64,000 nucleotides of DNA, taken from assembly GCF_001865995.1 (NCBI RefSeq), contig NZ_MLQQ01000001.1, positions 558,001-622,000 of the forward strand. The letters run 5' to 3'. The translations under genes were made by a program, and so were the position numbers. This document shows, one piece after another, positions 1 to 64,000 of the stretch (positions within the stretch are counted from its first letter, which is position 1; each line of letters starts with the position of its first letter). Source of the stretch: Anaerobacillus arseniciselenatis. GTDB lineage: Bacteria; Bacillota; Bacilli; Bacillales; Anaerobacillaceae. The notes under the pieces were generated by a model that was given only the letters and a program-made list of their open reading frames with translations, was not told the DNA's origin and did no database searches.

Positions 1-414
1 CCAGCCTTTATTTCCTGCTTTTGTTCCAGCTCGTTCAATCGCTTGTTCAATTGTATCTGTTGTAAGTACTCCGAAAATGACTGGAATATCATTTTGGAGG
101 CTAATAGATGCAACCCCTTTTGAAACCTCACTACAAACATAGTCAAAGTGTGGTGTAGAACCACGAATAACAGTTCCCAAAGTAATTACTGCATCATATT
201 TTTTAGAGTTTGCCATCTTTTTAGCAATTAGTGGTATTTCATAAGCACCTGGTACCCATGCGATATCAACATCAGCTTCGTCAACTCCGTGACGTTTTAG
301 GGCATCCTCCGCTCCTCCTAATAGCTTACTCGTAATAAATTCGTTAAACCTTCCAACAACAATTCCTACTTTTAAACCTGATCCTACTAAATTTCCTTCA
401 TAAATGTTTCCCAT
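1..414 (-). CDS. ribH: 6,7-dimethyl-8-ribityllumazine synthase, C-terminal part missing (window edge)
   Basis: Penultimate enzyme of riboflavin synthesis. It condenses 5-amino-6-ribitylamino-uracil with 3,4-dihydroxy-2-butanone-4-phosphate, as an icosahedral cytosolic shell in Bacillus. Translation of the minus strand from the ATG at 412-414 begins [20 protein letters not shown]. It contains the family motifs [29 protein letters not shown] and [10 protein letters not shown]-like [10 protein letters not shown]. 138 codons lie in the window and the last few residues are cut by position 1. A GGAGGAG ribosome site sits just upstream. It is the last gene of a ribD-ribE-ribBA-ribH order, but about 300 bp with an R2 repeat separates it from ribBA. 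Identification is secure. Confidence 0.95.
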
Positions 415-559
415 GTTCTTCTCCTCCAAATATCGTAATTTATTTTCATTCGGTAATTCAAAATTTAAACTTACATATAAAACCAACATGACGATGCACC
501 GTCAAGTATCTATTTTAATACAAAACCCTCGACAGAATTCCTTTACTATCTTCCATGTA

Positions 560-640
560 AAGTCGGGCGATTTCCTTCTCTTCGCTGTAAACCTCTATCG
601 AGTTTTAGAGGCTCGTTCAGGAAAATCGCCCTCCTTTTTT
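560..640. repeat. R2 intergenic structured repeat, copy 1
   Basis: Member of the R2 family, lying in the ribBA-ribH gap. Outer arms GGGCGATTT and AAAATCGCCC pair. The core reads CCTCTA, TCGAG, TAGAGG, CTCG, so a hairpin (CCTCTA with TAGAGG) has a loop whose CGAG can pair with the CTCG that follows. An AT-only palindromic stretch (672-718) lies between this repeat and the ribBA stop. No gene is visible here; a reading frame across it is judged spurious. Confidence 0.8.
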
Positions 641-720
641 GTACAAAGACTCCGTAGCACTACCCTCACTAATTTTAAATTTTGAATTTAAAATTTTAAA
701 TTTAAAATTCAAAATTCATC

Positions 721-1914
721 TTAAAAGTGGAGCATATGTCCTAGCTTCTGTTGTTTGGCACGTAAATATTTTTCGTTATTAATATTGTGTGGTAGCTGAA
801 GCTGTACGCGGTCTACTACTTCAAGGTCATAGCCTTTTAATCCTTTTATTTTCCTCGGATTATTAGTAAGTAGCTTCATTTTCCTTACGCCAAGGTCTCT
901 TAATATTTGAGCTCCAATTCCATAATCACGTAAATCTGGGGCAAAACCTAACTTTTCATTCGCTTCGACCGTATCGAAGCCTTCCTCTTGAAGCTTGTAT
1001 GCTTTCATCTTGTTTAACAACCCAATTCCTCTTCCTTCTTGTCGCATATAAAGAAGAATACCCTTTCCTTCTTTCTCTATTTGATCTAGAGCAGCATGAA
1101 GTTGTGGGCCGCAATCACAGCGGAATGAAGCAAATACATCACCCGTTAAACATTCAGAATGAACACGTACTAAAGTAGGTTCGTCTGGCGAAATATCACC
1201 TTTTACTAAAGCAACATTTTCTTTTCCATCAATAATATTCGAGTATCCGAAGGCTTTAAATGTTCCATATTCAGTCGGTAATGAAATTTCTACTTCGCGA
1301 TTTACTAACTTATCTTTACGATTTCGATATTGAATTAAATCTTTAATGGTAATCATCTTCAAGTCATGTTCGTCAGCAATTTTTCTTAAATCAGGAACTC
1401 TTGCCATCGTTCCATCTTCCTTAATAATCTCACAAATAACTCCAGCTGGTTTAGCCCCAGATAACCTTGCTAAATCAACAGCAGCTTCAGTATGGCCTGC
1501 TCGTCTTAAAACTCCACCATCTTTTGCGACTAGCGGAAAAATATGACCAGGCTTTTTAAAGTCACTTCCTTTTGAGTGATCGTCAATTAAAGCAAGAACA
1601 GTGTCAGAACGCTCATGAGCAGATATTCCTGTTGTGTTTGTTTTGTGATCAACACTAACTGTAAATGCTGTCCCGTGTGGGTCTGTGTTATGATCAACCA
1701 TTGGGAGTAATTCTAGCTGCTTTGCTCTATCTTCAGTGATCGGTGCGCATACAAGACCACGACCATGTGTAATCATAAAATTTATCACTTCAGGTGTTGC
1801 TTTTTCAGCTATAGCAACAAAGTCCCCTTCATTTTCTCTATCTTCATCATCACACACAATAACCATTTTTCCTTGCATTAATTCATAAATCGCTTCTTCA
1901 ATTGGATCAAACAT
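721..1914 (-). CDS. ribBA: Bifunctional 3,4-dihydroxy-2-butanone-4-phosphate synthase / GTP cyclohydrolase II
   Basis: Supplies both precursors of riboflavin: the N-terminal half converts ribulose-5-phosphate to DHBP, and the C-terminal half opens GTP to the diaminopyrimidine. The DHBP synthase domain covers about residues 1-200 with the acidic motif [12 protein letters not shown] and the [11 protein letters not shown] motif. The GTP cyclohydrolase II domain follows, with zinc cysteines in [18 protein letters not shown] and the RQEGRGIGL motif. The 397-residue length matches the Bacillus fusion. It lies about 290 bp downstream of ribE with an R2 repeat in the gap, so the operon is spaced rather than tightly packed. 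The ATG has a GGAGGG site upstream. Expression is expected to follow the FMN riboswitch ahead of ribD. Confidence 0.97.
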
Positions 1915-2028
1915 AAGATTCCCTCCTTGGTATACTTTCTAAAATCCCCCTAAAAAGAACAAGACATCAAAAGCAAAAGTTGATCATACAAAGCCTTTAT
2001 GCGAAATATTCCACCATCTAAAATGTAA

Positions 2029-2110
2029 AAGGAGGGCGATTTCCTTCTCTTCGCTGTAAACCTCTAACGAGTTTTAGAGGCTCGTTCAGAAAATCACCCA
2101 CCTTTTTTCA
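2029..2110. repeat. R2 intergenic structured repeat, copy 2
   Basis: R2 copy between ribE and ribBA. The arms AGGAGGGCGATTT and AAATCACCCACCT pair at about 11 of 13 positions. The core carries CCTCTAA, CGAG, TTAGAGG and CTCGTT as in the family consensus. The usual right flank, CATACAAAACACCATGAC, follows. It lies inside the presumed rib transcript, so it would be transcribed as an internal hairpin. Confidence 0.8.
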
Positions 2111-2205
2111 TACAAAACACCATGACTAGTGCCCATCACCGTCTATATGAAAATTCGGTGTGCTTTTCTTTCCAACTAACCAACTTTTAATTGTTAAGCG
2201 ATTTC

Positions 2206-2859
2206 TTATTTAAATCCATGTTCTTCTAAAAAACTCGCTGTTACGTCAGACTTTTTTGGGTTATCTTGAAACCTTTGTTGAATAAATTGTTCAATGTACT
2301 TTCCTACCATATCACACTCAAGGTTAACAATATCGCCTGTCCCTTTTTGTCCGATAATTGTTTCAGAAAGAGTATGCGGGATAATTGAAATGGTGAAAGT
2401 ATCTTCAGTTACCCCAAAAACCGTTAGGCTAGTACCGTCAATCGCAATTGAGCCTTTCATAAGAATATATTTCCTTAATTCTGGAGCGACTTTTATCTCA
2501 TAATAAACAGCATTATGTTGTCTTTCTTTTTTTACGATTTCACCAATCCCATCGACATGTCCAGAAACAAAGTGTCCGCCAAACCTTCCACCAGCAGCCA
2601 TTGCCCGTTCAAGATTTACTTTTGACCCACGACTTAGGTGCTTAAGACTCGTATTTCTCACTGTTTCCGGCATCATATCAACTGTAAATCTTTCTTTTTC
2701 AAAAGATGTCACCGTTAAACATACACCATTAACAGCAATACTGTCGCCTAAATTAACATCAGAGAGCAACTTTTCAGAGTGGATCGTCATCACTATTGCT
2801 TCTCCTGTTTGCTTTATTTGTTCAATAGAACCGACCTCTTCAATGATACCTGTAAACAT
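2206..2859 (-). CDS. ribE: Riboflavin synthase alpha chain
   Basis: Final enzyme of the pathway: dismutates two 6,7-dimethyl-8-ribityllumazine molecules to riboflavin. The start chosen is the ATG at 2857-2859, giving the family N-terminus MFTGIIEEVGSI; it is preceded by AAAGGGGG and begins one base after the ribD stop, suggesting translational coupling. The 217 residues comprise two similar lumazine-binding halves. The first has NGVCLTV and GGHFVSGHVD, the second DGTSLTVFGV. A longer frame beginning nine codons upstream would overlap ribD and lacks support. RibE normally works inside the RibH capsid. Named ribE in B. subtilis usage (ribC in E. coli). Confidence 0.96.
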   Translation of the reverse strand: MFTGIIEEVGSIEQIKQTGEAIVMTIHSEKLLSDVNLGDSIAVNGVCLTVTSFEKERFTVDMMPETVRNTSLKHLSRGSKVNLERAMAAGGRFGGHFVSGHVDGIGEIVKKERQHNAVYYEIKVAPELRKYILMKGSIAIDGTSLTVFGVTEDTFTISIIPHTLSETIIGQKGTGDIVNLECDMVGKYIEQFIQQRFQDNPKKSDVTASFLEEHGFK

Positions 2860-2860
2860 A

Positions 2861-3949
2861 TTATTCCCCCTTTGGGATTGAAACAATTTTAATATCTTGG
2901 CCTAATTGTGTAACTTCTTTAATCATTAATTGAAGTGCATCTCCTAAATTCGGAAAACCAATTCCTGAGAATGATGTTGGCGCACCGCTTCCACCAATTA
3001 ACTTCGGCGCTATATAAGTAATCACTTCATTGATGCATTTGGAGCGTAAAAAACTATCATTAACAGTACTTCCACCTTCAACAAATAAAGAGGTAATACT
3101 TTTTTCTCCTAAACATTTTAAAAGGTCTTCTATGATTATTTTATCACCGGCTAGTTCAATTATTTTTACTCCCAAATTCATTAGTTTTTCTTTTTTATCA
3201 AGTGGGGCTTCCCTTGTCGTAACAATCCATGTTTCGGCTTCTTTATCAGTAACGACTTTTGCTTCAACTGGCGTTCTTAGTTGGTGATCTAAAATCACTC
3301 GAATTGGGTTTTTACCACCGCTCTTTAATCTAGTCGTTAAGCTAGGATCGTCTTCAAGAACTGTGCCAACCCCAACTAAAATAGCGTCATGCTGATGACG
3401 AAGCTTATGAACATCTTCTCGCGCTAACTCACCTGTGATCCATTTACTTTCACCTGTAGTAGTCGCAATTTTCCCATCTAAACTAGTGGCTGTTTTTAAG
3501 GTGACGTAAGGAGTTTTCTTATCCACATAATGAAAAAAAACTTCATTTAACTGCTTTGCCTCTGTTTCTAAAACGCCAACTTCAACCTCTATGTTGGCTT
3601 CTTGTAGTTTTTTAATACCATTCCCAGCAACTAATGGGTTGGAGTCAAGTGTCGCAATAACAACTCGCTTAATTCCTTTTTCAATAATTAAATCCGCACA
3701 TGGAGGTGTTTTCCCGTAATGACTACAAGGTTCTAACGTCACATAAATGGTAGCCCCAATAGCCGCTTCACCTGCCATATATAGAGCATGAACTTCGGCA
3801 TGCCCTCCACCAGCCTTTAAGTGCGCTCCCATCCCTACGACTTTTCCATTATTCACAACGACCGCCCCTACCATTGGGTTAGGAGACGTTTGCCCTCTAG
3901 TGTTTTCAGCTAATTGTAATGCTAATTTCATATAAGTTAGATCGTTCAT
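2861..3949 (-). CDS. ribD: Bifunctional riboflavin biosynthesis deaminase/reductase
   Basis: Catalyses the second and third steps of the pathway: deamination of the diaminopyrimidine, then NADPH-dependent reduction of the ribosyl side chain. The deaminase domain (about residues 1-145) has the zinc motif HAEVHAL and the PCSHYGKTPPC cysteine pair. The reductase domain (about 147-362) has KTATSLDGKIAT, GVGTVLEDDP and the FVEGGSTV loop. Length of 362 is normal. It is the first gene of the rib operon. Its leader carries an attenuator hairpin (3990-4020) and an FMN riboswitch (4169-4313), so transcription should stop when FMN is plentiful. Confidence 0.97.
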   Translation of the reverse strand: MNDLTYMKLALQLAENTRGQTSPNPMVGAVVVNNGKVVGMGAHLKAGGGHAEVHALYMAGEAAIGATIYVTLEPCSHYGKTPPCADLIIEKGIKRVVIATLDSNPLVAGNGIKKLQEANIEVEVGVLETEAKQLNEVFFHYVDKKTPYVTLKTATSLDGKIATTTGESKWITGELAREDVHKLRHQHDAILVGVGTVLEDDPSLTTRLKSGGKNPIRVILDHQLRTPVEAKVVTDKEAETWIVTTREAPLDKKEKLMNLGVKIIELAGDKIIIEDLLKCLGEKSITSLFVEGGSTVNDSFLRSKCINEVITYIAPKLIGGSGAPTSFSGIGFPNLGDALQLMIKEVTQLGQDIKIVSIPKGE

Positions 3950-3989
3950 TTTCAGTCATTTCCTTTTAAAAGATTTAATTGTAAATAAA

Positions 3990-4020
3990 AATCCCTAAAG
4001 ACATTGGTCCTCAGGGATTA
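3990..4020 (-). terminator. Attenuator terminator of the rib operon leader
   Basis: On the minus strand, AATCCCT and AGGGATT form a stem with a 16-base loop, followed by TTTTTATTT. It lies between the FMN aptamer and ribD, the position expected for the riboswitch-controlled terminator. Confidence 0.8.
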
Positions 4021-4168
4021 AAAGCATCGCTAAATAAACAGGTAACACCTATATTTTTTCATAAACAAATCTATATCAATTACTCGACATAATCCTGCTT
4101 ATAACTTATTGTCGGAAAATCATTTCCAACAAATTAAAATATAGAACATACCCATCAATTACACAATA

Positions 4169-4313
4169 CCTTCTCCCATCCAGACTTTACTGTCGGCTTT
4201 GGTTTCTCACCAAATCCACCGCTTCACACACATATCGTAAAACGGGTCACGGGCTTAGAAGCAACAGCTTCATCACCGCCGGTTGGGAATTTCACCCGAC
4301 CCCGAAGGTAGTT
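4169..4313 (-). promoter_or_regulatory. FMN riboswitch (RFN element)
   Basis: The minus strand carries the conserved RFN blocks in order: CTTCGGGGTCGGGTGAAAT, CCCAACCGGCGGT, AGCCCGTGACCCG, GGTGGATTTGGTGAGAAACC, GCCGACAGT and GTCTGGATGGGAGAAGG. These form the six-helix FMN aptamer. It precedes ribD and an attenuator hairpin, so the expected effect is FMN-dependent premature termination. A TATAAT (4370-4375) with a possible TAGACA at 19 bp spacing (4395-4400) on the minus strand is a candidate promoter. Confidence 0.97.
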
Positions 4314-4369
4314 AACAAATACAGAAAATATCTGTACTTCTTTAACAACAATATTTAATTGTTTAATTT

Positions 4370-4400
4370 ATTATATCATAAAAGTTGCGAAGCTTGTCTA
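4370..4400 (-). promoter_or_regulatory. Candidate promoter of the rib operon
   Basis: Minus-strand -10 TATAAT at 4370-4375 and a possible -35 TAGACA at 4395-4400. The 19 bp spacer is longer than ideal. The position, about 60 bp upstream of the FMN aptamer, is sensible. The -10 is convincing, the -35 is not. Confidence 0.45.
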
Positions 4401-4455
4401 CCTTAACGTCGAAAATTGTTACAAAAACTTGTCATTGAGCTAACCAACAACCAAA

Positions 4456-4533
4456 CTTTTACATACAAAACTGTCATGACGATTTAATCCACACCATCTA
4501 ATATGTAAAACCCTCATAACGGTAATCGTCACC
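4456..4533. repeat. R2-type flank fragment
   Basis: Contains only the flanking module of R2 (ACATACAAAAC, TCATGACGAT, CACCATCTAATATGTAAAA), apparently twice, without the paired core. It shows that the flank can occur without the hairpin. The rest of 4380-4640 has no gene that I can support. Confidence 0.5.
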
Positions 4534-4646
4534 GAACGAAAAATGTCAGTCACCAGCAATAACTAAATAAAGACAAAGGGAATTCGCCTCTTTACATAGT
4601 TTTTATACTAGTGATCTGACACTTATCGAACAATTTCTTTAATTTA

Positions 4647-5081
4647 TTACTCTTCCCAAACTTTAACTTCACTCATAACATCGTTAGGACGAATGCGATC
4701 TACAACATCCATTCCTTCAATCACTCGCCCAAATACTGTATGAACTCCATCTAAGTGAGGCTGTGGCTCAAAGAGAATGAAGAATTGGCTACCACCAGTG
4801 TTACGACCAGCGTGTGCCATAGAAAGATAACCACGTCCATGCTTGTGTGTATTACCTTCTGTTTCACATTTAATTGTATAACCAGGACCACCTGTTCCAT
4901 TTCCGACTGGGCAACCACCTTGGGCAACAAAACCAGGAATAACTCGGTGGAACGTTAAACCGTTATAAAAACCTTCGTTAGCAAGCTTTTCGAAGTTTTC
5001 TACTGTACCAGGAGCTTCCTCTGGGAAAAATTCAATAACAATCTTTTCTCCATTTTCAAATGCAATACTACCTTTTTTCAC
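4647..5081 (-). CDS. ppiB: Peptidyl-prolyl cis-trans isomerase, cyclophilin type
   Basis: Cytosolic cyclophilin that isomerises prolyl bonds during folding. The GTG at 5079-5081 is chosen: AAGGAGG stands 9 bases upstream and the resulting 144 residues match the usual size of about 143. An upstream ATG extension would add 22 residues unlike the family. The cyclophilin core is clear: [15 protein letters not shown] (catalytic Arg and Phe), [23 protein letters not shown] and [12 protein letters not shown]. It stands alone between the rib leader and lysA. Confidence 0.95.
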
Positions 5082-5203
5082 GTTATGTATCCTCCTTAAA
5101 TAGCTTGTATACTTTCGTTTTGAAAGTGCCTTAAATTTAACACACAAATTATTTTACTATATTTCATCAACAAAACACAAATTTATGAATTTCATAAGGT
5201 TGA

Positions 5204-5240
5204 GGCTGTTCCATAAGTATCAGACACTTAAGGAACAGCC
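5204..5240. terminator. Terminator-like hairpin downstream of lysA
   Basis: GGCTGTTCC and GGAACAGCC form a nine-pair stem around a loop containing TATCAGACAC, a string shared with R3 repeats. There is little T-run on the minus strand, so terminator activity is likely but not certain. Confidence 0.55.
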
Positions 5241-5257
5241 CCACTCCTTATAACTAA

Positions 5258-6577
5258 TTATTTTACTTCACAACCATCTAATGAAAGATCAAGACGAACA
5301 ACGTCTTCGTAAGTTTCACGTTTTACTACTAGAGTACTTTCTCCATTTTCTACAAATACTACTGCTGGTCTTGGAATACGATTATAATTATTCGCCATTG
5401 AATATCCGTATGCCCCCGTACAGAAGACCGCTAAAATATCACCTGGTTTAGCAAACGGAAGGGCAATATCCCAGATTAACATATCGCCACTTTCACAACA
5501 CTTTCCAGCAATAGAGTATGTTTCTTGGTTCGTTTCATTACATCTATTTGCTACAACAGCTTCATACTCTGCTTGATAAAGTGCTGGACGTAAATTATCT
5601 GTCATACCTCCATCTACTGAAAGGTAATGTCTAACTTCAGGAATTTCTTTTTCAGAACCCACTGTATACAAAGTTGTCCCTGCGTCTCCAACAAGTGACC
5701 TTCCTGGCTCAATCCATACTTCCGGAATTTCGATTGCTAATTTTTCTGCTTGGAATTCGATAGCATCAATCGTTGCATCAACATATTGTGAAACAGGAAG
5801 TGGTGTATCACCTTCAATGTAGCGAATACCAAATCCGCCACCAAGATTCAACACTCGCGGTACATAGTTTAACTTCGTTTTCCACTCTGCTAAATATGAG
5901 AATATTTTTTCTACAGCTAACGTAAACCCTGTCGTTTCAAAAATTTGTGATCCAATATGACAATGTAACCCTAACAATTGAAACGATTCATCATCAGTTA
6001 CTTTTTGAATCGCCTCTTCAGCTTGGCCAGTAGTCAAATCGAAGCCAAATTTAGAATCTTCTTGCCCAGTCGAGATGTACTCATGAGTATGAGCTTCAAC
6101 TCCAGGTGTAATACGAAGTAGTACGGATACGACTTTATTATGCTTTTTTGCAGCTTGTTTTAATAATTCAATTTCAAAAAAATTATCAACAACAAAACAA
6201 CCAATTCCAGCTTCGACTGCCATATCTATTTCATCATAACTTTTATTATTTCCGTGAAAGTGGATTTTTTCTACTGGAAAGCCTGCCACTAAAGCAGTGT
6301 GCAATTCTCCGCCCGAAACGACATCTAAACTTAAATCTAATTCTTTAGCAAGCTGTACCATAGCGACGCAACTAAATGCTTTACTCGCATAAGCTACTTG
6401 AGCTTTTATGTTTCTCTTATTAAAAGCTTGCACGAAGTCATATGCCCGTTCTTTAATTAATGCAACATCATAAACGTATAAAGGTGTGCCGTACTGTTCT
6501 TGCAATTTTGTTACATCAACACCACCAATTTCTAAATGACCTAAGTCATTTACTGTACTTGTTCCATGTTTGTACAT
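5258..6577 (-). CDS. lysA: Diaminopimelate decarboxylase
   Basis: Last step of lysine synthesis: PLP-dependent decarboxylation of meso-diaminopimelate in the cytosol. The 439 residues show the alanine-racemase-like barrel with the PLP lysine in AYASKAFSC, the glycine-rich NLGGGFGIRY phosphate loop, the EPGRSLVGDAG motif, and the C-terminal CESGDML (catalytic Cys) and GAYGYSM. The ATG is preceded by GAGAGGAG. The gene is preceded by a lysine riboswitch with terminator (6763-7005), so it should be repressed by lysine. An R1 repeat is wedged between that terminator and the start codon. Confidence 0.97.
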   Translation of the reverse strand: MYKHGTSTVNDLGHLEIGGVDVTKLQEQYGTPLYVYDVALIKERAYDFVQAFNKRNIKAQVAYASKAFSCVAMVQLAKELDLSLDVVSGGELHTALVAGFPVEKIHFHGNNKSYDEIDMAVEAGIGCFVVDNFFEIELLKQAAKKHNKVVSVLLRITPGVEAHTHEYISTGQEDSKFGFDLTTGQAEEAIQKVTDDESFQLLGLHCHIGSQIFETTGFTLAVEKIFSYLAEWKTKLNYVPRVLNLGGGFGIRYIEGDTPLPVSQYVDATIDAIEFQAEKLAIEIPEVWIEPGRSLVGDAGTTLYTVGSEKEIPEVRHYLSVDGGMTDNLRPALYQAEYEAVVANRCNETNQETYSIAGKCCESGDMLIWDIALPFAKPGDILAVFCTGAYGYSMANNYNRIPRPAVVFVENGESTLVVKRETYEDVVRLDLSLDGCEVK

Positions 6578-6628
6578 TTATTAAACTCCTCTCAAATCAA
6601 ACGATATTTTCTCTAATTTATTTGAATT

Positions 6629-6745
6629 AATGAATTTCATAATTCAATATTATCGCCATAAAGTATCTATATGTAGTTGCGTTAAACCGCTCGCAACTAC
6701 ATATAGTTTGATATGGCTCAATTTAGGAATTTATGAAATTCACTC
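6629..6745. repeat. R1 palindromic element, copy 1
   Basis: About 117 bp, type copy of R1. Terminal inverted repeats ATGAATTTCATAATTC and ATTTATGAAATTCACT enclose GCCAT/ATGGC and a central stem TATATGTAGTTGCG / CGCAACTACATATA. The whole element can fold as one long hairpin. It lies in the leader of lysA, between the riboswitch terminator and the start codon. Confidence 0.9.
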
Positions 6746-6762
6746 AAATAGCCTATATAAAA

Positions 6763-6793
6763 AGGTGACTAATGTAAGTTACATTAGCCACCT
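6763..6793 (-). terminator. Lysine riboswitch terminator
   Basis: On the minus strand, AGGTGGCTAATGTAA and TTACATTAGTCACCT form a near-perfect stem followed by TTTTTATA. It is directly downstream of the lysine aptamer and is the expected expression platform. Confidence 0.9.
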
Positions 6794-7005
6794 GGTAAAA
6801 GCTATTCGTAACCTCACGTTTAAGTAGTCCTCCACTGCTTTGGCAGTGACAGTTCGTTATTTATTCAATAACGAACCAGCGAAGATGAAGTGGGCCCCTT
6901 CACTTCTTCACTTCGGCAAATTGACCTTTCCAGCTGTTTCAACGCTTCCCTAGCTCCACAGTGTAATCATTCGCATTGCACCTCTACCTCATTAACAAAT
7001 GAGGA
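6794..7005 (-). promoter_or_regulatory. Lysine riboswitch (L box)
   Basis: The minus strand reads GAGGTAGAGGTGC near 6980-6992, then GGAAAGG, TTTGCCGAAGTGAAG, GCTGG, ACTGTCACTGCC and GGAGGACTACTTA. These are the conserved L-box blocks in order. The aptamer is followed at once by an intrinsic terminator. It controls lysA here rather than the aspartokinase gene it regulates in B. subtilis. Confidence 0.92.
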
Positions 7006-7076
7006 ACCTTTATTAAGTTATATCCACAAAATTTATACATAAAATTTTATCATATTTACTTTAACAACGCAATGTG

Positions 7077-8576
7077 TTAATTTGCTGGTTGCTTATGACG
7101 ATTTTTCGTATTAACGATGCTAGGTCGCTGCTTTTTAATAGGCACTGATAACCTCACTAAAATATCTAAAAACGCTTTTGGATAAAAAGGTATAAACGGC
7201 CATAAATAAGGTGTATCTAACGGCTTCATACTTGCAATGATTAAGATCATCACAGTAAGAGCAATTAAAAATCCAGGTGCTTTAAAGAAGAATACAACAA
7301 CTAATAATAATAAACGAACAAGCTTTAATGCAATACCTAATTCATAACTAGGCGTAGCAAAAGTACCAATTGCCCCTAAAGCAACGTAAAGAATGACTTC
7401 AGGGATGAACAAACCAACTTCTATAGCTATTTCTCCAATTAATAATGCTGCAACTAAACCTAGAGCTGTTGCTAATGGCGAAGGAGTATGAATAGCTGCC
7501 ATCCGGAGTAGCTCAATCCCGATTTCAGCGATAATAATTTGGGCAAACACTGGTACATTTGTCGTCTCCTCAGGCCCAACAAAGTCTAACATTTCGGGGA
7601 CCATGTCCGGTTGCATAACTAACAAAAGCCATAACGGTAAGATGAGTAAGGCAAAGATCATGCCTGAAAAGCGTACCCAACGTAAAAACGTACCAATAAG
7701 CGGTGCTTGGCGAAACTCTTCAGCGTGCTGAACGTGGTGAAAAAATGTCGTTGGCAATATAATCACACTTGGAGACGCATCTACGAAAATAACAATATGT
7801 CCCTCAAGTAAGTGTGTTGCCGCTACATCGGGACGCTCAGTATAACGGACAAGAGGAAAAGGATTTAAACCTTGCTTAACAATGAATTCCTCAACAACTT
7901 TATCCGCCATTGTTAAACCGTCAATTTCAATTCCTTCCAGTTCCTTCTTCACTTTCTCAATTAAACTTGGATCAGCGACATCTTTTATGTACGCAACACA
8001 AATATCCGTTTTCGAACGAACGCCGACTTGCATTATTTCATGCCTTAATCGTTCGTCTCTAATTCTTCTTCTCGTCAAAGCCGTATTTTCAATAATGTTT
8101 TCAGTATAACCATCGCGTGCGCCTCTAACGACTCTTTCAGTATCTGGCTCTTCAGGACCTCTGCCTGGATAACTACGAACATCAATAACTAAAGCCTCTG
8201 TCTCACCTTCGATTAAAATAAATATGAGGCCTGATAACATTTGGTCTACAGCTTCATCTAATGTTTTTACTGGTTCTACTTGAACATGAGTTAATCGATT
8301 CTCAATTTGCTGTTTCACACGAAGTTCTCGTTTTTCTGCAGCATCCAAAAACATTAATTCTTTTAATAATTCAATAATATTTTGAATATCACAAAGACCA
8401 TTTACAAAATAAATTTGAACTTCTTTATCTAAGATCGATAATTTTCGAACGCCGACATCAAAACTAGTACCCATTCCAACTTTATCTTTTAGGTATTTTT
8501 CGTTTTCGAGGATCGTACTTGAAACTTTTTGCTTCGCATTATCTGCATTGTTTTTTTCAACAATATCATTACTCAC
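7077..8576 (-). CDS. spoVAF: Stage V sporulation protein AF (GerA-family membrane protein)
   Basis: Spore inner-membrane protein related to GerA germinant-receptor A subunits, encoded at the end of the spoVA operon. The soluble N-terminal half (about residues 1-295) has the GerA motifs [35 protein letters not shown] and [10 protein letters not shown]. At least four or five hydrophobic segments follow between about 300 and 475. Length of 499 is usual. Its start overlaps the end of spoVAEA by 8 bases, so the two are probably coupled. In B. subtilis SpoVAF is not essential for dipicolinic acid uptake but affects germination. Expected in the forespore under sigma G. Confidence 0.93.
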
Positions 8577-9135
8577 GGTACTCGCTCCTTTCTAAAATAA
8601 GTTCAACAGCTTTTTTCGTAATTGGAGCCCCCTTATCAATTTCATCTTTCCCTGACATTTTCCCAATATCCCCAATGCCAACAATAAAGGGAATGCCTAG
8701 TTCATTTAAGTTATATACCGTATCACCATTTATTCTTCCAACCTCAATATCTGGCAACCCAAATTTATCTACACCATACTCGGTTAAATTCCCATTTCGG
8801 TCTATACTGACATCCACTTTTGCCCATTCATTATCATGAGTTTTCGAAGCTACGGCAATTGCTCCAATAATTTTCAACTCACTATGAGTAGCAACATAAC
8901 GTAATGCCTCCTCACCTGGACCTTCTTCTGTATAACCACAATCGTCAAACATAACAAGCACTGGATCATAAGGCGTTTTATTAATTAAGCGCACTATTTG
9001 TTCACCTGATAATTTCGTTGGATTCCCCCACGAATTTGTGATACACCGTCCTCCAATTTCTTTTGCAACAAGTTCTACTGCTTTTCTAGCTGATTCATCA
9101 CCATCTGTTATTAAGATCACCCTCTTCTTTTCCAT
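8569..9135 (-). CDS. spoVAEA: Stage V sporulation protein AEA
   Basis: Soluble 188-residue protein of the spoVA operon with no membrane segment. It starts [19 protein letters not shown] and has [20 protein letters not shown] and [10 protein letters not shown]. It sits between spoVAF (8-base overlap) and spoVAEB (4-base gap). In B. subtilis the family member lies on the outer face of the spore inner membrane and takes part in release or uptake of Ca-dipicolinate. The molecular role is not defined from sequence alone. Confidence 0.9.
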
Positions 9136-9139
9136 GGTT

Positions 9140-9490
9140 TCATCCTTTCGGTTTGAAAAATATGGCCACTAAAAATCCAAATAAAATCGCAGAGGAAATT
9201 CCTGCTGAAGTAACTTCAAAAATCCCCATCCCAATTCCTAAAAATCCAGATCTTTGTGCTTCTATCATCGCACCGTGAACTAAAGAGTGACCAAAACTAG
9301 TGATTGGTACGATCGCACCTGCTCCTGCAAAATCAATAAGGCGATCATAAAGGTGAAAACCATCTAAAAGAGCGCCGATAACAACTAAGGAGCTCATCAC
9401 ATGTGCTGGTGAAAACTTGAAAAAATCTAACATTATCTGTCCTACTACACAAATAAGTCCACCAACTGTAAATGCAACTATATACTCCAC
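9140..9490 (-). CDS. spoVAEB: Stage V sporulation protein AEB
   Basis: Small integral membrane protein of the SpoVA channel for Ca-dipicolinate. The GTG at 9488-9490 is chosen because AAAGGAG stands 8 bases upstream and the resulting 116 residues begin (M)[17 protein letters not shown]. Starting at the upstream in-frame codon would place the ribosome site inside the gene. Three hydrophobic segments are visible, with [14 protein letters not shown] and GFLVAIFF. It resembles SpoVAC (RIGQFAGAGSIATVTGFA), its paralogue in the same operon. Confidence 0.92.
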
Positions 9491-9585
9491 TACGCACTCT
9501 CCTTTCAAGTCTTCATTTCGCTAATTGTAGTAAGAACATCATAATCATAAGTTGCCTTTATAGTTACCAAATTAACTAGTTTTCA

Positions 9586-10599
9586 TTAACGATTCGAGTA
9601 ATCATCTTCATACTGAAATGAAACACCGTGCGCTATACACGGGATTGATTCGTTTTGTTGAATCATTAATGGATTAAGTAATGCTCCCGTCGCCACTACA
9701 AATATTCGACGTAATTCTCCTTTTTTTAATTCATCAAATAAACGGCTGAAAGTAACTACCGCTGAACAGGCACAACCACTACCACCTGAAAAAACTTTTT
9801 GATCTGCGCTATAAATTAAAATTCCACAATCATGATGGTTATTATAAATATCAATTCCTTCTTCAAATAATAAGCTCTTTAAAATTGGTGTTCCTACTCT
9901 AGATAAATCACCCGTTACAATCGCATCATAGTCTTCAGGTTTTCTCCTTAAGTCTTGTAAGTGAGTTTTAATCGTCTGTACTGCCGCTGGAGCCATTGCA
10001 GCTCCCATATTAAAAGGACTTGTTACACCGAGATCTACCACTTTACCAACTGTTGCAGATTCTACTCTTATTTTGGATTTTTTTTTACTCACATATGCAG
10101 CGCCTGATCCAGTTACTGTATACATCGCTGTACTCGGTTTTTGTCCACCAAATTCTGTAGGATACCGAAATTGCCGTTCAGCAGTTGCAAAGTGACTACT
10201 CACAGCAGTAACGACATGCTCAGCAAAGCCTCCGTCCAATAAGACTGAAGCTAATGTCAAAGCTTCCATTGAAGTTGAGCATGCATTAAACAACCCGAAA
10301 AAAGGAATTTCCTTTTCTCTTGCCACATAACTAGCAGTAATATTTTGATTTAACAAATCCCCGCCAAGAAAAAAGTCAATTTCTTCATTTTTTTTATTTG
10401 CCTTTTGTAAACATAACTCTATTGCTTCTGACATTAACTTCCGCTCAGCTAATTCCCATGTAGCTTCACCACAATATAAATTATCATAAGATTTGTCGAA
10501 ACAACCTTTTAGTGGGCCCTCAGCTTCTTTAGGGCCAACAACACTGGCTGAACTTTGAACATATATTCCATTGTTGAATTGCATCGTTTGGCTACGCAT
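9586..10599 (-). CDS. spoVAD: Stage V sporulation protein AD
   Basis: SpoVAD binds dipicolinic acid and is needed for its uptake into the forespore. The 337 residues have a thiolase-like fold, seen in GLFNACSTSMEALTLAS (Cys where thiolases have the nucleophile) and the C-terminal GGSGCACSAVV. It has no membrane segment and is thought to sit on the spore inner membrane with SpoVAC and SpoVAEB. AGGAAG stands before the ATG. It lies between spoVAC and spoVAEB as in B. subtilis, with a 95-base gap to spoVAEB. Confidence 0.95.
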   Translation of the reverse strand: MRSQTMQFNNGIYVQSSASVVGPKEAEGPLKGCFDKSYDNLYCGEATWELAERKLMSEAIELCLQKANKKNEEIDFFLGGDLLNQNITASYVAREKEIPFFGLFNACSTSMEALTLASVLLDGGFAEHVVTAVSSHFATAERQFRYPTEFGGQKPSTAMYTVTGSGAAYVSKKKSKIRVESATVGKVVDLGVTSPFNMGAAMAPAAVQTIKTHLQDLRRKPEDYDAIVTGDLSRVGTPILKSLLFEEGIDIYNNHHDCGILIYSADQKVFSGGSGCACSAVVTFSRLFDELKKGELRRIFVVATGALLNPLMIQQNESIPCIAHGVSFQYEDDYSNR

Positions 10600-10616
10600 T
10601 TACTTCCTCCGACTAT

Positions 10617-11084
10617 TTATGAAATTAACGTTTGTACAAGTAAACGAATCATACTTACGATATAGGCAGAAACAACCCCGAAAACAATGACAGCACCAGC
10701 AATTTTAAACATATTCCCGGCAATTCCGAGTACAACCCCTTCACTTTTATGTTCTAGAGCACTACTTGAAATGGCATTTGCAAACCCGGTAACCGTGGCA
10801 ATTGATCCTGCACCAGCAAACTGTCCTATTCGATCATAAATACCTAGCGCCGTTAAAACAGATGCTATTAAAATTAACGTTCCTAGCATTGCACTAGCTA
10901 CCGTTTTTTCTGTTAAGTCAAAATAATAAATATAAAGATTCGCTATCCCTTGCCCAATTGCACAAATCACTCCCCCAATCAAAAAAGCTTTAAAGCAGTT
11001 TTTAAAATAGGAGGGCTTAGGCTGGAATGGTTCGATCGCTTTTTTATATTTTTTTTTATTTTTTTCCAATTGATCTTGATCCAT
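10617..11084 (-). CDS. spoVAC: Stage V sporulation protein AC
   Basis: Integral membrane component of the SpoVA dipicolinate channel; in B. subtilis it acts as a mechanosensitive channel. The 155 residues have a charged N-terminus (about residues 1-30) and four hydrophobic segments, with GGVICAIGQG and GRIGQFAG-like DRIGQFAGAGSIATVTGFA. AAGGGG precedes the ATG. It is 17 bases upstream of spoVAD. Confidence 0.95.
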   Translation of the reverse strand: MDQDQLEKNKKKYKKAIEPFQPKPSYFKNCFKAFLIGGVICAIGQGIANLYIYYFDLTEKTVASAMLGTLILIASVLTALGIYDRIGQFAGAGSIATVTGFANAISSSALEHKSEGVVLGIAGNMFKIAGAVIVFGVVSAYIVSMIRLLVQTLIS

Positions 11085-11096
11085 AGTTACCCCTTC

Positions 11097-11519
11097 TTAT
11101 CTATCTACAAAGTAGATCCAGTGAAATAAAGATCCTAAAATTTTGCCAAAAACAATCGCCATTAATAAATAAGTAATTTTATCTGCAACTCCGACACGTT
11201 TAGCTAGTATCGGGAAAACATTTAACACCTCTGTTAATGCGGCTGCTAATAAACCTACAAAAACACCAGCAAAAAGACCAACAAAAGCTGTTGTTATGCT
11301 AGGTAATTGAAAAGTCGGCTCCCATAAACTTAACCACGAGCCAGTTATAGCACCTACAACGACTGCCCATTCATAATACCTAATAAAGTTTTTCGTCTTC
11401 GTAAGTTGAGTTAATCGAGGAATTACTCCTAAAACCGTTAAAAAGGCAACAAAGCCTGCTCCAACTGCTAACCCACCACTTAAACCGATAAGCATGGAAA
11501 CTAAATAATTAATGATCAT
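11097..11519 (-). CDS. spoVAB: Stage V sporulation protein AB
   Basis: Integral membrane protein of the spoVA operon. The start at the ATG 11517-11519 gives 140 residues (usual about 141) beginning MIINYLVSMLIGLSGGLAVG. A longer frame to 11561 would add 14 charged residues inside spoVAA and is not favoured. Four hydrophobic segments are visible. The start lies inside the end of spoVAA (TAA at 11509-11511), so coupling is likely. No clear ribosome site is present, which fits coupling. Confidence 0.9.
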   Translation of the reverse strand: MIINYLVSMLIGLSGGLAVGAGFVAFLTVLGVIPRLTQLTKTKNFIRYYEWAVVVGAITGSWLSLWEPTFQLPSITTAFVGLFAGVFVGLLAAALTEVLNVFPILAKRVGVADKITYLLMAIVFGKILGSLFHWIYFVDR

Positions 11520-12132
11520 TGATTTTTGTTTCACTTTCACCATTTTCGTGGATAGAAACATAGTGATCTAACGCCTGTTGATAATTAAACATTTCAACTT
11601 CTAAAGGACTCGGCTCTTCATTAATTCGTTTTTTAAATAAATGATTAAAAAATAAAACCATCCCTAATCCAAGGCCAATTGAGTATGGTATTTGTAATAA
11701 TAGCGGTTTCGGATCATCCTCTCCTGTAATGATTGTATAGAGCTTCCGGTGAACTTCCTGCATGCTTACATCTTCATGGAAATTCATGACCGCAAGGCCT
11801 GCTCCAATGAATAATAAGACCCATATCATTAAAAAAAAGAGCGGTCTTAAAGGTTTTTTCTTTATATAAACCTCAATAATCGTTTGTGCTGCTCCCATTG
11901 TTTGAACTTCAATATTCGGATATTTTTCATTTATAGCTTTAATAACCTTCATGACATCTATAACAATGAATTTCCTATCTTCTTTTATTACTTGGTGAAT
12001 CGGTATAACATTTACTAATTGACGAACGTTATCACTTGCGACAATTTGAGCTAAATCACCCACTTTTACCGTTTGTGAATTAACAGCTTGTACCCTATGG
12101 CGCATTCGTATGTAAACAATCTCATCCTTCAT
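11509..12132 (-). CDS. spoVAA: Stage V sporulation protein AA
   Basis: First gene of the spoVA operon. The 207 residues have a soluble N-terminal part (about 1-95) with YIRMRHRVQ and VGDLAQIVA, and two membrane segments (about 97-115 and 148-166). GGTGGGGG precedes the ATG. The gene follows sigF after a 480 bp gap full of repeats. In B. subtilis the operon has a sigma G promoter just upstream. I could not identify one with confidence here. Confidence 0.93.
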   Translation of the reverse strand: MKDEIVYIRMRHRVQAVNSQTVKVGDLAQIVASDNVRQLVNVIPIHQVIKEDRKFIVIDVMKVIKAINEKYPNIEVQTMGAAQTIIEVYIKKKPLRPLFFLMIWVLLFIGAGLAVMNFHEDVSMQEVHRKLYTIITGEDDPKPLLLQIPYSIGLGLGMVLFFNHLFKKRINEEPSPLEVEMFNYQQALDHYVSIHENGESETKINDH

Positions 12133-12150
12133 TTATCCCCCACCTTTATA

Positions 12151-12312
12151 GAAAAGTGTAAGCGCCTTGATCAGCCCTAAAAGCGCTGGAGAGCCAGCGA
12201 GAGTTTATCCCCTCTTGAATTGACTTCTTCGAGTAGATAAACATCGGTGGATCGAAGCGCTCGAGAAGCTAGGCGCTGAAACTAGACATTGAAAAGTGTA
12301 AGCGCCTTGATT
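12151..12312. repeat. Dispersed Bacillus repeat with 21 bp direct repeats
   Basis: GAAAAGTGTAAGCGCCTTGAT occurs at 12151-12171 and 12291-12311. Between them lies a palindrome-rich unit with AGCGCCT/AGGCGCT and GTTTATC/GATAAAC pairs, plus CGGTGGATCGAAGCGCT. From memory this resembles a repeat common in many Bacillaceae genomes. It probably represents one and a partial unit. Reading frames across it are considered spurious. Confidence 0.75.
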
Positions 12313-12416
12313 GTATACTACTGATTGTTTTTTAGTATGGATGGAACACCTCCATCTCATGCGTTTAATTAGAAAAACAAGACTTGTCTCAATCGATAAG
12401 CTTAAAAACACAAAGA

Positions 12417-12635
12417 CCAAATGGCTAGTCAGCCATTTGGTCTTTGTGTTTAAATAAAATATTTTTTGAAATCTATTCAGACTGATTGAAAACGCTTGTC
12501 AGACGAGGCGTGAACCCTTGAGGACAGCGGAGTTACCATAGAGGGTAATGAGCATGAACTCAAGGGTGAACAACGACGTGTGCAAGCGTTTGCGGGCAGT
12601 CTGAGGCCAAATGGCTAGTCAGCCATTTGGTCTTT
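12417..12635. repeat. Duplicated sigF tail flanking a 126 bp imperfect palindrome
   Basis: A 29-base string made of CCAAATGGCT, AGTC and AGCCATTTGGTCTTT occurs at 12417-12445 and again at 12607-12635. The second copy is the real 3' end of sigF. Between them, 12478-12603 is an imperfect palindrome: CAGACTG/CAGTCTG at its ends, then ACGCTTG/CAAGCGT and ACCCTTGAG/CTCAAGGGT, with AGCGGAGTTACCATAGAG at the tip. The arrangement looks like an inserted palindromic element bounded by copies of the terminator. Confidence 0.75.
12607..12635 (-). terminator. sigF terminator overlapping its stop codon
   Basis: Minus strand CCAAATGGCT and AGCCATTTGG pair around GACT. The TAG stop of sigF (12615-12617) lies inside the hairpin. 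A second identical hairpin follows about 190 bp downstream at 12417-12445. Confidence 0.6.
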
Positions 12636-13373
12636 TATTTGCTTTAGTATTTTCTTTTCAAGCCTAGAAACTTGCACTTGGGAAATTCCTAACCGCTCAG
12701 CAACTTCAGACTGAGTTTGGTCTTTATAATATCTCAAGTATACGATTAATCGTTCACGCTCATTTAAATGGCGAATTGCTTCTTTTAAAGCAATTTTTTC
12801 AAACCATTTATTTTCTGTTTGATCCGCAATTTGATCTAAGAGAGTGATTGGATCACCGTCGTTTTCGTATACCGTTTCATGGATAGAAGATAAGCTTCTA
12901 CTTGCTTCTTGAGCAAAGACAACTTCTTCAGGAGTTATGTCTAGCTTTTCTGCAATCTCAGCTACAGTTGGTACACGACCTAACGTTTTCGACAGTTCAT
13001 CTTTCATTTTCCTAATTTTATTCGCAGTTTCTTTTAATGATCGACTTACTTTTACTGTACCATCATCTCTTAAAAACCTTTGAATTTCTCCGATAATCAT
13101 CGGAACTGCGTAAGTAGAAAACTTTACATCATAAGACAAATCAAATTTATCGACAGATTTAATTAAACCGATACAACCAATTTGAAACAAGTCTTCCGGG
13201 TCATACCCACGATTCAAAAAGCGCTGTACTACTGACCAAACTAATCTTGTATTACGATTTACAATAATATCTCTTGCGTCTTGATCGCCAGTTTGGCTTT
13301 TAGCGATTAAAGCTTTTACCTCTTCATCTGTTAAGTACGTTTCTTTTTTTTCGTTTTTTACCTCCACATCCAT
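12615..13373 (-). CDS. sigF: RNA polymerase sigma-F factor, forespore specific
   Basis: First forespore-specific sigma factor, active after asymmetric division once SpoIIAB is displaced by SpoIIAA. The 252 residues carry region 2 (GYDPEDLFQIGCIGLIKSVDKFDLS and FSTYAVPMIIGEIQRFLRD), region 3 (KVSRSLKETANKIRKMK) and region 4 with the helix-turn-helix QSEVAERLGISQVQVSRLE. It follows spoIIAB by 12 bases. The stop codon lies in a strong hairpin that is duplicated downstream (see the repeat at 12417-12635). Confidence 0.97.
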   Translation of the reverse strand: MDVEVKNEKKETYLTDEEVKALIAKSQTGDQDARDIIVNRNTRLVWSVVQRFLNRGYDPEDLFQIGCIGLIKSVDKFDLSYDVKFSTYAVPMIIGEIQRFLRDDGTVKVSRSLKETANKIRKMKDELSKTLGRVPTVAEIAEKLDITPEEVVFAQEASRSLSSIHETVYENDGDPITLLDQIADQTENKWFEKIALKEAIRHLNERERLIVYLRYYKDQTQSEVAERLGISQVQVSRLEKKILKQIKDQMAD

Positions 13374-13385
13374 AAGCAGAACCCC

Positions 13386-13826
13386 TTAATTGCATAAAGC
13401 TTTACTTTTTGAAAGTAACTTCGTTAAATGAACTGTTGTTCCAGCTAACGGATTTGAAACAACTTTGATTTCATCCATAAAGTTTTCCATAATTGTAAAG
13501 CCCATGCCAGATCTTTCTAACTCTGGTTTGGTTGTATACAATGGTTGTCTTGCTTCATCGATGTCGTCGATACCAATACCTTCGTCTTTAATTGAAATTT
13601 TTACCACATCATTTTCAAGTAGAACTGATATATACACAATGCCCTCAGGGTTATTTTGATAACCGTGAATAATCGAATTAGTTACAGCTTCAGAAACAAC
13701 GGTTTTTATTTCAGTTAACTCATCCATTGTTGGATCTAATTGAGCAACAAATGCTCCGACAGTTACTCGAGCAAACGATTCATTTTGACTAAGGGCGGAA
13801 AACTGAAGTTCCATAATGTTTTTCAT
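13386..13826 (-). CDS. spoIIAB: Anti-sigma F factor and serine kinase
   Basis: Binds and holds sigma F inactive, and phosphorylates SpoIIAA. The 146 residues form a GHKL ATPase: N box [16 protein letters not shown]1 box KDEGIGIDD, and G2 box [11 protein letters not shown]. It overlaps the end of spoIIAA by one base (position 13826), which indicates coupling, and is followed by sigF. Length and order equal those of B. subtilis. Confidence 0.97.
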
Positions 13827-14176
13827 TATGCCACCCCCAATGTTTCTAGTGCAAATTGCTCATTGTCAGCTAATCTAACAATCTTAAATAATCCAGACAT
13901 TTCGAATAAACGTTTTATCGGAGGCGTAATCGAGCAAACAACCATTTCTCCACCATTATTTGTTATTTGCTTATATCGTCCTAAAATGACACCCAACCCT
14001 GAACTATCCATAAATGATAAGTGTTCTAAATTAAAAACTAAGTGCTTGTATTTCCCTGTTTGTAATTCACTATCAACTTCTTTTCGTAACATTTCACTAG
14101 AATGATGATCTAACTCTCCATTTAATCTTACACAAAGTATCGCGTCTTTTTTCTCCATTTTAATGGTTAAGCTCAC
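13826..14176 (-). CDS. spoIIAA: Anti-sigma F factor antagonist
   Basis: STAS-domain switch protein. Unphosphorylated, it binds SpoIIAB and frees sigma F. The phosphorylated serine is Ser58 in [15 protein letters not shown], at the same number as in B. subtilis. The start is GTG at 14174-14176 with AGGGAGTG about 9 bases upstream, giving 116 residues. It heads the spoIIA cluster. In B. subtilis the promoter uses sigma H. I could not pick a reliable one here. A gap of 625 bp with R1 and R2 repeats separates it from dacF. Confidence 0.96.
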
Positions 14177-14275
14177 TTACACTCACTCCCTATCATAAAT
14201 AAACATTTACTTCACAATTTTTCTTAAAAGCTTAATTAATCCATAGCAAGAAAACTACTTTTACTTTAAAACGTT

Positions 14276-14390
14276 AATGAATTTCATAATTCAATATTAT
14301 TGCCATTAAGTCTCTATATGTAGTGCGTTAAACCGCTCGCAACTATATATAGTTTGATATGGCACAATTAAGATAATTATGAAATTCACA
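14276..14390. repeat. R1 palindromic element, copy 2
   Basis: Ends AATGAATTTCATAATTC and ATTATGAAATTCAC, centre CTATATGTAGTGCG / CGCAACTATATATAG, GCCAT/ATGGC. It lies about 100 bp upstream of the spoIIAA start, within the leader or promoter region. Confidence 0.88.
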
Positions 14391-14595
14391 TATTAAAAAG
14401 TAAAAGTATTATTCTTAAGAAATATTGTGCTAGAAAGTGATTTCTATAAAGTTGTCTTTCAATCCTTCTTACTGACAAAACTAGTGCTTATTCGGCAATA
14501 ATAGAAAATTATTTTATGAAGGGTACTCATTTTTATTAGAAGGTATCTATACAAGATCTCTCAAGACGATCAATCGTCACCATTAATTATGTGAA

Positions 14596-14674
14596 AATTC
14601 CGGACGGTTTCACTCACTTCGCCGTGACCTTCTAACGAATCTCAGACGCTCGTTCGCGAAACTCGCCCGTCATT
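14596..14674. repeat. R2 intergenic structured repeat, copy 3
   Basis: Variant R2 between dacF and spoIIAA. Outer arms GACGG and CCCGTC pair, with GTTTC/GAAAC next. The core reads TTCT, AACGAA, CAGACG, TCGTT. AACGA can pair with TCGTT as in the pseudoknot model, while the first stem is weaker than in other copies. It is flanked by GACGATCAATCGTC on the left and ACGATCCTGACGAT on the right. Confidence 0.75.
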
Positions 14675-14801
14675 TGTTTTACATAAAAAACGATCCTGAC
14701 GATATACCGTCAATTTTTAACATAAAAATCAGGTAAATCAGGTTTTTCCATTCCAACTTACCAACTGTCCAACTACAAAATGAGTACTCCTAAATTTCAC
14801 A

Positions 14802-15965
14802 TTACGATTTACCACCAAACTTTGCAGTTGTTCGTTTGAAAAGTTGCCACCAAGAAGCGACTCCAACATCATCATTCGCTACTAGAGGTACTTCAGCTAA
14901 AGTCTTCCCTTCTTTTTCAAGGCGGAGCAAACCAATTTGATCACCTTTTTTAATCGGTGCTTTTAAATTCTTATCTAGAGAAATATCTTCTTCCACATTT
15001 TCAATATTTTCTCCCTTTTTCGTTAATACAGAAACCGTTTCCGAAGTTACTACTTCAACTGAAGGCTTTTGGCCTTTACTAACTTTCGATTCGGTGATCA
15101 CGTGACCTCGTTCATAAAGGTTGTGTGTAGTATATTGACTAAATGAATAATCTAACATTTCAGTTATTTGCCGATTTCGTTCTTTTGGTGTTTCAGCTCC
15201 CATGACAACCGCAATTACACGCATATCATTTTTCTTAGCTGTAACAGTTAAACAATATTTTGCTTCACGAGTATATCCTGTTTTCAGGCCATCTACCCCT
15301 GGGTAAAACTTAACTAATTTATTAGTATTAACAAGCCAAAATTTATTATCTGTATCTTGCCTCAAATAATCTTCATACAAACTAGTGTAAGCGAGGACAT
15401 CTTCATATTTTAACAGTTCCTTTGAAATGATCGCCAAATCAAAAGCCGTAGTATAATGATTTTCGGCAGGTAAACCATTTGAATTTAAAAAGTTAGTATC
15501 GGTTAACCCAAGCTCTTTTGCTCTATCATTCATCATTGCTACAAAATTTTCTTCGGAACCGGCTAAGTGCTCAGCCATTGCTACTGATGCATCATTTCCT
15601 GATGCAATCGCAATACCTTTAAGCATTTCTTCAACTGTCATTTCTTCACCAACTTCTAAGAAAATCTGCGATCCTCCCATTGAAGCTGCCCGTTCACTTG
15701 TTCTTACTTTTTCATCAAGTGTTATTTTCCCTTGATCTAATGCTTCCATGATTAAAAGCATTGTCATAATCTTTGTCATACTTGCTGGTGGTAGCTTTTC
15801 GTTACTATTTTTCTCAAACAAAATAGTCCCGGTATCTCGCTCCATTAAGATAGCTGATGATGACTCTTTTGCTAAGTTTACTTTTCCTTCCTCAGCAATT
15901 GCTGTTAATGGAAAAGTAGACAGCAGTAATGTTACCGCTAAAAAACGAACAAAAAATCCCCTCAT
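14802..15965 (-). CDS. dacF: D-alanyl-D-alanine carboxypeptidase, sporulation type
   Basis: Penicillin-binding protein 5 family enzyme that trims the terminal D-Ala of peptidoglycan stem peptides. In Bacillus it helps set spore cortex cross-linking. The start is the ATG at 15963-15965, with GGAGGG nine bases upstream. Residues 2-25 form a signal peptide (FFVRFLAVTLLLSTFPLTAIA). The catalytic triad of motifs is present: SMTK (in PPASMTKIMTM), SGN (IASGNDAS) and KTG (DGLKTGYT). A C-terminal beta domain follows. It lies upstream of spoIIAA as in B. subtilis. Confidence 0.95.
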   Translation of the reverse strand: MRGFFVRFLAVTLLLSTFPLTAIAEEGKVNLAKESSSAILMERDTGTILFEKNSNEKLPPASMTKIMTMLLIMEALDQGKITLDEKVRTSERAASMGGSQIFLEVGEEMTVEEMLKGIAIASGNDASVAMAEHLAGSEENFVAMMNDRAKELGLTDTNFLNSNGLPAENHYTTAFDLAIISKELLKYEDVLAYTSLYEDYLRQDTDNKFWLVNTNKLVKFYPGVDGLKTGYTREAKYCLTVTAKKNDMRVIAVVMGAETPKERNRQITEMLDYSFSQYTTHNLYERGHVITESKVSKGQKPSVEVVTSETVSVLTKKGENIENVEEDISLDKNLKAPIKKGDQIGLLRLEKEGKTLAEVPLVANDDVGVASWWQLFKRTTAKFGGKS

Positions 15966-16106
15966 TATCAATATCCCTCCATTCTATTCTCTAGCATTTT
16001 TTCCACTTCCCCCTTTTTTATACAGCTTATGGAAAAAATAAGTACTAATTTATAAAAAGTCTGGCACGAGCACCCAAACCAACTATCCAACTATCCAACA
16101 AAAAAA

Positions 16107-16142
16107 GATGCCATTGCCCACAAAAAATAGGGTAATGACATC
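16107..16142 (-). terminator. Intrinsic terminator after pdp
   Basis: Minus strand GATGTCATTACCC and GGGCAATGGCATC pair with two mismatches and are followed by TTTTTTT. It lies 14 bases after the pdp stop. Confidence 0.85.
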
Positions 16143-16155
16143 CTTTAAAAATTAG

Positions 16156-17457
16156 TTATCTTATTTCTTTATAAATTAACGTTGGAGCACTTACTTCTTC
16201 GTCAGAAATTTTGTACGATTCATAAACTCTTTTTAAGCATTCGTCAACATTTTCTTGATTGCTATGAAGTGTTAAAAGCGGTTCACCTTGATTTACGTAG
16301 TCTCCAATTTTTTTGCGTAGTTCAATTCCTACCGCTAAGTCAATCACTGATTCTTTTGTCGCACGCCCTGCACCTAAAATCATTGCTGCAACACCAACTT
16401 TATCGGCAATGATTTCGGAAACGTAACCAGACTGTTTTGCCTGCACATCAATTTTATACTTTGCTGTTGGCAATTTACTTACATCATCAACAACAGAAAC
16501 GTCGCCACCTTGTGCGCTTAAAAATGTTTTAAACGTTTCTAAAGCTTTTCCTGAGGAAATTGCTTCTTCTAGCTGTTCACGAGCTTCAGTTAACGTTTTC
16601 GCTCCTCCTCCAAGAACTACCATTTGACTACCTAAATTTAAGCAAAGCTCCATTAAATCACTTGGACCTTCACCTTTTAACGTATTAATTGCTTCTTTTA
16701 CCTCTAGTGCATTTCCAATAGCAAAGCCGAGAGGTTGGCTCATATCAGAAATAACGGCAATCGTATTCCTACCTAAGTTATTTCCGATATCAACCATTGC
16801 TTTTGCTAACTCTTCAGCTTGCCTTAATTCCTTCATAAATGCTCCAGCACCCGTTTTTACATCCAAAACAATCGCATCGGCTCCTGAAGCTATTTTTTTA
16901 CTCATGATCGAGCTTGCAATTAAAGGGATTGAGTTAACTGTTGCAGTAACATCTCTTAACCCATAAAGCTTTTTATCAGCTGGTGTTAAATTGCCACTTT
17001 GACCGACAACTGCTACTTTATTTTTATTTACTAAATCAACAAATTGCTCACTCGTTATTTCGACAGAGAACCCTGTTACAGCTTCTAATTTATCAATTGT
17101 TCCTCCTGTATGACCTAAGCCTCTACCGCTCATTTTAGCAACCGGAATTCCGACACTAGCCACTAGAGGGGCGAGTACAAGTGTCGTTGTATCTCCTACA
17201 CCGCCAGTACTATGCTTATCTACCTTTACACCTTCAATAGCTGTTAAATCAATTTTATCTCCTGATTCAACCATCGCCATCGTTAGTGCTGCTCGCTCAT
17301 CATCACTCATATTTTGAAAGAAAACAGCCATTGCAAAAGCACTCATTTGATATTCTGGTATTTCTTCTTTTGTATATCCTTCAATGATAAAATTAATTTC
17401 ATCTTTAGAAAGCTCGACACCATCACGTTTTTTTTCTATTAAATCTACCATTCTCAT
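16156..17457 (-). CDS. pdp: Pyrimidine-nucleoside phosphorylase
   Basis: Phosphorolysis of thymidine, deoxyuridine and uridine to base plus (deoxy)ribose-1-phosphate. The ATG at 17457 gives the family N-terminus [13 protein letters not shown], and GGGTGAG lies just upstream. The glycine-rich phosphate and nucleoside-binding segment [37 protein letters not shown], and [10 protein letters not shown] are typical, with a C-terminal alpha/beta domain from about residue 335. 433 residues is the usual length. It is the last gene in a nucleoside salvage cluster with two purine phosphorylases and phosphopentomutase. Confidence 0.95.
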
Positions 17458-17489
17458 CGATCTCACCCATTTCTTAGTATTGAGTTTGA

Positions 17490-17594
17490 AGTTTTGAAGT
17501 TTTGAGTGTTGAGTGTTGAGTTAACTTTTAGGTAATGCTTCGAAGCGATTTCCCTAGCAACTCAAAACTCTTCACTCATAACTCAACACTCTTA
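17490..17594. repeat. Low-complexity inverted repeat between punA and pdp
   Basis: TTTGAGTGTTGAGTGTTGAG at 17501-17520 and the complementary CAACTCAAAACTC...ACTCAACACTC at 17558-17591 face each other. Built from repeated GAGTGTT units, it can form a long AT-rich hairpin. The stop codon of the upstream gene lies at its edge. It may reduce transcription into pdp. Confidence 0.6.
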
Positions 17595-18413
17595 AATTTT
17601 CGGTAATGCTTCTTTCACTAATTGAATAAACTTTGGCTTTGTACGCGTAGCTGTTTCCATTACTTGTTCGTGAGTAACGCCTTCTATCTCTTCACCAATC
17701 GCCATATCTGTAATACAACTAATACCGATGACATTCATATCCATATGCCTAGCAACAATAACTTCTGGTACCGTTGACATTCCAACAACGTCTCCACCCA
17801 TTTTTCTAAGCATTATAAGTTCGGCACCTGTCATATATGTTGGTCCAGAAATAGCTGCATAAACACCTTTTTGTAGATTAATTCCTACACTTGCTGCCAC
17901 TTCTTCAAGAATTGGTATGTATTCACGAGTGTACGCCGTACTCATATCTGGGAAACGTGGACCGAAATCACCGTGATTTGGGCCAATTAGCGGATTGTCT
18001 CCTGTCATGTTAAGATGATCTGTAATAATCATTAAATCTCCTGGAGCAAAGTCTGGATTCATGCCACCACAGGCATTAGTCACAATCATTTTAGATACTC
18101 CTAAAAGTTTCATTACACGGACCGGAAAAGTTACTTCTTGCATTGAATATCCTTCATAATAATGAAATCTTCCTTGCATCGCTACAACTGCTTTGCCATT
18201 TAGTTTCCCAATGACGAGTTGCCCTGCATGACCTTCTACAGTCGATGTAGGGAAGTTTGGAATTTTTTCATAAGGAATTGCTACACGTTCTTCGATCTCA
18301 TCAGCTAATTCTCCTAATCCAGACCCAAGGATTAGGCCAATTTCTGGTGTCACATTAATTTCTTTTTTTATAAATTCAACGGTTTCTTTTGCTTTATCTA
18401 ATATTTGTTCCAC
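17592..18413 (-). CDS. punA: Purine-nucleoside phosphorylase, tandem copy 2
   Basis: Trimeric type (family 2) purine nucleoside phosphorylase, releasing hypoxanthine or guanine from (deoxy)nucleosides. The start is GTG at 18411-18413, with GGGAG nine bases upstream, giving 273 residues. Motifs: GLILGSGLGELADEIEE, VEGHAGQLVIG, GRFHYYEGYS, TNACGGMN, GPTYMTGAELIMLRKMGGD and GMSTVPEVIVARHM. It lies 17 bases after a clear paralogue (18431-19234). It differs where the paralogue has NAAGGVN and GPSYETPAEIRML, so substrate preference may differ. Symbol given by family. Confidence 0.93.
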   Translation of the reverse strand: MEQILDKAKETVEFIKKEINVTPEIGLILGSGLGELADEIEERVAIPYEKIPNFPTSTVEGHAGQLVIGKLNGKAVVAMQGRFHYYEGYSMQEVTFPVRVMKLLGVSKMIVTNACGGMNPDFAPGDLMIITDHLNMTGDNPLIGPNHGDFGPRFPDMSTAYTREYIPILEEVAASVGINLQKGVYAAISGPTYMTGAELIMLRKMGGDVVGMSTVPEVIVARHMDMNVIGISCITDMAIGEEIEGVTHEQVMETATRTKPKFIQLVKEALPKI

Positions 18414-18430
18414 TATGCACACTCTCCCAA

Positions 18431-19234
18431 TTAATTCATTTCTTTGACAATTTCTTTTACGAAAGTTAAGAAATTAGCTTTTACTTTTTCTGTTGTCTCC
18501 ATCACTTCATCATGAGTTAACGGCTGATCTAGTATTCCTGCAGCCATATTTGAAATACAAGAAATCCCTAACACTTCTATATCGCTATGTCGCGCTACAA
18601 TAACCTCCGGAACCGTTGACATACCGACTGCATCTCCACCTATTGTACGAAGCATACGAATTTCGGCAGGGGTTTCATAAGAAGGTCCTGTATTTCCAAC
18701 ATAAACACCTTCTTGTAGAGGGATATTAATTTTTTCAGCCACACTTTTAGCTAATTCAATATACCTTTTGCTATATGCCGTTGACATATCTGGGAAACGT
18801 ACACCTTGTTTCGGGTCATTTGGACCAATAAGGGGATTCGTCCCAGTATTATTAATATGATCATTAATGATCATTAAATCTCCTGGTGTAAAACTTTCAT
18901 TCACCCCACCTGCAGCGTTAGTGACAATTAAGCTTTTGACACCTAACTCTTTCATTACTCTAACCGGAAAAGTTACCTTTTCCAAAGAATAACCTTCGTA
19001 AAAATGAAAACGTCCTTTCATCGTAATTACATTTTTTCCTTTTAAAGTACCAATAACGAGTTCACCCTCATGACCTTCTACGGTCGAAACAGGAAAATCC
19101 GGAATTTCATTGTAAGGAATCCTTAATGGATTTTCGATTTCGTCCGCCAAAACTCCGAGTCCTGAACCTAAAATCAGACCAATCTCAGGTTGAAATGACA
19201 ATTTTTCTCTTAAATAAGCTACAGTGTTATTCAT
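18431..19234 (-). CDS. punA: Purine-nucleoside phosphorylase, tandem copy 1
   Basis: Same enzyme family as the next gene downstream. It is the copy most like B. subtilis PupG/PunA, directly after deoB. 267 residues with GLILGSGLGVLADEIEN, FPVSTVEGHEGELVIG, GRFHFYEGYS, TNAAGGVNESF, TGPSYETPAEIRML and VGMSTVPEVIVARH. The ATG begins 15 bases after the deoB stop with AGGGGAAGTG upstream. It cooperates with phosphopentomutase, which turns the released ribose-1-phosphate into ribose-5-phosphate. Confidence 0.95.
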   Translation of the reverse strand: MNNTVAYLREKLSFQPEIGLILGSGLGVLADEIENPLRIPYNEIPDFPVSTVEGHEGELVIGTLKGKNVITMKGRFHFYEGYSLEKVTFPVRVMKELGVKSLIVTNAAGGVNESFTPGDLMIINDHINNTGTNPLIGPNDPKQGVRFPDMSTAYSKRYIELAKSVAEKINIPLQEGVYVGNTGPSYETPAEIRMLRTIGGDAVGMSTVPEVIVARHSDIEVLGISCISNMAAGILDQPLTHDEVMETTEKVKANFLTFVKEIVKEMN

Positions 19235-19249
19235 TTTCTCACTTCCCCT

Positions 19250-20437
19250 TTACTTTAAATTTTCTAAAAAGCTTTTACCATATTGAGGCATCTTTACATT
19301 AAAGTTATCAGCAACTGTTGCTCCAATATCAGCAAAAGTTTTTCTTACTCCTAAGTCTTTAGGTTCCTGTTGCTCTTTATCAAATACGATAAGTGGTACA
19401 TACTCTCTCGTGTGATCAGTACCATGATGAACAGGGTCATTTCCATGATCAGCTGTAATAATAAGTAAATCACCTTCTTGAAGCTTATCAAAAACTTCTG
19501 GAAGACGCTTGTCATATTCTTCTAAAGCTTTCCCATAGCCTATAGGATCGCGGCGGTGTCCATAGATTGCATCAAAATCAACTAAATTCAAAAAACTTAT
19601 TCCTGTAAAATCCATTTCTAGCGTTTCAATTAACTTATCCATACCATCCATATTCGAAGTCGTTCTAAGCTCTTCCGTAATTCCTTCACCGTCATAAATA
19701 TCTGATATTTTCCCTATCGCTAAGCTATCGTAATTTGCATCTTTTAACTCGTTCATAACCGTACGATCAAACGGTTTTAGTGCATAGTCATGACGATTTG
19801 GCGTTCTCTTCCAAGCACCTGGTTCTCCTACAAACGGTCTAGCGATAATTCGGCCAACCATATATTTTTCATCTAAAGTTAATTCTCTTGCAATTTTACA
19901 AATATTATATAATTCCTCAAGCGGAACTACATCTTCATGTGCAGCAATTTGTAAGACAGAATCTGCTGAAGTATAGACAATTAATGCCCCGGTATTTACA
20001 TGTTCTTCTGCTAATTCATCTAAAATTTCAGTCCCTGATGCAGGCTTATTACCAATAATTTTTCTACCTGACCTTTCTTCTAATTCACCAATTAATTCTT
20101 GTGGAAATCCGTCTGGAAAAGTTCTAAAAGGGGTATCAATGTAAAGACCCATAATTTCCCAATGACCAGTCATCGTGTCCTTACCGTTAGACGCTTCCTC
20201 CATTTTTCCGTAATGAGCTAAAGGAGCTTGGACATTTTTAATACCATTAAATTGACCAAGTTTTCCTAAGCCTAACTTTTCCATATTCGGCATATGTAAA
20301 CCGTCCATCTTTTCGGCAATGTGACCAAGTGTGTTCGCTCCTGTATCACCAAATTTATCGGCATCTGGCGCCTCGCCTATTCCGACAGAATCCAATACAA
20401 CTAAAAAAATTCTTTTATAATCGTAATTTTTTGTCAT
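19250..20437 (-). CDS. deoB: Phosphopentomutase
   Basis: Manganese-dependent interconversion of (deoxy)ribose-1-phosphate and 5-phosphate. It links the nucleoside phosphorylases to central metabolism. The 395 residues of the alkaline-phosphatase superfamily begin [25 protein letters not shown]. They contain the phosphorylated Thr in [11 protein letters not shown] and the metal ligands in [17 protein letters not shown] and [23 protein letters not shown] stands before the ATG. Called drm in B. subtilis. An R3 hairpin and a second hairpin separate it from xerD. Confidence 0.96.
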
Positions 20438-20547
20438 TATTATACCTCCTAAACTCTCTTGCCTAATCTTTCTTTTATTTTACAACATTACTATTCCCGA
20501 ATATGCATAATTTAATTGTTGATAACGGAAACCACTTTTATTATACA

Positions 20548-20575
20548 GGAGATGTAAGAGGTCTGACAACCTCCT
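20548..20575. terminator. Small hairpin upstream of deoB
   Basis: GAGGT (20558-20562) and ACCTC (20569-20573) pair, flanked by AGGAG/CTCCT possibilities. It lies between the R3 repeat and the deoB start. It could act as a terminator or leader hairpin. Evidence is structural only. Confidence 0.35.
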
Positions 20576-20585
20576 TTATATAAAA

Positions 20586-20703
20586 AGACTGCCCTAAAAA
20601 AATGTCAGACGCCGTTAGGTATCTAAATATAGACAGAGGCTAAATCTAGACGCCCATATTTAGTAGTAACTTGTTGTGTCAAACAATTTTGTGACAGTTC
20701 TTT
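20586..20703. repeat. R3 long-hairpin repeat, diverged copy
   Basis: GACTG, TGTCAGACG, TAAATATAGAC, then TCTAGACGCCCATATTTAGTA, TGTGTCAAACA and GTGACAGTTC. Same order of motifs as the R3 pair at 41871 and 46070 but diverged. It lies between xerD and deoB and probably terminates xerD transcription. Confidence 0.65.
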
Positions 20704-20707
20704 AAAA

Positions 20708-21598
20708 TTATGCTCGTGGATGAAAATTAGCGTATACTTCTTTTAACCTTATTTTCGTTACATGCTTATAAATTTGCGTTGTTGAAATATCAGCATGACC
20801 TAACATTTCCTGAATGGCTGTTATATCCGCACCATTTTCTAATAAATGCGTAGCAAAAGAATGACGTAACGTGTGTGGAGTTAGTTCCTTCTCAATCATT
20901 GCCTCTTTACTTAATTTTTTTAAAATTTTCCAGAAGCCTTGTCTAGACAAACCCTCACCATGGTGATTTACGAATAAAAAATCATGTTTCTTCGTTTTCA
21001 TTAATTCAGCTCTCGCTTTGTTCATGTACTTTTCTAATGCCTCAGTAGCCAACTTTCCTACCGGAATAACCCTCTCTTTATTTCCTTTTCCGAAACAACG
21101 GATAAACCCCATCTCTAGATGTATATCAGTAATTTTTAATGTACAAAGTTCCGACACACGGATTCCCGTAGCATAAAGCAATTCCAACATTGCTTTATTT
21201 CTAATATCAAAAGCAGAATTAGTTTTAGGAGCTTTCAATAGAACTTCAACCTCTTCTGTCGTCAAAACTTTCGGTAATCTCCGTTCTTGCCTCGGGGTTT
21301 CAATATGTATAGAAGGGTCATCAATCGTTATTCTTTCCCTAATAAGAAATCGATGAAAAGAACGAATCGAAGCGATCGTCCTAGCAATCGTAGTAGTAGC
21401 CCTTCCCTTTTCTTTTAAATAATATAAATAATTCATGATGACTGTTTGTGTGACATCCTTTAAAGATGTTAGTTGTTCTACTTCCATTAAATAGTGTGTA
21501 TATTTCTCTAAGTCTCTTCGATAAGAAAGAGCCGTATTCTCAGATAACCCTTTTTCAATACTAATAAATTGAAGAAAACCTTCTATTTGATTTTTCAT
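20708..21598 (-). CDS. xerD: Site-specific tyrosine recombinase XerD
   Basis: Works with its partner recombinase to resolve chromosome dimers at dif. The start is the ATG at 21596-21598, seven bases after GGGAG, giving 296 residues, as in B. subtilis. The N-terminal SAM-like domain occupies about 1-85 ([17 protein letters not shown]). The catalytic residues are visible: Arg in [10 protein letters not shown], Lys in [11 protein letters not shown], His-x-x-Arg in [14 protein letters not shown], His in LGHADIS and Tyr in TTQIYKHV. It follows yqzK by 27 bases, in the conserved fur-yqzK-xerD order. Confidence 0.96.
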
Positions 21599-21624
21599 CT
21601 CCAAACTCCCTATAACTGTATCTA

Positions 21625-21858
21625 TTACTCCCCAAAATGATAAAAGAACATCAGTCGATCTAACATACCTGAAGATTGTTGCGGTTCCTCCATCTGAACG
21701 ACTTTTACCGCTCTTCCCTTCGGTTCATCATAGCGATGGTAACTTTCATATTCCTGACTCACCCATAGAATACCATAATAAAACAATAACGTGCACCCTA
21801 GAAATAAGAGAAACACTCGAAATGTGTCCCAAGCTAATGTGAAAAAATTTTTAAACAT
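21625..21858 (-). CDS. yqzK: YqzK-like membrane protein (DUF4227)
   Basis: 77-residue protein with one membrane segment (about residues 13-33, [19 protein letters not shown]) and a hydrophilic C-terminal part with Tyr- and Pro-rich sequence. Assigned by its size, the typical [17 protein letters not shown]-terminus and its place between fur and xerD, as in B. subtilis. No function is known. Confidence 0.85.
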
Positions 21859-21944
21859 TGATTAGCCTCCTAAATATCTTCAATAGTACAAGATATGCCA
21901 AAAAACAGAAGCTCTATACCATTTCCTAAAAATTCTTAACAAAA

Positions 21945-21976
21945 AACCTTCCTAAGTTCATCACTTTAGGAAGGTT
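21945..21976 (-). terminator. fur terminator overlapping the stop codon
   Basis: Minus strand AACCTTCCTAA and TTAGGAAGGTT pair perfectly and are followed by TTTTTTG. The last codons of fur form part of the stem. Confidence 0.88.
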
Positions 21977-22424
21977 CCGATGGTTTATTCTCTTGACAAC
22001 GACTACATATTCCATGAAAAGTTAGTCGATGATCTTTTATTTTAAAGTTCCAGCTCTTCTCTACAACCTTTTCTACCTCACCTAATAAGTCCTCTTGAAT
22101 TTCATCAACAGAACCACACTCAATACATACTAAGTGATGGTGAAAGTGAGTTGCACCTTCTTGGCGTAAATCGTATCGAGATACTCCATCACCAAAGTTG
22201 ATTTTATCAACTACTTTTAACTCACTTAATAGCTCTAACGTTCGATAGACAGTAGCTAAGCCAATTTCAGGCGACTTTTCTTTTACTAATAAATACACAT
22301 CTTCCGCACTTAAATGGTCTTCTTCATGTTCTAATAGTACTCGAACTGTCGCCTCTCGTTGCGGAGTAAGCTTATAGCTTTGAGAATGCAACTGTTTTTT
22401 TATGCGTTCAATCCTTTTTTCCAT
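21966..22424 (-). CDS. fur: Ferric uptake regulator
   Basis: Iron-responsive DNA-binding repressor of siderophore and iron transport genes. The 152 residues have the winged helix with QREATVRVLLEHEEDHLSAEDVYLLVK and GLATVYRTLELL, the metal-binding HFHHHLVCIECGSVDE and the second CxxC in GICSRCQ (structural zinc). It is Fur rather than PerR or Zur by its position beside yqzK and xerD and by overall similarity. The promoter and a PerR-like box lie upstream. Transcription ends at a hairpin inside its 3' end. Confidence 0.93.
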   Translation of the reverse strand: MEKRIERIKKQLHSQSYKLTPQREATVRVLLEHEEDHLSAEDVYLLVKEKSPEIGLATVYRTLELLSELKVVDKINFGDGVSRYDLRQEGATHFHHHLVCIECGSVDEIQEDLLGEVEKVVEKSWNFKIKDHRLTFHGICSRCQENKPSEPS

Positions 22425-22462
22425 ACTCTTTTGCCCCTCCCGAAAGCCGATTACGTAGGTTA

Positions 22463-22491
22463 ATTATACTCAATAATTAAAAAGGGGTCAA
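22463..22491 (-). promoter_or_regulatory. Sigma-A promoter of fur
   Basis: Minus strand TTGACC (22486-22491), 17 bp spacer, TATAAT (22463-22468), about 40 bp ahead of the fur start. It is a near-consensus vegetative promoter. Confidence 0.8.
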
Positions 22492-22515
22492 ATTAAAATC
22501 ATTACAATAATCACT

Positions 22516-22530
22516 TTATAATAATTCCAA
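22516..22530. promoter_or_regulatory. PerR-box-like palindrome upstream of fur
   Basis: TTATAATAATTCCAA matches 12 of the 14 defined positions of the PerR consensus TTATAATnATTATAA. It lies about 25 bp upstream of the fur -35 element. In B. subtilis fur expression is PerR-dependent, so a real site is plausible, though AT-rich DNA produces such matches by chance. Confidence 0.45.
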
Positions 22531-22548
22531 AACAAAACTATATATAAT

Positions 22549-23193
22549 TTACATCCAAGTGACTACCATTCTCATTAAGTTTGGTGAAATATAAGCTTCA
22601 AAAGCAGAAGCAACCGCTAAAACCGCACCAATACAAACAACTAAAGCGGAATAACGTAAAAACGATTGAAATATTGGTTCATGGCTTCTTTTAATAAATT
22701 GATGTCTTACCATTTTCAAGGAAAATGCTACGGATGCCGTAGAAACAATGATAAAAACAGGTACTAAAATAAAGTTTTGTGGCATCACTGAAGCAAACGA
22801 AAGTAAAAATCCATTCATACCTAGTTGATTCACTAAAAACCCTACAGTAAAACCAACGACAATTCCTTTAATAAACAATAAGATTAAAATAATCGGTAGC
22901 CCTATTATTGTAAGTCCTAAAACCCACATTAGCCCGATATATTTCATATAGTGAGCAAAACTTTGTGCAAACATAGCTGCCGAATCTGCAAACTGCCCTT
23001 CGGCTACTTGTCCAAAAAATTGGTTTAAATATATATGCAAATCATGTCTCTGACCAAGAGATAAGCTATTTACGATAATTGCCCCAAATATAATACCCAT
23101 TAAAAATAAAACAGTTGTAAATATATAAATTGAACGATTTTCTTCAATATGAAATGCAATCACTTGTCCAATTCCATTTGGCCTTCTTTTCAT
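22549..23193 (-). CDS. spoIIM: Stage II sporulation protein M
   Basis: Polytopic membrane protein of the engulfment complex SpoIID-SpoIIM-SpoIIP, which remodels peptidoglycan so the mother cell can surround the forespore. The start is the ATG at 23191-23193 behind GAGGAGGAG, giving 214 residues, as in B. subtilis. Five or so hydrophobic segments are visible, with the SpoIIM-family stretch ILLFIKGIVVGFTVGFLVNQL and SVMPQNFILVPVFI. Expected under sigma E in the mother cell. It is upstream of fur in the conserved order. Confidence 0.94.
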   Translation of the reverse strand: MKRRPNGIGQVIAFHIEENRSIYIFTTVLFLMGIIFGAIIVNSLSLGQRHDLHIYLNQFFGQVAEGQFADSAAMFAQSFAHYMKYIGLMWVLGLTIIGLPIILILLFIKGIVVGFTVGFLVNQLGMNGFLLSFASVMPQNFILVPVFIIVSTASVAFSLKMVRHQFIKRSHEPIFQSFLRYSALVVCIGAVLAVASAFEAYISPNLMRMVVTWM

Positions 23194-23281
23194 CGTTCTC
23201 CTCCTCATAAATGTAATAACCTACTCTCTATTACACTCTATGAAAAAAAATCGTCCTCTATGCCAATTTAATGAATGTTAA

Positions 23282-24469
23282 CTAATTTCCCTTTACTTTG
23301 CCGTACTTACCACCTCCACCAGTGTTCACGGAAAGTTTACCTTCTCTAGCTTTTAAAATATAATCGGCAATTTTTGAAGAAACTATCTTTTGTAGTTGTT
23401 CTTTTGAAGCATTATGAATGATATTCATATCTGTCTTAAAATAATCTCGAAGCTTCTCTAATGTTTTCGGTCCTACTTTAGGTATGAACTGTAACGGAAC
23501 TTGATGCACATAAGGTGGACGACTTCGTTTATCATGAACATCTTCACCCTTGTTCATTGATAATTCTTTAATCCTTGTTGCAACCCCTTTAACGAAATGG
23601 CGGTGTCCACAATTAGGGCACACTTCTTCATTTTGTATATGATAAAAGCAATTTTCACATGTCGTTTCATAATATTTCCCAAGGCGAGGATCAAGACCAT
23701 AATTACATTGAATCCCCCTCTCACCCTCGACCTTTAATGCTTTCACTAACTCATCGAAACTTGGTTGTTCCATCTTTATTTTTTGATATTCACGGGCAAT
23801 CTTCGCTAAAGAATGAGCATCAGAATTTGTTAAATATGTATAAGTATGTAGTTCAACGATATTGTCAGCCATATTTGTATCTGAACTTAAACCTAGCTCA
23901 ACCGCATCAATGAGTTCAGGGATAAACACTTCAGACAAGCTTTTTTTTACTCCTTTTCCGAATAAGCTTTTGAACGGAGTAAATACGTGAGCTGGAATAA
24001 ATAAGCCACCAAGTTCCTTTACTTTCTTTTGTAAAGTTATCCCTTCCTCGTAAATACGTTGCGAACTTAAAGTAATATTTTTCACCCTCATAGAATACCA
24101 ACGGGAAAACTCTTTCATGGCACTAACATAAGGAAAATAAACGAGTACATGAATCGGCCCTTTACAACTACGATCATAAATTTCTATTTCAGAACCTAAT
24201 ATAAAGCTTATTTTCTTTTTATAACAAAGTCCTCCTTGTTTATTTTCAACGAGCTCACCTATACGTATTAACTCTTCAATTTGTTCTAATATTTCTGGAA
24301 CATGACAATCGATAATCCCAATTAAATCAAGCCCTTTTACATCTGCTGATTCATTTAACACACTTTCTAATGTTAATGATTTGCTCGCGGTAATTTTAAC
24401 TGGTTTCCCAGTAGCCGTCGCTCCTAGATGTATATGTAAATCAACAAAAAAAGACTGTAAACAAGTCAC
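23282..24469 (-). CDS. yqxK: EndoQ-type endonuclease (PHP-like phosphoesterase)
   Basis: Homologue of B. subtilis YqxK and of archaeal/Bacillus endonuclease Q, which cuts DNA 5' of deaminated bases (uracil, hypoxanthine) and abasic sites. The catalytic PHP-like part has VDLHIHLG, IIDCHVPE, SEIEIYD, IPAHVF and YLTNSDAHS. A zinc finger follows (CENCFYHIQNEEVCPNCGHRH), then a helix-hairpin-helix region (IPKVGPKTLEKL). GTG at 24467-24469 is chosen: it begins two bases past the nudF stop, with AAAGGTGG upstream. A GTG 15 bases further upstream is possible. About 395 residues. The EndoQ reaction is inferred from family. Confidence 0.9.
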   Translation of the reverse strand: MTCLQSFFVDLHIHLGATATGKPVKITASKSLTLESVLNESADVKGLDLIGIIDCHVPEILEQIEELIRIGELVENKQGGLCYKKKISFILGSEIEIYDRSCKGPIHVLVYFPYVSAMKEFSRWYSMRVKNITLSSQRIYEEGITLQKKVKELGGLFIPAHVFTPFKSLFGKGVKKSLSEVFIPELIDAVELGLSSDTNMADNIVELHTYTYLTNSDAHSLAKIAREYQKIKMEQPSFDELVKALKVEGERGIQCNYGLDPRLGKYYETTCENCFYHIQNEEVCPNCGHRHFVKGVATRIKELSMNKGEDVHDKRSRPPYVHQVPLQFIPKVGPKTLEKLRDYFKTDMNIIHNASKEQLQKIVSSKIADYILKAREGKLSVNTGGGGKYGKVKGN

Positions 24470-24470
24470 T

Positions 24471-25016
24471 TTACAACAAGCCACCTTTTAACTTTAAGTA
24501 CTGGATCGCATAAACTGTTTTTGCATCATGAATTAACTGTTTCTCAATAAGCGCTTCTGCTTCCTCTAATGTAACTTCTAACACATCTAAAAATTCATCA
24601 TCATCTCGGTTTACTTCTCCTAATTCAAGTTTATCAGTGAAATATATGTGTACTAGTTCATCTGCAAAACCTGGTGAAGTATAAAAAGAGGTTACTGCCT
24701 CAATTTCTTTTGGTTTGTAACCCGTTTCCTCTTCTAGTTCTCGTTTCGCACACTTTAGTGGATCTTCCCCTTTTTCTAACTTTCCAGCTGGAATTTCAAT
24801 GATCGTTTTTTCAAGAGGTTTACGAAACTGGTTAATTAAAACGATTTTTTTACTTTCTGTAACGGCAATAATTGCAACGGCCCCCGGGTGGTTAATAATT
24901 TCACGTTTGCTCGTTTTTCCATCCGGTAACTCTACATCCTTAAGCACAAGATCAATAATTCTTCCATTAAATATTGTCTTTTCAGATATCGTCTTTTCAA
25001 ATAACTTTTTCTCCAT
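24471..25016 (-). CDS. nudF: ADP-ribose pyrophosphatase, Nudix family
   Basis: Hydrolyses ADP-ribose to AMP and ribose-5-phosphate. The 181 residues have the Nudix box around IPAGKLEKGED and AKRELEEETGYKP, with the ADP-ribose type context TSFYTSPGFADELVHIY. The Pro 15-16 residues past the box (SPGF) is typical of ADP-ribose hydrolases. It is immediately upstream of the EndoQ-like gene and divergent from mciZ. Confidence 0.93.
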   Translation of the reverse strand: MEKKLFEKTISEKTIFNGRIIDLVLKDVELPDGKTSKREIINHPGAVAIIAVTESKKIVLINQFRKPLEKTIIEIPAGKLEKGEDPLKCAKRELEEETGYKPKEIEAVTSFYTSPGFADELVHIYFTDKLELGEVNRDDDEFLDVLEVTLEEAEALIEKQLIHDAKTVYAIQYLKLKGGLL

Positions 25017-25131
25017 TTATAGAACACTCCTCAAATAAATTAAAAATGATGTACTAAACCTAATAACGCCTTCATAAAGTTTAACATAGCTTGTCCCCCA
25101 AAAGGGAAAACGTGAAGGGAGTCGATAAATA

Positions 25132-25266
25132 ATGAAAATTTATATTCAAGAACAACGTGTAACGTTAGTAGGTAAAGCATGGCAAATCAAATATTTATTA
25201 AAAAAGTATATGAACAAATACACAACTGTCCAAGAGTGGATTGATAGCCAAAGTCCTAAACGTTAA
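25132..25266 (+). CDS. mciZ: Mother cell inhibitor of FtsZ
   Basis: 44-residue peptide, translated as MKIYIQEQRVTLVGKAWQIK and onward to the end WIDSQSPKR. From memory B. subtilis MciZ contains VLVGKAWEI and ends VKDWISKP. The VTLVGKAWQIKYLLKKY and VQEWID parts line up with it, and the neighbourhood next to nudF is the same. MciZ caps FtsZ filaments in the mother cell to stop further division during sporulation, under sigma E. AAGGGAG lies about 12 bases upstream of the ATG. It is on the opposite strand to nudF and overlaps the end of the convergent DUF3866 gene by four bases. Confidence 0.88.
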   Translation: MKIYIQEQRVTLVGKAWQIKYLLKKYMNKYTTVQEWIDSQSPKR

Positions 25267-26333
25267 TTATTTTCAATGATCCATTTCATAGCACTTGCAA
25301 CGCCTAAAAAGAAGATAGGGTCATCTTCATATTGTTTGCCCATCGTCTTAAGTGGAACAGGGCTACTAATTAAGCAATGATTAATTACTTGTTCCAGAGG
25401 CTCTATTGCCATCCATTGAACAGAATGTTGTTTTTGGATTTCTTCAACTTGTTTGTTTATTTTTTTGATCATACGACCTGTAATCGTAGGTAAAGGTAAA
25501 ATGCTTTTCGTATATGTAAACTCGGTTAATGGTGTATACGTATGGTGGCTTATTCCTTGATGGCGCTTACGCTCGTCTGCTTCTGAAAGTCTTGGAATCC
25601 ATACAGGAACACCATTTAAACGACCAATAATATTAGCCCAAGACGCTTGTTCAATACCGCTAAAACCGTAATACGTTCCAGATCCTACAACTCCCGGTCC
25701 TAACGTCACAAAAATGATATCTCCATGTAATTTATCACTAGCAAATTGCAAAGCTGTTTGTAGATTTATCGCTTCATATGTCCCGCCGAAAGCTTGACCG
25801 ATCGTTATCGTTGAAAAGCGCTTGTCTTTTTTTAATGTGCGAATGTGGTTACTAACAGTTAACGGAATGCTTGCTTCATCACTTATGATCACTACCATAT
25901 TTCCATCTTTTTTTAAGAAATCCATCGCCCAAAAGCAAATGGGGATCATACTATGTAGCTCTCCTATTAATATATTTTTACCATTTAAAGAAAATCCCTT
26001 CGTAAATAAATCATGATACTTACTCTCTTGCGCTTCAACAGCTAATACACTCAATTGATTAGGTAAGTAACGAGCTTTCATTATATGACCATTTGGTGCA
26101 AAATCCTCTTTGGGTAATGATCGGATAACATTTGTTACGATATCCATTCCACCAGTACCAAGTTTCAACTCTGTTGAAGTAACATTGACAATGATTTCAT
26201 CATTAACATTTGCTCTCGGAGTGATGTGTAAATATAACATCGCTTTATTGGCACTTGCTGAAGTTTTTAGTAATTGAATTTCTTCGTCTTCATACAATAT
26301 TTCTTCGACAATAACTTTTTTTTCTATATACAT
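25263..26333 (-). CDS. DUF3866-family protein
   Basis: 356-residue protein of unknown function that I assign to the DUF3866 family by its overall look: KLGTGGMDIV, GHIMKARYLPNQLSVLAVEAQ, ELHSMIPICFWAM, ISDEASIPLTVS, TIGQAFGGTYEAINLQTAL and VTLGPGVVGSGTYYGFSGIEQ. The segment with ITLGPGVVGSGT looks like a nucleotide- or phosphate-binding loop, but this is inference. No signal peptide or membrane segment. The neighbourhood with nudF and yqxK is common for this family in Bacillaceae. It ends in convergence with mciZ. AGGAG lies before the ATG. Confidence 0.75.
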   Translation of the reverse strand: MYIEKKVIVEEILYEDEEIQLLKTSASANKAMLYLHITPRANVNDEIIVNVTSTELKLGTGGMDIVTNVIRSLPKEDFAPNGHIMKARYLPNQLSVLAVEAQESKYHDLFTKGFSLNGKNILIGELHSMIPICFWAMDFLKKDGNMVVIISDEASIPLTVSNHIRTLKKDKRFSTITIGQAFGGTYEAINLQTALQFASDKLHGDIIFVTLGPGVVGSGTYYGFSGIEQASWANIIGRLNGVPVWIPRLSEADERKRHQGISHHTYTPLTEFTYTKSILPLPTITGRMIKKINKQVEEIQKQHSVQWMAIEPLEQVINHCLISSPVPLKTMGKQYEDDPIFFLGVASAMKWIIENN

Positions 26334-26413
26334 ATACGGTTCTCCTCACCCAGCAAAAATTTTTATTTTCATACAAATGTTCATGAAGGATATTCCGTCA
26401 CCATCTAAAATGT

Positions 26414-26493
26414 AAAAGGCGGGCGATTTCCTTCTCTTCGCTGTAAACCTCTAACGAGTTTTAGAGGCTCGTTCAGAAATCACCCGCCTTTTT
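26414..26493. repeat. R2 intergenic structured repeat, copy 4 (type copy)
   Basis: Arms AAAAGGCGGGCGATTTC and GAAATCACCCGCCTTTT pair at 16 of 17 positions. The core is CTTCTCTTCGCTGTAAA, then CCTCTAA, CGAG, TTTTAGAGG, CTCGTT. CCTCTAA pairs with TTAGAGG, and the loop AACGAG can pair with the adjacent CTCGTT to give an H-type pseudoknot. Flanks ACCATCTAAAATGTAAAA and CATACAAAGCGCTCATG are the usual ones. Confidence 0.85.
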
Positions 26494-26676
26494 CATACAA
26501 AGCGCTCATGGCGGCATGTCGGCAGCCACCAGCTAACATAGAAAGTCGGGTGAATGCCCTAACCAACTTTTCTACAAAACATTATTTCCTTTCGGCAACT
26601 ATTTAACCTTCGATAATTGATATCAACGTTTATCATTGTTATTGTAATACTAGATTTGTGTTACGGAGGGAATAAA

Positions 26677-27594
26677 ATGGAAAAGAGAAAAATTGGTCAT
26701 TCAAACTTATATGCTTCGACGATTGGTTTAGGGTGTATGTCATTAGACCCTAACCACATCGAAAGCGAATATATTATCCATAAAGCGATTGATTCCGGTA
26801 TTAATTATTTTGACACTGCCGATTTATATCAATTTGGAAAAAATGAACAACTTTTAGGTAAAGCGTTAAAAGGGAAGCGGGCCGATGTGATTATAGCAAC
26901 GAAAGGAGGAAATGAATGGAACGTGACTAAAGATAGTTGGAAATGGAATCCGACAAAACGATATATTAAAGAAGCCGTAAAAAACAGTGTGACGAGGCTG
27001 CAAACAGATTATATTGATTTATATCAACTACACGGGGGTACAACCAGCGACCCCATCGACGAAACGATTGAGGCGTTTGAAGAACTTATCTCAGAAGGTT
27101 GGATTCGCTATTATGGAATTTCATCGATTCGTCAAAACGTCATCAAAGAGTATGTACAAAAATCAAATATTGTTAGTGTAATGATGCAATACAGTTTACT
27201 AGATGTAAGACCTGAAGAGGAAGTTTTCGATCTCCTAGCTGAAAATAACATTAACGTCATTGCTAGAGGTCCTGTCGCCAAAGGGCTTTTAACAGATAAC
27301 TACTTGAATAAATTTGAGGGTATAGAAGGTTATTTAAACTACTCTAAAACTGAATTAGAAAATGTCGTTACTGAATTAAAGCAATGGGCTCATAGTTACG
27401 GTTACACTCTTCACGAATTAGCTCTCCATTATTGCTTAGGAAATAAGGCCGTTTCCTCTGTAATTCCAGGCTGTAGTACGATGAAGCAGTTAACAGCGAA
27501 TGTTTCCTGCATTAAGCAACGTTCTCTTACTTCTATAGAACTTATTGAGTTGAGAAAAATTATAAAAACAAACTATTATACTTCACACCGATAA
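26677..27594 (+). CDS. Aldo-keto reductase, YqkF type
   Basis: NADPH-dependent oxidoreductase of the aldo-keto family. The ATG at 26677 has GGAGGG six bases upstream; an earlier in-frame ATG adds a poor hydrophobic stretch. 305 residues. The catalytic tetrad is visible: Asp and Tyr in FDTADLYQFGKNE, Lys in IATKGG and His in YQLHGG. The cofactor loop near VIPGCSTMKQL is typical. B. subtilis has yqkF next to nudF, which this resembles in place. The physiological substrate is unknown. Confidence 0.85.
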   Translation: MEKRKIGHSNLYASTIGLGCMSLDPNHIESEYIIHKAIDSGINYFDTADLYQFGKNEQLLGKALKGKRADVIIATKGGNEWNVTKDSWKWNPTKRYIKEAVKNSVTRLQTDYIDLYQLHGGTTSDPIDETIEAFEELISEGWIRYYGISSIRQNVIKEYVQKSNIVSVMMQYSLLDVRPEEEVFDLLAENNINVIARGPVAKGLLTDNYLNKFEGIEGYLNYSKTELENVVTELKQWAHSYGYTLHELALHYCLGNKAVSSVIPGCSTMKQLTANVSCIKQRSLTSIELIELRKIIKTNYYTSHR

Positions 27595-27703
27595 TTTAAT
27601 AGTTTGTTCGTTGGCTAGTTGGTTTGAAAAAGCTTTAGATGTTGAAATAAGCTCCCTGCTATTTTACATGTAAGATGTGACGAGTAAGTGTGTTGCTTTG
27701 TTT

Positions 27704-27788
27704 GAAAAAGAATGAGTGATTTCCTGAACGAGCCTCTAAAATTCGTTAGAAGTTTACAGCGAAGTGAAGGAAATCGCTCGTTCTTTTT
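27704..27788. repeat. R2 intergenic structured repeat, copy 5 (inverted)
   Basis: Arms GAAAAAGAATGAGTGATTTCC and the complementary end GGAAATCGCTCGTTCTTTTTC. In the reverse complement the core reads CTTCTAA, CGAA, TTTTAGAGG, CTCGTT, with CUUCUAA/UUAGAGG keeping one G-U pair. It sits between the convergent aldo-keto reductase gene and crcB and may serve as terminator for both. Confidence 0.82.
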
Positions 27789-27840
27789 CATAGTAAATGG
27801 AGATAATTGATCGTCATGTGTAGTTCTTTTGAAGAATAGC

Positions 27841-28221
27841 CTAGTTCAATGTTAGAAAAAAAGCGCTACTAAAAAATAAAATAGACAAACTAACTGATAA
27901 TAATACATAGATTAACGCATGCTTTCTTTTACCATCTCGCAATAACTGCATCGTTTCAACACTAAACGTTGAAAACGTCGTAAACGCCCCAAAAAAGCCT
28001 AAACCTATTAATAAAAATAGTGGTGATTCGTATATAATCGGATCGAGTTCACGAAAGAAAATTCCTAAAAATAACCCAAGACCAAAAGATCCAATGACAT
28101 TTACGATTAACATTGCAATTGGGATCGGTGGGTGCTGAAACCTTTTCATAATGAACACCCCAACAACATAACGCAACATTGCCCCGAATCCTCCACCTAA
28201 CATAACTAACAGAGTATTCAT
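27841..28221 (-). CDS. crcB: Fluoride exporter CrcB, subunit 1
   Basis: Small Fluc-family fluoride channel subunit, 126 residues with four membrane helices. Family motifs are GGGFGAMLRYVVG in helix 1, NVIGSFGLG in helix 2 and GFFGAFTTFSTFSVE in helix 3. It shares one base with the stop of the upstream crcB copy, so the pair is co-translated. Paired CrcB proteins in Bacillus commonly act as heterodimers. No fluoride riboswitch was recognised ahead of the pair. Confidence 0.94.
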   Translation of the reverse strand: MNTLLVMLGGGFGAMLRYVVGVFIMKRFQHPPIPIAMLIVNVIGSFGLGLFLGIFFRELDPIIYESPLFLLIGLGFFGAFTTFSTFSVETMQLLRDGKRKHALIYVLLSVSLSILFFSSAFFLTLN

Positions 28222-28637
28222 TAACCTTCACCTACTCTTCTTGACAGTTGATATTTTGCTCCACCTTTTTCCCCAATCATAAACCCTAAAAATGCAAGAA
28301 GCACTCCACCTATTACAGAAATAAATAAATATGTGAACAATAAAAGCCATAGTTCAGCAACTAAAAGGTAGTAAAAATCTGCTGCTAACGTTGACATTGT
28401 TGAAAAGCCTCCACAAAACCCAACACCTAAGCCTGTTTTTAATACCTCATTTAATTTCACATGTATAACAAAACCTGTTAAAATTCCTAATAACAAACTC
28501 CCAACTAAGTTTTCTAATGCAGTTCCTAAAGGAAATAATAAAGTCAACGTTTGGAGGTTAATTGCATATCTAAACAGCGTCCCTAAAGCACCTCCGATGG
28601 CAATAGCTATTAAAGTTAAGTATAACTTTTTAGTCAT
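28221..28637 (-). CDS. crcB: Fluoride exporter CrcB, subunit 2
   Basis: Second Fluc subunit. The ATG at 28635-28637 (MTKKLYLTLIAIAIGGALG) is preferred: the longer frame adds 41 residues that do not look like CrcB. 138 residues, with GGALGTLFRYAIN, NLVGSLLLG and GFCGGFSTMSTLAADF. First gene of the crcB pair. The leader lacks the conserved fluoride aptamer blocks. Two R2 repeats follow upstream. Confidence 0.92.
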   Translation of the reverse strand: MTKKLYLTLIAIAIGGALGTLFRYAINLQTLTLLFPLGTALENLVGSLLLGILTGFVIHVKLNEVLKTGLGVGFCGGFSTMSTLAADFYYLLVAELWLLLFTYLFISVIGGVLLAFLGFMIGEKGGAKYQLSRRVGEG

Positions 28638-28786
28638 AAAAACCACTTCTCTTTCGAAGTTATAATAGTTAAAAGTATAATCAACATTGTAAGTAGATTC
28701 AATATAAGGAGCTTGATCAAGATAGTCAACCAATAACTTTTTTACATACAAAACCCGCATGACGATTAATCGTCACCATCTAACAT

Positions 28787-28875
28787 GAAAAAATCCGGTC
28801 GATTTCCCTCACTGCGCTGTAAATCCGTCCCGGCTTTAGAGGCTTGTTCCGAAAAGTCGACCGTCATTTTATTTT
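28787..28875. repeat. R2 intergenic structured repeat, copy 6
   Basis: Diverged core (GTCCCGGCTTTAGAGGCTTG) with the arms GGTCGA and TCGACC. The left flank ACATACAAAACCCGCATGAC and GACGATTAATCGTC hairpin are intact. It is the first of two tandem R2 units in this gap. Confidence 0.7.
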
Positions 28876-28917
28876 CATACAAAACACTCATGACGATAGA
28901 CGTCACCATCTAATATG

Positions 28918-29001
28918 GAAAAGGCGGGCGCTTTCCCTCACTTTACCTTGACCTTCTTACGAATCTCAGACGTTCGTTCGCAAAAGCACCCGCCTTTTTT
29001 A
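28918..29001. repeat. R2 intergenic structured repeat, copy 7
   Basis: Arms AAGGCGGGCGCTTT and AAAAGCACCCGCCTTTT. In the core the loop is ACGAA and the downstream partner is TTCGT, a double change relative to ACGAG/CTCGT that keeps pairing. This is the clearest covariation for the second helix. It follows copy 6 after the conserved flank. Confidence 0.8.
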
Positions 29002-29170
29002 CTGTTTCTTCGTTTCTATATTAGCATTTTTATTCCTTGAAACCACAACCGTTATAGACATTTACAGTGAAAGAGAGGCTGACATATCGTCACCCCCTCT
29101 TTTTCGTTAAATAATATACCATTTATTTTATGCAGATTTACAACGCACACTTACAATATATGCCTATTTT

Positions 29171-30169
29171 TCATTGCAAAGTATCTTCAAAAGACTTCAA
29201 AATAGAATTACTTTCTAATTCAATCCCAATTAAAATGATACAAGGATCAACTTTAGTTTCTGTTTTTAAGCGATTTAGTATGAGCTGTCCAGAAGAATAT
29301 TGAAACTGAAATAAGCCAACCGTCTCGGTTAATTGAATAACTCCTTTACCACGAACTAAAGTTTTCGGGAGTTGCTTGAACCATTTTTCTAGCTGCAGTC
29401 GATCAATTGGTTCTTTTACATCAATTTGCATTGCTTGAAACGAATGGTTATGTACGTGGTCATTACATGTATGCTCACCACTACAACCACAGTCATTATG
29501 TTCTAGTAAGTTCAATGGCGTTTTCGTGCCACGGCTAGTAGAAATCCGTTTTTTTAGTAGTTGTCCGATCTCGACATCACCAAAAGTCGATTCTACGACA
29601 GGAGCATCAATCTGCTTTAATTGATCAACCTTCTTTTTAACTTTATCAATATTCTTTTCATCAATTAAATCAACTTTATTCAATAAAATGTAAGAACTCG
29701 TAGTAATTTGTGACTTTAAAACAGTACGTACTTCTTTAGAACTTGAAAAAATACTTTGATATTCTAGGTATTTACTAGCATCTAGTAAATTAATCACTGA
29801 ATACAAATCTATATAATTTATTAAAAGAGGATCTGTAAGAGCATCGACAATTTCTAAAGGATTGGCAACTCCCGTTCCTTCAATTAATAAAACGTCCGGT
29901 GTTTCTTCCTTACTTAATGTAGTTAAAAATGAATGCAGTTCCTTCGTAAAATCTCCTTGAATCGAACAACAAATGCAACCGTTAAGCATTTCAAGTACGT
30001 CATCTTCACTAAATAAATCTTCTTCAACATTAGTTTCACCGATTTCATTTAAAACAATTGCCGGTTTAAGGTTTTGTTCTTTATAATAAGTTAGTATTTT
30101 TTGTAGTAAAGTCGTCTTTCCACTTCCTAAAAAACCTGTAATAATATAAGCGGGTACGATTTTTGCCAT
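29171..30169 (-). CDS. COG0523 (CobW/YciC-type) GTPase, putative metallochaperone
   Basis: G3E-family GTPase thought to insert or deliver a metal, often zinc. The 332 residues show Walker A GFLGSGKTTLL, the metal motif CxCC in LNGCICCSIQGDF, LLIEGTGVANP and the guanine motif NKVD. Between the GTPase and C-terminal domains lies a Cys/His-rich loop (NDCGCSGEHTCNDHVHNHSF, about residues 226-245) likely to bind metal. AGGTGGAG precedes the ATG. It is divergent from a UPF0718 permease and TIGR03943 pair, a common association. A Fur-family-like palindrome is in the leader. Confidence 0.9.
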   Translation of the reverse strand: MAKIVPAYIITGFLGSGKTTLLQKILTYYKEQNLKPAIVLNEIGETNVEEDLFSEDDVLEMLNGCICCSIQGDFTKELHSFLTTLSKEETPDVLLIEGTGVANPLEIVDALTDPLLINYIDLYSVINLLDASKYLEYQSIFSSSKEVRTVLKSQITTSSYILLNKVDLIDEKNIDKVKKKVDQLKQIDAPVVESTFGDVEIGQLLKKRISTSRGTKTPLNLLEHNDCGCSGEHTCNDHVHNHSFQAMQIDVKEPIDRLQLEKWFKQLPKTLVRGKGVIQLTETVGLFQFQYSSGQLILNRLKTETKVDPCIILIGIELESNSILKSFEDTLQ

Positions 30170-30225
30170 TAAACTTCTCCACCTTTCTTAAGCTAAATTT
30201 AGCATAACGTAGAAAAAAGCTCAAA

Positions 30226-30240
30226 TAAGAATCATTACTT
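30226..30240. promoter_or_regulatory. Weak Fur/Zur-type box upstream of the COG0523 gene
   Basis: Reverse complement AAGTAATGATTCTTA keeps the centre of the Zur/Fur-type palindrome (GTAATnATT) and the outer A, about 9 of 14 positions of TCGTAATnATTACGA. It lies about 57 bp before the start codon, next to a perfect palindrome GCTAAATTTAGC (30192-30203). Suggestive only. Confidence 0.35.
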
Positions 30241-30398
30241 TTTAAGATGAATCCATCATGGCGATTTTCCGCCACCAAAGCTACTGCACTCAATTACACC
30301 ATGGATTACAGCTTCGAGACTACTACATGTTGCTTTGCGACAAGAAAACATACTTCGCTGCATTACTAGGAGACGCAAGAGCTTCCCCTTCTACCATG

Positions 30399-30481
30399 TA
30401 AAAGGCGGGCGTTTTCCTTCTCTTCGCTGTTTATTTCTTGGCGAAATAAGAAGGCTCGTTCAGGAAATCACCCGCCTTTTT
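30399..30481. repeat. R2 intergenic structured repeat, copy 8
   Basis: Arms AAAAGGCGGGCGTTTTCC and GGAAATCACCCGCCTTTT. The first core stem has a different sequence, TTTCTT with AAGAAG, yet still pairs, and the loop GGCGA can pair with TCGTT using wobbles. It is independent support for the core fold. Confidence 0.8.
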
Positions 30482-30651
30482 ACAAAACCACCATGACGCT
30501 TAGTCGTTCCTTTCCAACAAACCACTAACAATCTAACCAACAAACTAACCAACTATCCATCTTTTTCATACAAAACCATAGTTTTTGTTGAAAAAGGGAT
30601 AAAAAGGTCGATTCATTGACGACTAATTTATGTTAAAATACAATAATGGAT

Positions 30652-30767
30652 TAATGAATTTATATCAATATGATCACCATTAAGTATCTATAAGTAGTTG
30701 CGATAAACCACTTGCAACTACTTATAGTTTGATATGGCTCAGTTAAGGTATCTATGAAATTCACTCG
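30652..30767. repeat. R1 palindromic element, copy 3
   Basis: Ends AATGAATTTATATC and TATGAAATTCACT. Centre CTATAAGTAGTTGCG / TGCAACTACTTATAG: the T-to-A change in one arm is matched by A-to-T in the other. It ends 91 bp before the UPF0718 permease start. Confidence 0.88.
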
Positions 30768-30858
30768 AATAATAGTTTTATAGTTTTATAATTTTATTTT
30801 TAAGTGAAATGCATGCTTAAAAGTTTTCAATAAAAATTTACAATAGGAGTAGATCATT

Positions 30859-31887
30859 ATGAACTTAAAAGAGTCTGCATCTTCTTTAGTAAAAGATTTA
30901 CTCGGTGTTGCTTTATTACTAGTCTTTTTATTACTATTCTTTAATTATGATAGAATAACCACTTCATCATTTATTGATATACCAACTAGTATCGTTAACG
31001 TAAATACGATCTTTATTAGTATTATTATAGAAGCATTTCCGTTTATTTTATTAGGCGTTTTCGTTTCTGCACTCATTCAAATTTATGTGTCAGAGGATAC
31101 TATTCAAAAATACTTACCGAAAAGTGCACTAGGAGCATTATTTCCTGCTGCTGTTCTCGGCGCTATTTTCCCAATATGTGAATGTGCGATTGTCCCTGTC
31201 GTTCGCCGTTTAATAAAGAAAGGTATGCCTTTACATGTTGGTGTCGTCTTTTTAGTTGGAGCTCCGATTCTTAATCCAGTTGTATTTGCTTCTACTTTTT
31301 ATGCTTTTAGAAACAACCCAACTGTTTTATATTCGCGAATGGGACTTGCGTTTATTTTAGCAATTTTAATTGGTGCGATCATTTACTTTATTTTTAGAAA
31401 AAACACAGATCAATTAAAATGGAGTAGAGATGAGTTGGTAGGGAAACAAGTAACACAAGTTATAACACCACAGAAAAAGCGAAACCGTGTAAAACAAACG
31501 ATGTACCATGCTGCTGACGAGTTTTTTATGATGGGAAAATATCTAATTGCTGGAGCTTTTATTGCAGCTCTATTCCAAACATATTTAGATCGAAGTATAT
31601 TACAAGCACTTGGTACTAACGAATATTCAGCAACATTTGTAATGATGGTATTTGCATATGTATTATCATTATGTTCTGAAGCGGATGCATTTGTTGCCGC
31701 ATCTTTTGCAAACAACTTTACAACTAGCTCAATCATTGCCTTTTTAGTTTACGGTCCAATGGTCGATTTAAAAAATACAGTAATGATGCTTGCTTTGTTT
31801 AAAACAAAATTTGTATTAGTGTTCATCACTACTGTAACAGTTGTCGTTTTCAGCTCTGTGCTCCTTTTAGAGTTTTTCATTTTATAA
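30859..31887 (+). CDS. UPF0718 permease (YcgR/YraQ type)
   Basis: Predicted inner-membrane permease of 342 residues with about eight hydrophobic segments. Family marks are PICECAIVPVVRRLIKKGMP, VGAPILNPVVFAST and the second half motif LCSEADAFVAASF. TAGGAGTAG stands before the ATG. It precedes by 27 bases a TIGR03943 protein (like B. subtilis ycgR-ycgQ) and is divergent from a COG0523 GTPase. Association with metal homeostasis or thiol/metal export is inferred from neighbours; substrate unknown. Confidence 0.87.
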   Translation: MNLKESASSLVKDLLGVALLLVFLLLFFNYDRITTSSFIDIPTSIVNVNTIFISIIIEAFPFILLGVFVSALIQIYVSEDTIQKYLPKSALGALFPAAVLGAIFPICECAIVPVVRRLIKKGMPLHVGVVFLVGAPILNPVVFASTFYAFRNNPTVLYSRMGLAFILAILIGAIIYFIFRKNTDQLKWSRDELVGKQVTQVITPQKKRNRVKQTMYHAADEFFMMGKYLIAGAFIAALFQTYLDRSILQALGTNEYSATFVMMVFAYVLSLCSEADAFVAASFANNFTTSSIIAFLVYGPMVDLKNTVMMLALFKTKFVLVFITTVTVVVFSSVLLLEFFIL

Positions 31888-31914
31888 TTAATTTGGGTGA
31901 AAGGAAGTGAATTC

Positions 31915-32871
31915 ATGAATGGGAGAGGCGATCTAAGTTTTCATGCTTATATTAGAGGTATTATTCTCTTTGGCTTTGCGTTATTAATTTTAGGTTTAAT
32001 TATTACAGACAACATTAAATATTATATTGCACCAAAAATGATGCCGTTTATTTACTTTTCAATTGCAGTATTTTTTCTACTAGGGATCATACAAATATTC
32101 CGTAGTACGAAAAAAGGAGAATTGGACGAAGAAGATGATTGTGATTGTGGCTTAGATCATCAAGTATCTGGCCCCACATGGATCAAGGTTGTTGTTTATT
32201 CTATTTTCATTTTACCTCTATTGATGGGATTTATTACCCCTGACCAAGCATTAAATAGTCAAATTGCCGCTAATCGTGGGATTATTTTTGGTTCTGGAAA
32301 TGCTCAGCCCGTTGCAACCATTGATGATGAACTATCTAGTACTCCCAGAACTGATCAATTTTTAAATGATCCAGAAGGATATTTAGCTAGTCTTACAGAA
32401 GATGAATTTGACGATGATATTGAACACTTCCAAATTGAAGACTTTTACGATGAAGATTGGTTTAATGAGTATTACGATGAGTTATTGATCGAATTGCTAG
32501 AAGAGCCAGTTATCGAAGTTACTGATGAAAATTATTTAGATGTGATGACTTTATTAGATTTACATTTAGAAAAGTTTGTCGGTAAAGAGCTCGAAATTAC
32601 TGGATTTGTATTTCGTGAACCCGACTTTGAGGATAACCGACTAGTAGTTGCTAGATTTTCAATGACTTGTTGTACTGCTGACGCCGGTGTTTACGGCACA
32701 TTAGTGGAAACTGAAGAAGCATCATTATTCGACAACGATATGTGGATCAGAGTTCGAGGAACGATTCACGAAACAGAGTACCATGGATATAAACTACCTG
32801 TAGTTCAATTAAGAGAGGTAACGGTAGTTTCTGAACCAGATTCACCGTACGTCTACCCTAGCTTTAGATAA
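31915..32871 (+). CDS. TIGR03943-family membrane protein (YcgQ type)
   Basis: Partner of the upstream permease. The start is the ATG at 31915, eight bases after AAGGAAG. 318 residues with two N-terminal membrane helices (about 13-32 and 41-60), a third near 92-110, and an acidic extracytoplasmic domain. Two features are typical of the family: a short Cys/His motif after helix 2 (DDCDCGLDH) and SMTCCTADAGVYG near the end. The middle (about 150-195) is very acidic, full of Asp and Glu. A bidirectional terminator follows directly. Confidence 0.85.
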   Translation: MNGRGDLSFHAYIRGIILFGFALLILGLIITDNIKYYIAPKMMPFIYFSIAVFFLLGIIQIFRSTKKGELDEEDDCDCGLDHQVSGPTWIKVVVYSIFILPLLMGFITPDQALNSQIAANRGIIFGSGNAQPVATIDDELSSTPRTDQFLNDPEGYLASLTEDEFDDDIEHFQIEDFYDEDWFNEYYDELLIELLEEPVIEVTDENYLDVMTLLDLHLEKFVGKELEITGFVFREPDFEDNRLVVARFSMTCCTADAGVYGTLVETEEASLFDNDMWIRVRGTIHETEYHGYKLPVVQLREVTVVSEPDSPYVYPSFR

Positions 32872-32873
32872 TA

Positions 32874-32940
32874 AAAAAGTACAAAGGTGCTGTCCTAATC
32901 AAAGATTCAAACACATCTTGGACAGCGCTTTGTACTTTTA
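32874..32940. terminator. Bidirectional terminator between the TIGR03943 gene and trpB
   Basis: AAAAGTACAAAG and CTTTGTACTTTT pair, with GCTGTCC/GGACAGC inside, between two convergent genes. T-runs are present in both directions. Confidence 0.88.
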
Positions 32941-32943
32941 TAT

Positions 32944-34128
32944 TTACTGCTCTTTTAATAAACGAGCTACTTCATTTACATCTTTATCTCCACGACCTGA
33001 AATATTAATAATAATTATTTGGTCTTTACTCATTTTAGGTGCCTCTTTAATGACGTAAGCAACTGCATGTGCACTTTCTAATGCTGGGATAATCCCTTCT
33101 GTCCGTGCAAGGTGCTGGAACGCACTTAAAACTTCTTTTTTCGAGATCGTATAATATTGTGCACGACCACTTACTTTTAGAAAACTGTGTTCCGGCCCAA
33201 TTCCAGGGTAATCTAAACCTGCTGAAATCGAATTTGTAGGCAGTGGATTTCCGTGTTCATCTTGTAACACTAAACATTTAAAGCCGTGTAAAACACCAGG
33301 TGTTCCTTCGGTTAAACTAGCAGCTTCTTCTGGTTCAATTCCTACTAAACGAACATCCTCATCAGAAATAAACTCCGCAAAAGCTCCAATTGCGTTACTT
33401 CCCCCACCAACACAGGCAACAACCATATCAGGCAAAGTTCCTTCTTTTTCTAAAATTTGTCGTTTAGACTCTTTACTTATAATCGCTTGAAAGTGTCTTA
33501 CAATCGAAGGAAATGGATGTGGTCCTACTGCAGACCCTAATAAATAAAACGTATTTTCATAATTTATTACTAAATCATTTAATGCCTCATCTACAGCATC
33601 TTTTAGACGGCCTTGCCCTTTGTGAACAGAAACAACCTTGGCTCCTAGCAATTCCATCCTAAAAACATTTAGGGACTGCCTTCTAGTATCTTCCGCCCCC
33701 ATATAAATGATACATTCCATCCCGAGCATCGCACATGCCGTAGCTGTGGCTACCCCATGCTGTCCTGCACCAGTTTCAGCAATAATTCGGTGTGCACCCA
33801 TTCTTTTAGCTAGTAAAATTTGTCCTAAAACATTATTAATTTTATGAGCACCTGTATGATTCAAATCTTCTCGTTTTAAATATATTTTTGCTCCACCTAA
33901 CTCACTTGATAAACGCATAGCAAAAGTTAATGGATTTTCTCGGCCCACATATTCCTTCAAGTAATATAAATATTCCTCATTAAAATCATGATCATCTTTA
34001 TACTTCTCAAATGCCTCTTCTAACCTCTCAAGAACCGGCTGTAGTTGTGGCGGCACAAAGCTCCCACCAAATTCACCAAAATATCCTTTTTCACTCTTCT
34101 CAACGTTTACCAACTCAACTTTACTCAT
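32944..34128 (-). CDS. trpB: Tryptophan synthase beta chain, stand-alone
   Basis: PLP enzyme that joins indole and serine to tryptophan. The 394 residues have the family N-terminus [14 protein letters not shown], the PLP lysine in [11 protein letters not shown], the phosphate loop GGGSNAIG and [14 protein letters not shown]. No trpA or other trp gene is nearby. It lies next to citramalate synthase, so it may work alone, for example by scavenging indole. That is inference. The ATG is preceded by AAAGGATGAG. Confidence 0.93.
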
Positions 34129-34213
34129 CTCATCTCATCCTTTCAATCTCTAAACTAACTTAATACTATCAGTAAATTCCAATAATTTCAATATCACCTA
34201 ATAACATGACGCC

Positions 34214-35839
34214 TCAATGATTACTTACCCCTAAACAATGCTCATCTTGTTTTGGATGGTTAAGTTCAATTTCACTATCATGTTTCATTAAATAATATTG
34301 AACACTATCAATAAGCGCTAACCAACTTGCTTTTATGATATTTCCTGAAACACCGATTGTGCTCCACTTTTCATTACCATCGGAAGACTCAATTAACACC
34401 CGCACTTTCGAGGCTGTTGCATCTGTTTCATCTAGAACACGTACTTTGTAGTCTGATAAATACATATTTTTTATAATTGGGTAAAATTGCTCCAATCCTT
34501 TGCGTAATGCATGATCTAGTGCATTAACAGGTCCATTCCCTTCTGCAGCAGTTAACACTACTTCATTTTGAACACAAAGCTTAACTACCGCTTCAGTAGA
34601 AAACGCTTGCTCACCATTTTTTTCAATAAAAATTTTATAATAATCTAAAGTGAAATAATCTTTCCATTGATCGAAGCTCTTCTTTACTAATAGCTCAAAT
34701 GATGCTTCTGCTGCTTCATATTGGTATCCTTCATGTTCTTTTTCTTTAATCGTTTCAAGCAACTTTTTACTTGATGGATCTTTTTTATCAAAACGATAGT
34801 TCCACTCTTTTGCCTTAAATAACAAATTACTTTGCCCTGATAATTCTGAAACGAGAACACGGCGAGCATTCCCTAACGCTTCTGGCTTTACATGTTCATA
34901 CGTCTCAGGGTGTTTCAATACTGCACTTACATGCATTCCACCTTTATGAGCAAAAGCGCTTTTACCTACGAATGGTTGGTTGCTTGGGGCAGACTGATTA
35001 GCAATTTCATGAACATATTTAGAAATTGAAGTTAATTTAGTTAAATTTCCTTCACTAATACAATCAAAGTTTAACTTCATTTGTAAGTTAGGAATTACCG
35101 AAATTAAATTGGCATTTCCACAACGCTCACCATAGCCATTCACTGTTCCTTGCACTTGTCTTGCTCCTGCTTGAATAGCAGCGACTGAATTGGCGACGGC
35201 CACTTCGCCATCATTATGGCAATGAATCCCTACTTGAACAGTCACTTTACTACAAACGTCTTTTACAATTTCATAAATTTCATGAGGAAGAGTTCCACCA
35301 TTTGTGTCACAAAGTGCAATACAGCTTGCACCCGCTTTTTCTGCTGACAAAATAGCTTCCATCGCATATTGGCGATTATTTTTATAGCCATCAAAAAAAT
35401 GCTCAGCATCGAAAATAACTTCTAAACCATTTTGTTTTAAAAATAACACTGAATCATATATCATTTGTAAATTTTCATCAAGCGTCGTTCCGATCGCCTC
35501 TTTCACTTGAAAATCCCATGTTTTTCCGAAAATCGCAGCTGCCTTAACACCACTATCAATTAACTTTTGTAAATTCTCATCTTCATCTGCTTTTATCCCG
35601 CTTCTTCTCGTACTACCAAACGCGGTTATTGTTGCCTTTTCCAAGTTTACTTCTTGAACTCTTTTGAAAAACTCCATATCTTTCGGATTACTTCCAGGCC
35701 AACCGCCCTCTATATAATGAACTCCTAGTTGATCAAGTTTTTCAACAATCTTTAATTTATCATCGACTGATAAGCTAACTCCCTCTCCTTGCGTACCATC
35801 ACGCAAAGTCGTATCAAAGAGAAAAACTTGTTCTCTCAA
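34214..35839 (-). CDS. cimA: (R)-citramalate synthase
   Basis: Condenses pyruvate and acetyl-CoA to citramalate, the first step of a threonine-independent route to 2-oxobutanoate and isoleucine. The 541 residues have the HMG-CoA-lyase-like barrel (LFDTTLRDGTQGEGVSLS, HCHNDGEVAVANSVA, GTVNGYGERCGNAN) and the C-terminal LeuA dimer/allosteric domain from about residue 395 (ALDHALRKGLEQFYP). The RDGTQGEG signature and length distinguish it from 2-isopropylmalate synthase. It is upstream of trpB with an 85-base gap. No T-box was recognised upstream. Confidence 0.9.
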   Translation of the reverse strand: MREQVFLFDTTLRDGTQGEGVSLSVDDKLKIVEKLDQLGVHYIEGGWPGSNPKDMEFFKRVQEVNLEKATITAFGSTRRSGIKADEDENLQKLIDSGVKAAAIFGKTWDFQVKEAIGTTLDENLQMIYDSVLFLKQNGLEVIFDAEHFFDGYKNNRQYAMEAILSAEKAGASCIALCDTNGGTLPHEIYEIVKDVCSKVTVQVGIHCHNDGEVAVANSVAAIQAGARQVQGTVNGYGERCGNANLISVIPNLQMKLNFDCISEGNLTKLTSISKYVHEIANQSAPSNQPFVGKSAFAHKGGMHVSAVLKHPETYEHVKPEALGNARRVLVSELSGQSNLLFKAKEWNYRFDKKDPSSKKLLETIKEKEHEGYQYEAAEASFELLVKKSFDQWKDYFTLDYYKIFIEKNGEQAFSTEAVVKLCVQNEVVLTAAEGNGPVNALDHALRKGLEQFYPIIKNMYLSDYKVRVLDETDATASKVRVLIESSDGNEKWSTIGVSGNIIKASWLALIDSVQYYLMKHDSEIELNHPKQDEHCLGVSNH

Positions 35840-35992
35840 GCTAATTCCCCCAATGCATTATAATGTAATACTTTAACGAGTCTCATCACTAAAACTCTAT
35901 TTGATAATGCCTAAAAGTATACCATAGCTTATTTATTATTTCTATGTGTTTTCTAAAAAATTAAAATAAATAGAAAATTAACTATAATTAAT

Positions 35993-36080
35993 GAAAATGC
36001 TCGGCCGCCTTTCTTTCGCTTCGCTGTAAAATTCTAACGAATTTTAGAGGCTCACTCAAGAAAAGCGACCGAGCATTTTC
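35993..36080. repeat. R2 intergenic structured repeat, copy 9
   Basis: Arms GAAAATGCTCGGCCGCC and GCGACCGAGCATTTTC. The core has TAAAATTC / GAATTTTA as an alternative perfect stem, and the second helix is lost (CTCACT in place of CTCGTT). The fold is therefore only partly conserved here. Located between licT and cimA. Confidence 0.75.
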
Positions 36081-36159
36081 CTCATATAAAAGTTATGAAT
36101 TTCTTTTCCAGCTTTCCAACTAACCAACAAACCAACTAACCAACTATTACACACAAAAA

Positions 36160-36210
36160 AGGACCAATAAAAAAGCATCAGTACTCAGGAAACTGGACTT
36201 TTTATTGATC
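36160..36210 (-). terminator. Intrinsic terminator after licT
   Basis: Minus strand GATCAATAAAAAG and CTTTTTTATTGGTC pair, followed by CTTTTTTGTG. It lies just after the licT stop. Confidence 0.8.
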
Positions 36211-36220
36211 ACCCTATAGT

Positions 36221-37051
36221 TTATTTTTCTGCTAGTCTTTGAATGTGTAATGCAATGTATGCATGTTCAGACAATGGTAGTTCATATCCGTAATCGGTTT
36301 TAACCATAGAAGAAATTTTTTCGGCGACTTGATATGCTTTTTTATGATTTTTTTTAATCACTTGTAGCATTTCTTCATCAATTTCATGAAACGGCTCTTG
36401 CTCTTGTAGCCTTTGAAAGGCAAACCTTAAATGGGTTAAAAGTCGTTGATACGCTACCGATTGGTCTTTAATTTTAATCTTAAATTCTTTCTCAACTAGT
36501 TCTACCACATCACTGATAAACGTTGTCACATCTAGAGTAGTTTTAACACTCGTTCGATTCATTTTAGCTGTATGAATATGGAGGGCAATATAGCCTACTT
36601 CATCTTCTGGAATATCGATGTTCATTTGCTCATTTATTCTCTGTTTTGCCCAAAGACCTATTTCATATTCTTTTTTATATAAAGCCTTAATTTCTGCTAG
36701 CAATTTATTTTGAATAACATAACCTTGTTTTAGACGTTCTATCGCAAAAGATAAATGATCTGTTAATGCAACGTGAATATGATCATTTAACGGGGCCATG
36801 AGGACACCTTCAGCGTAACTAATAATTTCTTCAGCTATTTTTATATGCTCCATAGGGAGTGTGCTTAAAATTTCTTGGAACTTTTCATACTCAAGAGCAT
36901 CTTCCATTACGAAGACTTTTTCGATTTTAGCTTTCGGCACGATATCATTTTTCTTTTTTTGGAAAGCGATACCAGAACCCATCACTATTTTTTCAGTACC
37001 ATCCTCATTAACAATGACAGCGTTATTATTCAAAACTTTTTTTATTTTCAT
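36221..37051 (-). CDS. licT: BglG-family transcriptional antiterminator, LicT type
   Basis: RNA-binding antiterminator controlled by the phosphotransferase system. The 276 residues have the N-terminal co-antiterminator domain (MKIKKVLNNNAVIV, KIVMGSGIAFQKKKNDIV, about 1-56) and two PRD domains with regulatory histidines (NDHIHVALTDHLSFA; VGYIALHIHTA; LSEHAYIALHIQRL). The sequence is closer to LicT than to GlcT. It lies 100 bases downstream of an EIIA gene whose leader holds a LicT-type RAT overlapping a terminator, so it most likely controls its own transcription. Confidence 0.88.
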   Translation of the reverse strand: MKIKKVLNNNAVIVNEDGTEKIVMGSGIAFQKKKNDIVPKAKIEKVFVMEDALEYEKFQEILSTLPMEHIKIAEEIISYAEGVLMAPLNDHIHVALTDHLSFAIERLKQGYVIQNKLLAEIKALYKKEYEIGLWAKQRINEQMNIDIPEDEVGYIALHIHTAKMNRTSVKTTLDVTTFISDVVELVEKEFKIKIKDQSVAYQRLLTHLRFAFQRLQEQEPFHEIDEEMLQVIKKNHKKAYQVAEKISSMVKTDYGYELPLSEHAYIALHIQRLAEK

Positions 37052-37153
37052 TGCTTCCTTCTCCTTTTTAACTAGCTACCCATAATCTTAAATAAAATAA
37101 TGATGTTTGTATAGGGTTGCCTCTTTAAATTTTAAGGAAGTCAGATGCGTTTA

Positions 37154-37666
37154 CTATTTAAGTTTCACTTGTAATACTTTCGTAGTACCTTGAGTGGCGT
37201 CTGTAACATTTTCTTTAACAAGTTCACTTACTGCATCACCATTCGTAATAATAATTGGGGTAATCGTGCTAGAAGCTTTTTCTTTGACTAAATCTAATGA
37301 AAATTCCACTAACCGGTCTCCTACTTTCACTTTATCTCCTTCTTTAATTAAAGTCGTAAAACCTTCGCCTTTCATATTTACTGTTTCTAAACCGATATGA
37401 ATTAAAATCTCTAAACCACCTTCAGATTTAATTCCAATCGCATGCTTTGTCGGAAAGACTTGAACAATTTCTCCATTAATAGGCGATGTAACTAAACCTT
37501 CAGACGGCTCAACCGCAAATCCATCCCCCATCATCTTTTGAGCAAACGTTGGGTCAGGAACGTCTTCAAGTTTAACTAACTTTCCAGTTAAGGGAGCAAC
37601 TAACTCCTCCTCTTCGATCTTTGCTACTTTTTCTTCTTTACCAAAACCAAATAATTTTTTCAACAT
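37154..37666 (-). CDS. PTS glucose-type EIIA component
   Basis: Soluble phosphocarrier of the phosphoenolpyruvate:sugar system. The start is the ATG at 37664-37666 (MLKKLFGFGKEEK); the earlier ATG is too close to AAAGG. 170 residues. The active-site histidine pair is in FPTKHAIGIKS and LEILIHIGLETVNM, and the family end DAVSELV is present. It is free-standing: no EIIB or EIIC gene is adjacent. It may serve several transporters lacking their own EIIA, as B. subtilis YpqE might. The leader has a RAT/terminator switch. Confidence 0.92.
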   Translation of the reverse strand: MLKKLFGFGKEEKVAKIEEEELVAPLTGKLVKLEDVPDPTFAQKMMGDGFAVEPSEGLVTSPINGEIVQVFPTKHAIGIKSEGGLEILIHIGLETVNMKGEGFTTLIKEGDKVKVGDRLVEFSLDLVKEKASSTITPIIITNGDAVSELVKENVTDATQGTTKVLQVKLK

Positions 37667-37712
37667 AAATATCATCCTTTCTTTTTTTCGTTAGAATTCC
37701 ACAATTACAAAT

Positions 37713-37762
37713 AAAAAAACCTAAAACACATAAAGGAGCCTCCTCTACGCACTTTAGGTTTT
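37713..37762 (-). terminator. Terminator of the RAT switch
   Basis: Minus strand AAAACCTAAA and TTTTAGGTTTT pair with GGAGG/CCTCC-type pairing near the loop, followed by TTTTTTTATT. It shares about nine bases with the RAT upstream, so the two structures exclude each other. Confidence 0.85.
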
Positions 37763-37785
37763 GCCTGCTGACCAGTAACAATCCT
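37754..37785 (-). promoter_or_regulatory. Ribonucleic antiterminator (RAT) of LicT type
   Basis: Minus strand GGATTGTTACTGGTCAGCAG followed by GCAAAACCTAAA is very close to the known RAT of LicT/BglG-controlled operons. Binding of LicT would block the overlapping terminator and allow transcription of EIIA and licT. Confidence 0.9.
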
Positions 37786-37815
37786 GATTATTATAATATT
37801 TATAAGTATCATCAC

Positions 37816-37853
37816 CATTGAATACGTAAATGCTTGCTACGTGTATTCAACAT
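37816..37853. repeat. Inverted repeat upstream of the RAT
   Basis: TTGAATACGTA and TACGTGTATTCAA face each other across about 11 bases. Its position upstream of the RAT leader and between divergent units suggests an operator or terminator. No protein can be assigned. Confidence 0.4.
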
Positions 37854-37976
37854 TCGGAACAGTGAATTATAATATATAAATTTACTATGTTCATTAAGGA
37901 TTGTCAATATCGTACAACTCATCATATATTGTTTAATAACAACAATTTTTTTGCCTTAAGGAAAGAGGTGGACACA

Positions 37977-38099
37977 ATGAAAAAAGATAAAAAATTTCCA
38001 GCTCGACGGATCTTAAATTATACTGAATTGCTTTACAAATTAAAGTTGTTTTCTGATAAAGATAGGGCGGAAATCTTAAGTAAACTAAATAAAAAATAA
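37977..38099 (+). CDS. Small basic protein, unrecognised
   Basis: 40 residues beginning MKKDKKFPARRILNYTELLY and ending LNKK, behind AAAGAGGTGG with seven bases to the ATG. The predicted product is highly charged and basic, with a probable amphipathic helix (YTELLYKLKLFSDKDRAEIL). A longer frame from 37887 lacks a ribosome site. It stands alone ahead of the guanine riboswitch of xpt and is not part of that leader. I do not recognise the family. Confidence 0.6.
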   Translation: MKKDKKFPARRILNYTELLYKLKLFSDKDRAEILSKLNKK

Positions 38100-38184
38100 A
38101 GAAATACGTATAAATGACGAATATTCAGATAACAAAACTAAAAATCATTCGGAAAAAACACTGTTCACTTAACAAAACTTATGC

Positions 38185-38190
38185 TATAAT
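38185..38190 (+). promoter_or_regulatory. -10 element of the xpt promoter
   Basis: TATAAT with an upstream TGC (extended -10), 22 bases before the guanine aptamer. The -35 is not clear (TTCACT at a short 15 bp spacing). Confidence 0.55.
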
Positions 38191-38211
38191 CACTTCAATA
38201 AATTATATAAA

Positions 38212-38281
38212 TACTCGTATAATCGCAGGGATATGGCCTGCAAGTTTCTACCGAATTACCGTAAATGATTCGACTACGAGT
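38212..38281 (+). promoter_or_regulatory. Guanine riboswitch (purine class)
   Basis: P1 is ACTCGTA with TACGAGT. Conserved TATAATCGCAGGGATATGG, CAAGTTTCTACC and CCGTAAAT are present. The specificity base is C (CGACTACGAG), which indicates guanine rather than adenine. It precedes xpt and a purine permease, the classical targets. Confidence 0.96.
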
Positions 38282-38283
38282 GG

Positions 38284-39027
<744 letters not shown>

Positions 39028-39040
39028 TTTTGAAGTTCAG

Positions 39041-39161
39041 TTGAGTGAATTTCATAATTACCAAAAACGAGCCACATCACGCAATATATAGTTTACGAAT
39101 GGTTTTGACACAACTATATATTGATCTTCGTGGCGAAAATAATGAATTATGAAAATCATTG
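39041..39161. repeat. R1 palindromic element, copy 4 (inverted, subfamily B)
   Basis: Ends GAGTGAATTTCATAATTA and AATTATGAAAATCATT. Centre CAATATATAGTTTACGAA / TGACACAACTATATATTG, outer GAGCCACATCAC / GTGGC. It lies within the xpt-permease spacer and ends 31 bp before the permease start. Confidence 0.85.
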
Positions 39162-39192
39162 ACTAAAATTTTAATCAAAAAGGAGATTAATC

Positions 39193-40710
39193 ATGTCAAC
39201 CAACCAAATCAACTACCCTTGGTATAAAAAAGAAGATACAGATGCTTTCTTTGCACTTTTCCAAAATAACCTTGCTAACTTTGTCATTATTGCTGTAACG
39301 ATGTTAGGTATGGGCTTTCCTGCAAGTATTGTCTTTGGAAAGGTTATTCCTGGGGCTGCGGTAGCCGTTATCGTCGGAAATTTATATTACGCTTATTCAG
39401 CTAATCGCTTAGCTCAAAAAGAAGGTCGGACAAACGTAACGGCACTATCATACGGAATTAGTACACCTGTTATGTTCATCTTTTTATTCGGTGTTTTGTT
39501 GCCTGCGAACACTTTAACTGGAGACCCTGAACTTGCTTGGAAAATTGCCTTAGCAGCTTGCTTAATTAGTGGTTTAATCGAAATGGCTATTAGTATTACA
39601 GGAAACTGGTTAAGAAATAACATTCCACGTGCAGCAATGCTCGGTGCTTTAGCGGGGGTCGCTTTAACTTTTATCGCTGGAGAAATGTTGTTTAGAACTT
39701 TTGAAATGCCCGTTGTCGGATTAGTTGTTTTAGCGATCATCTTAGTTGGTATCATCGGGAAGGTTGCCTTACCATTTAACATTCCCGCTTCTTTGTTCGC
39801 TATTGTCATCGGAACTGTTTTAGCATTCACTTTAGGCTATGCCGAAACTTCTAGCATCACGGAAGGTTTAGCAAACTTTGGCTTTTATCCGTTATTACCA
39901 ACACTCGCTGCTTTTGAAGGGTTAGGGTTACTATTTGGAACAATGATTGCGTTACTAGCAGTTATTTTACCTATCACTATTTACAACGCGGTCGAAACAA
40001 TGAACAACGTTGAGGCGATGGCAGCTGAAGGGGATAGCTATGATGTTAGAGAGTGCCAAGCTGTTGATGGTGCTGGAACTGTGATCGGTACGTTATTTGG
40101 TGGAATGTTCCCAACAACTGTATATATCGCCTCTGTAGGTTCTAAATGGATGGGAGCGGGACGTGGTTATAGTATTCTAAACGCACTTGTTTTCGGTTTA
40201 GCAGCTACATTTGGTGTAATTGCTGCCCTTTCTGCTATAATACCTATTTCAGTGGTAGCACCCATTTTAGTGTTTGTAGGTTTATCGATGGTATCTACTG
40301 CTTTTCAAACAAATGAAACAAAGTATTATCCCGCTGTAGTTTTAGCGATGTTACCTTACTTAGCAAACTTTCTTATGTCTCGCTTTAACAATACAGCTGG
40401 CGAAGCGGTTGCTGATTTTTCAAGTGCGATTGTGCCATTAGGGCAAGGAGCAATGTTTTCTGGTATTATCCTAGGAGCTATTACAGTTTATATTATAGAT
40501 CATAACTTTAAAAAGGCAGCTATATTTTCTTTCATTGGTGCCTGCCTATCTTATATCGGCTTAATGCACGCCCCAGAACTTACTTTTGGAGCTGCTCCTG
40601 ACTATACGCTTGCCTATATCCTTATCGGTGTATTTTTCAGTTCGTACGCCATTAAAAATGCAACAAAAAAAGACGTTTCTGATATTAATACTAAAAAGAA
40701 AGTTGCTTAA
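39193..40710 (+). CDS. Purine/xanthine permease-like transporter (NCS2/AzgA superfamily)
   Basis: 505 residues with about 12 to 14 hydrophobic segments. Nucleobase-transporter signs are YAYSANRLAQKEGRTNVTALSYG-type helix 3 motif ALSYGISTP, TIYNAVETMNNVEAMAAEG and the half-helix loop GAGTVIGTLFGGMFPTTVYI. It follows xpt and is probably driven by the same guanine riboswitch. It is not the short PbuX type but a longer relative, so specificity (xanthine, guanine or hypoxanthine) is open. GGAGAT stands before the ATG. An R1 element lies in the spacer. Confidence 0.85.
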   Translation: MSTNQINYPWYKKEDTDAFFALFQNNLANFVIIAVTMLGMGFPASIVFGKVIPGAAVAVIVGNLYYAYSANRLAQKEGRTNVTALSYGISTPVMFIFLFGVLLPANTLTGDPELAWKIALAACLISGLIEMAISITGNWLRNNIPRAAMLGALAGVALTFIAGEMLFRTFEMPVVGLVVLAIILVGIIGKVALPFNIPASLFAIVIGTVLAFTLGYAETSSITEGLANFGFYPLLPTLAAFEGLGLLFGTMIALLAVILPITIYNAVETMNNVEAMAAEGDSYDVRECQAVDGAGTVIGTLFGGMFPTTVYIASVGSKWMGAGRGYSILNALVFGLAATFGVIAALSAIIPISVVAPILVFVGLSMVSTAFQTNETKYYPAVVLAMLPYLANFLMSRFNNTAGEAVADFSSAIVPLGQGAMFSGIILGAITVYIIDHNFKKAAIFSFIGACLSYIGLMHAPELTFGAAPDYTLAYILIGVFFSSYAIKNATKKDVSDINTKKKVA

Positions 40711-40715
40711 CATTA

Positions 40716-40744
40716 GTTGGTTTGTTGGTTTGTTGGTTTGTTGG
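40716..40744. repeat. 8 bp tandem minisatellite (GTTGGTTT)n
   Basis: GTTGGTTT repeated about three and a half times just after the permease stop. Related CCAAC-rich strings (AACCAACAAACCAACTA and similar) occur near R2 copies at about 16078, 30512, 36115 and 54120. The association may be a by-product of slippage or recombination. Confidence 0.7.
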
Positions 40745-40832
40745 TCAGCTAGTTGGAAAGTCGAAAGTTTGAAAGATTAGTTCTGGACTTTTACATTCTA
40801 AAGTGTGAAACTACAACTTCATAATAGTTTTG

Positions 40833-40918
40833 TAAAAAAGAACGAGTAATTTCCCGAACGAGCCTCTAAAATTCACTAGAAGTTTAAAGCGAAGAGAGGG
40901 AAATTGCTCGTTCTTTTA
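40833..40918. repeat. R2 intergenic structured repeat, copy 10 (inverted)
   Basis: Arms AAAGAACGAGTAATTTCCC and GGGAAATTGCTCGTTCTTT. First of three tandem units. In reverse complement the loop AGTGA pairs with TCGTT using G-U pairs. Confidence 0.82.
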
Positions 40919-40960
40919 CATATTAGATGGTGACTATATAACGTCATGTGCGTTTTGTAT

Positions 40961-41044
40961 GAAAAAAGGTGGATGATTTCGTGAACGAGCCTCTGAGATT
41001 CGATAGAAGGTCACAGCGAAGAGAAGGAAATCATCCACCTTTTC
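40961..41044. repeat. R2 intergenic structured repeat, copy 11 (inverted)
   Basis: Arms AAAAAGGTGGATGATTTC and GAAATCATCCACCTTTT pair perfectly. The core has CTTCT/AGAGG. Second of three tandem units, joined by the conserved flank TTAGATGGTGAC and TCATGTGCGTTTTGTATG. Confidence 0.82.
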
Positions 41045-41087
41045 CGTATTAGATGGTGACGGAATGGTCGTCATGTGCGTTTTGTAT

Positions 41088-41172
41088 GAAAAAAGGTGGA
41101 TGGTTTCATGAACGAGCGTCTGAGATTCGCGAGAAGATCACGGCGAAGCGAGTGAAATCATCTGCCTTTTTC
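41088..41172. repeat. R2 intergenic structured repeat, copy 12 (inverted)
   Basis: Arms AAAAAGGTGGATGGTTTCA and TGAAATCATCTGCCTTTTT. Third of three tandem units, followed by a GATGCTGGTAATATACCAGC hairpin. Confidence 0.78.
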
Positions 41173-41295
41173 ATCTTTGATGATGCTGGTAATATACCAG
41201 CATGAACACCTTGTATCGAAAACAATATTTTTTTCTAGTAAACATATTGTCAAATTTACATTTATTTATAATAATGATAAAAAGGAGTGATACAG

Positions 41296-41571
41296 TTGCT
41301 AATTAAAGTATTTGCTAATTTCCGAGAAATTTGTGGCGGGAAGACCGTCACTTTATCGATTAAAGGTGAACAGCCGATTCAATTAGTTTTAGACGAACTT
41401 ATTAAGGATTTCCCATTAATGAGAGAAGAACTATTTACCGAAGAAAGCAAGCTTAAGCCACTCGTACACGTGTTTATCAACGGGAAGAATATTATCCATC
41501 TAGACGGTTTAAGTACAAATGTAAAACAAACCGATGAAGTTGCTTTGTTCCCTCCTGTAGCAGGTGGCTAA
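41296..41571 (+). CDS. MoaD/ThiS-like sulfur carrier
   Basis: Ubiquitin-fold protein whose C-terminal glycine carries sulfur for the dithiolene of molybdopterin or tungstopterin. The start chosen is TTG at 41296 (LIKVFANFREICGG), eight bases after AAAGGAG; the GTG at 41287 overlaps that ribosome site. 91 residues ending in VALFPPVAGG, with the obligatory terminal Gly-Gly. It is followed by a second small gene, an AOR gene and a MoeB/ThiF-like activating enzyme, so its target is probably the AOR cofactor. Confidence 0.9.
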   Translation: MLIKVFANFREICGGKTVTLSIKGEQPIQLVLDELIKDFPLMREELFTEESKLKPLVHVFINGKNIIHLDGLSTNVKQTDEVALFPPVAGG

Positions 41572-41840
41572 TGATAAAAAAGCAGTTAGAAATTAGGGGA
41601 ATATCTCGAGTAGAACTTAGTAAGTACTTACTTCAAATCGGTGCTTCAAAAGAAGACTCTACAAGTACTTCCTCATATAAAGGGAACGGCTGGTCATGTA
41701 AATTGTCTTGTGAAGAAAGCTTTCGTATGTTTCAATCAAATATTCCTAAAGTATTCGTTACTTTTGAAGCCATTGAATCCACAACTTTAGAAGGGGTTAT
41801 TACAAAGTTTCGTAAAAAAACATTTCGTGCAGGTGGTTAA
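41571..41840 (+). CDS. Small unrecognised protein with C-terminal Gly-Gly
   Basis: 89 residues beginning MIKKQLEIRGISRVELSKYL and ending TKFRKKTFRAGG. The start ATG overlaps the stop of the MoaD-like gene by one base, so the two are coupled. It has Cys in GWSCKLSCEE and no membrane segment. The last residues RAGG resemble the -AGG tail of MoaD, raising the possibility that it too is adenylated or processed by the nearby E1-like enzyme, though this is inference. Some AOR gene clusters carry small conserved proteins; I do not know a name for this one. Confidence 0.75.
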   Translation: MIKKQLEIRGISRVELSKYLLQIGASKEDSTSTSSYKGNGWSCKLSCEESFRMFQSNIPKVFVTFEAIESTTLEGVITKFRKKTFRAGG

Positions 41841-41870
41841 CATCAACAGTTTTTAAACTGATCAAAAAGA

Positions 41871-41991
41871 TGGTGGGACAAAACAAAGTGTCAGACACCG
41901 CTAGACACCGAATATAGACATATGATAAATCTTTACGTCTATATTTAGTAGGATCCGCGTGGTGTCAGACACTTTTGTCCCACCCTCTTTT
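41871..41991. repeat. R3 long-hairpin repeat, copy 1
   Basis: GGTGGGACAAAA...AGTGTCAGACACC faces GGTGTCAGACACTTTTGTCCCACC. The tip holds TATAGACATATGATAAATC and GTCTATATTTAG. It lies between convergent genes and is followed by CTCTTTTCTT, so it probably terminates both. It is nearly identical, in inverted orientation, to the copy at 46070-46190. Confidence 0.88.
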
Positions 41992-41996
41992 CTTAT

Positions 41997-43820
41997 TTAT
42001 GCTTCAATACTTTCTTCAATTTCAAGCTCTTTTAGTTTTTCTTTCGTAACTAAACCGTTCTCCCAGCCTCTTACTTCATAGTATTCTTTTAACATTTCAG
42101 CTAGGTGGCTAATCTCACCTTTAGAGTTGCCAGTTGCCGGCTCTTTTAAGAAACGATCTGGTAATGTATCATCTTTCCCATCAAAACCAGCTTGATTATT
42201 AAAGTAGCGCTCAATGTTATATACTCTTTCACCGATCTTCATAATATCATCACCAGTAAGCTCTATACCTACGACTGCTGAATACTGTTCTGCATACAAA
42301 TCAGCGTTTTCAGAGAATGAAGAGAATTTACAAAGATCAAGAGAGTCAGAGAATGCATGTAAGTCTTGGAATATTTTTAAAAGTTCGCCTTTTCCTTCAA
42401 CTTTATTGCGATCTATCGCCTCTGGAATACCCGCGATTTCAGCTGCAATCGTATAACCTCTTAAGTGACAAGCTCCACGGTTACTCGTTGCATATGCTAA
42501 ACCAATTCCTTGAACACCACGAGGGTCGTAAGCTGGAATTGCCTGATTTTTAACAACCATAGCTAGCTTTTCGTTACCGAATTGTTTTGCTGCATTTCCA
42601 GGACCTTCTGCTAAAATATTACCTATTCCTTCGCGATTAACAATCTTTTCTACCCAAGCGATCATCGTATCGACATCGCCCCAGTCAATCTTATCTTCAA
42701 TTAAACCTTTTTCTGAAGCTTCCATTGCCATTGAGAATGTGTTACCTAACTCAATCGTATCAATACCATAGTCATTACACTGGTTAATTAAGTAAGCAAT
42801 TGCTTCCTTATTCGACGTACCACAGTTTCCACCTAAAGCCCAAGCTGACTCATATTCATAGCTCTCTGTTCTAGTTTTATATTTACCATCTTTCACTTCT
42901 ACTTCCTTTTTACATGCTACAGGACAAGCATGACATGTTGGTTCAGCTACTAAAAGTTCATCACGAATAGCTTCGCCACTAATCTCATCTGCTTTGTCAA
43001 AATAAGATTCTTGTGAGTTTTTATACGGGAGAGCACCTACTTCATTCATAATGTTCATCAATACATTTGTCCCATATACTGATAAACCACCTTTATTTGG
43101 AGCCGTTAAAGCGCCTTCATTTATTGCTGTCAAACCATTTTTTATAGCTGTTGGATACTTTTCTGGTAATGCAGCTTCTGGCATATTACCTTTTTGCGTC
43201 GCTTTAATAACGATCGCTTTCAAGTTTTTAGAACCGGCTACAGCTCCTGTTCCACCTCGCCCAGCAGAGCGATCATCTTCATTCATCCATCCAGCATAGC
43301 GAACTAGTTTTTCTCCACCTTGACCAATGGACATTACACTTGTATCTTTATCTCCGTAAAGTTGTTGTAATGCGTTAATTGTTTCGCGGGTAGTTTTCCC
43401 CCATAGGTTCGAAGCATCCTTTAACTCGGCTTTTCCATCTTCAACATACAAATATACAGGGTTCTCACTTTTTCCAGTAAAAATTAGATTGTCAAAGCCA
43501 GCCCATTTTAACCTTGCTGCAGTCCAGCCCCCCATATGTGAATCCGTTACGGTTCCAGTTAATGGAGAACGTGTTACTGTACAAAGTCGACCACTCATAT
43601 GAATCCTTGTTCCTGTTAAAGGTCCCGTCAAAACAGCTAACATATTTTCTTGGGATAACGGGTCAGCGTCATATACTTTATGATCAACCATATACTTCAC
43701 ACCTAACCCACGTGCACCAACGTATTTTTTTACATCCTCTTCATTTAACTTGCGATACTCAATGGTACCTTCTGTTAAGTTAACCCAAGCTTCATGATTA
43801 CGATAACCTCCTAAAATCAT
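41997..43820 (-). CDS. aor: Aldehyde ferredoxin oxidoreductase (tungsten type)
   Basis: Oxidises aldehydes to carboxylates with a tungsto-bispterin and a [4Fe-4S] cluster, passing electrons to ferredoxin. The start is the ATG at 43818-43820 (MILGGYRNHEAWVNL) behind GGGAGG; the longer TTG frame covers that site. 607 residues. The cluster cysteines are in PTCHACPVACKKE and LDLCKFSSFSE, and pterin contacts in GTGAVAGSKNLKAIVI and NRGACHLRGYT. Its cofactor genes (MoaD-like, MoeB-like) stand on both sides on the other strand. Aldehyde range cannot be told from sequence. Confidence 0.94.
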   Translation of the reverse strand: MILGGYRNHEAWVNLTEGTIEYRKLNEEDVKKYVGARGLGVKYMVDHKVYDADPLSQENMLAVLTGPLTGTRIHMSGRLCTVTRSPLTGTVTDSHMGGWTAARLKWAGFDNLIFTGKSENPVYLYVEDGKAELKDASNLWGKTTRETINALQQLYGDKDTSVMSIGQGGEKLVRYAGWMNEDDRSAGRGGTGAVAGSKNLKAIVIKATQKGNMPEAALPEKYPTAIKNGLTAINEGALTAPNKGGLSVYGTNVLMNIMNEVGALPYKNSQESYFDKADEISGEAIRDELLVAEPTCHACPVACKKEVEVKDGKYKTRTESYEYESAWALGGNCGTSNKEAIAYLINQCNDYGIDTIELGNTFSMAMEASEKGLIEDKIDWGDVDTMIAWVEKIVNREGIGNILAEGPGNAAKQFGNEKLAMVVKNQAIPAYDPRGVQGIGLAYATSNRGACHLRGYTIAAEIAGIPEAIDRNKVEGKGELLKIFQDLHAFSDSLDLCKFSSFSENADLYAEQYSAVVGIELTGDDIMKIGERVYNIERYFNNQAGFDGKDDTLPDRFLKEPATGNSKGEISHLAEMLKEYYEVRGWENGLVTKEKLKELEIEESIEA

Positions 43821-43936
43821 TAAACAACCTCCCAAAACTTTTTATTTTGTGAAACATTTAACTAATTCGCTAAAACCTTCCTTTTTCCTCTTTATCTTAC
43901 AAATTTTTTAAGATAAACTTATCACAAATCTATTAT

Positions 43937-44054
43937 AATGAATTTCATAATTCATTATAATCGCCATTAAGTAACTAAATGTAGTTGCCTTATTTCGTTC
44001 GCAACTACATTTAGATTGATATGGCTCAATTTAGTAAAATATGAAATTCACTCA
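43937..44054. repeat. R1 palindromic element, copy 5
   Basis: Ends AATGAATTTCATAATTC and ATATGAAATTCACT. Centre CTAAATGTAGTTGC / GCAACTACATTTAG with matched changes in both arms. It occupies the space between the divergent AOR and MoeB-like genes and ends 46 bp before the latter. Confidence 0.9.
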
Positions 44055-44100
44055 TTAATATGATGTTTTAACTACAAATAGACCTCAAGGAGATTCGATT

Positions 44101-45129
44101 ATGGACAAAATGAACAATAAATACTCACGTCAGCTTTTATTTTGGCCTGAAGGAGAAAGTAGTCAAAAAAAACTAAGTGAAAAAATTGTAACGATTATTG
44201 GGATCGGGGCGTTAGGAACTGCTCTTGCCAATCACCTTGTTCGGGCAGGCGTTGGTGAAGTTAGATTAGTAGATCGTGATTTTGTAGAAGAAAGCAATTT
44301 ACAACGTCAAATGCTTTTTGATGAAAAAGATGCGGCAAATCACTTACCAAAAGTAGTCGCAGCCGAAAATAAATTATCCACCATCAACTCTTCAGTTAAA
44401 ATAAAACCATATATTGAAGATTTAAATGCTAGCAATATTGAAGATATTGTGGAAGGGTCTCATTTAATTTTAGATGGAACTGACAATATGAGTACGCGAT
44501 TTCTTATCAATGACGTTAGTATTAAATTAGAGATACCTTGGATTTACGGAGGCGTTGTTCATTCAAGAGGAATGACGACAACGATTATCCCAAATATCAC
44601 CCCTTGTTTTAGATGCTTATTCCCTGACGTAGAAACTGGACATGCCGAAACTTGTGATTCAGTTGGTGTATTAAGTACTGTCGTTCATGTGATCGCTTCT
44701 TATCAAGTAACAGAAGCATTGAAACTTTTAATTGAAGACCGAACTTTTATTAGAGAAGAAATGATCCAATTAGATGTGTGGAAAAATGACTTTGAATTAT
44801 TTCCCTTCCAACTATCGTTGAATGAAGACTGTTCATGCTGCCAAAAGAAGGATTTTAAGTTTTTATCGGATGTAAATACACAATTAGTTTCTTCGTTATG
44901 TGGCAGAAATGCCATTCAAATCACACCAATGGCATCAAAAGAAATTGTTTTTAATGACTTTTATAAAAAGTGGGCCAAGTTAGGAAAAGTAAAACAAACA
45001 CCATATTTGTTAAGGTTAACCTACGAAGGCTATCAACTTTCTTTATTTAAAAACGCCCGACTTCTAGTTCAAGGAACAGCTGACCAGAAAATTGCCAAAC
45101 GACTATATTCTACACTCGTTGGAGAATAA
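44101..45129 (+). CDS. MoeB/ThiF/HesA-type E1-like adenylyltransferase
   Basis: Activates a MoaD/ThiS-like carrier by adenylating its terminal glycine. The 342 residues have the nucleotide loop IIGIGALGTALANHL, DRDFVEESNLQRQMLF, the DGTDNMSTRFLIND adenylation motif, the zinc pairs CFRC and CSCC and a conserved Cys in AETCDSVGVLST. AAGGAG precedes the ATG. It is divergent from AOR and close to the MoaD-like gene, so it probably belongs to tungstopterin synthesis. The last 90 residues (after CSCC) form a short C-terminal extension rather than a rhodanese domain. Confidence 0.9.
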   Translation: MDKMNNKYSRQLLFWPEGESSQKKLSEKIVTIIGIGALGTALANHLVRAGVGEVRLVDRDFVEESNLQRQMLFDEKDAANHLPKVVAAENKLSTINSSVKIKPYIEDLNASNIEDIVEGSHLILDGTDNMSTRFLINDVSIKLEIPWIYGGVVHSRGMTTTIIPNITPCFRCLFPDVETGHAETCDSVGVLSTVVHVIASYQVTEALKLLIEDRTFIREEMIQLDVWKNDFELFPFQLSLNEDCSCCQKKDFKFLSDVNTQLVSSLCGRNAIQITPMASKEIVFNDFYKKWAKLGKVKQTPYLLRLTYEGYQLSLFKNARLLVQGTADQKIAKRLYSTLVGE

Positions 45130-45280
45130 GTCGGAGCTTATCTAAAAACTATTTTTCGTTCACCTTGTTCCATTTCGTTTTAAAATTTCATAAGTTATAA
45201 AGAAACTTAACTAACTATTGGATTAGTTAATGGTTAATTTAAACTTCTGAATTCTAAAATGATCGAAAGGTGACTGATAC

Positions 45281-45991
45281 ATGAATAAATTTAGTTATAC
45301 TGACATGTTAGCTTACTTAGGTATTAGTAGTGCTCATCCCGGCGGGTTTATGTTAACAAAAAGTATTTTAGATAATGAAAAAATTGAACGAAATTCGCAA
45401 ATTTTAGATATTGGCTGTGGTACTGGACGAACGTCTGCTTTTTTAGCTAAAAAATACAAATGCAACGTTACTGCCATTGATTGCCATCCTACTATGATCA
45501 CAAAAGCTCAAAAGCGATTTAAAAGAGAAAATTTAAAAGTTAAACTTATTAATGGAACTGCAGAGAAACTTCCGTTTAAAAAGGAAACATTTGATTTTAT
45601 TATTGCAGAATCGGTAATCGCTTTTACAAACTTAGATTTATCATTAAAAGAAATTTCCAATAAGTTAAAGCACAAAGGGAAATTTATTTCAATTGAACTC
45701 GTCTCCGAAGATGTGCTTACCGACAATGAAAAAGAGGAAATAAAAAAACTTTACGGGCTTAAAAATATTTTATCAGCTACAGAATGGAAAAAGAAACTCA
45801 CTAATCACGATTTTTCAAGCGTCGTAGTTGAAGAAGATAACAACGAAACAGATCAAAATATAGCCTCAGAAAAACATGACCCATCAGAACATCTTAATCC
45901 TGAATTGTTTCAAATTTTTGAATCCCACGCTAAGTTAATTCAAAAATATAAGGGACGGCTAGGGTACCGAATTTTTAAGTGCACTAAATAA
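45281..45991 (+). CDS. SAM-dependent methyltransferase, class I
   Basis: 236 residues with motif I in ILDIGCGTGRTSAFLA, motif II in VTAIDCHPTMITKAQ and the later GTAEKLPFKKETFDFIIAES. AAAGGTG stands before the ATG. It follows the MoeB-like gene by 150 bases with a possible separate start of transcription. It lies within the segment bounded by the two R3 hairpins. Substrate unknown. A link with the AOR module is only positional. Confidence 0.88.
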   Translation: MNKFSYTDMLAYLGISSAHPGGFMLTKSILDNEKIERNSQILDIGCGTGRTSAFLAKKYKCNVTAIDCHPTMITKAQKRFKRENLKVKLINGTAEKLPFKKETFDFIIAESVIAFTNLDLSLKEISNKLKHKGKFISIELVSEDVLTDNEKEEIKKLYGLKNILSATEWKKKLTNHDFSSVVVEEDNNETDQNIASEKHDPSEHLNPELFQIFESHAKLIQKYKGRLGYRIFKCTK

Positions 45992-46006
45992 ATTTTATAA
46001 ACATAG

Positions 46007-46053
46007 AAAAAACTAAGGCTTTTGCGACGAATTGTCAAAGCCTTAGTTTTTTT
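46007..46053 (+). terminator. Intrinsic terminator after the methyltransferase gene
   Basis: AAAAACTAAGGCTTTTG and CAAAGCCTTAGTTTTTTT pair around GCGACGAATTG. Strong T-run on the plus strand. Confidence 0.9.
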
Positions 46054-46069
46054 AAAAATTTTATTTGAG

Positions 46070-46190
46070 GGTGGGACAAAAGTGTCTGACACCACGCGGA
46101 TCCTACTAAATATAGACGTACAGATTTATCATATGTCTATATTCGGTGTCTAGCGGTGTCTGACACTTTGTTTTGTCCCAGCCTCTTTCC
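46070..46190. repeat. R3 long-hairpin repeat, copy 2 (inverted to copy 1)
   Basis: GGTGGGACAAAAGTGTCTGAC...GTCTGACACTTTGTTTTG and GTCCCAGCC, with GACGTACAGATTTATCATA at the tip. The reverse complement agrees with 41871-41991 at all but a few positions. It is followed at once by a truncated R1 element. Confidence 0.88.
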
Positions 46191-46283
46191 GCCACTAAGA
46201 TCAATATATAGTTGCGTCAAAACCATTCGCAAACAATATATTGCGTGATGTGGCTCATTTTTCGTAATTAGGAAATTCACTCA
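46191..46283. repeat. R1 palindromic element, copy 6 (truncated, subfamily B)
   Basis: Lacks the left terminal repeat. Centre ATATATAGTTGCGTC / TTCGCAAACAATATATTG, outer CCAC/GTGG, right end GTAATTAGGAAATTCACTC. It ends immediately before the stop codon of the CAP gene (46285). Confidence 0.8.
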
Positions 46284-46284
46284 T

Positions 46285-47205
46285 CTATTGACTTATAAAC
46301 ATTTGTGTCCAGTGGTGTCCATTTTCATTGTAACCAACACCTATGTGCGTAAAATCTCCATTTAAGATGTTTTGGCGGTGTCCTTCACTATCCATCCACG
46401 ATTGCACGACTTGCTCAGGTGATTGTTGACCTTGGGCAATGTTTTCTGCTGCTGAGTTATAAGAAACACCAAAGTCTCTAATCATGTCAAAAGGAGACCC
46501 ATAAGTTGGACTTGTATGCGAAAAATAGTTGTTTTCTTGCATATCATTAGATTTTGTTCTAGCGACATTACTTAAATCACCATGTGCTTGTAAGTCCGAC
46601 AATCCATTATTTCTTCTTTCGACGTTTGTCAACTCAATTACTCTAGATTCAAACTCGTTAATACCTTCTGCAGGTGCTTCTTCTCTCGTCTCTTCTTCAT
46701 CTGGTGTTGTAAATTCTGGCTGCCCTTCTTCCGGCTGTTCATCTACTCTTTCAGGTTCTGCAGGTTGCCTTTCTTCTGCTCTTTCAGGCTCTGCAGGTTG
46801 TGCTTGCTCTTCTGCCCACTGACGTTCCTGTGGTTGCTCTCCTGTACCCTCATGCTCGGTAGGAGTTGGTTGCTCCTCTACTGGACCCTCTTGACCAGGA
46901 GCACCCCCTGGAACTTGGAATTGTATATTATGTTGGTGCTCTTGACCATCATCAACAACAAACTTATATTTAGCTTTTTGAATTTCTATCGCTTTCGTAT
47001 GTGGAAATTGATCACTTGGTACGTTTGTACTCTCACTAGAAATTGCCGCATACGGATTTGGATTAACCATTTCTTCTTGCGCCTGATACTCTCTTCCAAA
47101 TTGTTGTTGATCTCTTGTTTCTAGACCGGCGCCGCCAACTCCACAACCAACGAGTGCCAGTAAGTATATACACATTAGAATTAGTATGATATTTATTTTC
47201 TTCAT
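46285..47205 (-). CDS. CAP/SCP-domain lipoprotein (YkwD-like)
   Basis: 306 residues. An N-terminal signal peptide ends in the lipobox LVGC (Cys about 21), so the protein is probably a membrane-anchored lipoprotein. A long Pro/Glu/Gln-rich linker (about residues 95-180, with repeated QPAEPER units) follows. The CAP domain covers about 185-306: IELTNVERRNNGLSDL, NDMQENNYFSHTSPTYGSP, SAAENIAQGQQSPEQVVQSW, SEGHRQNILNG and HIGVGYNE. Related proteins appear in spore coats and cell envelopes; function here is unknown. Confidence 0.9.
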   Translation of the reverse strand: MKKINIILILMCIYLLALVGCGVGGAGLETRDQQQFGREYQAQEEMVNPNPYAAISSESTNVPSDQFPHTKAIEIQKAKYKFVVDDGQEHQHNIQFQVPGGAPGQEGPVEEQPTPTEHEGTGEQPQERQWAEEQAQPAEPERAEERQPAEPERVDEQPEEGQPEFTTPDEEETREEAPAEGINEFESRVIELTNVERRNNGLSDLQAHGDLSNVARTKSNDMQENNYFSHTSPTYGSPFDMIRDFGVSYNSAAENIAQGQQSPEQVVQSWMDSEGHRQNILNGDFTHIGVGYNENGHHWTQMFISQ

Positions 47206-47309
47206 CGTTAATACCCTCCTTTACTTGTTATTTCATATTTTTTCTATAATTATCGCTAATTATTTATGGTAATAAAATGTAAGTGTTCATCAATTTTGAA
47301 CAAAAAAAA

Positions 47310-47338
47310 GAGCAGGCCACATTGACCATGCTCATTTT
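47310..47338 (-). terminator. Intrinsic terminator after ppaC
   Basis: Minus strand GAGCATGGTC and GGCCTGCTC pair, followed by TTTTTTTTG. It is bidirectional in appearance. Confidence 0.8.
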
Positions 47339-47341
47339 TTA

Positions 47342-48274
47342 TTACATTTTATTAAAGATATCCGTTAACACTGGGACAATTTGCTTTTTGCGAGATACTA
47401 CACCTTTTAAAGTTGCGGTATTATTAGTTAATGTCACATCGTAAGCTTCTTCAACCGCTTTTGCACTTTCTCCTACAGTAAGCGCCACAGAATCGCTATT
47501 TAAAATATCTGTAACGACTAATAAAAATAAATCTAAGTTCTTTTCTTTTACAACTTCTGCTATAGCAGCTTCTATTTCCTCTTGACGAACAAGCACGTCG
47601 TTTGTATCTACAGCATTTACTTGAGCAATTTCAACTTTATAGTTACCCATCGTAAATTCTTTTGCATCTAATGAAATTAATTCAGTAACTGTTTTATCAC
47701 TTAAATTAGCACCTGCTTTTAGCATTTCTAATCCGTAAGTTTCAGCATTTACTCCAGCTATTTCTGCTAACTCATGAGCTGCCTTTACATCTTCTTTTGT
47801 ACATGTTGGAGACTTAAATAAAAGCGAATCAGAGATAATTGCCGACAACATTAACCCAGCAACCTCCTTTTCAATCTTTACTCCATTTTCCTTATACAGT
47901 TTGTTTAATATCGTCGCTGTACAGCCAACTGGCTCAGCTCGATAGTATAAAGGGTCACTCGTTTCAAAATTAGCAATACGGTGATGATCAATAACTTCTA
48001 ATACACGCACCGCATCGATATCACCAACACTTTGTTGACGCTCATTATGATCAACTAAAATTACACCATTTACTTCGTTTGCAACAGTACTAACTAATCG
48101 AGGAGTTTCTGCCTTGAAATATTCTAAAGCAAATTGTGTTTCTCCATTAACTTCTCCTAAACGAACTGGCTCTGCATCCATCCCTAATTTCACTTTTAAA
48201 TCTGCATAAGCTATTGCTGAACAAATTGTGTCTGTATCTGGGTTTTTATGACCGAAAATAAGTACTTTTTCCAT
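47342..48274 (-). CDS. ppaC: Manganese-dependent inorganic pyrophosphatase
   Basis: Family II pyrophosphatase, hydrolysing PPi to drive biosynthesis. The start is the ATG at 48272-48274 ([20 protein letters not shown]) behind AGGGAG; the longer frame adds 15 unrelated residues. 310 residues. The DHH motifs are [21 protein letters not shown] and the C-terminal substrate loop VSRKKQIVP. Length and sequence match B. subtilis PpaC. Confidence 0.96.
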
Positions 48275-48514
48275 ACTCTCTACTCCCTTATTATTAAATT
48301 GGTATGTTATAGCCATCATTTTATCGAAAAAAAGCTAGTTTGTCTAAATTAAAATTATATAAACTAATCAATATTTTACAATCCGCCTAAATTAATGACT
48401 TTATCAGTATTGAATTATTTTTGTTCGAGTGCTTAAGATGTATTTCTATATAAAAAACTAGCGTGTCAATTGAAGAGACAATTACCAAGCGAGCCCAAAG
48501 GACAAAAAAACAAG

Positions 48515-48626
48515 AAGGTTCCCAAGAACACTATGTCAGTGACGTTTGGCACCTAGATATAGACGGGTGTAAATTGTATACGTCTATAATTCGGAGTTAC
48601 TTTACTGACACTTTTTTGGGACCCCT
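48515..48626. repeat. R3 long-hairpin repeat, diverged copy
   Basis: GGTTCCCAA...TGTCAGTGACG faces ACTGACACTTTTTTGGGACC, with TATAGACGG / CGTCTATA at the tip. It lies just downstream of asnB (minus) and likely terminates it. The short frame across it is judged spurious. Confidence 0.7.
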
Positions 48627-48644
48627 CTTTAATGGTAAATATCT

Positions 48645-50492
48645 TTAATCTTTCACTTCCACCTTATAAGTTTTTAGCCACGTATCAATTTGTGCTAAAT
48701 GTGCGATCAGTTGGGGTCCAGTCATGAGTTGCCCGAACCACGGTCTTTTAAAAGCTGCTCCATCTGTTGCAACGATTTCCCTAAGCTTCTTTTTATCTGC
48801 AAATTGCAGTAATGGAGAGGAAGGATCATCCACAATTTCTTGTAGCCACTGTTTCACCGCCTTCGTATAATATGGGTTGTGGGTTTTAGGATAAGGACTC
48901 TTTTTCCGATAAAGGACGTTGCTTGGTAAAACTCCTTCTAATGCTTTTCTTAAAATCCCTTTTTCGCGCCCTTCAAGATTTTTCATTTCCCATGGGATAT
49001 TCCACACATACTCCACTAAACGGTGATCAGCAAATGGAACACGTACTTCCAGGCTTGCGCCCATACTCATACGATCTTTACGATCAAGTAACGTTGTCAT
49101 AAACCAGACAATATTTAAATAAAACAACTCTCTGCGACGAGCTTCTTCATCTGTTTCTCCTTCAAGACGCGGTGTCTCTGCTAAAGTTTCTTTATATCGT
49201 TGCATCACATAATCTTGAAGCTGCAGCTTTTCGCGCCACTCGTTATTAAGAAGCACTTCTCGTTCTAATATCGAATCCATCCAAGGAAAACCGTCTCGAT
49301 TCATTAAATCTTTGCGATGAAACCACGGATAGCCACCAAAAATCTCATCAGCACACTCGCCTGATAGACCAACCGTAACATCTTTTTTAATTTGTTTACA
49401 AAACCATAATAGTGATGAATCGATATCGGCCATGCCTGGAAGATCTCGAACATAAACCGCCTCTTTTAAATAAGTTGCTAAATCTTCATTCGTAATCACT
49501 GAGGAATGATGCTTTGTTCCTAAAAACTGTGAAACCTCTTTAATCCAAGGTCCGTCGGCATTCGGTTGGAAATCGTTCTCTTTAAAAAACTTATCATTAT
49601 CAATATAATCAATTGAGTACGTTTGAAGCTGTCCTCTTCCTTCTCTTTTAAAGTAATTTGCTGCAAAGGCAGTTAACGCACTAGAATCAACCCCTCCAGA
49701 TAAAAACGTACTTACTGGAACATCTGCAACTAACTGTCTTTCAACAGTATCTCGTAGCAACCACTGAATTTTCTCAGCAGTTTGTTCTACATTATCTTCG
49801 TGCTTCTTACTATCTAATTGCCAATAACGAAAAACTTTTAATCCATTACGATTATATTTCAAAGCGTGACCTGGACGTAATTCTTTCATATCGTTAAAAA
49901 TGCCGTGACCCGGTGTTCGTGAAGGACCTAACCCAAACACCTCTGCTAGGCCTTCTCTTGTTACTTCACTCTTTACATCTGGATGCGCTAATACCGCTTT
50001 TATTTCTGAGCCAAATAAGAGCCCTCCATTCATCTCTTGATAAAAAAGCGGCTTCACACCTAAGCGGTCACGAGCAATAAACAATTCTTGTTTTTCAGCA
50101 TTCCAAATCGCAAAAGCAAAAATCCCATTTAAATGATCGACACACTTAGGACCCCATTCTATAAAAGAAGTTAATAAAACTTCAGTATCTGAGTGAGAGT
50201 TAAAACGATGACCACGCTGTAATAACTCTTTCCGAAGATCCTCTGTATTGTAAAGCTCTCCGTTATAGGCTATCGTAAACGCTTTGTCTGACATTGACTT
50301 TGTCATCGGTTGTTTTCCGCCTTCCGGATCTACTACAACTAATCTTGTATGCCCAAAAACTGCATGATTTGTACTCCAAACTCGATAGTCATCAGGCCCA
50401 CGTTTACTTAACGTATTGGCCATTCGCCGAACGAGCTCCTCCTCCTTCCTTAAATCTTTATTCCAATTGATCCAACCTGTAATACCACACAT
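48645..50492 (-). CDS. asnB: Asparagine synthetase, glutamine-hydrolysing
   Basis: Makes asparagine from aspartate, glutamine and ATP. The 615 residues have Cys2 as the glutaminase nucleophile (MCGITGWINW), RGPDDYRVW, AYNGELYN and the synthetase PP-loop TFLSGGVDSSALTAF, with SGECADEIFGGYPW. Length is close to B. subtilis AsnO (YisO) and AsnB; I cannot say which is the orthologue. An R1 repeat lies about 137 bp upstream of the start. Confidence 0.93.
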   Translation of the reverse strand: MCGITGWINWNKDLRKEEELVRRMANTLSKRGPDDYRVWSTNHAVFGHTRLVVVDPEGGKQPMTKSMSDKAFTIAYNGELYNTEDLRKELLQRGHRFNSHSDTEVLLTSFIEWGPKCVDHLNGIFAFAIWNAEKQELFIARDRLGVKPLFYQEMNGGLLFGSEIKAVLAHPDVKSEVTREGLAEVFGLGPSRTPGHGIFNDMKELRPGHALKYNRNGLKVFRYWQLDSKKHEDNVEQTAEKIQWLLRDTVERQLVADVPVSTFLSGGVDSSALTAFAANYFKREGRGQLQTYSIDYIDNDKFFKENDFQPNADGPWIKEVSQFLGTKHHSSVITNEDLATYLKEAVYVRDLPGMADIDSSLLWFCKQIKKDVTVGLSGECADEIFGGYPWFHRKDLMNRDGFPWMDSILEREVLLNNEWREKLQLQDYVMQRYKETLAETPRLEGETDEEARRRELFYLNIVWFMTTLLDRKDRMSMGASLEVRVPFADHRLVEYVWNIPWEMKNLEGREKGILRKALEGVLPSNVLYRKKSPYPKTHNPYYTKAVKQWLQEIVDDPSSPLLQFADKKKLREIVATDGAAFKRPWFGQLMTGPQLIAHLAQIDTWLKTYKVEVKD

Positions 50493-50628
50493 CTATATCA
50501 ACCCCTCCTAGGGAATGTTGTTTAAATTAATGGACTTACTGCCCATACAGCAACATATTCACACATAATGGTAATTGTTCTTTCTTTAGGAGCAATTGGC
50601 ATGTATTCTGACACATTTTTTTCACATT

Positions 50629-50745
50629 AATGAATTTCATAATTCATAATTCTCACCACTAAGACAATATATAGTTGCGTCAAAACCATTCGCAAACTAT
50701 ATATTGCATGATGTGGCTCACTTTTGGTAATTATGAAATTCACTC
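50629..50745. repeat. R1 palindromic element, copy 7 (subfamily B)
   Basis: Ends AATGAATTTCATAATTC and AATTATGAAATTCACT. Centre CAATATATAGTTGCG / CGCAAACTATATATTG, outer CCAC/GTGG. It lies between asnB and sspH, 50 bp from copy 8, which belongs to the other subfamily. Confidence 0.88.
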
Positions 50746-50795
50746 ACATGCATATTTTTGTGAATTTTTGAGATATTATGGATAGACTTTAATTT

Positions 50796-50914
50796 AATGA
50801 ATTTCATAATCCAATATTGTTGCCATTAAGTATCTATATGCAGTTGCGTTAAACCGCTCGCAACTACATATAGCTTGATATGGCTCATTTTATATAATTA
50901 TGAAATTCCACTCA
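50796..50914. repeat. R1 palindromic element, copy 8
   Basis: Ends AATGAATTTCATAATCC and AATTATGAAATTCCACT. Centre TATATGCAGTTGCG / CGCAACTACATATA. It ends three or four bases before the sspH ribosome site, so it forms most of the sspH leader. Confidence 0.88.
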
Positions 50915-50932
50915 ATTAGGAGGAAAATACAT

Positions 50933-51115
50933 ATGAACACTAATCGTGCACAACAAATTTTAGAATCAGCAAAAGATATTGAAGTTCAGCATAACGGATC
51001 CTCTATCTGGATTCAGAATGTTAATCCTGAAGAGGGAACAGCACGTGTTTATCCAAGACAAAACCCCGAGCAAGAAATGACTGTCAGTGTGACCGAACTA
51101 CAAGAGAAGCATTAA
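50933..51115 (+). CDS. sspH: H-type small acid-soluble spore protein
   Basis: 60-residue minor spore core protein. The ATG at 50933 follows AGGAGG by nine bases; the longer frame would run through the R1 element. The sequence MNTNRAQQILESAKDIEVQH, then WIQNVNPEEGTARVYPRQNP, fits the SspH family (MNxxRAxxIL, VNYNG-like segment, TARVYP). Expected in the forespore under sigma G. An intrinsic terminator follows. Confidence 0.9.
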   Translation: MNTNRAQQILESAKDIEVQHNGSSIWIQNVNPEEGTARVYPRQNPEQEMTVSVTELQEKH

Positions 51116-51180
51116 GAAAAGAAGTGGAAGACGCCTTGGTTAGCTTCGACAAGCTAAATGGAGCAAGCCTTAATACAACA

Positions 51181-51228
51181 AAAAGCTGAATTGCAGTAAG
51201 GATTATACCTACTTCAATTCAGCTTTTT
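51181..51228. terminator. Bidirectional terminator between sspH and yfkJ
   Basis: AAAAGCTGAATTG and CAATTCAGCTTTTT pair. It lies between convergent genes. Confidence 0.9.
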
Positions 51229-51232
51229 CATT

Positions 51233-51700
51233 TTACAGCTTATGTTTCTTAATGTGCGTAAGTAATTGTTTGCAAGCTTCTTCTACAAGTTCGTATACCT
51301 CTTCAAAATTACCTGTAAAATAAGGATCTGGAACGTCTACAACTTTAGATTCAGGGATGTAATCCAGTAGCCTATTTATTTCTCCTGACTCACCATACCC
51401 TTTCATCCGGTTCAAGTTGCCTAAATTTTCTGCGTCCATAGCAATAATATAATCAAATTGTTTTAAATCTTCTTTTTTGACCTGTCTTGCTAGCATATTC
51501 TCACTATCCACTTTATTATCTTTTAAGATTTTTAACGTTCCATCATGAGGACGATTTCCAATATGCCAATCTCCAGTCCCAGCAGAATCAATGACAAAAT
51601 CTTTTTCTAAACCTGCCTCTGCTACCTTTTTTCTAAAAATTGCTTCAGCCATTGGTGACCTACATATATTACCTAAACAAACAAATAAAACTTTAACCAT
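51233..51700 (-). CDS. yfkJ: Low-molecular-weight protein-tyrosine phosphatase
   Basis: Cysteine phosphatase with the P-loop CLGNICRS near the N-terminus and the catalytic Asp in VPDPYFTG. Two adjacent ATG codons are possible; the second (51698-51700) is better placed behind AAAGGAG. 155 residues, like B. subtilis YfkJ (156). YfkJ differs from the arginine phosphatase YwlE by the wider P-loop (CLGN versus CTGN), which is the form seen here. Roles in stress response are inferred. Confidence 0.88.
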   Translation of the reverse strand: MVKVLFVCLGNICRSPMAEAIFRKKVAEAGLEKDFVIDSAGTGDWHIGNRPHDGTLKILKDNKVDSENMLARQVKKEDLKQFDYIIAMDAENLGNLNRMKGYGESGEINRLLDYIPESKVVDVPDPYFTGNFEEVYELVEEACKQLLTHIKKHKL

Positions 51701-51889
51701 CATCTTCTCCTTTCAAAATTATACATCTAATATTCACTTAACTTATTATAGCTTTTTTATATTTTTCTGCAATAACACTTCTGTGTAAGCGCTTTAAAAT
51801 TATTCATTTTAATACAAATTAATTTATTTTTATTCAAAATAAAAGTTTGTGATTTTTTAGTATTTTCAGTTAACTCACCTCAAAAGGAA

Positions 51890-51913
51890 ATCCTCTCTAA
51901 ATGGTGAGAGGAT
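51890..51913. repeat. Short hairpin ATCCTCTC/GAGAGGAT
   Basis: Perfect eight-base arms around TAAATGGT, in the gap between the phosphatase and the Cys-rich small gene. It may be a terminator for the latter (minus strand), with ATTTCCTTTTGAGG after it. Confidence 0.5.
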
Positions 51914-51981
51914 ATGTGAACACGTAGTATATATATTATAGTTATTAAACGAGATTGTTTATTCCTACTTTTCTTGTCTTT

Positions 51982-52269
51982 TTACTTGAAAATTTCTTGA
52001 TGCTCTTCTTTAATTTTTGCTAAAACAGCTTCAACTGTCTTATGCTGCTGGCCAACGCGATAGCTCTTAACATTTCTTAAAGAACAACTACACTCAGGAT
52101 TCCCTTGAAGAATTTGAATAACTTCCTCATCATCACATTCGATTTCTTCCAACATATTCCCTTTGCAATTACAATCACTGTTTTCAAATTTTTCATAAAT
52201 CACAAAAAAATCATCTTTTGTTTCCTCAGTGAAATACTCTTTTGTTTCGACTAAATCTTGAACGATCAC
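51982..52269 (-). CDS. Small Cys-containing protein, unrecognised
   Basis: 95 residues with GTG start at 52267-52269 behind AGGAAG. Five cysteines form the pattern CNC (residues about 33-35), C, and CSC (about 60-62), in SDCNCKGN, IECDDEE and PECSCS. Acidic overall, no membrane segment. It ends in an amphipathic helix (AVLAKIKEEHQEIF). The cysteine spacing suggests metal binding or redox activity, but I do not recognise the family. It is downstream of the YolD-like gene after a 130-base gap. Confidence 0.7.
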   Translation of the reverse strand: MIVQDLVETKEYFTEETKDDFFVIYEKFENSDCNCKGNMLEEIECDDEEVIQILQGNPECSCSLRNVKSYRVGQQHKTVEAVLAKIKEEHQEIFK

Positions 52270-52400
52270 GTCTTCACTTCCTATTCTTAATTTTTATAAA
52301 TTATTTTTTGCAATTCCTACTATAACATTTTTCCCCTCTTATTTGGGCAACTTTTTTGTGAAATTTATATTACATTTTTCCGAACACGGTGAATGGTTAT

Positions 52401-52733
52401 TCAGTCGACTCTTTTCATATCAATAATATCTTCTAAAAATATTTGCACCTTCGTACCATCCACTTTTGCGACCTTTATTGAAGTTAAACTGTGGTCGACA
52501 TGATCAATAACGCCGATTACACTTCTGTAATCACCGCTTTTAAAATACTTCAACTGTACTGATTCTCTCGTTTGTAAGGAAAAATGGATGATTTCATTAA
52601 ATTCCTCTAACCGTTGTTCATCGATGATAGGCTTAGTTTTATAGTTTTGACGCTCTTTTAATTCACGGATCATTGATACGTGTTCCGGAAGCATCATTGC
52701 TGTCCATTTTATATTACCCCGATCTTTTAACAT
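52401..52733 (-). CDS. yqjX: YolD-like protein
   Basis: 110-residue protein of the YolD family. It begins MLKDRGNIKWTAMMLPEHVS and has DHVDHSLTSIKV, with ending FLEDIIDMKRVD. YolD proteins are encoded next to UvrX-type Y-family polymerases and form part of their SOS module; their biochemical role is unclear. It follows the polymerase by 12 bases. Confidence 0.9.
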   Translation of the reverse strand: MLKDRGNIKWTAMMLPEHVSMIRELKERQNYKTKPIIDEQRLEEFNEIIHFSLQTRESVQLKYFKSGDYRSVIGVIDHVDHSLTSIKVAKVDGTKVQIFLEDIIDMKRVD

Positions 52734-52745
52734 ATTTTCACCTCT

Positions 52746-54017
52746 TTATGATTTATGACCACCGACGAGTTTACTTCGATGTTTAGCTGTTCCAGCTTGT
52801 GTATAGGAAACAGCTCGAAGTAGCTTATCAGCACCGTACTTCTCTCGAATAAAGTCCATGACATATCCTAATTCTCTTTGCCTTGGTTTTTCTGGTTCAA
52901 ATAAACTTAACTGAACTTGGTCATCATTGACGATATTTGATAGCGAAATTGAAATACTTCGAACCGTTTGCCCTTGATGATATTGATGAAATAATTTTAA
53001 GCATGCTTTATAAATTTCTAATGTAATATTAGTCGCATCTTGTAACGTAATCGATCGCTGAAAACCGCCTTCGCCGAACTCATCTTTACTATAGCCAATG
53101 CCAAGACTAACAGTTCTACCTGCCTTTTTCGCTGTCCTTGCCCTTCTTGCTACTTCTTCACACATTTCCAAAATCACATGCTTTACTTCCTTCGGATCAA
53201 CATAATCTCGAAGTAAAATTTGACTTTTACCGAAACTAATTTGACCTTCGATAATGGGGGCGCCTAATTGTGAAAGGTCAACACCGTGAGCATGATAATA
53301 TAGCTGATTACCTATGATGCCAAAGTGTTTTTCCAGTAACGTTAATGGGGCATTAGCCAATTGCCCTACTGAAAAAATACCTAACTTATTTAAGCGTTTT
53401 TCAATTCGTGAACCAATTCCCCACATCTCCCTTAGTGGTGCAATGTTCCAAAGCTTTTTTTCAACATCATCGTACGTCCACTCAGCAATGCCTTTCTTTT
53501 TCGCCTCTAAATCAAGACACACTTTTGAAAGAAGCATATTAGGACCAATGCCGATCGAGCACGTTAAACCGAACTGGTGAAGCATATCATTTTGTATACG
53601 CCTAGCAAGTGCCTTTTTATCACCCCAAAGTCGTTCTGTTCCTTTTACATCAAGAAAACTTTCATCAACGCTATACGTATGGATCGCTTCAAAAGGAACG
53701 TAACGAGTAAAAAATTCAGTTAAACAAGTAGAAATTTGTAAATAAGTTAACATTTCGGCATTAACAACTTTAATTTTAGGATCGCGTGGAATTTCAAAAA
53801 GTCTACTTCCTGTTTTAATCCCAAACTCTTTTTTTAACCGAGGAGTGGCCGCTAAAACGACACTCCCATCCCTTTTTGTATCACCGACAACCGCTAAATA
53901 ACACGTTAGCGGATCAAGGCCAAGCGCTATGGCCGAACAACTAGCATAAAAGCTCTTCATATCAATACAAAATATGGTCCGCTTCGGAAGTGCTTCATAA
54001 TCTATATCTATTTGCAT
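52746..54017 (-). CDS. yqjW: Y-family DNA polymerase, UvrX/YqjW type
   Basis: Translesion DNA polymerase induced by DNA damage. The 423 residues have the catalytic acidic motifs in FCIDMKSFYASCSA and YSVDESFLDVKG, the HhH segment GIGSRIEKRLNKLG, and a C-terminal QLSLFEPEKP that resembles a sliding-clamp binding motif. Together with the YolD-like gene it matches yqjW-yqjX of B. subtilis. A promoter with two LexA-like boxes lies about 200 bp upstream (54200-54256). Confidence 0.93.
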   Translation of the reverse strand: MQIDIDYEALPKRTIFCIDMKSFYASCSAIALGLDPLTCYLAVVGDTKRDGSVVLAATPRLKKEFGIKTGSRLFEIPRDPKIKVVNAEMLTYLQISTCLTEFFTRYVPFEAIHTYSVDESFLDVKGTERLWGDKKALARRIQNDMLHQFGLTCSIGIGPNMLLSKVCLDLEAKKKGIAEWTYDDVEKKLWNIAPLREMWGIGSRIEKRLNKLGIFSVGQLANAPLTLLEKHFGIIGNQLYYHAHGVDLSQLGAPIIEGQISFGKSQILLRDYVDPKEVKHVILEMCEEVARRARTAKKAGRTVSLGIGYSKDEFGEGGFQRSITLQDATNITLEIYKACLKLFHQYHQGQTVRSISISLSNIVNDDQVQLSLFEPEKPRQRELGYVMDFIREKYGADKLLRAVSYTQAGTAKHRSKLVGGHKS

Positions 54018-54199
54018 CCTACTCCACCTTTCTAGTTAACCAATTAACCAACTTTTCCATACAAAACGCTCATGATAGGTGCCGTCACCTTCTAAAATAT
54101 AAAGGTCTAGGGTTTCCCTTTCCAACTAACCAACAAACCAACTGTCCAACTATTTTACATACAAAACGATATATCTTTAATTTTTTGCACACAAAAAAC

Positions 54200-54256
54200 A
54201 GAACGTATATTCTTATTATTTTTTTCATTATAAACGAATATACGTTCTGTTTTCAA
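54200..54256 (-). promoter_or_regulatory. Promoter with two LexA-like boxes for yqjW-yqjX
   Basis: Minus strand -35 TTGAAA (54251-54256), 18 bp spacer and -10 TATAAT (54227-54232). A LexA-like box AGAACGTATATTCG (54235-54248, read on the minus strand) occupies the spacer, and AGAATATACGTTCT (54200-54213) lies just past the start point. Both keep GAAC/GTTC-type half sites with four bases between, 8 of 10 of CGAACnnnnGTTCG. The two boxes are inverted to each other, so the region also folds as a hairpin. Confidence 0.7.
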
Positions 54257-54285
54257 TTTGAAAAAAATGGGGATGTCTCCCCATT

Positions 54286-54403
54286 CGAGTGAATTTCATA
54301 ATTTCCTTAATTGAGCAATATAAAGCTATATGTAGTTGCGAGCGGTTTAATGCAACTACATATAGATACTTAATGGCGAAAATATTGAATTATGAAATTC
54401 ATA
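54286..54403. repeat. R1 palindromic element, copy 9 (inverted)
   Basis: Ends GAGTGAATTTCATAATTT and AATTATGAAATTCAT. Centre CTATATGTAGTTGCG / TGCAACTACATATAG. It stops three bases before the stop codon of yqjQ (54407). Confidence 0.88.
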
Positions 54404-54406
54404 TAA

Positions 54407-55210
54407 CTATTTTTGATTTAGCTTCTTTCCAGCTATTTTTTCAACGAGACTAGGAAAAAGCTGATAAAAAGTTGTTCCAATACCCATCCAACGTGGTAAA
54501 TTCAGCTCTCTTTTCGGTCGTTCAATTAATTGAATGATCTTTTCTGATACAAAAGAAGATTCTAACATAAACTTCTCTACGTTTTTCGTATAATTCCCTG
54601 ATGTGTCTGCTCGCTTGAAAAAAGGTGTTTTAATAGGTCCCGGATTTACAGCACTAACAAAGATGTTGCTATCGATTAATTCCATTCGTAAACTATTTGA
54701 TATTGCTAGCACAGAATGCTTTGTCGCAGAATAAACGCTAGACTTTGGGGTTGCCAATTTACCGGCCTGAGAAGCAATGTTAATAATATGTCCTTCATTC
54801 CGCTCAAGCATTGCTGGCAGTACAGCTTGCGTACAAGCGATTAAACCAAACACATTTACATCGAACATTCCTTTAATATCCTCTATTTTCGCGTCCACAA
54901 AAGTATCAAAAATGGCGTAGCCTGCATTATTAATTAAAACGTCGACTTTATGATACTCGTCTAAAATGTGTTGAAATGTTTTAGCAACTGCTTTTGCGTC
55001 TCCGACATCAACTGTATAAAAAGGAGCCTCAATTCCTGTCGTTTTCAAAATTTCTTCGCTAGCTGCTGCCAGTTTCCCTGTCGAACGCGCCAACAATATT
55101 GGTGTTCCACCTTGCTTTGCTATATCACGGGCTATTGTCAAGCCAATTCCACTTGATGCTCCTGTAATAACAACAATTTTTTCTTGTAAATGATTAGACA
55201 ATTGCCTCAC
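54407..55210 (-). CDS. yqjQ: Short-chain dehydrogenase/reductase, YqjQ type
   Basis: NAD(P)-dependent oxidoreductase with a Rossmann fold. The 267 residues have TGASSGIGLTIARD, NNAGYAIF, the catalytic Ser in IINIASQAGK and YSATKHS (Tyr and Lys). A C-terminal segment with PRWMGIGTTFYQLFPSLVEK is amphipathic. B. subtilis YqjQ has the same position near proI and yqjW. Substrate unknown. The gene is on the other strand from proB with a 395-base divergent region containing the T-box. Confidence 0.85.
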   Translation of the reverse strand: MRQLSNHLQEKIVVITGASSGIGLTIARDIAKQGGTPILLARSTGKLAAASEEILKTTGIEAPFYTVDVGDAKAVAKTFQHILDEYHKVDVLINNAGYAIFDTFVDAKIEDIKGMFDVNVFGLIACTQAVLPAMLERNEGHIINIASQAGKLATPKSSVYSATKHSVLAISNSLRMELIDSNIFVSAVNPGPIKTPFFKRADTSGNYTKNVEKFMLESSFVSEKIIQLIERPKRELNLPRWMGIGTTFYQLFPSLVEKIAGKKLNQK

Positions 55211-55282
55211 CTCTATTAATTTCCATCATACCCCTTCTTTACTTCAGTATCAAAATTTATTATAATTCATACCCATAAAGTA

Positions 55283-55311
55283 TTGACAGTATAGCGTAAA
55301 TATCAGATAAT
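55283..55311 (+). promoter_or_regulatory. Promoter of the proBA-proI transcript
   Basis: TTGACA (55283-55288), 17 bp spacer, GATAAT (55306-55311). It is well placed for a leader carrying the T-box from about 55345. Confidence 0.8.
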
Positions 55312-55344
55312 TAAAAAAACTTAGTGATTTAAAGCGTTGAAAGG

Positions 55345-55560
55345 GAATAGTAAATAAACGTTTTGGCGAAAGAGAGTGGAATTCACCGGCTGAAAGATTC
55401 CATCGCAAAAAAACTTATTGAACCTGCCCTGGAGCTGTTAGGCCAAACCCTAGCCGTCTTACCTGCGTTAACGGTTAAAGAGGACATCTCATAGATGTCA
55501 ATTAAGGTGGTACCGCGGATAACCTTCCGTCCTTTTTTATAAGGATGGAAGGTTTTTTTA
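55345..55560 (+). promoter_or_regulatory. Proline T-box leader with terminator
   Basis: The T-box sequence AAGGTGGTACCGCGG is at 55504-55518. Stem I contains the AG bulge region GAAAGAGAGTGGAATTC, and the specifier loop reads GAA-CCT-GCC with CCT (55423-55425), a proline codon. The terminator CCTTCCGTCC / GGATGGAAGG with TTTTTTTA ends at 55560. Uncharged tRNA-Pro should allow read-through into proB. Known for proBA in B. subtilis. Confidence 0.93.
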
Positions 55561-55605
55561 TTTGACCAAGGTCTTCGTAATCAATTGAAAAAAGAGGGAT
55601 TTAAA

Positions 55606-56712
55606 ATGAGTAAACAACGAATCGTTGTAAAAATTGGCAGTAGTTCATTAACAAATACACAAGGCGGCATTTCCAATGAAAAGCTTTTGGAACACGCTAA
55701 TGCTTTAGCGAAATTAAAGCAACATGGTCATGAAGTGATCTTAATCTCATCAGGAGCCGTTGCCGCCGGATTTACAAAGCTTGGCTATCCGACAAGACCT
55801 GTAACAATCGCAGGAAAACAAGCCGCAGCAGCTGTTGGGCAAGGGTTACTCATGCAAGGTTATGAAGAAGCATTTAATCGCCATGATGTCGTTGTTGCTC
55901 AACTCCTTTTAACGAGAAATGATTTTCTAAGTCAAGAACAGTACAGTAACGCTTATGCCGTTTTAACAGAGCTTCTTAGCCGTCGGATTGTTCCAATTAT
56001 TAATGAGAACGATTCAACATCTGTTGAAGAACTTACATTTGGCGACAATGATATGCTTTCTGCTTTAGTAAGCGGACTCGTTCACGCAGATTTTTTAGCG
56101 ATTTTAACAGATATAAACGGGCTTTATGATGAGGACCCCAGGAAAAATGCTACGGCAAAGAAATATCACTACTTACCGACCATTACTGACGAGTTATTAA
56201 CTCAAGCGAAAACGACTGGTTCCAAACTAGGAACAGGTGGAATGCGTTCAAAAATAGAAGCCGCCAAAACTGCGACAACACTTGGAGTCAATGTTTTTAT
56301 CGGAACAGGAGTAGGCGAAGATAAGTTGATAGATATTTTATTAGGTAAGGGCGACGGCACTTATATTGGGACTGCAAATAAAAAAGTAGTCAAAAATAAA
56401 AAACAGTGGATTGCCTTTCATTCCAATGCGAGTGGAAAAATTGTCATCGATGACGGTGCAGTTAGAGCGATGTTGACGAAAGGTAAAAGCTTACTACCAA
56501 TTGGTATTCAAGAAGTAGCTGGAACGTTTCAAAAAGGGGATGTAGTCGAAGTTGTAAGTTCCCGTGGCAAGGTCATTGGAAAAGGACAAGTGAACTACTC
56601 TTCAGCAGAACTTTGTTCAATAAAAGGAAAAGAAAGTCAGGAAGCCAAAAAAACAATCAATTGTCGTTACGATGAAGCGATTCATCGCGATCATTGGATT
56701 ACATTTTCTTAA
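55606..56712 (+). CDS. proB: Glutamate 5-kinase
   Basis: First step of proline synthesis: phosphorylates glutamate to glutamyl-5-phosphate. The start is the ATG at 55606 ([17 protein letters not shown]), seven bases after AAAGAGGG; an upstream ATG adds only seven residues. 368 residues: amino acid kinase domain (about 1-255) with [22 protein letters not shown] and [13 protein letters not shown], then a C-terminal PUA domain (about 280-368). Followed by proA after 18 bases. Confidence 0.96.
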
Positions 56713-56730
56713 GAAGAGGTGAAAGAAAAA

Positions 56731-57978
56731 ATGAATGAACTAGTAACAAAAGCAAAAAAGGCAAGTGAAATCACTGCAAAATTAGGTGCCACATCAACAG
56801 AAGAAAAAAACGAAGCACTAAAGCTAATGAGCGAAAAATTAATGAATGAAATCGATTATTTGCTAAAGGAAAATGAAAAGGATATTGAAGCAGGAAGAAG
56901 TAATGGACTTTCTGATGGACTATTAGACCGTTTAAGACTGACTGAAACAAGAATTAAGGATATGGCGACTGCACTTCTTCAGCTAATCGAACTACCTGAT
57001 CCTATTGGTGAAGTAACGTTTGAAACCGAGCGCCCTAACGGATTGGAGTTAAAGAAAATCCGGGTTCCTCTAGGAGTTATCGGAATGATTTATGAAGCAA
57101 GGCCAAATGTAACCGTAGATGCAGCTAGTCTTTGTTTAAAAACGGGTAATGCCGTATTATTACGTGGCAGTTCGTCTGCCATTCATTCCAACAAAGCTCT
57201 TGTTAACGTCATTCATCGAGCGCTAGAAAAAAGTTCGCTTCCTAAAGAAGCTGTGCAACTTATTGAAGATACGAAAAGGGAAACGGCAGAGCAAATGTTT
57301 AAGTTAACCGAATATTTAGATGTTCTTATTCCTCGCGGAGGGGCGAAACTGATTCAGTCAGTGGTCGAAAAAGCGTCTGTCCCCGTTTTAGAAACCGGTG
57401 TCGGAAACTGTCACGTTTATATTGACGACACAGCCAACGAACAAATGGCCGTTGATATTGTCGTTAACGCGAAGACACAACGCCCGTCTGTTTGCAACGC
57501 ATGTGAAACGGTCATCGTCCATCAAGATTGGGCAAAGTTTCATTTTACAAGTCTCGTCGATGCCCTTGTAGATCAAGGGGTTGAACTTCGCGGCGATGAC
57601 GCAGCACGTAAATTAGATGCTCGTATTTCTGTTGCTACCGAAGAAGATTGGCAAGTTGAGTTTTTAAACTTAACATTAGCCGTAAAAGTGGTTAATTGCC
57701 TTGAAGAAGCCATTGAGCATATCGGAAACTATGGATCAAAACATACAGAAGCGATCATTTCAGAAACTGAAAAAAATGTGAATCAGTTTTTCACTTTTGT
57801 AGATGCAGCAGCGCTTTACCATAATGCTTCGACTCGCTTTACTGATGGCTTTGAATTTGGTTTCGGCGCAGAAATTGGTATAAGTACGCAAAAACTTCAT
57901 GCAAGAGGGCCAATGGGATTAGAAGCTTTAACATCGTCAAAATATATTATTTTAGGTACTGGACAAATCCGCTCATAA
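56731..57978 (+). CDS. proA: Glutamate-5-semialdehyde dehydrogenase
   Basis: Reduces glutamyl-5-phosphate with NADPH to the semialdehyde. The ATG at 56731 follows AGAGGTG by about ten bases; the upstream GTG falls in that site. 415 residues with the cofactor fold [25 protein letters not shown]-like [10 protein letters not shown], the catalytic Cys in [13 protein letters not shown] and the end [13 protein letters not shown]. It lies between proB and proI. Confidence 0.96.
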
Positions 57979-58039
57979 CTTAAGTCGTATCTCTATAAAA
58001 TTTTGACCACGAAACCTTTAACTAAGGAGTTGAAAACAA

Positions 58040-58873
58040 ATGTTAACGAATAAAAAAGTTGCTTTTATCGGAGCCGGAAGTATGGCGGAAGCGATGATCT
58101 CAGGTATTTTAGCAAAAAATATATTACAACCAGCACAAATTTACGTAACAAACCGAAGTAATAAAGAGAAACTAGACCTTTTGCAAAAACAATATAGTGT
58201 GGAAGTTTTTACGAATCTACAAGACGTATTACCGAAGATGGACATCATTATTTTTGCCATCAAACCAAAAGACATCACTGAAACAATAGAGAAAATTAAG
58301 GCTTATACTACCGAAAAACAAGTGATGATCTCAGTACTTGCTGGGGTTTCTACATCATGTATTTCTCGCCTTCTCAAACATGAAGCACCAGTGATTCGAA
58401 CGATGCCTAATACTTCGGCAGCTGTTGGACAATCGATTACAGCTATTGCTCCAGGAAGTTATGCTGGCGAAGGTCAAGTAACATTAACGAAAACGTTATT
58501 AGAAGCGATTGGAGAAGTCGTCATCGTCGAAGAAGAAAAATTAGATGCCATTACAGGTTTATCTGGGTCAGGTCCCGCCTATATTTATTACTTGATTGAA
58601 GCAATGGAAATAGGTGCTAAAGAAATTGGTATAGACGAGAAGTTAGCGAAGCAATTGATTGCTCAAGTACTCATTGGTGCTGCAGAGAGGGTAAAATCAA
58701 CCGACCTCTCATCGCAAACACTTTACAAGCAGGTAATGAGTCCTGGAGGAACAACAGAAGCAGGGTTTAAAATGTTAGAAAACTATCACTACCAAGAAGC
58801 AATGGTTGAATGTATTAAACGTGCCGCCCAGCGCTCTACAGAGTTAGGTAAGTTATATTCTTTTGTGAAATAA
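58040..58873 (+). CDS. proI: Pyrroline-5-carboxylate reductase
   Basis: Final step to proline. The 277 residues have the NAD(P) loop AFIGAGSMAEAMISG, FAIKPKDITET, RTMPNTSAAVGQ and the signature ITGLSGSGPAYIYYLIEAME with MSPGGTTEAGFKML. AAGGAG precedes the ATG. It is the third gene of the T-box-controlled unit, 61 bases after proA. Named proI as in the B. subtilis T-box-regulated paralogue; proC-family. Confidence 0.95.
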   Translation: MLTNKKVAFIGAGSMAEAMISGILAKNILQPAQIYVTNRSNKEKLDLLQKQYSVEVFTNLQDVLPKMDIIIFAIKPKDITETIEKIKAYTTEKQVMISVLAGVSTSCISRLLKHEAPVIRTMPNTSAAVGQSITAIAPGSYAGEGQVTLTKTLLEAIGEVVIVEEEKLDAITGLSGSGPAYIYYLIEAMEIGAKEIGIDEKLAKQLIAQVLIGAAERVKSTDLSSQTLYKQVMSPGGTTEAGFKMLENYHYQEAMVECIKRAAQRSTELGKLYSFVK

Positions 58874-58888
58874 ATGAAAAATTATAGA

Positions 58889-58990
58889 ACTAAAGGCTCT
58901 CTCATAAGTGATTTTCACTCCGCCGATTACTAAAAGAAGGCAAACACGCCAATATATTTTCCGGCAATGTGATAAACACTTATGAGGAGT
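58889..58990 (+). terminator. Terminator-like hairpin after proI
   Basis: AAGGCTCTCTCATAAGTG and CACTTATGAGGAGTCTTTTTTGTG form a long stem over a loop of about 60 bases containing a smaller CCGCCGATT structure. A fragment of R2 (GAAGAGAAGGAAATCATCCG, 59004-59023) follows. Confidence 0.7.
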
Positions 58991-59146
58991 CTTTTTTGTG
59001 TTCGAAGAGAAGGAAATCATCCGCCTTTTCATTCAAGATGGTGACGGACGCTTCTATAAAACTTTCAATATTTATTCCATCAAACTAAAAAATCTAGTAG
59101 AATAAACATTAGTGTTTAATAAAGCTCTTTTGTGTGGAGGAAAACT

Positions 59147-59959
59147 ATGACTAATAGAAAAAAACTTGCTTATATTCGCGAGAAAATATTTAAGTTAGTT
59201 CAACATAAATATTTTACAGGAACAGTTCTTGGCTTAATCATCTTTAATGCAATCGTTGTTGGTATAGAGACATACCCCTCTATATACGAGTCTCATAAAC
59301 TATTATTTTTCTTAATAGATAAAGCTTTAATTTGGATTTTCACCGTTGAGATTGTATTAAGAATGATTGCTGAAAGAAAACTGAGTGACTTCTTTAAAAG
59401 CAGCTGGAATTGGTTTGACTTTTTAATTGTCGCTGCAGGACATATCTTTGTGGGTGCTCACTTTGTTACTGTATTACGGATTTTACGAGTACTTCGTGTT
59501 TTTCGTGCCATATCAATCATACCATCTTTACGGAAATTAGTAGATGCATTACTACTAACGATTCCTGCACTTGGAAACATTATGCTTTTAATGAGTATTA
59601 TCTTTTACATTTTCGCTGTTATAGGCACAATGTTATTTCAGGAAGTCGCACCTGAATATTTCGGTTCTCTTCAACTTTCACTGTTAACGCTATTCCAAGT
59701 CGTCACACTTGAATCGTGGGCAAGCGGAGTAATGTGGCCAATTTTCCACGAACTACCGTGGTCTTGGATCTATTTCGTTTCATTTGTACTCGTTGGAACT
59801 TTTGTTATTTTCAACTTATTTATTGGGGTCATTGTTAGCAATGTCGAAAAAGTTGATGCTGCTGACAATGTTGACGAAAAGAAAGATATCGAAGAATTGA
59901 AAGACGAGGTAAAAGAATTAAAGCAGTTAATTATTAATTTATCGAAAGAAAAATCATAA
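59147..59959 (+). CDS. NaChBac-type voltage-gated sodium channel
   Basis: Six-transmembrane bacterial voltage-gated sodium channel that works as a homotetramer. The start is the ATG at 59147 behind TGGAGG. 270 residues. S1-S3 lie at about 24-100; the S4 voltage sensor (about 106-121) has Arg at 111, 114, 117 and 120 in VLRILRVLRVFRA. The selectivity filter TLESWAS (about 187-193) is the same as NaChBac of Bacillus halodurans, and the pore surround FQVVTLESWASGVM matches it nearly word for word. S6 is followed by a heptad coiled coil (about 240-268). NaChBac-like channels in alkaliphiles admit sodium for motility and pH control. Confidence 0.95.
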   Translation: MTNRKKLAYIREKIFKLVQHKYFTGTVLGLIIFNAIVVGIETYPSIYESHKLLFFLIDKALIWIFTVEIVLRMIAERKLSDFFKSSWNWFDFLIVAAGHIFVGAHFVTVLRILRVLRVFRAISIIPSLRKLVDALLLTIPALGNIMLLMSIIFYIFAVIGTMLFQEVAPEYFGSLQLSLLTLFQVVTLESWASGVMWPIFHELPWSWIYFVSFVLVGTFVIFNLFIGVIVSNVEKVDAADNVDEKKDIEELKDEVKELKQLIINLSKEKS

Positions 59960-59972
59960 ACTCAACATAAAA

Positions 59973-60006
59973 AGGTATACGAATCGTCGCACGAATTCGT
60001 ATACCT
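59973..60006. terminator. Bidirectional terminator between the Na+ channel and thrD
   Basis: AGGTATACGAAT and ATTCGTATACCT pair perfectly around CGTCGCACGA. It lies between convergent genes. Confidence 0.85.
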
Positions 60007-60046
60007 ACCTAAATGCATATTTATTTTTCCACTTCTGGCCTCGTTA

Positions 60047-61417
60047 CTAAGCAACCGGGTCTTTAGTTTCAACGAAGAAGTTATTATAAAGCTCTTGTAC
60101 TGCCTTATCAGCATCGGCATCAATTATACCAAACACAATACTTACTTCTGATGAACCTTGATTTATCATATAAATATTGACCCCTACATTGGCTAACGCC
60201 TCCGTAGCTTTAGCAGCAATGCCAACCATCTCTTTCATACCTTCTCCAACGATCATCACCATGGCAAAGTCATGTTCGACATGAACATCATCAACATCGA
60301 GGTCTTCTTTAATTCTAGCTACAATTCTTTCTTCCATTTCTGGAGTTAATTGATCACCCTTTAAAATAATCGACGTATCATCAATTCCTGAAGGCATATG
60401 TTCATACGATAACCCTTCATCCTCTATGATTTCTAAAAGGTGGCGTCCAAATCCGACTTCTCGGTTCATTAAGTATTTTCGAACATAGATTGTACTAAAC
60501 CCTGATTCGCTAGCAATCCCAATGATTGGATTAATTAAATAGTTACGTTCGTTTACAATCATCGTTCCTTTAGCCGTTGGATTATTTGTATTTTTAATAC
60601 ATACAGGAACTCCTTTTTTGAAAGCCGGAATTAAGGCTTCATCATGGAAAACTGAAAATCCGGCATATGATAACTCACGCATTTCTCTATACGTTAATTC
60701 TTCAATTTCAACAGGATCTTCTACGACATTAGGGTTAGCGACAAACACAGAATCAACGTCAGTAAAGTTTTCATAAAGCTCTGCATCAACAGCCGATGCT
60801 ACGATCGACCCCGTAATATCCGAACCACCTCTAGAAAAAGTGACAAGCTCTCCATCTGGTGTGTAACCAAAAAATCCTGGGAAGATTAATATACCTTTTC
60901 TGTTTCTGAGCTCGTATAAATGATCGTACGCCTCAGGTAACACTTGTGCGTTCCCATAGTCTTTACTAACGAACAAGCCTGCTTCTTTTGGATCAACATA
61001 GTTCGCATCGACACCTAAAGATTGTAAATAATAGGAAAATAACTTTGCATTATTATCTTCGCCACTTGCTTTAATTAAATCACTAAACTTTTGTTCGCCT
61101 TCTTCTTTTGTTGCTAACCTCGAAAGTAAATCATCTTTAATAATATTAACGACATCTTTTGATAAATTTAAGTCATTAGCAATTTGCTCGTAGCGACTAA
61201 CGACTCTTTGTAGAGCATCTGTTACGTCCTCATTTGCTAGCGCCTTATCACCTAAAGCAATTAATAAATCCGTTACTTTCGTATCTTCCTTAAAACGTTT
61301 TCCTGGTGCTGAAACCACAACAATTTTTCTTTCAGCATCGGACATCACAATATTTGCTACTTTTTGCATTTGTTCTGCACTCGCTAAAGATGTTCCACCG
61401 AACTTACAAACCTTCAT
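60047..61417 (-). CDS. thrD: Aspartokinase III (ThrD/YclM type)
   Basis: Phosphorylates aspartate at the head of the lysine, methionine and threonine pathways. The 456 residues have KFGGTSLASAEQM, SRGGSDITGSIVA, FTDVDSVFVANP and ELSYAGFSVFHDEA, then two ACT domains near the end (about 310-450). Length and sequence fit the 454-residue B. subtilis YclM (aspartokinase III), not the internally started LysC. No lysine riboswitch stands upstream; an R1 repeat does. The start ATG lies at 61415-61417. Confidence 0.93.
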   Translation of the reverse strand: MKVCKFGGTSLASAEQMQKVANIVMSDAERKIVVVSAPGKRFKEDTKVTDLLIALGDKALANEDVTDALQRVVSRYEQIANDLNLSKDVVNIIKDDLLSRLATKEEGEQKFSDLIKASGEDNNAKLFSYYLQSLGVDANYVDPKEAGLFVSKDYGNAQVLPEAYDHLYELRNRKGILIFPGFFGYTPDGELVTFSRGGSDITGSIVASAVDAELYENFTDVDSVFVANPNVVEDPVEIEELTYREMRELSYAGFSVFHDEALIPAFKKGVPVCIKNTNNPTAKGTMIVNERNYLINPIIGIASESGFSTIYVRKYLMNREVGFGRHLLEIIEDEGLSYEHMPSGIDDTSIILKGDQLTPEMEERIVARIKEDLDVDDVHVEHDFAMVMIVGEGMKEMVGIAAKATEALANVGVNIYMINQGSSEVSIVFGIIDADADKAVQELYNNFFVETKDPVA

Positions 61418-61470
61418 ATTTTTTTAGCCACCTCATAATTGTAGTTTTTTCCAGAACCATAAATCTAATT

Positions 61471-61593
61471 TAATGAATTTCATAAATCCTTATTTAGCGC
61501 TCCACTAGGACGCTACATTTCTAGCTGAGTTAAATCGTTCTCACTAGATGTAGATTGATCTGGCTAATTGATTCGTATTATGAAATTCACTCA
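61471..61593. repeat. R1 palindromic element, copy 10 (third variant)
   Basis: Ends AATGAATTTCATAAATCC and ATTATGAAATTCACT are conserved. The interior is different: GCTACATTTCTAG / CTAGATGTAG and TTAGCGC / GGCTAA. It lies 53 bp upstream of the thrD start. Confidence 0.82.
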
Positions 61594-61839
61594 ATTAATT
61601 AATAATTTAAAATTTTACCACCTACTATTCATAGCTGCAACTGCCACCTTATCCTTTATATGCTTCAAATTTCGTTTAAATGGACGATTACATCAAAGAT
61701 TTTGTAATAGAAGGCAGATTTTTTTAAGATTTACTGTTTTTCAAGGAAATGATTGTATAATTTAGTGTGATAGATTTCCTGACACATCCATCAATAAAAA
61801 GTAAATATCATGTTATAGTTAAAATAGGAAAAGAGCATA

Positions 61840-61944
61840 GCGTTGCTCCTACGCCTATTCGTTGCACAAAAGCTAAGGCTTAGCGCGAAAAGCGAAAGGC
61901 GCTACTATACAAATGCATTCGTTGGCAGACAGGAGATGATAAAC
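61840..61944. repeat. Fragment of a Bacillus-type GCG-rich repeat in the tnrA leader
   Basis: GCGTTGCTCCTACGC, TTAGCGCGAAAAGCGAAAGG and GGCGCT are locally GC-rich and palindromic in an AT-rich region. They run up to the tnrA ribosome site. The remainder of 61594-61840 shows no gene, but has a TATAAT at 61756-61761 that may serve tnrA. Confidence 0.45.
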
Positions 61945-62247
61945 TTGTCTTATAAAGAGAAAAAGGTAATAACGATCGGTGTTGTCAGTGAGTTAACAGG
62001 TTTATCAGAAAGACAAATCCGTTATTACGAAGAACGAAAATTAATTTTTCCAGAGCGTACTAAAGGAGGTACTCGTAAATATTCCTTTACAGACGTCGAA
62101 CGACTTGTAGATATTTCAAATAAAATGGAAGACGGTATGCAAACATTTGAAATTAGAAAAATGGAACAAAAACAACTTCGTCAAACAGAGCTTAGAGAAA
62201 AAATGCTGCGCGGACAGCTAAATGCTGCATTTAATATTCGAAAATAA
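61945..62247 (+). CDS. tnrA: MerR-family nitrogen regulator TnrA
   Basis: Global regulator of nitrogen-limited gene expression, held by feedback-inhibited glutamine synthetase. The start is taken as TTG at 61945-61947, nine bases after AGGAG; the ATG at 61936 directly abuts that site. About 100 residues. The MerR helix-turn-helix and wing are [31 protein letters not shown] and [15 protein letters not shown]. The C-terminal tail [17 protein letters not shown] matches the glutamine-synthetase binding end of TnrA, and distinguishes it from GlnR. Confidence 0.92.
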
Positions 62248-62340
62248 TTAAAGCGTGACTTGACTCATTGTTGTATTTTCTTTTGGAGTGTAGCCAAGCT
62301 GCTACTTCCCCTTACGCTTACTTTTTGAAAATGAATAGGT

Positions 62341-62378
62341 CTTTGGAGATAAACAAAATTGTCTCTAAAGGCTTATTT
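62341..62378 (+). terminator. Intrinsic terminator after tnrA
   Basis: CTTTGGAGA and TCTCTAAAG pair around TAAACAAAATTG, followed by GCTTATTTTTTTA. About 95 bases past tnrA. Confidence 0.7.
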
Positions 62379-62513
62379 TTTTATGAAGAAAAAAACGTCG
62401 AATTTGCAAAGATCGCCTTTAATTTATATTTTAATGACTGATAACTTTACGATAAAAATAGTGATAATGGGACAAAGTATAAGTAGAACATAATAATGGA
62501 GGAACGATAAATT

Positions 62514-63311
62514 ATGAAGTTGAAATTGTTTTTATTAATTTTATGTATAAGTACTGTCCTAATCCCTACTGTTATTAACGCCGAGAGTATTAGTAATGAA
62601 ATGAAGGTCGCAATTATCATTGATGACTTCGGTGGAAAAGTGAAAGGCGTAAATGAGTTTTTTGAAGCAAATATTCCAATCACAGTCGCTGTAATGCCCT
62701 TTTTAGATCAGTCAAAACAACAAGCAGAGTTAGCACATGATTTAGGATTAGAAGTAATGATCCATCTCCCTTTACAACCGAAAAAAGGTAAAACATCATG
62801 GTTAGGGCCTAAACCGATCACAAAAGATTTGCCTTTAGATGAAATCAAAAAAAGAGTTGTCGAAGCCATTGAGAGTGTTCCACACGCTAAAGGAATGAAT
62901 AACCATATGGGGTCACTCATTGTTGAAGATGAGGCAATTATGAGAGTGATACTAGAAACTGCTAAAGAAAACAATTTATATTTTATCGATAGTGGGACAA
63001 ACCCTAAGTCTGTCATACCGAAGCTTGCCGAAGAACTTGGTGTACCGTGGGCGATGCGAGATGTTTTCTTAGATGATACACTTTCTTCAAGCAGACACGT
63101 TTATAAGCAGATGCATAGGCTTATAAGAGTTGCCGAAAGAAAAGGCCATGGAATTGCGATTGGACATGTCGGAGTTAAAGGCGAAGCTACCGTCAAAGGA
63201 GTGAAAGAAGCAGTGAAGGACTTTGAGCAGAAAAAAGTTCATATCGTTCCCGCTTCTCACCTATTACAAAGTAAAATTGAGAAAAAGCCAGACTATTTTT
63301 GGCAAGAGTAG
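62514..63311 (+). CDS. Divergent polysaccharide deacetylase family protein (YibQ type)
   Basis: 265 residues with an N-terminal signal peptide (about 1-22, FLLILCISTVLIPTVINA) followed by a NodB-like barrel. The metal and catalytic residues are suggested by IIDDFGGK (Asp pair), MIHLPLQP (His) and NNHMGS (His). FIDSGT and GHGIAIGHVG close the barrel. The family is assigned to extracytoplasmic carbohydrate deacetylation, but no substrate is established. GGAGG precedes the ATG. A 34-codon ORF follows 11 bases downstream. Confidence 0.88.
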   Translation: MKLKLFLLILCISTVLIPTVINAESISNEMKVAIIIDDFGGKVKGVNEFFEANIPITVAVMPFLDQSKQQAELAHDLGLEVMIHLPLQPKKGKTSWLGPKPITKDLPLDEIKKRVVEAIESVPHAKGMNNHMGSLIVEDEAIMRVILETAKENNLYFIDSGTNPKSVIPKLAEELGVPWAMRDVFLDDTLSSSRHVYKQMHRLIRVAERKGHGIAIGHVGVKGEATVKGVKEAVKDFEQKKVHIVPASHLLQSKIEKKPDYFWQE

Positions 63312-63322
63312 GTGGTGAAGTA

Positions 63323-63427
63323 ATGAAAACCATACTTTATAATGATTTAGTGATGAGCTTTACAGTAAAGGACGGGTCAACTGTAACGATCCGTCCAGCG
63401 AAAGCAAGTACCGACTTTATTGGATAG
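63323..63427 (+). CDS. Small ORF downstream of the deacetylase gene
   Basis: 34 residues, MKTILYNDLVMSFTVKDGST then VTIRPAKASTDFIG, behind AGGTGG with seven bases to the ATG, and only 11 bases past the previous stop. Too short to place in a family. The good spacing and ribosome site support translation. Confidence 0.5.
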   Translation: MKTILYNDLVMSFTVKDGSTVTIRPAKASTDFIG

Positions 63428-63429
63428 CC

Positions 63430-63669
63430 CTACTGCATATGAAGACAAACTACCTTCGCTGGTTGTTTATTTATGTATTTCACTTCCGCTTTAAATCCCG
63501 CCTTCTTCTGCTTTAAAAAAGTTTCCTTTGAGATCGGTCTCGGTGTAGACCATGCTAAAGAATTTAAATTGTCCCAGTTATCATGTGTAATAACTTCTTG
63601 TTTATAATAATAACTATTTCCAGAAGGATATTTTTCACAAATATATTTTACAGTTTGCTTTGAATGCAC
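63430..63669 (-). CDS. Hypothetical small protein
   Basis: 79 residues using the GTG at 63667-63669 (MHSKQTVKYICEKYPSGNSY), which stands eight bases after AAGGGG; another GTG nine bases upstream overlaps that site. It is polar, rich in Tyr and Lys, with three lysine-rich strands (FLKQKKAGFKAEVKYINKQP) and Cys residues at both ends. No recognised domain. It converges on the small ORF at 63323-63427 with a two-base gap. Confidence 0.6.
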   Translation of the reverse strand: MHSKQTVKYICEKYPSGNSYYYKQEVITHDNWDNLNSLAWSTPRPISKETFLKQKKAGFKAEVKYINKQPAKVVCLHMQ

Positions 63670-63854
63670 ATATGTCACCCCTTAGAACTTTTTATTAATT
63701 CTCCCCAAAAATAAGCACAATTAACCATGAAACTCTAGTTGCATTTGAGACAGCTGTCAGTTGACAAATTTTTTTCTGGCTTCTAGTATAGATAAGTGGG
63801 CATTACCTTTTTTCATACAAAACGTTCATGAAGATAATCGTCACCATCTAACAT

Positions 63855-63940
63855 GTAAAAGAACGAGCAATTTCCTTCTCTTCGCTGTAAACTTCTAACG
63901 AATTTTAGAGGCTCGTTCAGGAAATTACTCGTTCTTTTTT
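63855..63940. repeat. R2 intergenic structured repeat, copy 13
   Basis: Arms AAAAGAACGAGCAATTTCC and GGAAATTACTCGTTCTTTT pair with one mismatch. Core CTTCTAA, CGAA, TTTTAGAGG, CTCGTT. Both flanks are present: CGTCACCATCTAACATG on the left, TACAAAACGCTTATGACG on the right. The right flank runs into the window end, where another unit may begin (GTAAAAGATCGTTCACTG). Confidence 0.85.
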
Positions 63941-64000
63941 CATACAAAACGCTTATGACGATTATTCGTCACCATCTACTGTGTAAAAGATCGTTCACTG

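Follow-up and report, generated by a model that had tools for sequence, protein, structure and literature searches.

What is the short hairpin-forming sequence that recurs between the genes of Anaerobacillus arseniciselenatis, how and on which strand does it fold, and does the fold serve the host or the repeat? We analysed a window of 64,000 nucleotides (C1:558001-622000) from genome G000, an assembly of 3.95 Mb in 58 contigs that is 80% complete. The original prediction placed 13 copies of the sequence, R2, in this window, and all 13 are there at E 7.4e-16 or better, a recovery that holds by construction because the covariance model was built from those 13 copies. They occur in both orientations (nine plus and four minus as originally read), and none lies inside the open reading frames (ORFs) called with a simple script, in agreement with the intergenic placement claimed for them. 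The strands that we give for features are those of the folded strand, the reverse of the one originally read. On this basis the copy at issue lies at 26412..26494 (-), with the outer stem GGCGGGTGATTTC/GAAATCGCCCGCC and the inner hairpin TAAAACTCGTTAGAGGTTTA on the folded strand; further minus-strand copies lie at 556..640, 2025..2108, 14593..14677, 28788..28871, 28917..29000, 30398..30482, 35994..36079 and 63856..63939. Plus-strand copies lie at 27705..27788, behind the plus-strand ORF 26617-27594, and at 40835..40918, 40962..41045 and 41089..41172, the first, second and third of one array. A short partial R2-like match, on the minus strand of the original reading, is present at 59003-59030.

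The alignments support an R2 fold in which a conserved internal loop separates an outer stem of 17 pairs from an inner hairpin; it was tested as the outer stem plus the pairs G32-C61 and C33-G60 and an inner hairpin in columns 36-43/49-56. In the 13 window copies, 90.5% of cells are paired against 79.3% after shuffling, with covariation of 0.336 against 0.133. A larger alignment, A4, takes in the best 150 of 169 matches, 148 of them distinct; there 90.9% of cells are paired against 78.0%, covariation is 0.362 against 0.139, and sliding the partners along the alignment brings covariation to 0.118 at most. These statistics are not probabilities, because this alignment was built to fit the structure and its rows are related to one another, and the cell counts tally sequences, not events. 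Double changes occur at 21 of the 26 model pairs in the 148 copies. The outer arms vary and compensate as originally proposed, with double changes at 10 of 17 outer pairs in the 13 copies and at 14 of 17 in the 148. Model pairs account for 12 of the 13 strongest mutual-information pairs in the 148 copies, and short inner helices of 3-4 pairs change on both sides as well (columns 37-55, 41-51, 42-50 and 43-49); the model pair 39-53 is mismatched in 82 of the 148. The inner hairpin itself differs among window copies, with a CCG/CGG helix (on the originally read strand) in the copy at 28788..28871 and eight uninterrupted pairs in the copy at 35994..36079.

The core had been read differently, as an H-type pseudoknot. 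The consensus copy does permit pairing of CCTCTAA with TTAGAGG and of CGAG with CTCG, and the CCTCTAA/TTAGAGG stem belongs to the predicted reverse-strand fold of the copy at issue. Against this, the two core helices have 81.7% paired cells, practically the same as the 81.6% of shuffled alignments and leaving 18% unpaired, and their covariation (0.118) does not rise above the shuffled mean of 0.131 in the 13 copies. The list of the 45 pairs with the highest mutual information in the 148 copies contains none of the 11 pseudoknot pairs, in an alignment fitted to the rival structure, and the connecting loop would have zero length, with no base between TTAGAGG and CTCG, which makes the arrangement sterically doubtful. 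Given the absence of covariation in the crossing helices and of any pseudoknot pair from the top 45, we rejected this structure as highly improbable. The letter changes cited in its favour are real and belong to other pairings. In 8 of the 13 copies, columns 51 and 61, the compensating pair cited for copy 28918, do not pair; what changes in that copy is CTC/GAG to TTC/GAA in the inner hairpin, with G32-C61 becoming A-T beside it. In copy 30399 (30398..30482), the whole inner hairpin is swapped for TTATTTC/GAAATAA on the originally read strand. What stands of the original prediction is that the family is dispersed and intergenic, with a core that is conserved and changes that truly compensate; the pseudoknot falls.

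Which strand adopts this fold can be read from mismatches of the G.U type. Cells of this type number 161 on the reverse strand, where the strand of the original prediction has C.A, and 41 on that strand; weighted for similarity, the values are 20.6 and 4.6, or 14.2 and 4.5 without the two dominant pairs, and 20 pairs lean toward the reverse strand while 7 lean the other way. Folding energies agree: of 148 copies, 127 are more stable as the reverse strand when RNA energies are used and 130 when DNA energies are used. The folded strand is accordingly the opposite of the one first proposed, and since it is favoured under both sets of energies, RNA and single-stranded DNA are indistinguishable by this measure. 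By base counts, its conserved internal loop reads GARYRA opposite GAAGNGA, a sequence suited to tandem G-A pairs, which may form there.

Matching arms might instead be a product of mutation, through template switching between the arms or the spread of a few variants, and so be uninformative about selection on shape. Outer-stem variants do form subfamilies common to many copies, and the counts are of sequences rather than events. Yet the inner helices of 3-4 pairs are altered on both sides too, and a G.U bias toward one strand is not expected from symmetric DNA repair of arms; we consider a purely mutational origin unlikely. What compensation reveals is that a single strand folds in each lineage. 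Alone it does not show an RNA function, because most copies share a recent origin and the copies differ between two related genomes.

R2 forms arrays in alternation with a second hairpin module, R1, which is ~44 bp long and has a variable stem of its own; the original prediction had missed these arrays, the stable reverse strand and the strong orientation bias. In the stretches searched, 176 of 178 clusters are co-oriented, and 115 hold both modules (counted by hand). Within the window, the R2 copy at issue is flanked by R1 at 26370..26412 (-), a small hairpin with a variable stem and the folded-strand end ..GTTTTGTATG, and at 26494..26539 (-). Other R1 modules lie at 28745..28787, 63814..63855 and 63941..63979 (all -), and three are sandwiched between two R2 copies, at 28876..28917 (-), 40919..40961 (+) and 41047..41088 (+). 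A partial R1 is found at 14682..14712 (-), and R1 occurs without R2 as two R1-like modules at 4462..4533 (-) and as a module at 54058..54098 (-) that overlaps a short ORF call.

Two further repeats belong to the arrays. A third module, (GTTGGTTAG)n, lies on their folded-strand 5' side, with at least two of its words within 170 nt before the first R1 or R2 in 92 of 147 arrays. T modules in the window are (GTTGGTTT)n at 40716..40745 (+), where the 40.8-41.2 kb array has its folded-strand 5' end, and (TTAGTTGG)n on the folded strand at 36116..36146 (-), adjoining the 35994 copy; a T-like tandem repeat at 30514..30553 (-) adjoins the 30398 copy. The fourth repeat, R3 (79 bp, GCTACTGACCTCAATCACATCATG...CGACGAGTAACCGCAGGAGCA), is nested in R1 or R2, usually just ahead of TCTAA-like letters and in the same orientation (for example L072:3942-4107, L062:9762-9925 and window 30280-30348). 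The window copy of R3 follows a partial R1 (30253-30277), and this pair (30253..30348, -) adjoins R2 at 30398. Along the folded strand, an array often begins behind a host intrinsic terminator (hairpin and T-run) and continues with a GTATG-like start, AAAA, then R2 or (GTTGGTTAG)n, CATGTTAGATGG, the R1 hairpin, CATGnnnGTTTT, GTATG, the next unit and finally the downstream gene. R2 contributes a long stem, a purine-rich internal loop and an inner hairpin, edged by ATG..CAT-like flanking ends, and several arrays end shortly before a start codon or ribosome-binding site. A palindromic repeat of another kind, with the stem CTATAAGTAGTTGC / GCAACTACTTATAG, occupies window positions 30651-30766; it has dispersed matches in all six genus mates searched and is missing at the corresponding place in G006.

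We determined how widely the element occurs by comparing G000 with six genus mates (G001-G006) and 34 genomes from other families of the same order. The R2 model matched at least 150 places in the G000 contigs. Under stricter filters it found 78 matches in G006, one in G004, none in G001, G002, G003 or G005, and none in any of the 34 genomes from other families. Row filtering removed 80 of 218 rows as opposite-strand echoes or as falling below the filter and kept 138, of which 137 are from G000 and one from G004. The single G004 copy (L035) is arranged with R1 in the same order. An exact R1 pattern matched 31 times in G000, 13 times in G006 and never in the other five genus genomes, yet a divergent R1 is visible by eye at the G004 locus. 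In a contig collection, a first DNA pattern for the element found no match, and a looser one found 30 stretches, all in one metagenome-assembled genome, Anaerobacillus sp. CSSed162cmA_503, which we take to be G006. Phage and plasmid searches matched no copy, and we dropped an origin of that kind. An integron attC-like site was a further candidate, considered on general grounds and not retained. That no named family has this core also held up: Rfam 15 places no family on R2 in the whole window at gathering score, and three weak, chance-level matches at 26000-31000 up to E 10 put no plausible family on any R2 copy. Among the titles and opening lines of abstracts returned by a literature search, none describes an R2/R1 element. 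Riboswitch-type RNAs above the gathering score in the window are a T-box leader (55328-55537) and FMN (4164-4313), lysine (6817-6994) and purine (38195-38296) elements.

The arrays are strongly oriented relative to the chromosome. We scored G000 stretches, taking the leading strand from GC skew per stretch and excluding elements at stretch ends, elements inside ORF calls, R3 and two gaps of mixed orientation; the stretches were selected because they hold copies, so no genome-wide density is claimed. Single-orientation gaps number 128, and in 110 of them the folded strand points along the leading strand. Tandem leading-strand genes enclose gaps that agree in 78 of 82 cases, divergent genes in 19 of 26 and convergent genes in 10 of 13, and there is no bias between tandem lagging-strand genes (3 of 7, that is 3 to 4). 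An involvement of replication is supported by the divergent and convergent gaps and not by the few tandem lagging-strand ones; as these last are unbiased, replication and transcription are poorly separated. The four copies in the window that point the opposite way lie behind plus-strand genes, which is compatible with transcription and replication alike.

A minority of the arrays also start close to terminators. For 93 arrays, a co-directional gene lies upstream at a distance of 25-600 nt; a terminator-like hairpin and T-run precede the start in 50 of them, and the T-run comes to within 15 nt of it in 36, a few of which may involve a decayed R1 unit instead of a host terminator. The folded-strand 5' end has a T-run within 12 nt in 32 of 141 arrays, the opposite end in 11 of 141 (Fisher p 0.0008). 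The same comparison gave 2 against 1 of 17 in G006 and 2 against 0 of 12 in the window, numbers too small for significance. In the window, the copy at 35994..36079 is preceded on the folded strand by a terminator-like hairpin and T-run plus a T module, and no terminator separates the 40.8 kb array from the stop codon before it. At the 32 junctions between T-run and array, the first array base is G in 27, the second T in 27, the third a mixture of A, T and G, the fourth T in 21 and the fifth G in 22. Array starts are GTATG- or GTGTG-like, with G at position 3 in 8 of the 32 only.

The folded strand might instead act as RNA, in a leader or 3'-UTR, on the stability, termination or translation of neighbouring genes and be selected site by site. 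In most gaps the stabler strand reads along with the genes, sequence conservation peaks in the internal loop, whose form is suited to the G-A pairs proposed above, and several arrays end near a start codon or ribosome-binding site. Set against this, many copies occur in just two of the seven genus genomes, part of the arrays lie behind terminators, where low transcription is expected, and matched sites in two related genomes differ in content or show no element. We regard a role as RNA as the main rival to the reading we prefer and as unlikely.

The matched sites also show that the arrays change. Many R2 copies have close relatives at other places: of the 150 rows of alignment A4, 88 have a nearest neighbour at least 95% alike with gap columns counted. 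Of 19 G000 arrays with both flanks on one G006 contig, the profile found R1 or R2 in G006 at 6 and neither at 13, three of the 13 being arrays without R2 in G000 either (R1 and/or R3 only). By alignment, both the 26414 site and the L065:17396 site, which the profile had scored as empty, contain remnants of other subtypes in G006; the 28788/28917 site has two units, again of other subtypes, and the L048:12517 site nothing except a T-module piece. Array sites are partly common to the two genomes, and their contents change. In the G006 sites aligned, remnants or rearranged sequence stand in place of a clean empty site with defined ends, which leaves no target-site duplication to define of the kind that MITEs combine with terminal inverted repeats.

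We conclude, with a probability of roughly one half, that R2 belongs, as one of several modules, to a repeat that is young, non-coding and non-autonomous and inserts one way and partly at terminators. Our observations accord with a repeat that was active recently, for whose spread the single-strand fold is important and which host genes merely tolerate. To spread, the element would insert in a strand-specific manner after a hairpin with T's behind it, perhaps into the single strand exposed at the replication fork; this is the lagging-strand template, which has the sequence of the folded strand. Since each unit ends in a hairpin and TTTT, its own end could serve as the target for the next unit, and one-way arrays would result; we infer that insertion behind a hairpin and T-run, each unit supplying the next place, is the simplest account of the one-way alternating arrays. 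The fold would then be the substrate recognized by a putative mobilizing enzyme acting in trans.

Two kinds of enzyme are candidates for moving such a repeat. One is a Y1 (HUH) transposase like those of IS200/IS605 or REP/RAYT systems, acting on hairpins in the lagging-strand template. Palindromes derived from these systems are likewise small, dispersed hairpins, in an orientation that would fit that template, and the summary in PMC6006769 gives IS608 and ISDra2 a lagging-strand preference. The paired hairpin modules, the fixed orientation, the identity of the folded strand with the lagging-strand template sequence and the presence of Y1 proteins in all six genus mates suit this route. However, G000 (80% complete) has no Y1 match, the single Y1 gene of G006 is flanked by a different, GGGACAGGTCCC-type palindrome, and near the eight Y1 loci fetched no R1, R2 or R3 match was better than E 0.6. 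We find this route improbable and, given the missing gene in G000 and the other palindromes beside the G006 gene, have set a RAYT origin aside. The RAYT-like gene of G006 (L154:1468-2238) encodes 256 aa, and the GGGACAGGTCCC-type palindromes on either side of it constitute a repeat family distinct from R2/R1.

Mobilization in trans by the reverse transcriptase of a resident group II intron, which itself sits behind terminators, has a slender chance of being the route. Introns with reverse transcriptase genes are present in G000 (L158, L160) and G006 (L159, L161), and those at L158 and L159 start with GTGTG and GTGCG shortly behind a terminator stem, resembling the GTATG- or GTGTG-like array starts. 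These two are probably class IIC, because of their terminator position, their starts and the 422-aa reverse transcriptase in L158. According to PMC4424553, class IIC introns insert at intrinsic terminators in a single orientation; one-way insertion behind such terminators and a GTRTG-like start are what they would share with the arrays. The likeness of the starts, however, amounts to five bases, with the G at position 3 in the minority of junctions noted above. The R2/R1 unit, unlike these introns, measures ~128 bp and has neither recognizable ribozyme domains nor its own reverse transcriptase. Rfam group II models match the introns L158-L161 and have no match up to E 10 in 26000-31000, and the unit therefore contains no recognizable domain V. 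The group II intron protein is a candidate mobilizer by its target habit alone.

Two pneumococcal repeats invite comparison. As outlined in PMC3049150, BOX elements of Streptococcus pneumoniae are modular, intergenic and folding, with a variable number of tandem inner modules, and in architecture and Rfam matching, the terms on which we compared them, our arrays are likewise modular, intergenic and folding. The arrays differ in their strict alternation of two hairpins, a copy-specific outer stem, frequent starts at terminators and, in nearly every array, leading-strand orientation. SPRITE, in the same outline (PMC3049150), is itself terminator-like, and it recalls R2 in its long stem with a T-rich side and in a terminator proximity that comes from resemblance; here, by contrast, host terminators precede the arrays, and R2 has a conserved internal loop. 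The repeat that we favour could even be a bacterial analogue of a SINE, a non-autonomous two-hairpin unit borne as RNA or single strand and inserted one way behind terminator hairpins by a host reverse transcriptase or other strand-specific enzyme (the resident group II intron protein being one candidate), with its own hairpin-plus-TTTT end as the next target, an extension that we hold to be unlikely as a whole.

What the arrays of Anaerobacillus add is a modular bacterial repeat with a well-supported fold and strand, a fixed module order and a possible target rule. With two copy-rich genomes and four genus mates without copies, its gain and loss are testable. If insertion at terminators is true, it would show small non-coding repeats multiplying without damage to genes and would offer a simple cause of one-way arrays.
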